Shown: positions 1-42,669 of the stretch, one piece after another
Numbering within the stretch: position 1 is the first letter of the stretch
How the letters are laid out: every line of letters begins with the position of its first letter
From: Phenylobacterium zucineum
GTDB taxonomy: Bacteria; Pseudomonadota; Alphaproteobacteria; Caulobacterales; Caulobacteraceae
DNA length: 42,669 nt
Direction: 5' to 3'
Assembly (NCBI GenBank): GCA_002221445.1
Contig: NMUI01000013.1
Location: 1 to 42,669 of the forward strand
The notes under the pieces: model-generated
Databases searched by the model: none
Told to the model about the DNA's origin: nothing
What the model saw: only the letters and a program-made list of their open reading frames with translations
Position numbers and translations under genes: made by a program

Positions 1-197
1 CGGCGCTGTAGCTTCGGCTTCAACGTCACCAGCACCTTGACGGCAGCGCCTACCGCTGAGTGTCGGCGGTCGGCTTCGACATGCAACGCCGCAGCATTGC
101 CAGCACGGTTCAACACGCCCACAATCTCTCGTGCCATCTGTCGCTCAAGAGCTGCAGACAGTCGAGCATGCTGCTGAATGCGGCGTTGCCTATTCAT
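1..197 (-). CDS. Mu F-like head morphogenesis protein, N-terminal part (continues at 42669)
   Basis: ATG at 197 (MNRQRRIQQHARLSAALERQ...LKPKLQRR) stays open to position 1 and joins in frame to 42669 (LEASAMRAAEMQ...). Located directly downstream of portal. Confidence 0.85.
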   Translation of the reverse strand, partial: MNRQRRIQQHARLSAALERQMAREIVGVLNRAGNAAALHVEADRRHSAVGAAVKVLVTLKPKLQR

Positions 198-1506
198 CGT
201 CTTCCGACTCCACGCTGCCTGTGTCATCGTCGCCGGCGCCGTCCTCAGGATCAGCGTTCGGATCGTCCTCGCTGCCACCTTCGATCACCGTGGCCGCAGA
301 CTCGAGCGGCACGAGCGACGACTGGACAAGGATCACGTCACCGTCAGCCACCTTCTCGTAGCCGAGCATCTCGCGCTTTTCGTTCACAGTCAGAATAGTC
401 GACTTCTCGACACGATCCCACAGGGCAGCACGTTCGTCCGCGAAGACCGGCAGGTCATCAACGTCAGGCTCAATCGACAGGCCTTGACCGAATGCCGGCG
501 TGATCCACCAATTCAAGGTGCGGCAGAACTGCCAGACGAGCGGCAGGACGAGCTGACGGTAGAACGCTTTGTTCGCCTCCGCATAGTTGGCGTAGGTGTT
601 GTCTCCCGGGATGCCGAGCATGAGCGGCGGCACACCGATGGCGAGCGCAATGTCACGAGCAGCTGAGTTCTTGCCGTCAACATAGGCCATGTCTTTAGGC
701 GAGAAACCCATCTCCTTCCAATCGAGGCCACCGTCGAGCAGCAGCGGGCGTCCGGCGTTCGCCGATCCCGAGAACGATGCGTCGAGTTCGGCCTTCAGGC
801 GGTTCCACTGCTCGTCAGTCAGTTTTCCTGATCCTTCCTTGGGCGCGTAGACGAGAGCACCCGAAGGTTGGGCCGAGTTGTCGAGGAGCGCCTTGTTCCA
901 GGCGACGGCTCCGGTGTGGGAGTCGACGGCGAACGCTGCGGGATCGAGTGCAGGCATTCCGTACCAGTCATCTGCAGGATTGTAGTCCCGCCAATGGAGC
1001 AGTGGGACCTTACCCGCGGGAATGTCGACTTCGATCTTTCGGGCGTTGCCTGACACGTTGAACTCGTAGGCCTCGGGGAAGCCCAAGGGGCCAGGCACCA
1101 CCTTAACGCGGTCAGGACGCCAACGGTAAAGCTCACGAGGCCTACCGCCAATATCAATGCGCTCAATATAGGCATTAGCGCCAAGCAGAAAATCAGAGAA
1201 CACAGCCTGACGCCAAGCGATGCCGTCCTCCATCGGGTTCGGGCGGTTGAGCAAAGCCTCGAGTGCGGCATGTGTTGTCTGTCCATCTGTCTGTCCCCTG
1301 CGGCGCATGATTGCGAGCGGCACGTCAGCAGCGGCCTTGGCTGCCAGCCACACGCAAGCATAGACGATGACGTTCCGTTGGTATCCTTCCTTGGCGAGCT
1401 TGGCGAAGTCGCGTTGCTGCCAGATCGGACGGCCGAGTGACCAGGACGAAACCATGGCCCCGACACTGGACGCCTTGCTGCTGAAGAGTCGGTTCCAGAG
1501 TTTCAT
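190..1506 (-). CDS. Phage portal protein (HK97 family)
   Basis: 438 aa; portal-like residues (GVPPLMLGIPGDNTYANYAEANKAFYRQLVLPL); lies between terminase and Mu-F/protease genes. Confidence 0.95.
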   Translation of the reverse strand: MKLWNRLFSSKASSVGAMVSSWSLGRPIWQQRDFAKLAKEGYQRNVIVYACVWLAAKAAADVPLAIMRRRGQTDGQTTHAALEALLNRPNPMEDGIAWRQAVFSDFLLGANAYIERIDIGGRPRELYRWRPDRVKVVPGPLGFPEAYEFNVSGNARKIEVDIPAGKVPLLHWRDYNPADDWYGMPALDPAAFAVDSHTGAVAWNKALLDNSAQPSGALVYAPKEGSGKLTDEQWNRLKAELDASFSGSANAGRPLLLDGGLDWKEMGFSPKDMAYVDGKNSAARDIALAIGVPPLMLGIPGDNTYANYAEANKAFYRQLVLPLVWQFCRTLNWWITPAFGQGLSIEPDVDDLPVFADERAALWDRVEKSTILTVNEKREMLGYEKVADGDVILVQSSLVPLESAATVIEGGSEDDPNADPEDGAGDDDTGSVESEDDE

Positions 1507-1507
1507 G

Positions 1508-2791
1508 TCATAGTCGCCTTATGCTTGGCCCACCAGCCAGTGCCTTGCGAGCTTCCTCGAGGGCATAGCGGAGGGCGTCGATTACGTGGTTCTCCTTGTC
1601 CTCCAACTCGGGCAACACCTCTTGAGTGAGCTTGTCGAGCTTGTAGGAATAGAGCGTGAGTTCATCAATGCAATGCTTGCAGGACGGATGGACGATAATG
1701 TCCACCGACTGCAGGAATGCAATGCCGTCCTCGATTGATCCCGGCCCCTTCGTAGCGCCCACAATGTTCCAGCCATTGCGGTTCATGTAACTGATGGTCT
1801 CGGGTCGAGCCGAGTCAGCACGAATTGGCCAGCGTTTGGCACCGGGTATCTTCGAGAACAGTGCCGGTGTGTGGTCAATTTCACACCCGACTTTGTAGAC
1901 CTCGGCCTCGATATAGAGAGTCCGTTTGTCAATCAGGTAGCACTTGACCAGCACAGTCGGGTCAACGGAGAAGCCCCAGTCAGCGCCGTAGTAAGGCGTC
2001 ACGTCAGGCGGCACCGTCATTTCGTCAATGCGCCAGTTCTTGAAGACTGCCGCCTCGGAATTGCGTCGATACTGTCCGAGCCAGATATGCGCGTACTTGT
2101 CAGGATCACGCTTCCTGTCCCATTCCATCTCCTCGCGCAACACCTCCGGGAACCATGGGTTCTCGGTGAAGTTGGCGCAGAACATGATGGTACGAGGCGG
2201 CGGCCCGTCCTCACCGCGGAACATGGCGTCGACCGGATCAGTCTTCAGCCGCGGGTTCCACGAGAACCACAGCTCGGAACCGGGCTTGCGGATCGTCGGC
2301 ACAAGCAGGTCAATGGATGCTTGCGACACCGTGGAGGCTTCTTCAACCCACACAATGTCAATGCCCTCCATCGACTTAATCGACTCGGGGTTGGTACGCA
2401 ACCCTTCGAACAGGAACTGAGTGCCGTTGCGCCCAACGATCCCGGTGAGCGTGACCTGATAAAACCACTCGAGGCCGAGCAGCTTGATCTTGTCCTCGAG
2501 CAGCTGCTTGACCGAGGTCTTTATGCTTTTCTGTATCTCGCGAGCACACAGGATGCGCAGCGGCTTCTGGGAGCCCATCGTCACGAGCGTTGCGGCGATG
2601 CTGTGCGACTTCGCTGAGCCGCGTCCACCGTAGAACGCCTTGTAACGTGAGGGCTCCCATATACGTTTGAACGATGTAGGCAGCTGGAGGCGAGCGTTAT
2701 TCTTCGCTTGCGGGCTTAGGGCTCGGCGGCTCGACGAACTCAACAGTGACCGAGTGCTGGATCGGTTCTCCGTCTTCGCCTGTGTGCTCAT
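1508..2791 (-). CDS. Terminase large subunit
   Basis: Walker A-like YGGRGSAKSHS, WVEEAS Walker B-like, later nuclease acidic residues. The listed ATG lies inside TerS, so the true start may be further downstream near 2700. Confidence 0.95.
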   Translation of the reverse strand: MSTQAKTENRSSTRSLLSSSSRRALSPQAKNNARLQLPTSFKRIWEPSRYKAFYGGRGSAKSHSIAATLVTMGSQKPLRILCAREIQKSIKTSVKQLLEDKIKLLGLEWFYQVTLTGIVGRNGTQFLFEGLRTNPESIKSMEGIDIVWVEEASTVSQASIDLLVPTIRKPGSELWFSWNPRLKTDPVDAMFRGEDGPPPRTIMFCANFTENPWFPEVLREEMEWDRKRDPDKYAHIWLGQYRRNSEAAVFKNWRIDEMTVPPDVTPYYGADWGFSVDPTVLVKCYLIDKRTLYIEAEVYKVGCEIDHTPALFSKIPGAKRWPIRADSARPETISYMNRNGWNIVGATKGPGSIEDGIAFLQSVDIIVHPSCKHCIDELTLYSYKLDKLTQEVLPELEDKENHVIDALRYALEEARKALAGGPSIRRL

Positions 2792-3071
2792 GACGATCCG
2801 TCTCCTTCCAGCCCATGCGCGTCTTGGCCCAGAAGATCTGAGCAGTCACTGCAGACTTGTCATTGCGTTGGGTGGCGGCGAACAACTTACCCACAACCTT
2901 CATGTTGACCGAGATATGACCTCGCTCGAGTTCGGTCGAGTAGTACTTGTAGAGAGTGCGTTCGCCAATGTCCAGTGCGATGGCAATTTGTTCAATCGTG
3001 AAACCAAACCCCGCCATCCGCTCCACCTGCTCGCGCATCTGCCGTGTTGGCTTATGGGCAGGCATAGCCAT
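2697..3071 (-). CDS. Terminase small subunit-like HTH protein
   Basis: 124 aa with N-terminal HTH (FTIEQIAIALDIGERTLYKYY), directly upstream of TerL. Confidence 0.75.
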   Translation of the reverse strand: MAMPAHKPTRQMREQVERMAGFGFTIEQIAIALDIGERTLYKYYSTELERGHISVNMKVVGKLFAATQRNDKSAVTAQIFWAKTRMGWKETDRHEHTGEDGEPIQHSVTVEFVEPPSPKPASEE

Positions 3072-3156
3072 ATCTTGACTCCGTGGCTTTTTAGGTCGGG
3101 GGTTGAATTGGGGTCGGTGGCTACATTGTCCACCTTACTCAATAATTGCCACTTTT

Positions 3157-3597
3157 TTACTGTAATGTCAATACGAGGACTTCGATCTCGTCTTTTGCTA
3201 GCGTTATCAATCGGTTACACGCCCAATCCAGCTCTTCACTAATATCCAATTGGCTCACGCCTGGCATTACTTTCTGAATTTGCCGCACAGTCTTGCCACG
3301 TATCGCCCATTCCAGCGCCACACATGCCTTCTCACGTCGAACTATGCACAAAGCCTCAAAGACTTTCTCGCACGAGTCGCCCAAAAGTCGCTCTTGACCA
3401 CGCTCCACATTAGCTGTCGCTTCCGCTTTCAGCCCATACACTTCCACAGACAGGTCTCTGGCCAGCTGACACCAGAACAACCAATCCTTCACCATCGCGT
3501 CATAGTACTTGGGCTTCGACATGCGCGGGCCACCATATCCTCGATGAGCCCGACGAACTGCGAAGCGCAGCGCCTTGATTACTTCATGCCGTTCCAT
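3157..3597 (-). CDS. Hypothetical phage protein
   Basis: 146 aa, overlaps the end of the upstream HTH gene; C-terminus resembles a sigma/ArpU-type helical region (VRQIQKVMPGVSQLDISEELDWACNRLI). Confidence 0.65.
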   Translation of the reverse strand: MERHEVIKALRFAVRRAHRGYGGPRMSKPKYYDAMVKDWLFWCQLARDLSVEVYGLKAEATANVERGQERLLGDSCEKVFEALCIVRREKACVALEWAIRGKTVRQIQKVMPGVSQLDISEELDWACNRLITLAKDEIEVLVLTLQ

Positions 3598-3932
3598 TCG
3601 CTCACCAGCCCTTTCATCTTGCAGGCCTCGCAGAGACGAATGAACGCAAAGCGCTCCTTGCGATAAGGCACGTTTCGACCGAGCAGCCAGTTGTAGACTG
3701 TCACTCGAGACACTTCCATCAGCTCGGCAATCTCGTCAATGGTCCGCACCTTGCGGCACTGCTCGAGCGTTCGGATGACGAGCTCCGGGTCCAGTTGGTT
3801 CGCAGTGTACTCGCGAGTCAACGGACGCTGCTTGTTCTTGAATACCATGTGAGTTCTCCTTTCATCATCACTCACTATCATCGTCATCAACGTCCGAGCA
3901 ACATTCAATTTTCTCCAGTCAATGTTGTTCAT
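3579..3932 (-). CDS. HTH transcriptional regulator-like protein
   Basis: HTH segment TIDEIAELMEVSRVTVYNWLLGRNVPYRKE; start codon overlaps a copy of the intergenic operator motif. Confidence 0.75.
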   Translation of the reverse strand: MNNIDWRKLNVARTLMTMIVSDDERRTHMVFKNKQRPLTREYTANQLDPELVIRTLEQCRKVRTIDEIAELMEVSRVTVYNWLLGRNVPYRKERFAFIRLCEACKMKGLVSEWNGMK

Positions 3933-4188
3933 ACGTCATTGCTCGTTACAAATTGGCGGGTATAACCAATTCTATATATATAAGTCATTGAAATATATAT
4001 ATTCACATCATAGCCGCCAACTGGCGGGTATGAACAACATTTTCTAACGTCTATGGACAACATTGTTCATACATGCCAACGTCTTGGCGGCTATGGACAA
4101 CATTGTTCATACGCGCCAACTATGGCGGCTATGTAAGAACTCATGTATTTCAATAACCTATCGCACAAGTTTTGGTCATACCCGCCAA
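3921..4188. promoter_or_regulatory. Divergent regulatory region with repeated dyad sites (operators or replication iterons)
   Basis: Exact 22-bp copies CTATGGACAACATTGTTCATAC at 4051-4072 and 4091-4112; flanking TTGGCGG(G/C)TAT half-sites at 3953, 4009-4032, 4084 and 4177-4188. Confidence 0.85.
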
Positions 4189-4244
4189 ATGCACGAGTGC
4201 TAAGCGTATGTAAATTTTTTTCTGTAAAAAATCTAGCACCCCCG

Positions 4245-4273
4245 TTGACAACCACAAAGCATCGTCTTAGTCA
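4245..4273 (+). promoter_or_regulatory. Putative early rightward promoter
   Basis: CCGTTGACA at 4242-4250, 17-bp spacer, weak -10 TAGTCA; precedes the first early gene. Confidence 0.4.
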
Positions 4274-4302
4274 TGCTTCTGCAATCACGCACGGAGGACC
4301 AC

Positions 4303-4734
4303 ATGAAGACCGAAGAAATGCAAGTCGCTGACGCAGTGAGTTATGCGTATGGCATCATCGAAGAGCTCGCGAGCGAATGCCGCGAAGTCGTTGACAATGC
4401 CAGCGGAACACCTCGCGAGAACACTCAGCGCATTCAAACCCTCGACGAGACGGCAGGCACTCTCGAGAACCAGCAGGAACCCGAAGTGCTCGACACCGAG
4501 CGCCGCGTCAAGTTCCAGGTTCATCCCGACAAGCGCCGCGGCCTGTCGCGTCAGAAACGCCTCGACAACGCCATCTCCGCCATTGAAGCTGTCATCGCTG
4601 ACATGGACGAATTGATCGAGGCACTTCCCGAAGATGATGAAGAGGCCCGGCCCGCTGCCGAGTCCCTGCGCGATGACCTCGACAATACCCTGGGCGAAGT
4701 TCAAGGAGTCGAGTTCCCCGGCATGTATGGGTGA
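4303..4734 (+). CDS. Hypothetical acidic early protein
   Basis: First rightward ORF; ATG with GGAGG SD (cacggaggaccacATG). The listed upstream ATG at 4273 is less likely. Confidence 0.7.
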   Translation: MKTEEMQVADAVSYAYGIIEELASECREVVDNASGTPRENTQRIQTLDETAGTLENQQEPEVLDTERRVKFQVHPDKRRGLSRQKRLDNAISAIEAVIADMDELIEALPEDDEEARPAAESLRDDLDNTLGEVQGVEFPGMYG

Positions 4735-4742
4735 GGTGAGCG

Positions 4743-5063
4743 ATGATCGTACTCAAACACCTCGCCCGCGAATACAACATGGACCCAGGCAAGATCAGGC
4801 GCATCGGACGCGCAACGCTCGGGCTCGTCATCGGAGGAAGATGGAAATGGCAAGACGAAAACGACATGCAACTGAAGAAGCTCCGCGCAGCTCTGGACGA
4901 GGCCTCGAAGAAGCATTCCCGGCATCCCCGTCCCGGCCGCCCAAGTACGGCTTCTACTGCTACAACCAAAACGGGGCCTTCACCTACCAATGCTTCTGCG
5001 GCATCTACGCCGCCAAGCGCTTCATCGAAGTCATCACCGAAGGCACGTCCTACAAGTGGCTGA
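4743..5063 (+). CDS. Small DNA-binding-like protein (LRKA-type mini-domain) or N-terminal part of the next gene
   Basis: MIVLKHLAREYNMDPGKIRRIGRATLGLVIGGRWKW looks coding; the C-terminal tail after about 4915 looks out of frame. Confidence 0.5.
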   Translation: MIVLKHLAREYNMDPGKIRRIGRATLGLVIGGRWKWQDENDMQLKKLRAALDEASKKHSRHPRPGRPSTASTATTKTGPSPTNASAASTPPSASSKSSPKARPTSG

Positions 5064-5512
5064 ATTGCGAAACGATCCTGGCCGAGAACGGCGTCAAGAT
5101 CAGCACCACAACCAATCCCAACCCGAAGCCCGGTGACCAAACCTACTTCGAGATGGAAGAAGTGCTCGAGCACGAGTACACCACAGAAGAGGAAGCGTGG
5201 CAAGTGCCTGAGCCCATGGCGTCACAGTGGCCGCGCTTCCCAAGCCAGGGCGCACCGCGTGAGCGCAGCAATGACGATGACGCGCCGGCGCAACGTCGCA
5301 CAGCAACGCCTCGGCCTGAGCGCCCAGCACGTCCTCAGCGTGTCGAAGGCAACGTGTCCGTTGCGACAATCGCCGAGCAACTCGGCATCGACGCGACGAA
5401 GGCCCGCGGCGCACTGCGCAAGGCGTCAGAACCCAAACCGCCTCAAGGATGGGAATGGCCCCCATCAGAGGTCGAACGCATCAAGGCCAAGATCAAGGAG
5501 CACCTCAAATGA
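4841..5512 (+). CDS. Hypothetical protein with C-terminal LRKA-type mini-domain
   Basis: Coding-like from PPKYGFYCYNQNGAFTYQCFCGIYAAKRF to VATIAEQLGIDATKARGALRKA; possible start at 4841 with GGAGGA SD, or reached by frame change from 4743. Confidence 0.6.
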   Translation: MEMARRKRHATEEAPRSSGRGLEEAFPASPSRPPKYGFYCYNQNGAFTYQCFCGIYAAKRFIEVITEGTSYKWLNCETILAENGVKISTTTNPNPKPGDQTYFEMEEVLEHEYTTEEEAWQVPEPMASQWPRFPSQGAPRERSNDDDAPAQRRTATPRPERPARPQRVEGNVSVATIAEQLGIDATKARGALRKASEPKPPQGWEWPPSEVERIKAKIKEHLK

Positions 5513-5739
5513 AGGTTCAGTCCAAGTTCAATTACGGGGAACCGAAGCCCTACACCATCGAGCAGGCCATTGAGAAGGAGATCATCAACCAGGAGAACAC
5601 CAACGAGCAAGTCAACAAGATGGCGCTCATGCTCGGTCAGCTAGTCGAGGAGCTCCATCGCAAAGGATCAATCGGGAAGAAAGGCGTTCTGCGTCTGCTC
5701 CCCGGCATGGAGGAAGCCGATGGTAGCTTTGAAGGTTAA
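5509..5739 (+). CDS. Hypothetical protein
   Basis: MKVQSKFNYGEPKPYTIEQAIEKEI...; ATGA overlap with upstream gene. Confidence 0.65.
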   Translation: MKVQSKFNYGEPKPYTIEQAIEKEIINQENTNEQVNKMALMLGQLVEELHRKGSIGKKGVLRLLPGMEEADGSFEG

Positions 5740-5968
5740 AAGGTTGATCCGAAAAACCAAGGTGGAGAGCTGCGAACTTCGATTGGGTGAAGACGAGATA
5801 CTTGCGCTTCTCCGAACTTCGGGGATAGACGTTCCACCAACCGCTAAAGTCACCTTCTACGTCCCGGGTGGCGGCGACTACAGCAACGAAACCCTTGACG
5901 TGGACAGAGATAACCCCGTCACAGTGTCATGGCAATATGTTGAGGAGAAAACTGATGCGCAGGATTGA
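5720..5968 (+). CDS. Hypothetical protein
   Basis: 82 aa ORF in tightly packed early operon. Confidence 0.6.
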   Translation: MVALKVKRLIRKTKVESCELRLGEDEILALLRTSGIDVPPTAKVTFYVPGGGDYSNETLDVDRDNPVTVSWQYVEEKTDAQD

Positions 5969-6491
5969 AGTCGACTTCCCGGTGGACGTGACGCTCACCG
6001 AGGATGAACACCGCGCCCTCGATCAGGTGCTCACCAGCATCTGCAATCGCTACGTCACCGAACACCCCGGCCGCGTCATGTGGGTCTTCGGGACCGGACA
6101 GAAGATGCTCAGCAACCCTTTCCTCGTCGGGGATGATGAGCCGTTGCAATTCGACGAGAGCATTCTTCATTTCGACATTCACGAGAGAGAGGACTTCATG
6201 GCCTACAAACACCTCAAGTCTGGTGACCCGTTCACCATCATCGAACACGCGCCGCTCAAGAACGATGACGGATCGGAGGTCGCCATCGGCGCACTCGTGT
6301 CCAAGTGGTTCGACACGTCGGAGCCCGGGCGCGTGTTCCGCGTCACCAAGGTCACTCGCACCGATCACGGCGCTTCCGTCGCCTATGAGTGCACGTTCCT
6401 CGGCATGATGGAAATCACGCCCGATCCCAACAACCCCGAACAGCGCCTGGTCCGTGTCATCGACACCGACGGCAACGAGGTGAAGTCATGA
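5955..6491 (+). CDS. Hypothetical protein
   Basis: MRRIEVDFPVDVTLTEDEHRALDQVL...; ATG at 5955 overlaps upstream gene. Confidence 0.65.
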   Translation: MRRIEVDFPVDVTLTEDEHRALDQVLTSICNRYVTEHPGRVMWVFGTGQKMLSNPFLVGDDEPLQFDESILHFDIHEREDFMAYKHLKSGDPFTIIEHAPLKNDDGSEVAIGALVSKWFDTSEPGRVFRVTKVTRTDHGASVAYECTFLGMMEITPDPNNPEQRLVRVIDTDGNEVKS

Positions 6492-6991
6492 TTATGCTCG
6501 ACCTCGAAACACTCGGCACCCGTCCGGGCTCGGCCATCGTCGCACTCGCGGCTGTGCATTTCGAGCCGTATGACAACCAGCTCGGCAGCTTCATCGCCGG
6601 CAGCATATCGCCGGTCCAACCCAAGATGCGGATCGAGGGCAGCACTGTCCAGTGGTGGATGGGGCAGTCCGAACGTGCTCGCGAAGAGACGTTCCCCGAC
6701 AATCCCACATGGGCGAGCATCGAAGAGGCGCTCGACGCATTCACCGCGTTCTACGATGGCAGCCCGCTCTGGTCGCACGGTGCGGCGTTCGACATTGTTC
6801 TGCTGGAGGCGGCGTATCATCGCCACGGCCGGCGAACGCCTTGGAGCTACCGCGATATTCGGGACACGCGGACTCTCTATGCACTTCGTCCCAACGTCAA
6901 ACCGCCGTTCCTCGGCACCCAACACAACGCGCTCGATGACGCCTGCCACCAGGCGAAGTGGGTGCAATCCGTCATGCGGGAGATTAAGTGA
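6488..6991 (+). CDS. 3'-5' exonuclease (Rv2179c/RNase AS-like DEDD family)
   Basis: MIMLDLETLGTRPGSAIVALAAVHFE, SHGAAFDIVLLEAAY, HNALDDACHQAKWV motifs. Confidence 0.85.
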   Translation: MIMLDLETLGTRPGSAIVALAAVHFEPYDNQLGSFIAGSISPVQPKMRIEGSTVQWWMGQSERAREETFPDNPTWASIEEALDAFTAFYDGSPLWSHGAAFDIVLLEAAYHRHGRRTPWSYRDIRDTRTLYALRPNVKPPFLGTQHNALDDACHQAKWVQSVMREIK

Positions 6992-7338
6992 TGACGCCCA
7001 ACAAGCACGTCGGCAGCAACTGGCTGCACCTGAAGTCCAACAAGAAAGTCGTGATCGTCGGGCACGGGATGCTCGAGGCCACAGCTCGTCCTTGCTTCTT
7101 CTACAACGAGGAAGGCGAGAACGTCATCTGGGCGCGTGACAGTGAGGAGTTCCTCGACGGTCGCTTCCAGCAGCTCTCCTACCAAGTCGTCTTGTTCTCT
7201 GAAGCCGGCATCATGATTGCGCTCGTCAAGTGCGGCGTCCCGCTGTCAGACCTGGTGAAGGAGCACCCGGAAGTTATGCGTATCACTGACCAGGAAGGGA
7301 CCGAGCTGTGGACCCGTGAGCAGCCGGTACCGCAATGA
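6988..7338 (+). CDS. Hypothetical protein (possibly DUF1653-like)
   Basis: 116 aa; ATGA overlap; RPCFFYNEEGENVIWARDSEEF segment. Confidence 0.55.
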   Translation: MMTPNKHVGSNWLHLKSNKKVVIVGHGMLEATARPCFFYNEEGENVIWARDSEEFLDGRFQQLSYQVVLFSEAGIMIALVKCGVPLSDLVKEHPEVMRITDQEGTELWTREQPVPQ

Positions 7339-7601
7339 TGCGGTGCGAGAAGTGTGGCGAAGACTCTGTTGTCAAAGACAGTCGCCATCACCTCAGCAAA
7401 CACAATCGAGCCTCGGCTTGCGAGCCGGGGTTCATATACCGCCGACGCCAATGCTTGAAGTGCGGTCACAAGTGGAGCACCGTCGAGATGCACGTCAACC
7501 GAATGGATGACTATGACCTCGAGACGGAACGTGATCGACTCAAGCAAAGGCTGAAGGCTCTCCGTCATCACATCTTGGAACTTGAAAGGATCACCAGATG
7601 A
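7335..7601 (+). CDS. NrdR-like zinc-ribbon protein lacking an ATP-cone
   Basis: MRCEKCGEDSVVKDSR...RRRQCLKCGHKWSTVEMHV resembles the NrdR N-terminal zinc ribbon; the remainder is coiled-coil-like. Confidence 0.7.
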   Translation: MMRCEKCGEDSVVKDSRHHLSKHNRASACEPGFIYRRRQCLKCGHKWSTVEMHVNRMDDYDLETERDRLKQRLKALRHHILELERITR

Positions 7602-8239
7602 AAGTCGAACTTGTGGCTATCACCAAGCCCACAGTCGCTGACATGCCGCCGGGCGTCTTCGTCGCCTATGCTGCTCGCGTCAGCAATCCCACGAACCAGC
7701 ACAACCACGAGACCTCGCCCAAGCTGCTTAAGTATCTGCAGCAGCACAAGCACTGGTCCCCGTTCGAGATGGCTCATGCCGTCCTGAAGATCGAGACCAC
7801 ACGGGACATTGCTCGGCAGATACTGCGGCACCGCTCGTTCTCCTTTCAGGAGTTCTCCCAGCGCTACGCCAAGGTGGACAACTTCGAGCTGTCGCGAGCG
7901 CGGCGTCAGGATACGAAGAACCGGCAGAACTCGATTGATGACCTCGACGTGAGCCTTCAGCGGGACTGGACGGCGAACCAGCAAGCGGTCATCGCTCACG
8001 CCCAGGAGGTCTATGAGCAGGCGCTCGCCGCGGGTGTCGCCAAGGAATGCGCTCGCAAGGTTCTGCCGGAAGGGCTGACGATCAGCACCCTCTTCATGGC
8101 CGGCACGTTCCGCTCGTGGCTCCATTATCTCGAGCAGCGATGCGACGAGTCCACACAGCTCGAGCACCGCGAGGTGGCGATTGCTGTCCGCGACGTTCTC
8201 GCCCATCACGTTCCGGAGGTCTTCGGTCATGAAGAGTAA
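7598..8239 (+). CDS. thyX: FAD-dependent thymidylate synthase
   Basis: ThyX signature RHRSFSFQEFSQRY; HWSPFEMAHAVLKIET. Confidence 0.96.
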   Translation: MKVELVAITKPTVADMPPGVFVAYAARVSNPTNQHNHETSPKLLKYLQQHKHWSPFEMAHAVLKIETTRDIARQILRHRSFSFQEFSQRYAKVDNFELSRARRQDTKNRQNSIDDLDVSLQRDWTANQQAVIAHAQEVYEQALAAGVAKECARKVLPEGLTISTLFMAGTFRSWLHYLEQRCDESTQLEHREVAIAVRDVLAHHVPEVFGHEE

Positions 8240-8495
8240 ACCAATCGAAGGAGCCACTCGCGTCATGGGAGGTCCGGGTCTCGAGGACTTGCACATTCGA
8301 GACACCATGGTCAAGAAGTCACACCTTGACCTTCATGGCGTCCCGTGCATGTCGAGCGCGTGGGAGCCGTCACCGGAGGAGCTGCAGCGCATCAAGCAAG
8401 GCGCTCCCATCATCCTGCGCATCATCGGCACCGATCACCCGCCGGTCGCCGTCGAGGTCGGGGCACCGAAGTCGAAGATCATCATGCCGGGATAG
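8229..8495 (+). CDS. Hypothetical protein
   Basis: ATG at 8229 overlapping thyX end; MKSKPIEGATRVMGGPGLEDLHIRDTM. Confidence 0.6.
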   Translation: MKSKPIEGATRVMGGPGLEDLHIRDTMVKKSHLDLHGVPCMSSAWEPSPEELQRIKQGAPIILRIIGTDHPPVAVEVGAPKSKIIMPG

Positions 8496-8517
8496 GTCAA
8501 GCATCTTGACTGATTAT

Positions 8518-8557
8518 GGGCGTTGGCAGAAATCCTGTCAGCGCCCATATTATTTTG
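8518..8557 (+). terminator. Putative intrinsic terminator or attenuator
   Basis: GGGCGTTGGCAG-AAATC-CTGTCAGCGCCC 12-bp stem (two G-U) followed by ATATTATTTTG. Confidence 0.55.
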
Positions 8558-8567
8558 TATGGATCCG

Positions 8568-8596
8568 TTGACATGCGGATGGCAACCATCTATATC
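8568..8596 (+). promoter_or_regulatory. Putative promoter
   Basis: TTGACA, 17 bp, TATATC; leader GAAACGAAGGAG before ATG 8626. Confidence 0.55.
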
Positions 8597-8625
8597 TATA
8601 TTCATCGAAACGAAGGAGCACACCA

Positions 8626-8862
8626 ATGACCACTGCTGAACGCCTCAACAAACTCGTCCACGATCACTTCGCCGCCCTATTCCCGGGCGAAACCATCACT
8701 GTCGAGGAAGACGGCGAAAACGAAACGTGGAACGTCTATGTTGCTGATCGTCTTCACTTCGACTTCGCCGTTGGCTCTGATGACGATGGCTTCTACTTCA
8801 CCGAGGTTGAAGAACGCCATGCTCCTGTGGAAATGGAAATTCCCGACTCGATCTGGGAATAA
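8626..8862 (+). CDS. Hypothetical protein
   Basis: 78 aa with SD GAAGGAG. Confidence 0.65.
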   Translation: MTTAERLNKLVHDHFAALFPGETITVEEDGENETWNVYVADRLHFDFAVGSDDDGFYFTEVEERHAPVEMEIPDSIWE

Positions 8863-8924
8863 CCGTTGACACCCCACCCATAACGTCTTAACGTCCATAC
8901 ATCTTGAAACGAAGGAGAACTCAA

Positions 8925-9263
8925 ATGTCTACCACCAACGAACTGCTCGCCAAGCTCAATGCCATGTATGAGGTCGATGGCCTTCCGAAGATCAAGGTCT
9001 GGAAGGAGTCCAAGGAAAAGCTTTTGGCTCGCATCGCTCGACATGAAGCCGAAGTCAAGCGCAATCCGACTCCGCTCAAGAAGATGAAGTCGGCGAAGAA
9101 CGAGGACAAGCCGGGACGCAAGGGCGAGTTCGCCGAATGGTGCCGCGCCAACGGGTTCAACCCGAAGGTTGCTCGTGCCAAGCTGCGCAAGGCCAATCAC
9201 AGGCGCAACGGCTCGCGCTACGAGCTGAATGAGAAGGCCATCGCTATCGTGAAGGGGAAGTGA
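8925..9263 (+). CDS. Hypothetical protein with C-terminal LRKA-type mini-domain
   Basis: EFAEWCRANGFNPKVARAKLRKANHRRNGSRYELNEKA; SD GAAGGAG. Confidence 0.7.
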   Translation: MSTTNELLAKLNAMYEVDGLPKIKVWKESKEKLLARIARHEAEVKRNPTPLKKMKSAKNEDKPGRKGEFAEWCRANGFNPKVARAKLRKANHRRNGSRYELNEKAIAIVKGK

Positions 9264-9264
9264 C

Positions 9265-9696
9265 ATGAACTTCTCGTCTGCGGTACTCGCTCGCGAGTTT
9301 ATCCTCGCGGGCGATGCTCTCTTCACGTTGCGCTCGCTGCGCACCGATCAACACTACACCTTCAAAGTTCAGAAGGCGCAGAACGCTGAGCGCTGGTTCG
9401 TCAAGCTGCTCGTGTCGCCTGATGAGTTCAAGTATATGGGCACCATTGATGGCAGTCCTCCCGCGTTTCGCTTGACTGGCAAGTCACAGTATGAACCGGA
9501 GTCGACGCCTGTCCGTGCCTTCAAGTTTGCATTCGGCTGGGTCTGCCAAGGATCAATCCCAACTGACCTTGAAATAAAGCACTCGGGAAAGTGCGGCCGA
9601 TGCGGAAAGACGTTGACAAACCCCATCTCGATTGATAGGGGTATTGGGCCTGAGTGCTACATCATTGTGGAGAACCGACGTGAACGCCATTCGTGA
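9265..9696 (+). CDS. DUF6011-like zinc-binding protein
   Basis: C-terminal CGRCGKTLTNPISIDRGIGPEC motif. Confidence 0.75.
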   Translation: MNFSSAVLAREFILAGDALFTLRSLRTDQHYTFKVQKAQNAERWFVKLLVSPDEFKYMGTIDGSPPAFRLTGKSQYEPESTPVRAFKFAFGWVCQGSIPTDLEIKHSGKCGRCGKTLTNPISIDRGIGPECYIIVENRRERHS

Positions 9697-9910
9697 AAAG
9701 ATCAAAAAGCTGCTTGCTGTCGCTGAAGGACAGGCGAACGAGCACGAGTCCGCTCGAGCCATGGAGCTCGCATCCTCGCTCATGATGCGCCACGGGATCG
9801 ACCGCGAGTCACTCGGCGAGAAGCCCACAGTTGGCGAAGGTTCATATTTCCCCATCGACTACAAGTGGCACAGGACCACCGCTCAGGCTGTGGGCTGCTT
9901 TACGGCGTGA
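9680..9910 (+). CDS. DUF2786-like protein, N-terminal fragment (frame disrupted)
   Basis: VNAIREKIKKLLAVAEGQANEHESARAMELASSLMMRHGID; homologous continuation is in the -1 frame. Confidence 0.65.
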   Translation: MNAIREKIKKLLAVAEGQANEHESARAMELASSLMMRHGIDRESLGEKPTVGEGSYFPIDYKWHRTTAQAVGCFTA

Positions 9911-10359
9911 TAGCGTTCGAGACCTACGACTGGTCATCGTTCCGATTTGTGGGACGCCCCGACAATATCGACGCGGCACAGGACACGCTCGCTTTCGTGT
10001 TGCTGCAGGTCGAGGCTCTTTACAAGTCTCACCTGCCCAAGGGATTGAGCAAGCAAGCCCGTGCTGAGTTCCGTCGCTCATTCAAGGACGCCTGCTCGCA
10101 TCGCGTCTATGAGCGTTGTGCCAAGATCGTTGAAGAACAGACTCAAAAGGACAACCCCTCGACGGGAAGCACCGCGCTGGTGGTGATCGAGCATCGCAAG
10201 CAACTGAAGCTTGAAGTGGACGACTACCTGAAGGCTGCGGGTGCTCGGACTATTAAGTCACGATCCGTCTCCGTCAAATTGAACGAGGGCTACCTCCGTG
10301 GCCGCCTTGCCGGTGACCACGTAGAACTCAACCGAACAATCAAGGAGATTGATGAATGA
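9865..10359 (+). CDS. DUF2786-like protein, C-terminal fragment
   Basis: YDWSSFRFVGRPDNIDAAQ...LYKSHLPKGLSKQARAEFRRSFKDACSHRVYER. Confidence 0.65.
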   Translation: MAQDHRSGCGLLYGVIAFETYDWSSFRFVGRPDNIDAAQDTLAFVLLQVEALYKSHLPKGLSKQARAEFRRSFKDACSHRVYERCAKIVEEQTQKDNPSTGSTALVVIEHRKQLKLEVDDYLKAAGARTIKSRSVSVKLNEGYLRGRLAGDHVELNRTIKEIDE

Positions 10360-10694
10360 AGGTTGCAATATGGCTATTGATGATGACCACCGGTGCTTCA
10401 GCGAGTGGACTCTCCGGGGTTCATTCGCAGCTCGCCGAGAAAGCTCGACAGATTGAACACGCCTGTGGCTCGAGGATCATATCGGGCTACCGGCACACGC
10501 GCATTGCTGGAAGCCGACGCTGGTCGCTTCACGCAAGCGGACGAGCGGTTGACATGACCGGGAACCCAAAGTGCATATACCTGCACCTCAAAGACTGGCC
10601 CGGCGGCTACAGCATCGACTACGGTCGAGTCGGTCATGTCCACATCTCGTTGGGCGGCTTTGAAGATGGAAAACGCTTTCGTCATCGAAAATAA
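10356..10694 (+). CDS. Exported peptidase M15-like protein
   Basis: N-terminal signal-like hydrophobic segment; SLHASGRAVDM (HxxxxxxD) and GHVHISL (HxH). Confidence 0.7.
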   Translation: MKVAIWLLMMTTGASASGLSGVHSQLAEKARQIEHACGSRIISGYRHTRIAGSRRWSLHASGRAVDMTGNPKCIYLHLKDWPGGYSIDYGRVGHVHISLGGFEDGKRFRHRK

Positions 10695-10774
10695 ATCTGC
10701 AATCGGGCGGAACCCAATTCGGTCACAATCTTTATATAGATGTAGCAAGGGGCTACAGTAAAGGAGTGATCGTC

Positions 10775-10966
10775 ATGCCTATGCGCTTTGTCAAACTCAC
10801 TGAAGTCGCCCGCGAAGCCGGTATCCGTCCCGAGACTGCAAGGGCACGTGCTCGCCGAGCGTATGAAGAGCCAACGTCGAAGAGGTTGCCGCGTCCGGTA
10901 GCCCATTGGCTGTTCAAGGAAAGCGACGTGGAACGAGTCCTAAAAATGATCCGCAAGGACCATTGA
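10775..10966 (+). CDS. Small HTH protein
   Basis: MPMRFVKLTEVAREAGIRPETARARARRA...VAHWLFKESDVERVLKMI; GGAG SD. Confidence 0.65.
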   Translation: MPMRFVKLTEVAREAGIRPETARARARRAYEEPTSKRLPRPVAHWLFKESDVERVLKMIRKDH

Positions 10967-10990
10967 GACTCGCCTGCAATCTGATATAGT
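10963..10990 (+). promoter_or_regulatory. Putative promoter
   Basis: TTGAGA (10963-10968), 16-bp spacer, TATAGT (10985-10990), followed by perfect hairpin 10992-11017. Confidence 0.55.
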
Positions 10991-11038
10991 TGAGCGTCGG
11001 GAACAGTCCCGGCGCTCGAATAGTAGGAGAGGACCACT

Positions 11039-11215
11039 ATGCAATTCCGCGTTCACCTTCGCGATGGCTCGAAGTTCGATACCAACGAAACGCCCGAGCA
11101 GCTCAACAAAAAGTATGGCGGCGCTATTGCCAAGATCAAGCGCATCAAGGATGATGGCAAAAAGCAGCCCGTCACGTCCGACCAGCTCAAGCAGTTGAAG
11201 GAGCGCTTCGCATGA
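11039..11215 (+). CDS. Small hypothetical protein (58 aa, absent from ORF track)
   Basis: MQFRVHLRDGSKFDTNETPEQLNKKYGGAIAKIKRIKDDGKKQPVTSDQLKQLKERFA; GGAGAGG SD; ATGA overlap with next gene. Confidence 0.65.
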   Translation: MQFRVHLRDGSKFDTNETPEQLNKKYGGAIAKIKRIKDDGKKQPVTSDQLKQLKERFA

Positions 11216-11598
11216 CTCGGATCAATGTCGTTCCGCCCGCCGAGTTGCACAGTAAGCACCTCGTTGCCGAGTACCGCGAGCTGCCCCGGGTGTTTGCGCT
11301 GGTGCGCGCCGCACATGAACGCGGCGAGCGACCCGGCACGATCAATGCGCCGGCGCGATACACGCTCGGACGTGGTCACGTCAAGTTCTTCTATGACAAA
11401 CTCGGCTGGCTCACTCGCCGACAGAAGGCGCTCATTGACGAGATGATTGCTCGAGGCTACAAGCCCACTTTCCTGACGCCTGAGGACCTATCACGCGACA
11501 TTGACCGCGTGTGGCTGAATGAATGGACGCCTGACGTTGAGGCGCTCATGCTCAATCGTCAACGCATCGAGGAGCGGTCGCCATGGAAGTCAACGTGA
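11212..11598 (+). CDS. Hypothetical protein
   Basis: 128 aa; MTRINVVPPAELHSKHLVAEYRELPRVFALV... resembles phage pyrimidine dimer DNA glycosylase-like proteins (tentative). Confidence 0.65.
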   Translation: MTRINVVPPAELHSKHLVAEYRELPRVFALVRAAHERGERPGTINAPARYTLGRGHVKFFYDKLGWLTRRQKALIDEMIARGYKPTFLTPEDLSRDIDRVWLNEWTPDVEALMLNRQRIEERSPWKST

Positions 11599-11891
11599 TC
11601 CAACGCAGCGATAAGCTGTGGGAGATGACCATCGACGGAAAGCTGCTCCTCGATGGCGTCACAGGAAACGCCGTGACGTTTACGAAATCTGAACGATTTG
11701 GGTTTATGTATGGACAGGACAACGCGCTCACTCGCGTTGTTCGGTTCCTAGAAGGAGAAGCCCATGAGCAACGTCGTTCCTCTCAACGTCACAGTCAAAG
11801 TTCCCACGAGTTCGGTTGTAGTCAACCGCCGCGGCATTTTAATTGCCGGTGCAGCAATAGCAGCGGAAGAGATCATCGACATATCACATGA
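11583..11891 (+). CDS. Hypothetical protein (C-terminus uncertain)
   Basis: Coding-like to about 11760, then overlaps the next ORF in another frame. Confidence 0.4.
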   Translation: MEVNVIQRSDKLWEMTIDGKLLLDGVTGNAVTFTKSERFGFMYGQDNALTRVVRFLEGEAHEQRRSSQRHSQSSHEFGCSQPPRHFNCRCSNSSGRDHRHIT

Positions 11892-11958
11892 TCGAGACGA
11901 GGCAGTCCTGACGATCAGCCGTCGGACTGCTGTTCGTCTGGGAGTTCCCACCAAGTAG
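11764..11958 (+). CDS. Hypothetical protein
   Basis: MSNVVPLNVTVKVPTSSVVVNRRGILIAGAAIAAEEI; SD aaggag. Confidence 0.55.
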   Translation: MSNVVPLNVTVKVPTSSVVVNRRGILIAGAAIAAEEIIDISHDRDEAVLTISRRTAVRLGVPTK

Positions 11959-13801
11959 TCGACTTGGCCCCAAACCCCTTCCGAGATTTGATGACACCGA
12001 GAGTCTCCGCAGCACGTTGAAGCGTTCGCTTTGATATGCTGCGGCGTTCGGCCATTGTCTCGACCTTTTTGGCCTCCACAGCGCCATCGCCGAGCACGTC
12101 CTTCAGGAACTCGCCCGCTTCATCCTTCTCCTTGTTCTTCCCGCTGGTATGCGTCACACTGAGAATGTCATCCGCGGTGTAGTCAACCACGTCGCCCCAT
12201 TCGAAGCGTGAACGATCCCGCTTCTTGCCTTTATCGGGAAGACCGAGAATGCGGAAGGTGACGGATCGAGGAAGCTTTGCAAGGTTCATCTTCGTGACAG
12301 CAACCACGCGGTCCTCGGTGTTCTCCGGGTGAATGCCGACTGTCATGACAATGCGCGCCGCGCCTGAGAAAGCGATTGAGCCCTGGCCACGATACAACGC
12401 CTTCTCCTTGCCGCCCTTGGTCAAGTGACGCAAGACGATGACGGCACAGTTGTAGCGTCGACCGATGTTCCGGAACCACATCATGGATTGCTGCGCTTCG
12501 CTGGACTTGTGAATGTCGGCGGAGCCTATGTAGTTGTTCATCGTGTCGAATGCGACGACTGCGGGGCGAAGTTCAGCAATGGCTTCCTCGACCGCTTCGA
12601 GTGCGTCGGGATCGTCAATGCTGAACGGGAACTCTTCCTGAAAGAAGTTCTTGCGATTGCGCAGACCATTGTCAACGAGACGCGGCTTCGTCACCGCGCC
12701 CTCGTCGTTTTCAATATCGAAGTAAGCCACCTTGCAAGGATCGACTCGCTCGTCCGGTCGCATGTCAGGAAGTGCTTCGCCGTCGCACAGGTGCTTGCAC
12801 ACCATTTGAACGAAGTAGGATTTGCCGAGACCCGGGTCACCCTCAACAATCGTGAGTTCGCCGCGAGCAAGACGTCCATGCCAAATCCAGTCGATGTTCT
12901 TCTCCTCGGCTTCGTCAATCGAATGCGCGAGGAACTTGTAAGACTTGGCGGGAGACTCGATGCTCGACTCCACAGAAGTGTCGAACCGCTGCTCAATGAT
13001 CTTGTCCAGTTCACGGCGGAGCTGCTCGTCCTCATTGTGACGCCCGCGGAATTTGTTCCAGCGGCTGGCTTTGATGAGAACGAAGCATTCATCCTCGTTG
13101 CATCCCGCCTCGAGTAATGCGTGTTCCATCTTCCATATCATCTCGCTTCGCTTGCCTGACTTTGGTGCTTCCTTGCTGACGAGCTCGCGACGAAGCCAGA
13201 CGGGGAACTTATTCGAGTACTGCTGGAACACTTCGGAAGCGTTGATCGTTGACGGATCATTTTTGGCTGTGGACTTCATGGAAGCCCGAATGGTTTCGGA
13301 AATGCGAGCAGACGTGAAAGCGGGAAGGTCATCCCACATGGTCTTAGTCTTTGGGTGGCTGGGGTATTTGTAGTTGATCGTTCCGGGAATGCGAAGAACC
13401 TGTCCGAAGTCCCACCCGCTCTTGTCCGCGCCCACGTGATAGGTCAATGCACGATTGAGCTCCTTGGTCATCGGCTTATCAATCAGCCAGATGCCGACAT
13501 AACGGCCGGGAGAGGACTCAATGGCAATGGTCGGCTTCGGTCGCATGTGACGCGGGTCCGCCTCGTCAAGGTCAGCCCACAGCAGCTTCGGAGGGACTGC
13601 CGAGTCTTCCTTGCGCGACTTCTTCTTCAGCCCGTGCGGGCACCAATAAAGGTCTTTGTCGGCGTTGTCCTTGAGGAATTGCTTGACCAGGTGCAGCTCG
13701 TCGCGAGCGAAGTAATGGTCTTTCCATTGACCCGATGACGACTTGGTGCTGATGCAAAAATAAGCGCCTTCCATTCTGCGCCATAGATCAACGATTAGCA
13801 T
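11915..13801 (-). CDS. Primase-helicase: RepB-like primase N-terminus plus RecA-like/RepA-type ATPase
   Basis: LWADLDEADP, SSPGRYVGIWLI, RIPGTINYKYP (primase-like); EGDPGLGKSYFVQM Walker A, VVAFDTMNNY Walker B. Confidence 0.8.
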   Translation of the reverse strand: MLIVDLWRRMEGAYFCISTKSSSGQWKDHYFARDELHLVKQFLKDNADKDLYWCPHGLKKKSRKEDSAVPPKLLWADLDEADPRHMRPKPTIAIESSPGRYVGIWLIDKPMTKELNRALTYHVGADKSGWDFGQVLRIPGTINYKYPSHPKTKTMWDDLPAFTSARISETIRASMKSTAKNDPSTINASEVFQQYSNKFPVWLRRELVSKEAPKSGKRSEMIWKMEHALLEAGCNEDECFVLIKASRWNKFRGRHNEDEQLRRELDKIIEQRFDTSVESSIESPAKSYKFLAHSIDEAEEKNIDWIWHGRLARGELTIVEGDPGLGKSYFVQMVCKHLCDGEALPDMRPDERVDPCKVAYFDIENDEGAVTKPRLVDNGLRNRKNFFQEEFPFSIDDPDALEAVEEAIAELRPAVVAFDTMNNYIGSADIHKSSEAQQSMMWFRNIGRRYNCAVIVLRHLTKGGKEKALYRGQGSIAFSGAARIVMTVGIHPENTEDRVVAVTKMNLAKLPRSVTFRILGLPDKGKKRDRSRFEWGDVVDYTADDILSVTHTSGKNKEKDEAGEFLKDVLGDGAVEAKKVETMAERRSISKRTLQRAAETLGVIKSRKGFGAKSTTWWELPDEQQSDG

Positions 13802-13979
13802 TATTGCTCCCCTTATTATTCTTGAGCTCGATCACCCGCTTGACTTCATTCTCGTGAACAAGCCAAATCCACCCGATCTTCTGCCCCTTGATAGACCCGC
13901 GCTGAACACGTCGAAGGAGTGCCCCTTCCTTCATGCTCAGACGCTGCGCGGCGTCTTTGATTGTTAAGAACCCATCCAT
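13788..13979 (-). CDS. Small HTH (MerR/excisionase-like) protein
   Basis: MDGFLTIKDAAQRLSMKEGALLRRVQRGSIKGQKIGWIWLVHENEVKR. Confidence 0.75.
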   Translation of the reverse strand: MDGFLTIKDAAQRLSMKEGALLRRVQRGSIKGQKIGWIWLVHENEVKRVIELKNNKGSNNANR

Positions 13980-14062
13980 TTGAGGAATACCCCCGTTGAC
14001 TGAAGTGTGCCAGCAGTATTATGTCGTAATTCATGACAGCGCAACTCGAAAGGTCTCAATCA

Positions 14063-14548
14063 ATGGCAATAATCGTTGAAGGAATTGACAACTCAGGTAA
14101 GTCCACACTCGCACGTCTCATTGCAAAGCGTCTCGGACTGTTACTTGTCGAAAGCGAAGGGCCGCCGAAATATCCCGGAGAAATGAATGCGCGGGTTGAG
14201 CGGTACTTCTCGATGCCGGGCCCCTTGTTGTTCGTCCGTCACCCCTGCGTCAGCCAGGTGATTTACGGTAAGCTCCGCGGGGAGGAGGACTCAATCAGCG
14301 CCGACCTCGTTCGGGAGTTCTACAATCAGCAGCACCTGTTCATCTATTGCGACCCGCTCGGACGCGGACTCGAAGGTCATGTGGTCAAGGATGAACACGA
14401 CTCGCCGGCACACCTGAAAGCCATCGAGGACAAGTATAGCAACCTGCTCGCCATGTATCGGGACTGGGCAATCAATCGCGCCCATATGTTCTACCGCATC
14501 GGCGACTCTATGGACCGGGTGGTGAAGGCATGTTCGACCGTCGCATGA
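14063..14548 (+). CDS. Deoxynucleotide/thymidylate kinase-like P-loop protein
   Basis: MAIIVEGIDNSGKSTLARLIAKRLGL; start could also be 14033. Confidence 0.75.
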   Translation: MAIIVEGIDNSGKSTLARLIAKRLGLLLVESEGPPKYPGEMNARVERYFSMPGPLLFVRHPCVSQVIYGKLRGEEDSISADLVREFYNQQHLFIYCDPLGRGLEGHVVKDEHDSPAHLKAIEDKYSNLLAMYRDWAINRAHMFYRIGDSMDRVVKACSTVA

Positions 14549-14877
14549 TGACCGCTATCCGAAACCCGAACATGCTTGTTCCGTGGTTTCTCATGGCTGC
14601 CTACGCCTACGAGCAGCTTGATAGCCCCATCATCAGCGACGGCGCATGGGATGACTTGTGCAATCGTCTAAAGCAAGAGTGGAAGACGATACGCCACAGG
14701 CACAAATGGATTATTGATCGTCATCAGCTCTCGACTGGGACGGCCAGTTATCTAAGGAAGAGCGACTACCCCGGAATGGCCGTTGGGGCTGTTCAATCAT
14801 TGATAGGAGAGATGCAAGATGCACAAGCAGCCAAACGACAGAAGCGCCGAGCCCGTCGACTTCGTCGGCGACATTGA
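14530..14877 (+). CDS. DNA ligase LigA-related small protein
   Basis: YEQLDSPIISDGAWDDLCNRLKQEW resembles the N-terminal helix of NAD-dependent DNA ligases. Confidence 0.6.
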   Translation: MFDRRMMTAIRNPNMLVPWFLMAAYAYEQLDSPIISDGAWDDLCNRLKQEWKTIRHRHKWIIDRHQLSTGTASYLRKSDYPGMAVGAVQSLIGEMQDAQAAKRQKRRARRLRRRH

Positions 14878-15313
14878 AGAGTTCCACAGCAAGTTCGGTC
14901 TGTTCTACGATGGCAAACCGCGTATGCTCCCGACGGAGCTCGCGGATTTTCGGCAGAAGTTCTTGCAGGAGGAGAAGAACGAATACGTCCTCCACACCGA
15001 AGCCTGCACCATCGCCGTTCACGAACGCGACGAAGCCGAGGTGACGCATCAACTCGCTCAAATGCTCGACGGACTTGTGGACCTGGTCTATGTTGCCGTC
15101 GGCACCGCACATCTCCACGGCTTCGACTTCCGTGAAGCGTGGCGTCGAGTTCATGCCGCCAACATGGCGAAGGTTCGAGCTCAGCGAGCTGAGGACTCGA
15201 AACGCGGAACAACCTATGACGTGGTGAAACCCGACGGCTGGCTGCCCCCGCGGCACGAAGACCTCGTGGAGGATCACGTTCACCAGCTCCTCGCTGTGGC
15301 TGCCAGCGAGTAG
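14819..15313 (+). CDS. MazG-like / PRA-PH family nucleotide pyrophosphohydrolase
   Basis: DIEEFHSKFG...EEKNEY...AQMLDGLVDLVYVAVGTAHLHGFDFREAWRRVHAANMAKV. Confidence 0.8.
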   Translation: MHKQPNDRSAEPVDFVGDIEEFHSKFGLFYDGKPRMLPTELADFRQKFLQEEKNEYVLHTEACTIAVHERDEAEVTHQLAQMLDGLVDLVYVAVGTAHLHGFDFREAWRRVHAANMAKVRAQRAEDSKRGTTYDVVKPDGWLPPRHEDLVEDHVHQLLAVAASE

Positions 15314-15382
15314 AGGCCGACGGCCCGGGAAAGGTTCCTCCCCACTGAGTACCGGGCCGCTCGTGCCACAAGGATCAAGAAA

Positions 15383-16207
15383 ATGAAAGCTGAATGGATC
15401 AATCACTGCCTCGCGTTATCTCGACGCAAAGCCGACTTCTATAGCGGGTGTCGCAAAATCCTTCGAGTGAGAACACTCACCTTCGAGGACTGGTATGACG
15501 ATGAGCATGGCGCTCTTCGCCTTGAGGATGCGGGCTATACCAAGAGCAAAATGAAATACCTTGAGCGGGGCTACCTTCACGAAGAGTCTCGGGCCGTCGC
15601 CGTTCAGCTGTGGGATCGTCGCCGGCAACAGGCCAAGTATGGCAGTGTTGGTTTCACCTGCTACAATCACTTTATCAAGAACGATCCCGAGAAGAAGTCG
15701 AAGCGCGCAAGCGTCATGGGCCCCTGCGTTCAATCGGTGACGCTCACCTGGCTCAACAAGACCGAGGTCGCGGTGGACGTATTCTATCGCACAACCGAGC
15801 TGCTCAAGAAGTTCCCGGCGGACTTGGTGTTTCTCCGTGACGTTCTCCTCGAGCCCTTCAACTTCGACGGAATGGAAATTCGCGAGGTGAATTGTCACTT
15901 CGCCAATATCACCATCCATCCCATGTACTTTGTCACCATCCTGCCGCTGATCGAAGACCCGATTGAAGAACTCGAAAAGATTAAGAAGGCGGATAAGTAC
16001 TTCTTCGACTGGGTGGTGAAGTGGACTGCACGATACATCTGCCCCGAATACCACAGGGGCATTGCCAAGTTTGCTCAAGCGATGCGCGTCCACAAGGACG
16101 CCATGTCAAGAATAAAGGCTGATGACCTGGCAAGGCTTCAGTCTTATCTTCGGGACAATCATCCCGGTTACCGCAACGACTATGAAGAGGAAGATGACGA
16201 TGAATAA
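15383..16207 (+). CDS. Divergent thymidylate synthase (ThyA)-fold protein, paralog 1
   Basis: GPCVQSVTLTWLNKTEVAVDVFYRTTELLKKFPADLVFLRD and CHFANITIHPMYFVTI align by eye to ThyA PC / RSxD / HxY regions and to the adjacent gene. Confidence 0.55.
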   Translation: MKAEWINHCLALSRRKADFYSGCRKILRVRTLTFEDWYDDEHGALRLEDAGYTKSKMKYLERGYLHEESRAVAVQLWDRRRQQAKYGSVGFTCYNHFIKNDPEKKSKRASVMGPCVQSVTLTWLNKTEVAVDVFYRTTELLKKFPADLVFLRDVLLEPFNFDGMEIREVNCHFANITIHPMYFVTILPLIEDPIEELEKIKKADKYFFDWVVKWTARYICPEYHRGIAKFAQAMRVHKDAMSRIKADDLARLQSYLRDNHPGYRNDYEEEDDDE

Positions 16208-17051
16208 ATTCGACAACTTTGCTGCCGCCATCGACGCAGCCCAACATGACCTGTGCCACAACGCTGAGCTCGTTCACACCGAGAAGTGGCAGGGCATTGA
16301 CATATCGAAGAAGCCCGAAGCGGCGATGCACGAGTTCCGCTACTTCGGTATGGAGGTGCCCATGCCGACCGAAGAGCTCGGTTACTATCGTGAGTTCATC
16401 GAGCCCAACCTGCCCTGGGCGGACGATCACTTCCTCGAGCGTGTATGTGGTGAGCCGCTCAACCCGGGCGTCCAATGGGCGAAGTGGCCGTGGGGGCAAT
16501 CGGCGGCAAAGTTCCGCGACGAGAACAGCCAGTTCAATCACAATTACATGGAACGCTACTGGCCGCGGTATGCCGGTCTTACCGACAAGGGCGAGCTGAG
16601 CGGAACGATGTTCGATCCTGATCCCAACCACCGGCCGCTCGATCCCGTCAACGAACTGGGACACCGCGGCATTCGCTATCGCTACGGCGACTTGAACGAT
16701 CTGCTCGAGCAGCTGCGCATCGAGCCCCTCACGCGCCAGGCCTACATGCCGATCTTCTTCCCGGAAGACACCGGCGTTGCCAACCCGGATCGCAAGCCGT
16801 GCACTCTCGGCTATTTCTTCATGATGCGCAACAATCGACTGGACGTGACCTACTACATTCGGTCTTGCGACTTCGTGCGGCATTTCCGCGATGACATTTA
16901 CATGACCGTCCGCCTGGTCATCTGGATGCTCGAGCGATTGCGCGAGAAGGACGAGCGCTGGAATGACGTGAAGCCTGGCCTGTTCCGAATGGACATTGGC
17001 AGCCTTCACCTGTTCCGGAATGACTATATCAAGCTCTTCGGACAAAGCTGA
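16200..17051 (+). CDS. Thymidylate synthase-fold protein (deoxypyrimidine methylase/hydroxymethylase-like), paralog 2
   Basis: RQAYMPIFFPEDTG, RKPCTLGYFFMMRNNRLDVTYYIRSCDFVRHFRDDI, PGLFRMDIGSLHLFRNDY. Likely start MNKFDN at about 16200. Confidence 0.8.
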   Translation: MNKFDNFAAAIDAAQHDLCHNAELVHTEKWQGIDISKKPEAAMHEFRYFGMEVPMPTEELGYYREFIEPNLPWADDHFLERVCGEPLNPGVQWAKWPWGQSAAKFRDENSQFNHNYMERYWPRYAGLTDKGELSGTMFDPDPNHRPLDPVNELGHRGIRYRYGDLNDLLEQLRIEPLTRQAYMPIFFPEDTGVANPDRKPCTLGYFFMMRNNRLDVTYYIRSCDFVRHFRDDIYMTVRLVIWMLERLREKDERWNDVKPGLFRMDIGSLHLFRNDYIKLFGQS

Positions 17052-17224
17052 TGGGCTACTGGGAACAAATCGGCGTAGAGAACATGAAGCATCGGGAGCG
17101 GCGGGCGCGAAAGCCCCGCTGGCGCCGTGTCATCGAAGACACTCTCGGCTGGACGATCATCACCCTCATTGGTCTGCTTCTGTGGATCATTCAACTGTCA
17201 CCAATATGGAGGTACTTCCTATGA
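17051..17224 (+). CDS. 57-aa single-TM protein (absent from ORF track)
   Basis: MGYWEQIGVENMKHRERRARKPRWRRVIEDTLGWTIITLIGLLLWIIQLSPIWRYFL; ATGA-type junction with 17221. Confidence 0.6.
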   Translation: MGYWEQIGVENMKHRERRARKPRWRRVIEDTLGWTIITLIGLLLWIIQLSPIWRYFL

Positions 17225-17418
17225 GCGCCTACTTGAACAGCCTTTGGGAAGAGGGCACCGTCGAAGACCTGCGCATTCGGGTTAAGAAGCTCCGTGACGA
17301 GCTTGGCGACTCCACCCCGGTGGATGAGACCTGGGACCGTCGAACGCTCTTCAATGAGCTCGTGAAGCTGTTTAATCAGTCCCGTCCCAAGGTCACCAGA
17401 GAATTGGAGACCAAGTGA
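17221..17418 (+). CDS. Hypothetical protein
   Basis: MSAYLNSLWEEGTVEDLRIRVKKLRDELG; GGAGG SD. Confidence 0.6.
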   Translation: MSAYLNSLWEEGTVEDLRIRVKKLRDELGDSTPVDETWDRRTLFNELVKLFNQSRPKVTRELETK

Positions 17419-17882
17419 TGAGGATCACCCGCCAGCAGATGTTCATGGAAATAGCCCACACAGTCGCCAAGCGCTCGACGTGCTTCCGACTGAATGTGGG
17501 CTCAGTGGTAGTCATCAACAATCGGATTGTGAGCATCGGCTACAACGGGCGTCCGGCCGGTCAACCACACTGCGAGGGCAATGATTGCCCGGGACGTGAC
17601 GGGTGCCACGAAACGATCCACGCCGAGGACAACGCGCTTCGCCACGTGCCGAGCGAGCTGAAGTGCGAGTCCTGTGACGTCTACGTGACGGACAGCCCTT
17701 GCCAAGGATGCGCCGAGAAGCTGATTGCCAGCAACGTGCGGCGGGTGTTCTTCGGCAAGCCCTATCGTATCACGGAGTCGCTCGACTGGCTCATGGAACG
17801 TGGCGTTGAGGTCTACCAGGTCACGCCGGCCGGGTATGTCATCGACTGGAAGACCCGGAGGATTGTCGATGTTGCGCCGTGA
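17415..17882 (+). CDS. dCMP deaminase (ComEB-like)
   Basis: TIHAEDNALRHV and DSPCQGCAEKLIASNVRRVFF zinc-dependent deaminase motifs. Confidence 0.93.
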   Translation: MMRITRQQMFMEIAHTVAKRSTCFRLNVGSVVVINNRIVSIGYNGRPAGQPHCEGNDCPGRDGCHETIHAEDNALRHVPSELKCESCDVYVTDSPCQGCAEKLIASNVRRVFFGKPYRITESLDWLMERGVEVYQVTPAGYVIDWKTRRIVDVAP

Positions 17883-20373
17883 TCCCAAGTGCACACTTTG
17901 CAAGCTACATTCCACAGCCAAGACCGTGTGCTTGCTTGGCACTGGCCCCTCGCGTTGTGACGTGATGGTGATCGGCGAAGCGCCCGGGCGATATGAGGAC
18001 GAGAAGGGCCAAGCGTTCGTAGGACAAGCCGGACGATTGTTGACCGACTCCCTTGAGCGCGCTGGGATCAATCGCGAGGACTGCTACATCACCAACGCCG
18101 TGAACTGCCGGCCTCCCGACAACCGCACACCGACCAAGGCCGAGATACGAGCTTGCAAGAAGTGGCTCGAGTATCAGATTGCAATGGTCAAGCCCAAGTA
18201 CGTTCTCCTGCTTGGTAACGTCCCGTTGCTTGCTGCGCTTGGAACCACAGGTATTCGCAAGGCTCGAGGCAAGCCCGTCGAGAAGGATGGGATCATTTAC
18301 CTTCCGACCTATCATCCGGCCTATATCCTTCGTGAACCGGGACAGGCGGCCATCTTTGAGTTGGACCTGGCGACATTTCACAAGATCATTGACTTCGGCG
18401 GCATTCCCGAAGAGCGTGAACTCGACTACATCATTGTGGACAACGATCAGCGCTTCGAGGCCATGCTCAAGGACCTGAGGGGCGCGGTGTCAAGCGACCT
18501 TGAGACTACGGGGCTCTACCCGTGGGCTGAAGGTTCTCGGATCGTCAGCATAGGCTTCGGCACCCCGCGTCATCAGTGGATCATTCCGGGCGAGACAACG
18601 AGTCAATGGACACGCAAGCAGCTCGAGGAAATGGTCGAGCGCATCACCGAGCGATTAGATGGCTGCTACCTCGTCGGGCACAACTGGAAGTTCGACGCGC
18701 TGTGGATGCGCGTTCGCTTCGGTGTTGAGTGGGTGGCACAGTTCGACACCATGCTTGCTCACTTCCTGCTGGACGAAAACGATCAGCATGGCTTGAAATA
18801 CTTGGCGCAGAAGTTCTTGGGCGCTCCCGACTGGGACGTGAGTAAAGACGTCAAGATGGGTTGGTCCCCCAAGATGGCCAAGTACCACGCTCACGACTTG
18901 TTCTATACGCTTCGGCTCAAGCAATACTTTGCCAAGCGTCTTGCCCTTGATCCTGAAGTCAAGCGCGTGTTTGAGAAGATCATGATGCCCTGCGTTGAGC
19001 TCTTCACCAACGCCGAGTTCCGCGGGGTATACATCGACACGCCCAAGATGGACGAGGCCGAGGCCTACCTGCGCAACGAGCTCGAGACGGCTCGCAAGGA
19101 ACTCGTCAAGTGGGGACCGGACATTAACTGGCGTTCGGCCAAGCAGGTTGCTGAACTGCTGTTCGACAGACTCGAGATTGAAGTCATCGAGATGACGAAG
19201 GGCGGCGGACGATCAGTCAGCGAGTCGGTCATCAAACGCATCGACCATCCGGTGGCCTCGGCCATGCTCAAGTACCGAGCTGCCGACAAGCAGCTGTCTT
19301 CGTTCATTGAAGGGTGGAAGCCGTTCCTCGTCAACTCGCGCCTCCACCCGTCATTCAAGCTTCATGGCACAGTCACAGGCCGGTTGTCATGTGAGCACCC
19401 GAACCTCCAGCAGGTTCCTCGCGACAAACGCATCCGGTCGCTTATCACCGCACCGCCCGGCTGGACGTTGCTCGAGTGCGACCTGTCACAGATTGAATTG
19501 CGCATCGCCGCCGAGCTGTCCGGCGAGCGCAATATGATCTACGCCTTCACTCACGGGATTGACGTTCACTGGCTTACCGCCATCCGCGAGATTGCTCGAG
19601 GCGGCGGTCTTGTTCATGAGGTGATGACCACAGCCAAGAAATACATCGAGCTGAAGCAGGGCGCAGTCACCTACATCACCAAGAACAAGGTTGACGCATC
19701 GAAGCTCAATTATGGCGATGCCATCCAAATCATGCTCGAGATGGGACCTGACAACGCCGCATCACTGCTCGAGGATTGGAAGGAACTTCGCAAGAAAGCC
19801 AAGGCGGTGAACTTCGGCTACCTCTACGGCATGTGGTGGAAGAAGTTCAAGATATACGCTCGCGACAACTACGGCGTGAACGTGAGCGACGAACAGGCCG
19901 CCGACTCACGCAAGGCCTTCTTCGAGAACTATCCCGACCTACCGGCGTGGCATGATCGTCAACGCAAGTTTGTTCGTGCTGAGGGGTATGTCAGGACGCT
20001 CTCTGGGCGCAAGCGTCGGTTGCCTCAAGCAATGTCACGCGACAACACCCTGGAGCGACAGGAAGCTGAGCGCCAGGCCATCAACTCGCCGGTGCAGTCA
20101 TTCGCCAATGAGCTCAACCTCATGGCGGCGCTTCAAGTTCGCGAGGAGTATCCGCGCAACGTGCTTCACATTGTCGGCACCGTTCATGACGCTATCCTCT
20201 TCGAGGTGCGAGACGATTATGTGGAGCGCGTCACACGTCGAGTTCTTGAGGTCATGAGTGGCCCCCGCCTGCTCAAGGACTTCGAGATTGAAATGTCTGT
20301 GCCGATTGAGGCAGAGGCGAAAATTGGCCCGTGGGGATCAGGAAAGGACTTGCACAAATGGCTATCTCAGTAA
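17869..20373 (+). CDS. Fusion: family 4-type uracil-DNA glycosylase domain plus DNA polymerase I (family A, with 3'-5' exonuclease)
   Basis: UDG: GEAPGRYEDEKGQAFVGQAGRLL, NAVNCRPPDNRTP, HPAYILR, Cys set. Exo: SDLETTGL. Pol: CDLSQIELRIAAELSG, KAVNFGYLYGM, VGTVHDAILFEV. Confidence 0.93.
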   Translation: MLRRDPKCTLCKLHSTAKTVCLLGTGPSRCDVMVIGEAPGRYEDEKGQAFVGQAGRLLTDSLERAGINREDCYITNAVNCRPPDNRTPTKAEIRACKKWLEYQIAMVKPKYVLLLGNVPLLAALGTTGIRKARGKPVEKDGIIYLPTYHPAYILREPGQAAIFELDLATFHKIIDFGGIPEERELDYIIVDNDQRFEAMLKDLRGAVSSDLETTGLYPWAEGSRIVSIGFGTPRHQWIIPGETTSQWTRKQLEEMVERITERLDGCYLVGHNWKFDALWMRVRFGVEWVAQFDTMLAHFLLDENDQHGLKYLAQKFLGAPDWDVSKDVKMGWSPKMAKYHAHDLFYTLRLKQYFAKRLALDPEVKRVFEKIMMPCVELFTNAEFRGVYIDTPKMDEAEAYLRNELETARKELVKWGPDINWRSAKQVAELLFDRLEIEVIEMTKGGGRSVSESVIKRIDHPVASAMLKYRAADKQLSSFIEGWKPFLVNSRLHPSFKLHGTVTGRLSCEHPNLQQVPRDKRIRSLITAPPGWTLLECDLSQIELRIAAELSGERNMIYAFTHGIDVHWLTAIREIARGGGLVHEVMTTAKKYIELKQGAVTYITKNKVDASKLNYGDAIQIMLEMGPDNAASLLEDWKELRKKAKAVNFGYLYGMWWKKFKIYARDNYGVNVSDEQAADSRKAFFENYPDLPAWHDRQRKFVRAEGYVRTLSGRKRRLPQAMSRDNTLERQEAERQAINSPVQSFANELNLMAALQVREEYPRNVLHIVGTVHDAILFEVRDDYVERVTRRVLEVMSGPRLLKDFEIEMSVPIEAEAKIGPWGSGKDLHKWLSQ

Positions 20374-21338
20374 GCCAGTCAAAGGCAAAGACCTGGCGGC
20401 AATGCCGTCAGCAATACCATCTGAAATACGTGGAGGGGCTCAAGCGTCGGCGCATCAAGCGACCGTTCCAGTTTGGGCGCATCGTCCACGAGATGGTCGA
20501 GGCGTTCGCCAATGCCGAAGACCCGTTCGACGTGCTCGAGAAGATCAGCGTCGAGAAGGCCAATATGTTCGCTGCCGAGAAGGAGCAGTATGGGGAAATC
20601 ATCGAAGACATTCGGTTCATCATGACCGAGTACTTCGATCATTGGCCCGAGAACAGCCTTCGCTATGTTCGATCCAAGGGCAAGTCCGCCGAGCATGACT
20701 TCGAGATTGAGATTGCCGACGGGATTACGTTCAAGGGCAAGATTGACGCCATCGCTCGCGCCAACAGGCTTCGTTGGCTCGTCGAGCACAAGACCTTCGG
20801 ACGTATGCCCACAGACGATCACCGCTGGCGCAATCTCCAGTCGTCCGTCTATGTGCGAGCAATCGACATACTCGGCTGGAAGCCTGTGGATGGGACGATC
20901 TGGGACTATATCAAGTCCAAGGCCCCGCCGCGTCCAGAAATCCTCAAGTCCGGTGCGCTCAGCCAGCGCAAGATCGAAACGCTGCCCAGCGTGGTCATCC
21001 ATGAACTTAAGAAACATGGCCTCAAGACCAAGGACTATGCAGAGTTCATCGAGTTGATGAAGGAGAACCGTTCGTCTTACTTTACGCGCATATTCACCCC
21101 GACCAGCAAGGCCGTTGTGGATATGGTATTCTCCGACTTCGTGACAACGGCGAAGGAGATTGCTGAGCAACACGGGAAGGCGAGCACACGCAACATTGGA
21201 ATGCACTGCGACTTCTGCGACTACGAGCCGATATGCCGTGCCGCTCTGCAAGGTTCAGATGTTGATTTTGTCAAAGAAAGGGAGTTTACCAAGCATGAAA
21301 CCGAAACCGAAGACAACACCGATCAGTCGGCGGAGTGA
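20358..21338 (+). CDS. PD-(D/E)XK nuclease, RecB/Cas4-like
   Basis: MAISVSQSKAKTWRQCRQQYHLKYVEGL...FGRIVHEMVE...FKGKIDAIARANRLRWLVEHKTF and C-terminal cysteines. Confidence 0.88.
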   Translation: MAISVSQSKAKTWRQCRQQYHLKYVEGLKRRRIKRPFQFGRIVHEMVEAFANAEDPFDVLEKISVEKANMFAAEKEQYGEIIEDIRFIMTEYFDHWPENSLRYVRSKGKSAEHDFEIEIADGITFKGKIDAIARANRLRWLVEHKTFGRMPTDDHRWRNLQSSVYVRAIDILGWKPVDGTIWDYIKSKAPPRPEILKSGALSQRKIETLPSVVIHELKKHGLKTKDYAEFIELMKENRSSYFTRIFTPTSKAVVDMVFSDFVTTAKEIAEQHGKASTRNIGMHCDFCDYEPICRAALQGSDVDFVKEREFTKHETETEDNTDQSAE

Positions 21339-22113
21339 TCCTGACGAACTGCCGGTTCGAGAAGTTTCAGACGTATCTCGCCCCCGCTCATTCGTATTCT
21401 ACGGACGCAGTGGCTCAGGCAAGACCACGCTGAGCAGCACGTTCCCGAAGCCCCTGCTTCTCCTCGACGTGAGGGACGAAGGAACGGACTCCATCAGTGA
21501 CGTTGACGGAGTCATGGTCATGGACGTTCCCACATGGGACGACTTCGAAGACGCCTACTGGTGGCTGAAGAAGAACCCGAAAGCCTACAAGACAGTGGTC
21601 GTTGACACGGTCACTCAGCTGCAGCAAATCGCCATCGAGAAAATCCTTCGGGACAAGAAGAAGGACGTTACTGCTGCCGGCGACTGGGGAACGATGACCA
21701 AGCGTGAGTGGGGCGATGTTGCCCAGCTCATGAAGACCTGGATCGTCAACCTTCGCGACCTGCCCATGGAAGTCGTCTTCCTGGCACAGGACCGCGTTTT
21801 CAACTTCGATGAGGACTCCGGTGATGCCGAGGAGCAGCTTGCTCCCGAGGTTGGCCCGCGTTTGTCCCCGTCGGTTGCCGCCACACTCAATGCAGCCGTG
21901 AGCGTGATCGGCAACACCTACGTCCGGCTGAAGACTTACAAGAAGGAGGTCAAAGGCAAGACCGTCGAGAAACAGAAAACGGAGTACTGCCTGCGCATCG
22001 GGCCGAACCCCGTCTATGTCACCAAAATCCGCAAGCCGAAGTCGGTGGAAGCACCGGCGTTCATTGTGGACCCCACCTATGAAGAAATCGTCAACGCCAT
22101 CAAAGGAGAATAA
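21295..22113 (+). CDS. Sak4-like RecA-type ATPase (AAA_24)
   Basis: SFVFYGRSGSGKTTLSSTFPKPLLLLDVRDEGTDSI; VVVDTVTQLQQ. Confidence 0.85.
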   Translation: MKPKPKTTPISRRSDPDELPVREVSDVSRPRSFVFYGRSGSGKTTLSSTFPKPLLLLDVRDEGTDSISDVDGVMVMDVPTWDDFEDAYWWLKKNPKAYKTVVVDTVTQLQQIAIEKILRDKKKDVTAAGDWGTMTKREWGDVAQLMKTWIVNLRDLPMEVVFLAQDRVFNFDEDSGDAEEQLAPEVGPRLSPSVAATLNAAVSVIGNTYVRLKTYKKEVKGKTVEKQKTEYCLRIGPNPVYVTKIRKPKSVEAPAFIVDPTYEEIVNAIKGE

Positions 22114-22116
22114 CCA

Positions 22117-22914
22117 ATGGCACGTTCATCCCGCCGCGCTGCGGCAAACAAGCGTACTCTTCGCGTCGACTTCACCAACGCCGGCCAGACGCGGTTCACG
22201 CCGCCCGAGGACGACTACCTGGTCGAGATTGTCAAGGTCAACAAGGGCGAGTCCTCGTCCGGCAACGATCAGCTGGAAATGGACTTCAAGGTCCTCGACG
22301 GCAAGCACAAGGACAAGCAGTTCCGTCAGTGGTTCTCGCTCGTCGACCAGGCCCTGTGGAAGCTCGCCGGCGTCCTTCGCTCGGCTGGCGTGGACATTCC
22401 CGAGGAAGTCGTGGACCTGGACCTCGATGACATTGAGGGCCGCAAGCTCCAGGTGACCATCGAGCATCGCGAGTACAACGGCGACGTGAAGGCGGATATC
22501 CGTGACTCCGCCTCGCTCGAGGAGGTCGAAGAAGGCGACGATGACGAGGACGAGAAGCCCAAGGGCAAGAAGTCCTCGAAGCGCGATGATGACGATGAGG
22601 ACGAGAAGCCCGCTCGCCGCTCGCGTTCGTCCAAGAAGGACGATGACGATGAGGAGGAAGAGAAGCCGAAGTCCAAGTCTCGTCGCCGCGATGATGACGA
22701 TGAGGAGGAGGAAGCTCCCAAGTCCAAGAAGAAGTCGAAGAAGCTTCCCGCCCTGTCCGGCGACGAGGTCTCCGACATGGACGAGGAAGGCCTCGAAGAC
22801 GTCATCGAGCAGTATGGCCTCGACGTGGACCTGAGCTCCTACAAGACGCTTCGCAAGAAGGCCGCTGCGGTTATCGACGCGCTCGAGACTGCCGGACACC
22901 TCGAGGAAGAATGA
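22117..22914 (+). CDS. DUF669/SSB-like protein with charged repeat linker and C-terminal SAP/HeH-like motif
   Basis: DDYLVEIVKVNKGESSSGNDQLEMDFKVLDGKHKDKQFRQWFSL...; four acidic-basic repeats. Confidence 0.75.
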   Translation: MARSSRRAAANKRTLRVDFTNAGQTRFTPPEDDYLVEIVKVNKGESSSGNDQLEMDFKVLDGKHKDKQFRQWFSLVDQALWKLAGVLRSAGVDIPEEVVDLDLDDIEGRKLQVTIEHREYNGDVKADIRDSASLEEVEEGDDDEDEKPKGKKSSKRDDDDEDEKPARRSRSSKKDDDDEEEEKPKSKSRRRDDDDEEEEAPKSKKKSKKLPALSGDEVSDMDEEGLEDVIEQYGLDVDLSSYKTLRKKAAAVIDALETAGHLEEE

Positions 22915-22915
22915 T

Positions 22916-23362
22916 ATGGCGAAGAAGCCCGAGTCACGGCTTCAACGCAACATTCGCTTGCACCTGGAGAAATCCTTCAGGTGCAAGTTCTTCAAGGTCT
23001 GGGGAGGTCCGTTCACTGAAGCGGGTCTCCCCGACTTGGTAGGATGCGTTGAAGGATTGTTCATTGGATTAGAGGTCAAGCGGGATGCGAACGACAGCGA
23101 AGCGACGGAACTACAACTCGAAACGCTCGCGGAGTTTCGTGATGCCGGCGGCTATGCCTGCGTTGTCACTAGTCCCGCCGAAGCCGCTGCCGTTGTTCGT
23201 GCGGCTAAGAGACTATCAGAAACGGGCGGTCGCCTTCGCGTTGACGCAGAGAGGGGTAGGCCTATTCTGCGACCCGAGGACTGGGAAGACGTGGATAGCG
23301 CTCGCAGTGGTCGAACAGCTTCAGCCACAGGACGCGCTCGCCGTCGTTCCGCTCACAAATAA
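22916..23362 (+). CDS. VRR-NUC domain nuclease
   Basis: FKVWGGPFTEAGLPDLVGCVEGLFIGLEVKRD...ELQLETLAEFRDAGGYACVV; tail after about 23220 may be non-native. Confidence 0.85.
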   Translation: MAKKPESRLQRNIRLHLEKSFRCKFFKVWGGPFTEAGLPDLVGCVEGLFIGLEVKRDANDSEATELQLETLAEFRDAGGYACVVTSPAEAAAVVRAAKRLSETGGRLRVDAERGRPILRPEDWEDVDSARSGRTASATGRARRRSAHK

Positions 23363-24758
23363 GCTGACCACCTGGCTTAAGTGGGCCAAGGAGCTGCTGC
23401 CCAACTACACGATCTGCCTCACCGTCGAAGAATACAAGGCGGCTTCAAAGCCCCGAATGCTGCTTGCACATTATGAACTTCTGCCCCGCATCATCAAGAA
23501 ACTCGTCAAGATACCTTGGGGCCTCGTGATCCTCGACGAGTCGCAACGCATCAAGGCCCGAGCCTCCAAGCAATCGCGCAACCTCCGCCGCCTTCGTCAT
23601 GTCGAACGTCGACTGGCGCTGAGCGGCACTCCCATGGATGACAGCGAGATTGACCTGTGGGGCCAGATGCGTTTCATCGAGCCCACAGCACTCAGCGACG
23701 TGTGGGACCACTTCGACCGGGAGTTCTTGAAGCCCGACGGATACATGGGCTATGGCAGGAAATTTCGATCTGAGCTTGCCGATCAATTCAACGCCCGCAT
23801 CTCGCCTTACTGCTTGCGCGTGACACGCGACGAGGCCGGTATCCCGGAGCCGACGATGATCTGGTGCCCGGTCATGTTGTTCGGCGACCAGCGCCGCGCC
23901 TACGAACGCCTCGAGCGCGATTGGATCATGACGATCAACGGCGCCAAGATCAAAACAACGATGGAGCTCACCAAGCGCGTGAAGCTTCAGCAGCTGGTCA
24001 ACGGGTTCATCTTCGATGATGACGGCAACGCGCATCCTGTGGGAGAAGCGAAACTCCGAAAGCTGAGACACCTACTTAAGAGAAAAATCAAGCCCCCGGC
24101 TATCATCTTCTGCCAATACCTCCCGGAGGTGGCAATCATCGAGAAAGCGTGTGGCAAATTCTCGGACCGCGTGTCATCGCTCACAGGTGCGGTGAAAGAT
24201 AAGGGCAAGAAAAGAGAGCGAAGCGATTTGATCGAAGCATTTCAACGTGGTACCATCGACTACCTGATTTGCCAGCAGAAAACAGGCGGCGTTGGGATTG
24301 ACCTTTACAAATCACGAAATGCCATATTCTATTCGTTCAACCACAGCTTCATTGACTTCGATCAGGCGAAGTCGCGCATGGACGTTGCCGGCGAGGATGC
24401 GCCTACTATATTCTTAATTTATGCCAGCCATACCATTGACGAGGACAAGCGAGAAGCTGTACTGTCCAAGCGTTCAATCACTGACGTGGTACTGAACCGC
24501 CTCAAACAATCACAAGGAGCACCGAAAATGTCCAAGACCGAAAAGACCACCAAGCCGCCGCGAAGACCGAAGCCAAGGCCGAGCCGAAGAAGTCGAACCT
24601 GCCGCCCAAGCCCTCCTACAAGTATGGCGTCCCGGAACTCGCCGAAGCCCTCGGCATCGAGCCGGCCAGTGCGCGTATCGCGCTCCGCAAGGCCAAGATC
24701 GAGAAGGCCGAAGGCGGCGTCTACGGCTGGAACTCGAAGGCCGAGTTCGACGAGGTGA
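23199..24758 (+). CDS. SNF2-type DEAD/DEAH helicase
   Basis: VRLRDYQKRAVAFALTQRGVGLFCDPRTGKTW, VILDESQRIK, LALSGTP, GGVGIDLYKSRNAIFYSF. Real C-terminus probably near 24520; 3' part overlaps the next small gene. Confidence 0.85.
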   Translation: MRLRDYQKRAVAFALTQRGVGLFCDPRTGKTWIALAVVEQLQPQDALAVVPLTNKLTTWLKWAKELLPNYTICLTVEEYKAASKPRMLLAHYELLPRIIKKLVKIPWGLVILDESQRIKARASKQSRNLRRLRHVERRLALSGTPMDDSEIDLWGQMRFIEPTALSDVWDHFDREFLKPDGYMGYGRKFRSELADQFNARISPYCLRVTRDEAGIPEPTMIWCPVMLFGDQRRAYERLERDWIMTINGAKIKTTMELTKRVKLQQLVNGFIFDDDGNAHPVGEAKLRKLRHLLKRKIKPPAIIFCQYLPEVAIIEKACGKFSDRVSSLTGAVKDKGKKRERSDLIEAFQRGTIDYLICQQKTGGVGIDLYKSRNAIFYSFNHSFIDFDQAKSRMDVAGEDAPTIFLIYASHTIDEDKREAVLSKRSITDVVLNRLKQSQGAPKMSKTEKTTKPPRRPKPRPSRRSRTCRPSPPTSMASRNSPKPSASSRPVRVSRSARPRSRRPKAASTAGTRRPSSTR

Positions 24759-24814
24759 AGGGCAAGCTGCGCCCGAAGAAGGACGAAGCGCCGGCCAAGA
24801 AGAAGGCCGCGTAA
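24528..24814 (+). CDS. Small LRKA mini-domain protein (frame disrupted near 24545-24555)
   Basis: AAGGAG SD then ATG; coding-like continuation KSNLPPKPSYKYGVPELAEALGIEPASARIALRKAK...KKKAA is in the -1 frame. Confidence 0.55.
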
Positions 24815-24839
24815 CCGTTCATCGCCATCGGCGTCATCA

Positions 24840-24867
24840 AGCCTCGGATCAACGTCCGGGGCTTTTT
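24840..24867 (+). terminator. Intrinsic terminator, end of rightward early block
   Basis: AGCCTCGGA-TCAACG-TCCGGGGCT then TTTT. Confidence 0.85.
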
Positions 24868-24874
24868 GGCGGAC

Positions 24875-24912
24875 AAAAAAAGACCCCCATAACGCGCATG
24901 GCGTCATGGGGG
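24875..24912 (-). terminator. Intrinsic terminator, end of leftward late block
   Basis: Minus-strand RNA CCCCCATGACGC-CATG-GCGTTATGGGGG (one G-U), then TC and T7. Confidence 0.85.
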
Positions 24913-24930
24913 CAAGTCGGGCACCGAACC

Positions 24931-25209
24931 TCAGGGCTTCAAGCCATTACCGGGTTGCCGTTCGAGGTATGACCGAATGGCAGTCAGCTCCTGAGCTGTT
25001 GAGCGTTGGTTGGCTCTGATCTCAATCAGAATGTCATGATCCGATTTTTGATCCTGCTGAGCCTTCTCGATCATCATGAGACGTTGCTCAAAGAGACGAT
25101 CATTGGACTTCAGGTCGCCATACGCCAACGCTAAAGTGATAACATACACGATCCCGGGAATAACCCATCCCACGATCTTTTCGGGTTTAATCCACGTCGG
25201 CGTGGTCAT
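24931..25209 (-). CDS. Small single-TM coiled-coil protein (holin/XhlA-like candidate)
   Basis: IVGWVIPGIVYVITLALAYG followed by helical charged region; in lysis cassette. Confidence 0.6.
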   Translation of the reverse strand: MTTPTWIKPEKIVGWVIPGIVYVITLALAYGDLKSNDRLFEQRLMMIEKAQQDQKSDHDILIEIRANQRSTAQELTAIRSYLERQPGNGLKP

Positions 25210-25212
25210 AAT

Positions 25213-25494
25213 TCAGCCCCCTTTCTTTCTGCAGGCTCTTGCTTGGTCACGTCCCTTGATCCAGTCATCAATGACAAAGTTAAGGGGACTATCATTGGGC
25301 AAAGCGGATGCAGCATCCGCGATGCGCGATTGCGTGGCCTTATCCACAGGCGTAACCTGTGGGCAGCCAACCACCTTCGGCGTCAGTGTTGCCTTAGGCG
25401 GTGCCGTCGCGCAACCGGTCAAGGTTGTGCTGACGATCAGCAGGACGAGAGGCAATACCGCCGATCTCGTCTGCTCGTTGTGCGGCGTCCTCAT
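25213..25494 (-). CDS. Outer-membrane spanin (Rz1-like lipoprotein)
   Basis: MRTPHNEQTRSAVLPLVLLIVSTTLTGCATAPP lipobox; overlaps the next gene out of frame. Confidence 0.75.
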   Translation of the reverse strand: MRTPHNEQTRSAVLPLVLLIVSTTLTGCATAPPKATLTPKVVGCPQVTPVDKATQSRIADAASALPNDSPLNFVIDDWIKGRDQARACRKKGG

Positions 25495-25633
25495 AATCGG
25501 CGGCCTCCTGTTCTTTGCGTCCGAGTTCCCGGGACGTTTTCTGAGCGTCCTGGTCCCGGCGCCATTGCAGGAAAGCATCGCCGAACGCCTTGAGGATTGC
25601 CGGGAGGATCACCTTCAGGAGTTCGGCGAGCAT
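25394..25633 (-). CDS. Inner-membrane spanin (Rz-like)
   Basis: MLAELLKVILPAILKAFGDAFLQW hydrophobic N-terminus plus charged coiled coil; partner overlaps out of frame. Confidence 0.65.
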   Translation of the reverse strand: MLAELLKVILPAILKAFGDAFLQWRRDQDAQKTSRELGRKEQEAADYEDAAQRADEIGGIASRPADRQHNLDRLRDGTA

Positions 25634-25634
25634 G

Positions 25635-26102
25635 TTAGCCCTCCGTCGAGGACTGAGCACCCAGCGAGGCTGCGGGCTCGAGCTTCACACGCGCAAGGAT
25701 GCGCTGCTTGATGCCATCGGGACCACCGAGCCAATCAACGATCCACTTGGGACCGTTCTGGATCGCGTAGTTGGCGGCCTCTGCCACAACGGCGTTGCCG
25801 ACGTTGACGGACAGCACCTTGTCATGCTCCGCGTCCTTCACGGCGTTGATGCCGTAGGACACAGCACGAGTGAGCAGCTGTTCGACCTGCAGCGTCTTGA
25901 CGAAGTCCGCAATGGGCTTCGGCAACACTGCGAGCAGTCGTGCGACGAGCGCCAGCAGCACGGGAACGAGCACGGCGGACAGGATGCCGGAAGCATCGCT
26001 GATCCACGATCCCACCGGAATGTTGATCGCCGTGCCGTCGGCAGCGAATGCAGCGACCGGCATGAGCACGAGCGCCGCAAGGAAGTAGAGGAAGGTCTTC
26101 AT
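25635..26102 (-). CDS. Membrane protein, holin-like candidate
   Basis: Hydrophobic N-terminus (signal-like) and second TM (ILSAVLVPVLLALVARLLAVL). Confidence 0.6.
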   Translation of the reverse strand: MKTFLYFLAALVLMPVAAFAADGTAINIPVGSWISDASGILSAVLVPVLLALVARLLAVLPKPIADFVKTLQVEQLLTRAVSYGINAVKDAEHDKVLSVNVGNAVVAEAANYAIQNGPKWIVDWLGGPDGIKQRILARVKLEPAASLGAQSSTEG

Positions 26103-26119
26103 GGTTCGGTTCCTTTCGA

Positions 26120-26601
26120 TTATGCCTCGGACCCAGCGTCCTTGGCGGTTGACACAGCCAACACCGTCGGCTGATTGGTGGGAAGGGGCACGTCCTTCGG
26201 CCAGGTATAGGAGTTGATGATCGAACGCGGGAAGCGAACGATGCTCACCGCATCACCCTGATTGCCGCCGAGACCATAGACATAGTCCTTGTCCCAGCCG
26301 ACGCAGAAGAACACGTGGCCGCCGCCGTTGCGAGTCTTCGTCACAACAGCGCCGAGCGCGGGCCCCTTCAGTTTCTGCCCCCATTTGGCGTAGTCGAGCG
26401 CCCACAGGGTACCGGTGCCTTTGATGCCGGCAAGGTTCAACACCGCGCCGACGAATGCCGCGCACCACGGCACCGCATCATGCTTGACTTCCGGATGGCC
26501 GGCGAGCTTGTAGAAGCCACCACAATCGGGTTGTCAGCGTCATCCTTACCTTCTTTCGTCCCGAGGTAGGTTCGGGCAACAGTGATCCATTTCGGTTCCA
26601 T
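26120..26601 (-). CDS. TIGR02594-like/CHAP-type endolysin, apparent one-nt frame disruption
   Basis: MEPKWITVARTYLGTKEGKDDADNPIVV then, in -1 frame, GFYKLAGHPEVKHDAVPWCAAFVGAVLNLAG...NGGGHVFFCVGWD. Confidence 0.75.
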
Positions 26602-26610
26602 GTCATCTCC

Positions 26611-27315
26611 TTAAACCTGCGGTCCGGCAAACCGCAGAACGTGCAATGCCACCCTCACCTTGCCGCCGGTGAAGTTACCGCCCGCTGCGGTAATCAAGAT
26701 GGGCGTATCAGCATAGAACGCAGTCGGACCGATGACGCCGACATTGTTCGAGCCGAGCGCGATGCCGAGACCCGAGCCGAATTGGCCCGCGTTGCCCGAC
26801 ACGCCCACCGAGTACGATGTTGCACCGGTGATTGCCAGGGTGGTGCGCGATGACACCGCCATGACAATATCGCGGTTGCGGATTTGAGCTGTGGAAGAGG
26901 AAGTCGTCGCGCCGCTGAGCGTGATCTCCTGTTCTTCCAAAGCCCAGTATGTGGCAGCACCGTTCGCCGTGGAAATCTCGAAAGGCTTCCAGTTGTTATA
27001 GTACGGATCGAAGGCATACATCTGCTGAGTGGCTCGGACGTAAACCTCCCATCCCACACGGGCGGGATAGAAGTTCCATGCGCCGTCTTGATAGGCGGCC
27101 ACGTTTGTATCCTTGCCGACCCAGGCTCCGGTTCCTCCGGTCGCAACAATGTACCGGTCACCGTCGGCCGGAGAGCCCGGAGGCGTTGCCTGGATCGCCA
27201 AGACCGTGATGTTCACCAGCGCGTCGAGCTTCCTGAGCGCGTCATTATGCGTGACGTGCTTTTGGGACTGGTTCTGATCCAGATAGGGCAGGATCAAGTT
27301 CGGTGAATTAGCCAT
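26611..27315 (-). CDS. DUF2793 tail-associated protein
   Basis: LPYLDQNQSQKHVTHNDALRKLDALVN...PPGSPADGDRYIV. Confidence 0.88.
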   Translation of the reverse strand: MANSPNLILPYLDQNQSQKHVTHNDALRKLDALVNITVLAIQATPPGSPADGDRYIVATGGTGAWVGKDTNVAAYQDGAWNFYPARVGWEVYVRATQQMYAFDPYYNNWKPFEISTANGAATYWALEEQEITLSGATTSSSTAQIRNRDIVMAVSSRTTLAITGATSYSVGVSGNAGQFGSGLGIALGSNNVGVIGPTAFYADTPILITAAGGNFTGGKVRVALHVLRFAGPQV

Positions 27316-30300
27316 AGAGTGTTATCCTTCTTCCAATGCCACGGCCCACGGATGCCGACAGCTGATAGACGATGACGTCCAGCGTGGTCTGGTTGGCCCC
27401 GAAGTCGGTGACTTGCTGAGCCGAGGTGTAGGTGAAGGTGGGCGTTGTCGAGGACACAGTACGCTTGACTGTGGAACCAGACATAATGTCCACCTGGTAG
27501 CTTTCGGTCTCCTCGTTCAGCGGAACGTCCGGGCTTTCCCAGCTGTCGCCGTTGAACCGAGTGCGCCGCTTCCACGTCACGGTCCAGTCGTTGCTCGTAG
27601 CCCGAACGCCCTTCACGTCAGTCGGTGAGAAGGGCTTCAATCCGCGAGCGGTGAAGGTCTTCGTCACCTGCTGCCAGGTGTAGTGCGTCGGGTTGTAGGG
27701 CGAAGGACCATAAGACAACGTGGCCGGCAATCGAACGCGGGAGAACTCCATCGGGAGGTAGGTGTTCACCGTATTCAACAAGACCACGTGTGCTCCTGCC
27801 GGGATCGGGTTGCCGATGTTGTCTTCGGTACCCTGTTGACCTCGGAGAAGCTTCGTCAAGACGTATTGCTTGGCACCGGTCAGTGTCGCATTCACGAACT
27901 GAACGATCTCCCAGCCGTCTGTGGAAGCGTTGTAGATGGCGAGCGCATTGGTTCCACCCAACACGTCGAACTCTGCGGCACTGCTCAGCGTCATCGTGCT
28001 CCCGAACAATTCGAGGTAGATGCTGTTGGCGTTATCCCACAGGCCCACAGGACCAGAGTACAACGGAGACAACAAGCGCCCGATTGTCGAGCTGCCCGAG
28101 ATGTTGGCGATGGGCGAGAAGGTCAAATCACTCTGCTGAATGTCGACCGTCACGCTTCCGGGCCACGGGTTCTGATACGCTGCCAGTCGTGGTGCCCAAG
28201 GATAAGTCTCCTGACCGTTGAACAACGGCAGGTCCATGAGCTCAACAACTGACTGACCATAGACCGGAGTGAACTGAGGACGTGAAGCGGAGTTCGATCC
28301 CACGAAGCCTCGATAGATGCTCGGGTCATGAGCATTCGATCCCGCAGAACGAACGTAGCCGGTTCCCAGTTCCTTGACTCGAGTGTTGATTGCGCGGCCG
28401 GACAGCGTGATGCTGATAAGGTCGCCGGGATCAACGCCGATCATCGAGGGCGGCAGCATGAGGTCGATTTTCTCACGAGCAATCCAAGCCTCCTGCATCG
28501 ACACGTCCGCAATACCCTTGGCATAGTCGCCTTTGAGGATTAGCGGAAGCCCCACGGTGTCAGTGCGAAGTGCGCCACCCACAACCTTGGTGCCGTTGAC
28601 GGACGCCACGTTGTAGTCTCGTTCTTCGTCAATAAAGTTCACCGTGATGGCTCGAGGCAGGTCTGTTTCCTGCGCTCGCGTCATCATGTAGCCCTGGGGG
28701 TTCTCGCTCGTAGCCACCAGCTTGTCAATGTCGATGGTCACCGCATCCGGGTTGGAGCGAAGACCGAATTTGACAACGCCTTCTGACTCCCATGCGTCGA
28801 ACATATAAGCTTGCATGAGCGACTGAAGCATTGAGCGGACCGGCGACAAGTCCTCGACCAAGAAGCCTCGGACCGTGCCGTCGGTATCCGCCAACCCGGT
28901 GACGTTCGGAGTGACGCCGACCAGCCCACACAGCTCACTGACAAGGCGGCCGAGCGGGATAATCCCGATACGCCCGTTGAGCCAGTGCCCGAGGTTGTAG
29001 TTGTCAGTGTCGCTCCACACGTCATTACGAGACGGGAACTCCGGATACGTGCGAACGTCCCAAGCCCACACCTGCATTCGATTGAGCGGGATCATCGGGG
29101 CACCGTAGACCGAGCTCGTCGGGTTGTTCGTCCCGCTGGCCCAGAAAGCACAGGTGGCTTCGATATACGCCCGCTGGATTGCATCATCACGGACGCCCGT
29201 CGAGTAGTAGGGCTTCGAGCTCTCGACCGATTTGGGATCAACGAACACGTTGGGCTGGTTCGTTCCCTTGTCGATTGCCGGACACCCAAACTCGGTAAAC
29301 CAAATGGGCTTCGACTGAGCAGTCCACGCCGTCGGTGATCCCGATTGCGTTCCGCCCGGTCGATTGTAGTGAGCGTTGAGCCACCAGTTCTTTATGTCCT
29401 TCTGACGAAACACCCACGGCTTGCCGTATGCGCCATCCGTGATCGCTGTCCGTGTCTGGCTGTCGCGGTTCGCTTGGCTGGTATAGTACCAGTCATAGTA
29501 CTCGCCCGCGGCCATGTTCGCTTTCAGGTAGTTCTGGTCCTTGATGCTCGTCCAACCGGCGAGCGCGTCAAGGTGAGTACTTCCCGTCCGCCAGTCAGAA
29601 CACGGCAGATAGTTGTCAATCCCAATGAAGTCGACGTTGCTCGAGGACCAAAGCGGATCGAGGTTGAAGTAGACGTCATTGGTCCCGTCGCTCGGACGAT
29701 AGCTGTGGTATTCAGACCAGTCGGCGGCGTAACCCACCTTGCAGCCGGAGCCCACAATCGCCTTCACGTCGGCGGCCAAGGTGACAAGTGCGTTGACGAA
29801 TGGGAAGTTGCTTGCGCTGTCACGAACCTTGGTAAGCCCCAGCAGCTCTGACGAGATGCAGAACGCATCAACGCCACCAGCAGCAACGCAGAGCTTCGCA
29901 TAGTGGAGGATCATGCGGCGAAGCGTCCACTCGTTCGGCCCAGTGTAGGGAATGGTGACTCCGTTCCATGCACCGAAATTGCCCGCCACCGCGGTGCCGA
30001 CGATGTTGGCAATCTGGGTTGCCGCGGTCGCCGTCTTGTCCACAGTGCCAGCGACACCCGGAGCCGGATGGCAAGTGATACGCCCGCGCCACGGGAATGC
30101 ACCTTGCTCAGTGCCGCCGTAGGGATCGGGCTTGCCGTTGCCCGCAAGAATTTCCATCAGGATGAACGGATAGAAGATGACTTGCTTGCCCCGAGCCTTC
30201 AATTCCTGAATGGCCTCGAAGATTGTCACGTCGGCGGGAGTGCCACCGTAGACTGCTCGACCCGCTGAGTCCAGAGACACCGCGGTCGATGATGCGCGGG

Positions 30301-31255
30301 GAACACCGCTCACCCACCAATCTGTGGGCAAGACCTTCTTGGCGATGAACTCAGTCTTGGGCTTGATTTGACAGACACCAGCTCGCAAGTCGTCACCCAT
30401 CCAAGCACACACCAGGGAGATGGTGTTGGCATTCGGGAGAAGCGACGTCTGGTCATCGAGCGAGGCCTTGAGCGCAGGCATGCCTCGACCGGTATGGACG
30501 TTCTCCGTGATCGAATTGCCGTAGCCGTCATCTCGCACATACGAACGAGAGCCATAAATGAACTCGCCGGAGCCCGGGATCAAGCACAGGCCTTTGACGC
30601 ATTGCTCGAGGTCTGTGGACTGAGGGCTCGTGATGGGCTTGATAAGCTCGACGGTGATCTGAGGAATGCGATTGCCGAACTTCGTCAGGTCCATCTCCTC
30701 GAAGACCAAATAGCACAGGCCACGGTAAGCGGGAGTCTTGCCTGATCCTTCGACGGCTTCAATCTTCGAGTCGGGGTTTTGCGTCTGGCTCCCAGGATAC
30801 ATGCGGATGGTATATTTGGTTGTGTCGAGCAACGTCCCGTCTGCCCATATGCGCCCGAGCTGAGCAACCGGTCCCTCACACAAGCCAATGGCGAACGAGC
30901 AGTAGTAGGTGTAGGTGGTCGTGGTGACAACGGTGCCACCGCCCCCACCACCGCCGCCTTTACCACCGCCGCCTTGACGCTGAGACGTGGTGGTGATGAC
31001 TTCGCGGTATTTCGTCTGCCAAATGATTTGCCCGCCCATGCGAGCGCGGCCCCAGATGCGACGAATGGCAGTTCCTTCAGCGGAGCTGGTAACCTGAAAC
31101 TCGGTGAGGCGAGAACCCTCCTGCGAAATGTGCTGAGTGGGTGTCAGCATGTTGGAGATGGTGCGGTCAATCACCGCGCCGGCCAACGCCCCGAGCACCT
31201 GGCCGAAGCCGGGGAGGATCATGTTACCGACCATTGAAAGAACAAGAGTAGCCAT
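27308..31255 (-). CDS. GTA g15-like host-specificity/baseplate megatron (TIM-barrel)
   Basis: About 1315 aa; GGGGKGGGGGGGG loop, WFTEFGCPAIDKGTNQPNVF TIM-barrel-like segment, C-terminal FN3-like region. Confidence 0.93.
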   Translation of the reverse strand: MATLVLSMVGNMILPGFGQVLGALAGAVIDRTISNMLTPTQHISQEGSRLTEFQVTSSAEGTAIRRIWGRARMGGQIIWQTKYREVITTTSQRQGGGGKGGGGGGGGTVVTTTTYTYYCSFAIGLCEGPVAQLGRIWADGTLLDTTKYTIRMYPGSQTQNPDSKIEAVEGSGKTPAYRGLCYLVFEEMDLTKFGNRIPQITVELIKPITSPQSTDLEQCVKGLCLIPGSGEFIYGSRSYVRDDGYGNSITENVHTGRGMPALKASLDDQTSLLPNANTISLVCAWMGDDLRAGVCQIKPKTEFIAKKVLPTDWWVSGVPRASSTAVSLDSAGRAVYGGTPADVTIFEAIQELKARGKQVIFYPFILMEILAGNGKPDPYGGTEQGAFPWRGRITCHPAPGVAGTVDKTATAATQIANIVGTAVAGNFGAWNGVTIPYTGPNEWTLRRMILHYAKLCVAAGGVDAFCISSELLGLTKVRDSASNFPFVNALVTLAADVKAIVGSGCKVGYAADWSEYHSYRPSDGTNDVYFNLDPLWSSSNVDFIGIDNYLPCSDWRTGSTHLDALAGWTSIKDQNYLKANMAAGEYYDWYYTSQANRDSQTRTAITDGAYGKPWVFRQKDIKNWWLNAHYNRPGGTQSGSPTAWTAQSKPIWFTEFGCPAIDKGTNQPNVFVDPKSVESSKPYYSTGVRDDAIQRAYIEATCAFWASGTNNPTSSVYGAPMIPLNRMQVWAWDVRTYPEFPSRNDVWSDTDNYNLGHWLNGRIGIIPLGRLVSELCGLVGVTPNVTGLADTDGTVRGFLVEDLSPVRSMLQSLMQAYMFDAWESEGVVKFGLRSNPDAVTIDIDKLVATSENPQGYMMTRAQETDLPRAITVNFIDEERDYNVASVNGTKVVGGALRTDTVGLPLILKGDYAKGIADVSMQEAWIAREKIDLMLPPSMIGVDPGDLISITLSGRAINTRVKELGTGYVRSAGSNAHDPSIYRGFVGSNSASRPQFTPVYGQSVVELMDLPLFNGQETYPWAPRLAAYQNPWPGSVTVDIQQSDLTFSPIANISGSSTIGRLLSPLYSGPVGLWDNANSIYLELFGSTMTLSSAAEFDVLGGTNALAIYNASTDGWEIVQFVNATLTGAKQYVLTKLLRGQQGTEDNIGNPIPAGAHVVLLNTVNTYLPMEFSRVRLPATLSYGPSPYNPTHYTWQQVTKTFTARGLKPFSPTDVKGVRATSNDWTVTWKRRTRFNGDSWESPDVPLNEETESYQVDIMSGSTVKRTVSSTTPTFTYTSAQQVTDFGANQTTLDVIVYQLSASVGRGIGRRITLYG

Positions 31256-31257
31256 CT

Positions 31258-31689
31258 TCAGTCCTCGATCCAAGGATATTTGAAAGTTCCAACGCAGCGA
31301 TTTTGCCACCACGATCCGACATGGCTCTCGACAACGCCGTGGTTGTCATAGGAGTGGATCATGCGGTTATCGTCGCTGATGATTGCGCAGTGCTTCGCCG
31401 GGCTGTCATCGCTCATGCGAAAGATCATCACGTCGCCCGGCTGGGCGCGTTCCTGGGGCACTTCGATGAGTAACCGGCGAGCGGCCTCCAGCAACGTCTC
31501 AGCACCGCCGGCCTCGGCCCAGTCGGGACGATACGGGGGCGGCACCTCGGCGGGATCGTCGTTCAGCGCATTCCACACGCCACGAATGAACCCGAGGCAG
31601 TCGCAGCCTGCGCCGCGGCATGAAGCCTGATGGACATAGGGAGTGCCGAGCCAACGCCGTGCCTCCTCAACTACTGCTTCTCGTTTCAT
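31258..31689 (-). CDS. GTA g14-like NlpC/P60 tail peptidase
   Basis: MKREAVVEEARRWLGTPYVHQASCRGAGCDCLGFIRGVW. Confidence 0.92.
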   Translation of the reverse strand: MKREAVVEEARRWLGTPYVHQASCRGAGCDCLGFIRGVWNALNDDPAEVPPPYRPDWAEAGGAETLLEAARRLLIEVPQERAQPGDVMIFRMSDDSPAKHCAIISDDNRMIHSYDNHGVVESHVGSWWQNRCVGTFKYPWIED

Positions 31690-31690
31690 G

Positions 31691-32581
31691 TCACACCCAC
31701 CAATTCGGGAACAGACTGCTCCCATCCATTTGAGTAATGCCGGAATTGGCATAGCTCGTAATCTTGTCATTTCCGGGCATGAGCGGGAAGCCCTGGAAGT
31801 TGGCGAGATTGTTAAACTTGGTCAGACACGTCTTCGCGGCCTTGTCACAACCAACGCTGATTGTGAACGTATTTCCCACCGCCATATCGCTCGGCGGGGC
31901 AGTCCACAGCTCAATGACGCCGCCCGATGACTGACGCTTGACCTCGAACTTAGCGCCGTTGAGTGGGCCGGAGGTGAACGTCAACACGCCGCCCGAACAG
32001 TAGTCAGCGGCCAAGCCCGACAGGCTGCTGGCCACCAGGACGCGAGTGCTGCTGATTGACGTGATCGTGCTCGAGTATGTTGACCCAGCGAGCGCGAATT
32101 TGCACTTGGAGTCACCGAGAACCGCGTCACAGTATCGTTGGAACGAACGGCCCGTTGCCTGATTGAGCTTGGCGGAGATGGATCGGAACTCGGACTCGAA
32201 GAACGTATTGGACCGCTTGACTTCGCCAAGGTTGCCGGACATGAGGATGACATACTGAGTGGTGTCAGCCCAATTCGCCCAAAGCAGCGTCAGCGTGGCG
32301 TCATCGTATTTGCCGGAGGCAAGGTCGGTTTCGTTCAACCGGGTGCTCGACAATGCGCCTTGTAGGTTGACGTTATCGACTGACAAGCCGAGCGACTGTT
32401 TGATCTCCGACGCCGTGAACCCCGACGCCGCTTCGTAAAGCAACCCGGCCACAGTCAGGTTGCGGTCATGTTCTGTGAAGCCGTAGGTCACGCCGTCCTT
32501 GCGGTCCACACGCCAGCAGAGCGCCATCGTGGTGGCACCCGTTTGCAGGTGAGTGTTCAATGCGGAGTTGAGGTTCTTCAT
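31691..32581 (-). CDS. GTA g13-like hub protein (DUF2163)
   Basis: ALCWRVDRKDGVTYGFTEHDRNLTVAGLLYEAASGFTASEIKQSLGLSVDN. Confidence 0.93.
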   Translation of the reverse strand: MKNLNSALNTHLQTGATTMALCWRVDRKDGVTYGFTEHDRNLTVAGLLYEAASGFTASEIKQSLGLSVDNVNLQGALSSTRLNETDLASGKYDDATLTLLWANWADTTQYVILMSGNLGEVKRSNTFFESEFRSISAKLNQATGRSFQRYCDAVLGDSKCKFALAGSTYSSTITSISSTRVLVASSLSGLAADYCSGGVLTFTSGPLNGAKFEVKRQSSGGVIELWTAPPSDMAVGNTFTISVGCDKAAKTCLTKFNNLANFQGFPLMPGNDKITSYANSGITQMDGSSLFPNWWV

Positions 32582-32585
32582 GGCG

Positions 32586-33227
32586 TCACATCTTCAATTC
32601 GATGACAGGAATGTTGGGAATTTCCCCGGCTTCGAAGTTGGTGAGGTCCACCTCGAGATAGTCGGTATCGAAACGGACCGGCACGTCGAACTCGAAGCCA
32701 GCAGTGACGGCGGTGCCATTGGCCGGGATCGAGCCGGCGAGGAAGGTCACAATGCCCGTTGTGGTGTCGACCGTGAAGTTGGTACCGAGCACTTGATCGG
32801 TGCCGTTCACCGCGACTTTCACAGTTCCTCCCACAGGCTTGATGATGTTCCGAGTATACGGAGCGAATGTCGAGCCATAGGTCTTGGTCAGCTGGAACAC
32901 CGCGTTGACGCCGTTGCCGGTGCCAATCGACTGATCCTTGGACGTGACGATCCCAGTGGCGATGGATGAACGGAAGTCGAATTTGTCCTTCCATCGAAAG
33001 CCGTAGAGCTTGCCGCGCCGTTCCTCGAAGAACGCAATGACGCGCTCGAGGTCTCGCATGTTCTTGACACCGTAGCCCGCATTGTATTTGCGACGGCTGT
33101 GGTACCAAATGCTGTTGCGTTCCTCGAAGCCCGAGCGCAGCGTAGCAATATCCGTCTTACGCTCGGGACCACCTCGGGCCCCGAACGCAATATCAGTGAA
33201 GAAGCGAATTTCGTGGAATGCCGGCAT
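32586..33227 (-). CDS. GTA g12-like distal tail protein (DUF2460)
   Basis: MPAFHEIRFFTDIAFGARGGPERKTDIATLRSGFEERN. Confidence 0.93.
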   Translation of the reverse strand: MPAFHEIRFFTDIAFGARGGPERKTDIATLRSGFEERNSIWYHSRRKYNAGYGVKNMRDLERVIAFFEERRGKLYGFRWKDKFDFRSSIATGIVTSKDQSIGTGNGVNAVFQLTKTYGSTFAPYTRNIIKPVGGTVKVAVNGTDQVLGTNFTVDTTTGIVTFLAGSIPANGTAVTAGFEFDVPVRFDTDYLEVDLTNFEAGEIPNIPVIELKM

Positions 33228-33228
33228 G

Positions 33229-35715
33229 TCACATGCTCCTCTGACCGCGTTTGACTGCTCGAGCGAGCATTGCAGAAATCTGCTGTTCCGAACGGGCAAA
33301 CGATCCCGCGTCCGGAGACGTCACGTTGAAGTTGATAGTCTGGCCTCGACCGCCGCCACGAAGATTGTCATTCGACACAATCCCGCCGTCAGCGCCCGGG
33401 ATGAACAGCTCCGGGCCTTTCTCACCAACCACATACGCCTTGCCGCCCATCACGTCACCGCCGCTTGCGCGGAAGCCCGAGAACAAGCTGCCAAGGATAT
33501 TGTTGAAGAAGCCACCGCCGTTTGCCGTTCCCATGATCCCGGCGAAGGGACCGGTTCCGGAGAACACAGCTTTGAGCGCCATCGAGGACAAGCTCTGAAG
33601 CATGTTCTTCAACACGCTGTTGAACTTCTCGCCCTTGACAATCCACGAGTCGAGTGCATCGGTGAACGCATCGGCAAGCGCTTGTGTCGCCTGCTTAATG
33701 TCTTTCATTTTCTGAAGCAGGTCTTGCTGCTTCACGAGTTCCTTCGTGGTATCAATGACGGCTTGCTTCTCCTCCTCGGTTGCGTCACGTCCCGCTTTCT
33801 TCGCGGCGGTGTTCAGCTTCTCGAGGTTGATGGCAATTTGCTTCTCCTGATTGCTCTTCCCGAAGTATTCGACTTCGAGACGGGCCTCAGCAGTCGCCAG
33901 GCGCAGCTGCTCGATATAGCGCTGGATCGTGTCCAGCCCTTCCTTCGCACCACCGCCGTCTTTCTTGTCATACAAGCCCTTGATGGTCTTCTCAGCGTTC
34001 TTCGAAATGCTATCGACCTGAGCTCCTGCAGTTTTCGGCGGATCAAGCACGTCCTTATAGGTTGCTTGAACCTTGGCTCGTCCTTGCTGAAGTCCCTGAG
34101 TAAAGGACTCGGTGATCTTCTTGCCCATGTCCTGCGCATCAGCGGAAAGCGTGAGCTTCGCACCGTCAAGATTGATCTCCGACAACTTACCGCCATTGAA
34201 CAATCCGAGCACCTGATTGAACGCGCTCACCATGATGTTGAGCCCGTTCTGCACGATCTCCACAAGCTTGTTGACTGCCATTTTGGCAAAGTTCTCGAGG
34301 ATCGTCGGCAGGTTGGACCAAATATCGGACACAGCCTGAAGCAGCTTCTGGAACAAGCTCGCGATGTTGCTTCCCAGCTCAGCGAGCAAGTCGGGGATTT
34401 TCACGAGCCATTGGCTGATTGTGGACACCGCCTGTTGGATGAAGCTGGTAACGGAGTCGACAATCGTCTTCCACACGTTCGCCAACATGCCGGGAATGGA
34501 GCGAATGAAGTCAGCCGCACGATTGACAAGACCAATCACCGTGTTGAGCGCGTCCTGAATGGCCTGCACAAATCCATTGTAAATGGACTTGGCGAGCAGC
34601 TCAAACGCTGCGGGAAGGTTCGACCAAGCCGCGACAATCGCCGCCTTTGTGCCCTGAAACAGGCCCACAATGTTCGCCATCAGCTCGATGGTGGCTTGTT
34701 TCATCTTGTTGTAGGCGTTCACCGTGGCGTCAATGGCGGACTTGGTGAAGTCGATCACGGCAATGATGCCGTCATACATCGCGGACTTAACGCGACGGAC
34801 GAAACCCTCCCAAATGTCTTGCCATGCCTTGTCGAACTCAGCGGCCTTCTTCTTGTACTCGATGATCCGCTTCTCGCCTTCGGTCAACTGATCGTTGCCG
34901 TCTCGGATGGCTTTGGTATAGCGTTCCATGAACTCGACGCCATCAGCGCCGATGCCCATCTTTTCGGCGAACTTCATCTTGTCCACTTCGTTGTTCGCCG
35001 AGCTGATAAGCTTGGCAACGTCAACGAAGACGTCTTTGAGCGGTCGGGCACGTCCCGCCGCATCCGTGATAGCGATGCCGTTCTTCTTGAGCAATTCGGC
35101 CATGTCGCCGCCGGCCACCTGCGCCTCACGGAGGTTCTTGGCGAACTCGGTCATGCCCTTGTTCACGTCGAACTTCTCGAGCCCGCGGTCGGCAATCTGC
35201 TGCATACGCATCAAGTCGCCAATCGCAAGTGTGGTGACCTTCGCCACCTTCTCGAGCTTCTGGTATTCATCGCTCCACTGCTTGCCCACAATGATGATAC
35301 CGGCAATGGCCGCCGTAGCGGCGACGATTGCGGCAGTCACTGGATTGATAGCACCGACGAGCGCTCGCATCGTGCCCGCTACGCCGCCCGTTCCGGACGA
35401 GAACACAGCGGAGGCCTTGGTGCCTTCCATGGCGAGCACACGCATGGGCGAAGCGCCGGCAGCAAGCGCGTCAATCGAGTGACGCACTGCCGCGGACAGC
35501 TCCATCCATTGCATACGATTGAGCTTCACAGCACCGGTGTTGTCGTTCGCTGCCTTTGAAGCGCTGTTCAGTTCCTTGCTGATCTTGCTGGCGGCTTCGG
35601 AAGCCTGCTGGCCAGCGTTCCGCAAGTCGTCTTGGACCTGCTTCATGCCCGCCTGAAAGTCGGACACGTCAGCCTTGAACTGGTAGCTGACAGAACCTGC
35701 GGAAACGTCGGCCAT
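33229..35715 (-). CDS. Tail tape measure protein
   Basis: 828 aa, helical; C-terminal GGDVMGGKAYVVGEKGPELFIPG; position in tail module. Confidence 0.93.
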   Translation of the reverse strand: MADVSAGSVSYQFKADVSDFQAGMKQVQDDLRNAGQQASEAASKISKELNSASKAANDNTGAVKLNRMQWMELSAAVRHSIDALAAGASPMRVLAMEGTKASAVFSSGTGGVAGTMRALVGAINPVTAAIVAATAAIAGIIIVGKQWSDEYQKLEKVAKVTTLAIGDLMRMQQIADRGLEKFDVNKGMTEFAKNLREAQVAGGDMAELLKKNGIAITDAAGRARPLKDVFVDVAKLISSANNEVDKMKFAEKMGIGADGVEFMERYTKAIRDGNDQLTEGEKRIIEYKKKAAEFDKAWQDIWEGFVRRVKSAMYDGIIAVIDFTKSAIDATVNAYNKMKQATIELMANIVGLFQGTKAAIVAAWSNLPAAFELLAKSIYNGFVQAIQDALNTVIGLVNRAADFIRSIPGMLANVWKTIVDSVTSFIQQAVSTISQWLVKIPDLLAELGSNIASLFQKLLQAVSDIWSNLPTILENFAKMAVNKLVEIVQNGLNIMVSAFNQVLGLFNGGKLSEINLDGAKLTLSADAQDMGKKITESFTQGLQQGRAKVQATYKDVLDPPKTAGAQVDSISKNAEKTIKGLYDKKDGGGAKEGLDTIQRYIEQLRLATAEARLEVEYFGKSNQEKQIAINLEKLNTAAKKAGRDATEEEKQAVIDTTKELVKQQDLLQKMKDIKQATQALADAFTDALDSWIVKGEKFNSVLKNMLQSLSSMALKAVFSGTGPFAGIMGTANGGGFFNNILGSLFSGFRASGGDVMGGKAYVVGEKGPELFIPGADGGIVSNDNLRGGGRGQTINFNVTSPDAGSFARSEQQISAMLARAVKRGQRSM

Positions 35716-36289
35716 CAGATTTTCCCTTCATCTCTTAGCTTTGCGAGCAGTTGGTTATATTCGCCTCGAGTCATCGACTTGACGTTATCGCCCTTCTTGA
35801 CGCCTTTGCTTTCGAGATACCCGTCCACAGCAGCGAAGAACTCAAACAACGTCATAGACCAAAATTCCCGAGGCGAATAACGAAGATGGCCGAGGCCTAT
35901 CTTCAGCCAAAGCTTCCAACGCTCGCGGCCGGCAAAGGGCTTTCGCCCTCCGACTGACCGCCACCTTCGGTCGACTGAGAGAGACCAGACGCATTCATCA
36001 TCTTGAGCAGGACGTTGCTGATAATGAGAAGGTCCTGGGGTTCGATGGAGCGAAGGTGTTTGGTCACCTCTTCAGTTATTTCGATCCCATTGCCCTTGAA
36101 CAGGGCAGTGAGGAATTTGATGAGGCGCTTCGCCGACAGCTTGTCGGTAAACACCGTGTTGAGCGCGTCCTCGAAGCTGTCAACTCCGAAGGCGTCTTCC
36201 AATTCTGCGAGCGTCCCGAGATTGAGGGCGACGTGGTAAGCGCCGCCCCCGACCTGGAGCTCGACTTCGCCTCGAGCTACGTTTGCCAT
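35715..36289 (-). CDS. Tail assembly chaperone, -1 frameshift product (g10 plus g10.1-like)
   Basis: CCCTTTG slippery heptamer at 35939-35933; -1 frame gives PFAGRERWKLWLKIGLGHLRYSPREFWSMTLFEFFAAVDGYLESKG...KLRDEGKI, ending at TMP start. Confidence 0.8.
35903..36289 (-). CDS. Tail assembly chaperone, zero-frame product (GTA g10-like)
   Basis: MANVARGEVELQVGGGAYHVALNLGTLAELEDAFG. Confidence 0.85.
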   Translation of the reverse strand: MANVARGEVELQVGGGAYHVALNLGTLAELEDAFGVDSFEDALNTVFTDKLSAKRLIKFLTALFKGNGIEITEEVTKHLRSIEPQDLLIISNVLLKMMNASGLSQSTEGGGQSEGESPLPAASVGSFG

Positions 36290-36295
36290 GTCGAA

Positions 36296-36658
36296 TTACC
36301 GCGAGACCGGAGTGACACGAATGGCAGCGACGGTGACCGTGGCGACCTGCGAATAGGTGACGTTGACGTTGCCGCCGGTGTCCGTGAACACATACTGCGG
36401 GAAAGGCCCGATCATGCGTTCCGAGGACGCGGCGATAATCACCGAGATGGCGGCCACAGTCACCTGGCCGATACCGGTCGCCTTGAGCGACGTGATAAAG
36501 GGGTTGATGGTGACGGTGGCGCCGGTCGCGCCGCACTTGACATGAAGGAAGGTGGTTTCGTCGTTCGTATTCTGGAACGTGTCGCCGCCTGCCGATGCCG
36601 CCGCGTAAGCCGGCGTGAGACCGGCCTGGACGATGGACTGAACAGTGAGAGCAGCCAT
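36296..36658 (-). CDS. Hypothetical virion/tail protein
   Basis: 120 aa between major tail and tail chaperone genes. Confidence 0.6.
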   Translation of the reverse strand: MAALTVQSIVQAGLTPAYAAASAGGDTFQNTNDETTFLHVKCGATGATVTINPFITSLKATGIGQVTVAAISVIIAASSERMIGPFPQYVFTDTGGNVNVTYSQVATVTVAAIRVTPVSR

Positions 36659-36694
36659 TGAAGTAAACTCCTTATTGCTGAAGGTTGATGAAGA

Positions 36695-37105
36695 TCAGTA
36701 GCGCTGGATGGTCAGCGCTGCCGCCGAGGCAAACGTCACGTCCGCCGTCAGTTCCGCGTTGTACTGTCCCGCGAAGTTCATATCGGACACGAGGAACTGT
36801 CCGATGATCTGCGCGAGGCCAGGGATGATGACCTGATACGTCTTGATGACACCGCCAATGTAGGCGTCAAAGGTGGAGTTGAACGCAGGATCATCCTGGA
36901 ACACCCCCTGGCCTTTGAAGTTCATCGAGTTGACGCCCGCCCCACCCAGCAGCTCGCGCCACCGGCCAATGGAGTCAGAGTTGGTCACGTCCACCTGCTG
37001 AGTACCGAAGTCCACAGACTTGGTACGCAGTCCCATGATCGGCGCGAATGTCGAGCCGGTGGTGTTCACGAGAATAACAAGGTCCTTGCCTGCGAAGGCT
37101 GGCAT
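36695..37105 (-). CDS. Major tail protein (TP901-1-like)
   Basis: GKDLVILVNTTGSTFAPIMGLRTKSVDFGTQQVDVTNSDSIGRWRELLGGAG. Confidence 0.88.
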   Translation of the reverse strand: MPAFAGKDLVILVNTTGSTFAPIMGLRTKSVDFGTQQVDVTNSDSIGRWRELLGGAGVNSMNFKGQGVFQDDPAFNSTFDAYIGGVIKTYQVIIPGLAQIIGQFLVSDMNFAGQYNAELTADVTFASAAALTIQRY

Positions 37106-37148
37106 GGGCTTTCTCCTTTCTCAGATTAAGCCGCCTAAGCGGCATGGT

Positions 37149-37574
37149 TTAGATATTCTCGACCAAGTTTCTGACCGAGACGACTCCGTGAAGAGTCGCT
37201 TCATCCGGGTCCAGCATTACAGGAGTCGTGTTCGTCACGAACATGAGAACCGAATGATGGGGAGCGGATAGTGTGAGGGGCTGCATATGAAGCAACCGCC
37301 GAATTGCTGCCATGACGTCTCGAGCCTTCTGAGTCTCCTGTGTCTGAGAAGTGGGCTGGTGCCACACGTGGATATCCAACGTGAACGCCTGTCCAAAGGT
37401 ATCGCTCGAGGACCAATCCGACGTAGACACGTCGCCGATGGTCACCCAAGTGCCTTGAGTCTTCTGTGGCACACGGTCGAAGACCTGAGTGGTCAACGCA
37501 GTGAATGCGCTGTCCGCAAGGAGCAGTGATCTTACTGCTGCCATCACGGGGCGAGTGGAGTCGGTTGCAGCCAT
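37149..37574 (-). CDS. DUF3168 tail terminator-like protein
   Basis: VFDRVPQKTQGTWVTIGD...DIHVWHQ...ARDVMAAIRRLLH. Confidence 0.82.
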   Translation of the reverse strand: MAATDSTRPVMAAVRSLLLADSAFTALTTQVFDRVPQKTQGTWVTIGDVSTSDWSSSDTFGQAFTLDIHVWHQPTSQTQETQKARDVMAAIRRLLHMQPLTLSAPHHSVLMFVTNTTPVMLDPDEATLHGVVSVRNLVENI

Positions 37575-37576
37575 GG

Positions 37577-38023
37577 CTATTTCCTCAAAATCTTGTCGAG
37601 CGCATCACGGATGAGTTTCTCGCCCTGTGGAGCCACTTTCTCCGCCGCGGGGCGCATAAAAGGACGTGCTGCCATCTTCGTTGTGCCGTATTCTAGATGA
37701 GCGGCGTATGAAGTGCCGGCAATCAACGATGCCGTCAACGCGCCAGCGCTCACCTCGGAGCGTAGGGAGCTGGCCAGGCGTCCGGTATCGTTCGCCGGCG
37801 GTTCCCCAGGCGCCGAAGCCTGGTGCGTCCTTCCTCGCTTGCCTCTTTTGTATATGCGACCCGTTTTAGGTCCCTTCAAGATGCTGCGTTGTGCCTCGCT
37901 CTGCGCAAGGAACGCTGTCTGAAGCAACCCCTTCTCCACAACTGCCACCACCTCGCTGTCCATGGACTGCAGAGCTCGAATGAGCTCCTGCTGCCCTTGA
38001 ATGTTGATGGTGACAGTGGTCAT
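37577..38023 (-). CDS. HK97 gp10-family protein
   Basis: GTSYAAHLEYGTTKMAARPFMRPAAEK. Confidence 0.88.
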   Translation of the reverse strand: MTTVTINIQGQQELIRALQSMDSEVVAVVEKGLLQTAFLAQSEAQRSILKGPKTGRIYKRGKRGRTHQASAPGEPPANDTGRLASSLRSEVSAGALTASLIAGTSYAAHLEYGTTKMAARPFMRPAAEKVAPQGEKLIRDALDKILRK

Positions 38024-38382
38024 TGGATCAGGTTCGTTTCTACAAGCTCGAGGGTGAGGTACTTGCGGCGCTCGCCCACGTTGACGATGCCAATCACGTT
38101 CATCACTCGACCGCGCCATGAGACGCGCATTCGGGTGGTAATGTCGGTTCGATAGCGGATGGTGCAAACCCACTTGCGTCGGGTCTGACCGCGGCCGCCG
38201 ATAATGTCCTCGACTACGCTGTCCGGTTCAAGTCGAGCCCAGACAGTCGGGGCAGTGGCAATATCGGTCCACGTGGTCAGTTCAGAGCCATCCGTGTCGA
38301 TTGCGGCATTCTGGTCCTGGATCGTAATGCGTTCCCGCAGCGACCCGGCCAAAACGTAGATGCGTTTATTGAGCTTTACCAT
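38020..38382 (-). CDS. Head closure/head-tail adaptor
   Basis: LRERITIQDQNAAIDTDGSELTTWTDIATAPTVWARLEP. Confidence 0.88.
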   Translation of the reverse strand: MVKLNKRIYVLAGSLRERITIQDQNAAIDTDGSELTTWTDIATAPTVWARLEPDSVVEDIIGGRGQTRRKWVCTIRYRTDITTRMRVSWRGRVMNVIGIVNVGERRKYLTLELVETNLIQ

Positions 38383-39065
38383 CAGCGCAACCTCAATGAC
38401 TGCCAGCTATTGAGGATAGACTGGACGTGATGCGGCATGATGTTCAGCTGCCCCTCGAGGACGGGCTCACGATGCTCATGCCAATGTGACGCGAGCATCT
38501 TGATTGCTGTCTTGAGGTCATCGGGCACGTTTGCCGCAGCAGCGCCGAAGCCACAGGTGAACGTGATCTCGATGCAGCCGAGCATGTTCGCCGGCACAGG
38601 CGGCCAGACAGCGCCAGGCTTGCGAGCAATGCGGCCCATGTAGTCCGAGACCTCGGTGTAGTAGGTCGAACTGTCGAGCGTCGAGAAGTTCGTCATCACG
38701 TCTCGCGTTTGGATTTGCGTGACGGACAGGAACGGACGCTTGGGAATTTCGATGATGCCATTCGGCACGATCAGCGATTGAGGACCTTGCTGCACACCGT
38801 TCCACCAGCCGCTGAGGCCGGCACCGGGCGCAAGTCCTGCGTTGCGATAGTCAGGAGCAACTGTGTCGGGCCAACGGTCCAACACAGCCACCCATGTCTG
38901 AGTCATGAGCGCGAGACCCGTCTCCTTCTCGACACGGCGACGAGCCGCGGCAATGAGCGCGGTCATCACACCGTCCGCGGGATCAATATCCACACGGATG
39001 AAGGGCATGAGCTCGCTCACAGTCACGGGCTCGGAAGCAGCATCGGTTACGAGACGGAGTCGCAT
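38382..39065 (-). CDS. Head-tail connector (gp6-like)
   Basis: MRLRLVTDAASEPVTVSELMPFIRVD...AAARRRVEKETGLALMTQTW. Confidence 0.85.
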   Translation of the reverse strand: MRLRLVTDAASEPVTVSELMPFIRVDIDPADGVMTALIAAARRRVEKETGLALMTQTWVAVLDRWPDTVAPDYRNAGLAPGAGLSGWWNGVQQGPQSLIVPNGIIEIPKRPFLSVTQIQTRDVMTNFSTLDSSTYYTEVSDYMGRIARKPGAVWPPVPANMLGCIEITFTCGFGAAAANVPDDLKTAIKMLASHWHEHREPVLEGQLNIMPHHVQSILNSWQSLRLR

Positions 39066-39066
39066 C

Positions 39067-39282
39067 TCATTTCTCCTTGGTTTTCTTCTCGGCGAACAGC
39101 GGGAGTTCTTCCTCCTCGCCGATATACTCGCCGATCTGAAGACCTTCAACGATCTTCTTGGCGAGGTCGCGTGTCATGTTCGCCCCGTCGATAGGGTAAA
39201 CGCCGCCCTTACCGTAGGACAGCGTTACCCCATCGCTGGGAGAGTCGACATGATCCGCAAGCATCTTGACGGATCGTGCCAT
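39067..39282 (-). CDS. Small virion-associated hypothetical, tandem paralog A
   Basis: MARSVKMLADHVDSPSDGVTLSYGKGGVYPIDG. Confidence 0.6.
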   Translation of the reverse strand: MARSVKMLADHVDSPSDGVTLSYGKGGVYPIDGANMTRDLAKKIVEGLQIGEYIGEEEELPLFAEKKTKEK

Positions 39283-39285
39283 TGG

Positions 39286-39513
39286 TTACTCCTCCTTCGG
39301 AGCTTCGGACTTCTTGGACTTCTTCGCCTGTTTCTCAACGGGCTTGTTGTCCTCGTCCACTTCGATGGCGAGTTCCGCTTCCACGAAGACGCGGGCGAGT
39401 TCATCGGTCATCGGGGCGAGCCCCTCCGTCGGATAAATCTCGTCTTCTTCGTAGCTGTGGACGTTGACACCATCGGGCGAGCCTTTGGCGTCCTTGAGCA
39501 TCTGGATACGCAT
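39286..39513 (-). CDS. Small virion-associated hypothetical, tandem paralog B
   Basis: MRIQMLKDAKGSPDGVNVHSYEEDEIYPTEGLAPMTDELARVFVE. Confidence 0.6.
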   Translation of the reverse strand: MRIQMLKDAKGSPDGVNVHSYEEDEIYPTEGLAPMTDELARVFVEAELAIEVDEDNKPVEKQAKKSKKSEAPKEE

Positions 39514-39543
39514 GTTGGCGGTCTCCTGTTATGCCGTCACGTA

Positions 39544-40011
39544 TTAGGTGACAGGCAGGTTGGCGGGATCGCCGAGCACGGCAATGACAGCGACCGGGGT
39601 GCCGGTGGCGTGAGTGCCGACGAAGGCGGGGCGAGCGGACACGTAGCGCTTGGAGCCCACGTAATCCCACTTGCGGGACAGCGGATAGGTATCCGCAGCG
39701 CCCTTGGCCGACTGGATGAGACCCACACGGCCAGAAGCGTCCACCGCAGTCGTCACACCAGGGCCGGCGTTGACAGCGTTCGAAGACGCGATGGGCGTCC
39801 AGGTCACGTTGTCATCCGACTCCTCGATGAGCAGACCGAGGTAGTTCGTGCCGTCGAAGGTGATGCCGCCCGCACCCACGTAGAAGTGGAAGCTGACGGA
39901 CTCGAAGCCCTGACGGTCGATGATGTTGCCAGCCGCACGAGCGGGCGTGGCAGTGAGAGTCGCGAGCGCAATCGTCTGATTGAGCGCAACGCGAGAAGCG
40001 AGAGTACGCAT
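39544..40011 (-). CDS. Head protein (decoration/accessory candidate)
   Basis: 155 aa directly downstream of the capsid gene. Confidence 0.6.
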   Translation of the reverse strand: MRTLASRVALNQTIALATLTATPARAAGNIIDRQGFESVSFHFYVGAGGITFDGTNYLGLLIEESDDNVTWTPIASSNAVNAGPGVTTAVDASGRVGLIQSAKGAADTYPLSRKWDYVGSKRYVSARPAFVGTHATGTPVAVIAVLGDPANLPVT

Positions 40012-40068
40012 TGTTGCAGTCCTTTCCTGATTGAAGGGGTTGAGGAGCGGGCTGAAGCCCGCGCCATG

Positions 40069-41442
40069 TTACGAGACGGACGACTTCAGAACCTTGAAGG
40101 CTTCGAAGTTCTGGACGCCGCCGCCGACGCGCTTCGTGGTGTAGAAGCCCACGTAGCCCTTCACGGTGAACGGATCGCGGAGGACGCGGACGCCCACACG
40201 ATCAGCAATCAGGTAGGCCTGCTTCCAGTCGCCGAACGCAACCGACAGGGAGTTGGCAGCCAGGTCCGGCATGTCCTCCATCTCGGTGAGCGGGTAGCCG
40301 GCGAACGTATCCGCCTGACCATTCTGCAGACCCGGCACCCAGAGGTAGTCGGCATACTGCGTCTTGATCTTGCGCATACGAGCGACAGTGCGACGATTGG
40401 CGGTCCAACGCGCATTCTGACGGTAGGGATACTTGAGGTTGGCGATAATGTCGAAGAACACGTCGCCACCGGTACCGGCCGTTGCAGTCTGCGTGGTGAA
40501 GTCGCCGGCAGCGCCCGTCGGGACGTAACCGATCTTGCCCCAGGCCCAGGACGACTCGACCACAGTCGGATACGTCAGGAAACCGCGGGGCTTCTTCACG
40601 CCGTCACCCACCACGAAGGCATTGCCTTCCTTCTGAGCGAACGCGATGGCGACCTTCTCGGCGAGCCAGCTCTCGACGTTGATATAGGAGTCGTCGAGCA
40701 TCTGCTGAGTCGTGAACGGGAAGGCATACATCTCGTTGGCGATGATCTCGATATCCGCGAGCTGCGGCGTATTCGTCGCAGTACGGGGATCGGTTTCACC
40801 CACCCAGCCGGCCGAGGCGTTGTTCATGTCGGCAGCGAACTTGGTCGAGTAGTTGCCGATGGTCTGAACCTGCGCCACGGAACGAACCGGCGACACGAGA
40901 ACCTGCACAATGCGCAGAGTCTGGTCGAAGTTCGGCAGGACGGTATAACCGCCATCCGTGTCGGAGCCGGCAGACAGCGCCTTCATGTCGAGGTTCATGG
41001 CCTTGGCAGCCTTCTCCTCGTACTCGCGAAGCTCGCGCTTCGAGATGAAGTCGGAGCCCTTGCGCATGTGCTCCTGCCACTTGGCCGAGTATTCCTTGAC
41101 TTCCGGCGCTTCCTCCGGCTTGTCATTCGCCGCCTTGCTGAGGGCGAGCTGGCGCTTGACCTCGAGCATGTCCTTCTCGATACCTTCCTTGAGGGTATCA
41201 ATGGAGCCGTTGATGCGGTCGACGTGCTCGCGCAGAACCACGTCATCGACCTTCTTCTTGCCGATCTCCTTGAGGTGTTCGTCGTTCTTGGACTTGAACT
41301 CCTCAATGGTCCGCATGAAGCCATCAATGGCCTTCTTGGTCTCGGCGTTCAGAACGCCCGGGTCCACCCGGTCTCCACCGCCATTGTTGTCTTTGCGCTC
41401 GAGGCGACCAGCGGTCCCGAGCAGACGCTCATGATAAGTCAT
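40069..41442 (-). CDS. HK97-fold major capsid protein with scaffold-like N-terminus
   Basis: Helical delta-like N-terminus, then TDGGYTVLPNFDQTLRIVQVLVSPVRSVAQVQTIG...FRRTVARM-type HK97 motifs. Confidence 0.96.
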   Translation of the reverse strand: MTYHERLLGTAGRLERKDNNGGGDRVDPGVLNAETKKAIDGFMRTIEEFKSKNDEHLKEIGKKKVDDVVLREHVDRINGSIDTLKEGIEKDMLEVKRQLALSKAANDKPEEAPEVKEYSAKWQEHMRKGSDFISKRELREYEEKAAKAMNLDMKALSAGSDTDGGYTVLPNFDQTLRIVQVLVSPVRSVAQVQTIGNYSTKFAADMNNASAGWVGETDPRTATNTPQLADIEIIANEMYAFPFTTQQMLDDSYINVESWLAEKVAIAFAQKEGNAFVVGDGVKKPRGFLTYPTVVESSWAWGKIGYVPTGAAGDFTTQTATAGTGGDVFFDIIANLKYPYRQNARWTANRRTVARMRKIKTQYADYLWVPGLQNGQADTFAGYPLTEMEDMPDLAANSLSVAFGDWKQAYLIADRVGVRVLRDPFTVKGYVGFYTTKRVGGGVQNFEAFKVLKSSVS

Positions 41443-41457
41443 CTGTCTTTCTCCTGT

Positions 41458-42129
41458 TTAGCCCAGCAGGCGCTGAGCATGTTGAAGTGCCGCCACGAAG
41501 GCAGCGTTCTCGGAAGCTCCGTCAGCCTCTCGCTGATCGAACGACTCCTTTGCCCGCTTCAGCCCGTGAAGTGTCACGCGCTTGGCGAACTCTCGAGACA
41601 GGCCTGCCTCACGCAGGATCAGCTCAAGGTCTTTCTCGGTCAGGTCATTCTTGACCGAAGAAATGGTAGCAGCCTCGTTCATGGGGAACGTGACCACGGA
41701 AATCTCCCGCAGGTCGGCCTTGCCGATCTTGCGAATGCCGCTGTTGCGGTCATAGTCGTCCTCGAGCGTGATGAACCCGATTGACATGCCGTCGATGGCA
41801 CCCATCTTCATCAGCTCGTAGGTCTCTTTGCCGAGCATCGTGCCCATCGCCAGGTTGCCCTTGACGAACAAGCCCTTGGTGTCTTCGGCAGCGTCAGTCC
41901 ACGCGCCAATCGGGCGGGACGGATCGTGCTGCCAAAGCATCTTGATCTTGTCGGCAGGTCGAGACTTGAGCGAGGACTTGAATGCGCCCGGGAGCACAAT
42001 GTCTCGGCCTTGGTCAACATTGTTGAAGACTGACGCATAGCCCTCAAAGCTGCCGTCTTCCTTGACAGCCTTGCTATCGAGCTCAACGGACAGTTGTTTG
42101 AGGCTCATGATCTTAATCCTTTCGGCCAA
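41458..42129 (-). CDS. HK97 family prohead protease (S78)
   Basis: FEGYASVFNNVDQGRDIVLPGAF, MLWQHDPSRPIG, GMSIGF. Confidence 0.95.
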   Translation of the reverse strand: MAERIKIMSLKQLSVELDSKAVKEDGSFEGYASVFNNVDQGRDIVLPGAFKSSLKSRPADKIKMLWQHDPSRPIGAWTDAAEDTKGLFVKGNLAMGTMLGKETYELMKMGAIDGMSIGFITLEDDYDRNSGIRKIGKADLREISVVTFPMNEAATISSVKNDLTEKDLELILREAGLSREFAKRVTLHGLKRAKESFDQREADGASENAAFVAALQHAQRLLG

Positions 42130-42669
42130 TAGAGTGCCACACAGCGGCAGTTGATTACTTCCTTCGCGGGTCCGGTCGGGTCACCAGGGTATGCCATGAA
42201 CACGCCTCCCACAGCGAACAGTTCATCAAGTGCGACGACTTGACCATCTGCGAGGCTGTGCGACAAGCGAGTTCTGTCATCCTCGGTAGCGCCCCATTCC
42301 TTCTCCATGTCGAGGCCCGATTGTGCCGCTGTTTCATATGAGCCCTTTTGCGTGGCCGTATGCGTCTCGGTCCGCGCAATCGTGAATGCGCGTCGAGCTG
42401 CAGCCGGTCCCGTCATCTTGGCCCGTATGTCTTTGGCTATTTCCTTATTGCTCTTACCTTCCTCCACACCTCGGTTGAGCACACGCTGCAGGAACCGACG
42501 AGTGGACTCGGTGATATTCTCGACAAGACGAGCGGCATGACGTTTCGCCCAGGTCTTGACGCCTTCCTTGTATATCTTGCCAAGGTCGATGCCTTTCACC
42601 TCGAGTTGGGTGAAGTATTTCAGCTCTTCGGCCTGCATTTCAGCAGCCCGCATTGCCGATGCCTCGAGG
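42105..42669 (-). CDS. Mu F-like head morphogenesis protein, C-terminal part (begins at 197)
   Basis: ARRAFTIARTETHTATQKGSYETAAQSG...EWGATEDDRTRLSHSLADGQVV...CRCVALYW; in frame across the 1/42669 junction. Confidence 0.92.
   Translation of the reverse strand, partial: LEASAMRAAEMQAEELKYFTQLEVKGIDLGKIYKEGVKTWAKRHAARLVENITESTRRFLQRVLNRGVEEGKSNKEIAKDIRAKMTGPAAARRAFTIARTETHTATQKGSYETAAQSGLDMEKEWGATEDDRTRLSHSLADGQVVALDELFAVGGVFMAYPGDPTGPAKEVINCRCVALYWPKGLRS

Follow-up and report, generated by a model that had tools for sequence, protein, structure and literature searches.

Bacteriophage T4 gp1, gp56, gp42 and cd function as a kinase, a dCTP-removing hydrolase, a dCMP hydroxymethylase and a dCMP deaminase, respectively. 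In the thymidylate synthase (TS) superfamily, to which dCMP hydroxymethylases belong, an Asp at position 177 is an established determinant for cytosine (PMC8670742, PMC5175136, PMC6400193). In contigs of cytosine-modified phages identified by MetaGPA, a TS domain carrying Asp177 co-occurs with PRA-PH and dCMP deaminase domains (PMC8670742). DNA of phage AXL3 was cut by 2 of 37 enzymes tested, both of which have A/T-only recognition sites (PMC7504290).

The window examined here is the whole 42,669-nucleotide stretch of DNA (IMG/VR contig IMGVR_UViG_3300020811_000108), and its portal, terminase, tape measure and tail genes mark it as a tailed phage. The original prediction had singled out two tandem genes from 15383 to 17051 as encoding a pair of ThyA-fold proteins alongside a separate ThyX. 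Both open reading frames are present at these positions, and we refer to their products as P1 and P2. The relevant genes are as follows.

7598-8239, + strand: ThyX, FAD-dependent thymidylate synthase (TIGR02170 1.8e-44, PF02511 1.3e-38)
14033-14548, + strand: P-loop dNMP-kinase-like protein (phrog_761 thymidylate kinase 3e-12)
14819-15313, + strand: MazG-like/PRA-PH nucleotide pyrophosphohydrolase (PF01503 1.6e-9, phrog_671 3e-21)
15383-16207, + strand: P1, predicted diverged TS-fold protein, 274 aa, ATG start (AlphaFold2, Foldseek, profiles)
16200-17051, + strand: P2, putative TS-superfamily enzyme of dCMP-binding type, 283 aa (phrog_160, AlphaFold2, Foldseek, PDB profile matches)
17415-17882, + strand: dCMP deaminase (PF00383 2e-22, phrog_174 2e-49)
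17869-20373 (start approximate), + strand: family A DNA polymerase (PolA) with an N-terminal UDG-superfamily domain (PF00476 5e-77, PF03167 5e-35)

The most likely start of P2 is the ATG at 16200, with 16194 possible, rather than the ORF start at 16122; given the start at 16200, the 3' end of P1 and the 5' end of P2 overlap by 8 bp. ThyX at 7598, the MazG-like protein at 14819 (PRA-PH match 2e-9) and the dCMP deaminase at 17415 had all been correctly anticipated. The kinase-like protein that had been placed at 14063 is a thymidylate-kinase-like P-loop protein, but its match is weak. A small protein encoded at 14530-14877 matches the N-terminal NAD+-binding domain of DNA ligases (PF22745 1e-7). 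The window yielded no recognisable glycosyltransferase or other tailoring gene, although many of its ORFs lack an assignment.

Predicted fold and active-site residues

Searches of Pfam, NCBIfam and PHROG linked P1 to no function-named family; NCBIfam returned XerD only (0.032, far below the cut-off) and PHROG a weak match to a family of unknown function. No PDB chain was matched by sequence, whether the query was the single sequence or a profile. An AlphaFold2 model of P1 was based on 64 homologues (pLDDT 90.1, pTM 0.87). With this model, the first match in the PDB by Foldseek was the phage dCMP hydroxylase AfhB (9iqu; E 3.9e-6, TM 0.51/0.62), thymidylate synthases followed, and the TS superfamily accounted for all of the best 50 of the 292 matches at E <= 0.001. 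Foldseek comparison with the viral structure library BFVD also gave the TS fold. TM-scores against solved structures were modest (0.3-0.6), and P1 would therefore be a strongly diverged branch of this fold.

Profile alignment places Y64, C115, R136, E139 and D147 of P1, each invariant in 64/64 homologues, opposite Y94, C146, R166, D169 and N177 of E. coli TS, so that an Asp occupies TS position 177 in every P1 homologue. P1 aligned with the TS-family profile in the catalytic register, at P = 1.8e-4 for local and 4e-6 for global alignment. Diverged P1 homologues taken as a separate, independent set scored P = 2e-4, and reversed-profile controls P = 0.33-0.58. Most actinophage P1 proteins, at < 20% identity, keep the Cys, Arg and Asp. 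Profile alignment also indicates that P1 lacks the folate segment of TS, and an equivalent of TS Arg126'/Arg127' is missing from the Ser88 region. On the predicted model, P1 is a TS-fold protein, and it constitutes a previously unrecognised second TS-fold family.

P2 is recognizable from sequence as a distant member of the superfamily (PF00303 9e-5, below the curated cut-off; phrog_160 1e-24). With its AlphaFold2 model (pLDDT 90.6, pTM 0.90) as query, Foldseek ranked MilA first in the PDB (9e-12) and AfhB seventh, and the P2 profile matched AfhB (4e-7, over the C-terminal half), MilA (5e-7) and T4 dCMP hydroxymethylase (6e-5). The ThyA fold proposed for both proteins is thus borne out in predicted models with pLDDT of about 90.

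Conservation over P2 homologues shows that Y116, R179, C201, R221, S222, D224, D232 and H270 are kept, the equivalents of TS Y94, R126', C146, R166, S167, D169, Asp177 and H207. C201 and R221 are each present in 86/86 homologues, the RQ motif (R179/Q180) is invariant, and D232, at the position equivalent to TS 177, is Asp in 86/86. R179 and Ser222 are of the Arg126' plus Ser167 type, which fits a deoxyribose substrate (PMC5175136). The spacing from the catalytic Cys to the Arg is 21 residues in P1 and 20 in both P2 and E. coli TS, and that from the Arg to the residue at position 177 is 11 in all three. At C-3 from the catalytic Cys, P2 has Arg198 in 86/86 homologues; this position is Glu in AfhB-type enzymes, Leu in ThyA, and Asp in the sequences of T4 dCMP hydroxymethylase, MilA, AXL3 gp28, CampHawk and CBA120. 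The putative counterpart of TS Glu58, assigned by a profile alignment anchored on Trp61/Trp73, is residue 70 of P2, which is Asn in 79, Asp in 6 and Glu in 1 of the 86 homologues.

The two proteins had originally been related to one another through an alignment made by eye. Direct BLASTP of P1 against P2 gave nothing (E = 1.0), and that alignment is therefore not detectable pairwise. Profile comparison recovered the same register (P = 8e-4), but a larger alignment gave P = 0.019; as the signal weakens in this way, the case rests on the comparison of P1 with the TS family and on structure. The HxY region claimed for the pair was found in P2 as H270-x-F272 (His in 86/86, Phe in 84/86) but does not hold for P1, where H179 is present in 33/64.

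Gene order, distribution and P2 without P1

Among 57 P1-bearing loci with enough flanking sequence, the order kinase-MazG-P1-P2-dCMP deaminase-PolA is near-constant, and the dCMP deaminase is found in 57/57, the kinase in 56/57, PolA in 56/57, a Cas4-like nuclease in 55/57 and the MazG-like protein in 41/57. Of 88 distinct loci, 72 have P1 upstream of P2, and in 46 of these 72 the genes are within 20 bp; they overlap or abut, many through 4-bp ATGA overlaps. No natural P1-P2 fusion was present among the surveyed ORFs. In loci L007 and L009, P1 is located ~4 kb away from P2, and L009 has the order P2-kinase-MazG-P1-dCMP deaminase.

Additional copies occur in some loci. L033 (6451-7979) has two tandem P1 genes ahead of P2, each with the full conserved set. 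A third, short P1-like protein of about 175-230 aa, with the C...R...E...D pattern kept, is encoded downstream of P2 in L013 (8768-9313), L044 (phage Lebethron, 8914-9438), L077, L084 and L103; these short proteins match the P1 profile with P = 4.5e-10. In L026 (7809-8504), an extra P2-like copy adjoins a complete P2; its catalytic Cys and its equivalent of Asp177 are gone, but the RQ motif is retained.

Two P1 queries retrieved 18 and 85 (about 103) sequenced phage records from separate host groups and the P2 query retrieved 107 (E <= 1e-5). Counts for P1 and P2 agree by genus (Gordonia 68/68, Mycobacterium 9/9, Serratia 6/6, Streptomyces 4/4), and phages of Pseudomonas are also among the carriers. 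P1-P2 corresponds to gp47-gp46 of the therapeutic mycobacteriophage Muddy (L137, 8977-10646), whose DNA may carry modified cytosine. The 9g-like Serratia phage Serbin (L042) has the pair and reportedly lacks the 7-deazaguanine cluster that its relatives carry (PMC6509536), possibly reflecting a swap of one DNA modification for another. Searches of the open-licence literature found neither an account of P1 nor a virion-DNA measurement for any P1-P2 phage, and no modified-base measurement for Muddy, Emalyn/GTE2, Serbin, PMBT14 or P744.

Every P1 that was found had a P2 with it. P2, by contrast, occurred without P1 in 15 distinct contigs, in which P1 was absent from the whole record; P2 therefore does not always need P1. 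On the P2 tree, the absence of P1 requires three changes. In two of the three P1-less clades, all ten contigs (L016, L024, L025, L030, L062, L079, L104, L109, L110 and L116) encode a PF00145 C5-cytosine-methyltransferase-like (Dcm-like) protein, most with a Cys-rich tail, and in L110 (4893-6011) this protein lies between MazG and P2, where P1 is otherwise encoded. PF00145 gave no match in any of the 39 P1-bearing records searched. The ten contigs also encode an asparagine-synthase-like amidotransferase (9/10) and an N4/N6 methyltransferase (6/10), and linkage of P2 to the kinase and PolA is mostly lost in P1-less contigs. As it rests on about two independent events, the interchange of P1 and a Dcm-like protein is a lead and not proof.

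Proposed pathway and rival readings

We consider it probable that cytosine is modified before replication and that P1 and P2 carry out the committed chemistry, in one step or more. From predicted folds, conserved residues, gene linkage and co-occurrence, we infer that dCMP is the substrate, that P1 and P2 cooperate and that the product is incorporated into DNA. P2 would bind dCMP and Cys201 would attack C6, with Asp232 recognizing and protonating the cytosine ring so that C5 becomes open to a substituent. P1, as a much-reduced TS-fold protein, may form a hetero-oligomer with P2 or may act on the same substrate in the step that follows. The kinase, a likely analogue of T4 gp1 acting on modified dCMP, would raise the product towards the triphosphate; the MazG-like hydrolase, a likely analogue of T4 gp56, would remove ordinary dCTP; dCMP deaminase and ThyX would provide dTMP; and the modified nucleotide would be inserted by the family A polymerase. 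Gene context supports the earlier proposal of a modified-pyrimidine pathway separate from ThyX, and Asp at position 177 (86/86 P2, 64/64 P1) narrows the pyrimidine to cytosine. The 5-hydroxymethylation offered as an example cannot be assumed, given Arg198 and Asn70 of P2 and the missing folate segment of P1. The leading candidates for the C5 group are 5-hydroxymethyl and 5-hydroxy.

It is barely credible that P1 is not a TS homologue and that its likeness in motif and model is coincidental. Such a coincidence would fit the failure of sequence and even profile to match PDB chains and the low range of TM-scores, but it is opposed by the confidence of the model (pLDDT 90), the superfamily's hold on the best 50 of 292 PDB matches, the agreement of BFVD and the match of two separate P1 profiles to TS in the catalytic register, for which reversed controls fail. 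Ordinary thymidylate supply, with P2 as a diverged TS, is very unlikely. This is how P2 is annotated in the databases for many genomes, the TS gene of Gordonia phage Azira has been described in terms of thymine synthesis (PMC10353413), and dCMP deaminase and kinase neighbours would fit dTMP synthesis too. However, P2 has Asp and not Asn at position 177 throughout, matches the TS family only weakly and has no TS Glu58, and the presence of ThyX in the same window means that a second dTMP enzyme is not needed. With Asp177 in both proteins and thymine supplied by ThyX, 'thymidylate synthase' is a doubtful and probably wrong label for P2. Residues thus disfavour both dTMP synthesis by P2 and a 'dead partner' role for P1; the catalytic/non-catalytic pair raised in the original prediction loses ground because P1 keeps the pyrimidine-activating residues, its Cys, Arg, Asp and Tyr being invariant.

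Two successive reactions, in which a P2 homodimer makes a C5-substituted dCMP and a P1 homodimer converts this further (e.g. by hydroxylation or oxidation), are plausible, if somewhat short of probable. The complete pyrimidine-activating set in both proteins and the identity of the closest solved fold of P1, a phage dCMP hydroxylase, argue for this division, as does the presence of a C5-methyltransferase-like protein in two P2 clades from which P1 is absent; the occurrence of P2 without P1 and never the converse, as expected of a downstream step, mildly favours it. Nevertheless, P1 is without Arg126'/Arg127', the residues that bind phosphate in trans in TS homodimers, and the downstream dependence is read purely from presence and absence. 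In an obligate P1-P2 heterodimer, also foreseen originally, the subunits would complete each other's active site, as happens in TS dimers, with P2 giving R179/Q180 to the P1 site. This arrangement, which we advance only tentatively, is in keeping with the overlapping or abutting genes and with an RQ motif invariant in P2 and absent from P1, and is mildly favoured by the L026 copy, whose loss of Cys and Asp but not RQ would suit a trans-acting subunit; it sits poorly with the 15 contigs that have P2 without P1 and with the ~4 kb separation in L007 and L009. A T4-like synthesis of 5-hydroxymethyl-dCMP by P2, with P1 as an accessory or regulatory protein, is possible but rather doubtful. The layout mirrors gp1-gp56-gp42-cd, MilA, a CMP hydroxymethylase, heads the structural matches of P2, and P2 has Asp177, but an invariant Arg198 replaces the water-activating C-3 Asp present in every hydroxymethylase compared, the Glu58 position is Asn/Asp, and P1 conserves catalytic residues.

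Cytosine modification by P1-P2 phages is likely. If our reading is right, these phages probably carry a modified cytosine, with consequences for restriction, CRISPR editing, sequencing and the choice of therapeutic phages. P1, annotated as a 'hypothetical protein' beside a 'thymidylate synthase' in ~100 phages, now has a predicted fold and a role that can be tested. The active-site pattern is unlike that of characterized enzymes. Asp177, a C-3 Arg and the lack of Glu58, together with what looks like the replacement of P1 by a Dcm-like protein, point to chemistry outside that of the known hydroxymethylases. A more speculative possibility is that P1-P2 forms a two-component TS-superfamily enzyme with unprecedented dCMP C5 chemistry, in which both subunits activate the pyrimidine and neither has the folate Glu, placing a new or unexpected cytosine base in the DNA of ~100 phages, Muddy among them, and that an unrelated Dcm-family protein does the job of P1 in other P2 phages.

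Comparison with characterized enzymes and gene sets

E. coli ThyA (PF00303) shares the fold, Tyr94, Cys146, Arg166 and Asp169 with the pair. It differs in having Asn177, replaced by Asp in both P1 and P2, in having the Glu58 that P2 lacks, and in having the folate segment and Arg126'/127' that are missing from P1. The TS of the MetaGPA contigs was found through PF00303, and no P1-like partner is described in the available part of that report (PMC8670742). AXL3 resembles this locus in its set of kinase, pyrophosphatase, TS with Asp177, dCMP deaminase and ThyX, and its restriction pattern makes modified cytosine plausible, though indirectly. We rejected AXL3 as a P1-P2 phage, as gp28, a TS of more canonical type with Asp177, lies outside the P2 family and P1 is absent.

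T4 gp42 (PDB 1b49/6a9b) has the TS fold, the catalytic Cys and Asp at 177, and kinase, dCTP-removing hydrolase and dCMP deaminase functions surround P1-P2 as they do in the T4 set. Unlike gp42, P2 has Arg for Asp145 at C-3 and Asn/Asp at the Glu60 position; the locus further differs from T4 in its second TS-fold protein and in having PolA and ThyX where T4 has its own enzymes. MilA (CMP 5-hydroxymethylase, PDB 5jnh) has the Cys and the cytosine Asp of P2, but Lys133'/Ala176 for ribose and an Asp at C-3, where P2 has the deoxyribose-type Arg179/Ser222 and Arg198. AfhB, the 5-hodCMP synthase of Mosigvirus (PDB 9iqu, 9iqc; RB69p048), is flavin-dependent according to its PDB entry title. In contrast to P1-P2 it acts as one protein, its C-3 residue is Glu and it has an equivalent of Glu58, and its sequence resembles P1 in the motif region (P = 0.017), with nothing detectable beyond. 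It nonetheless shares the TS fold and Asp177, and is both the top solved-structure match of P1 and the top PDB profile match of P2.
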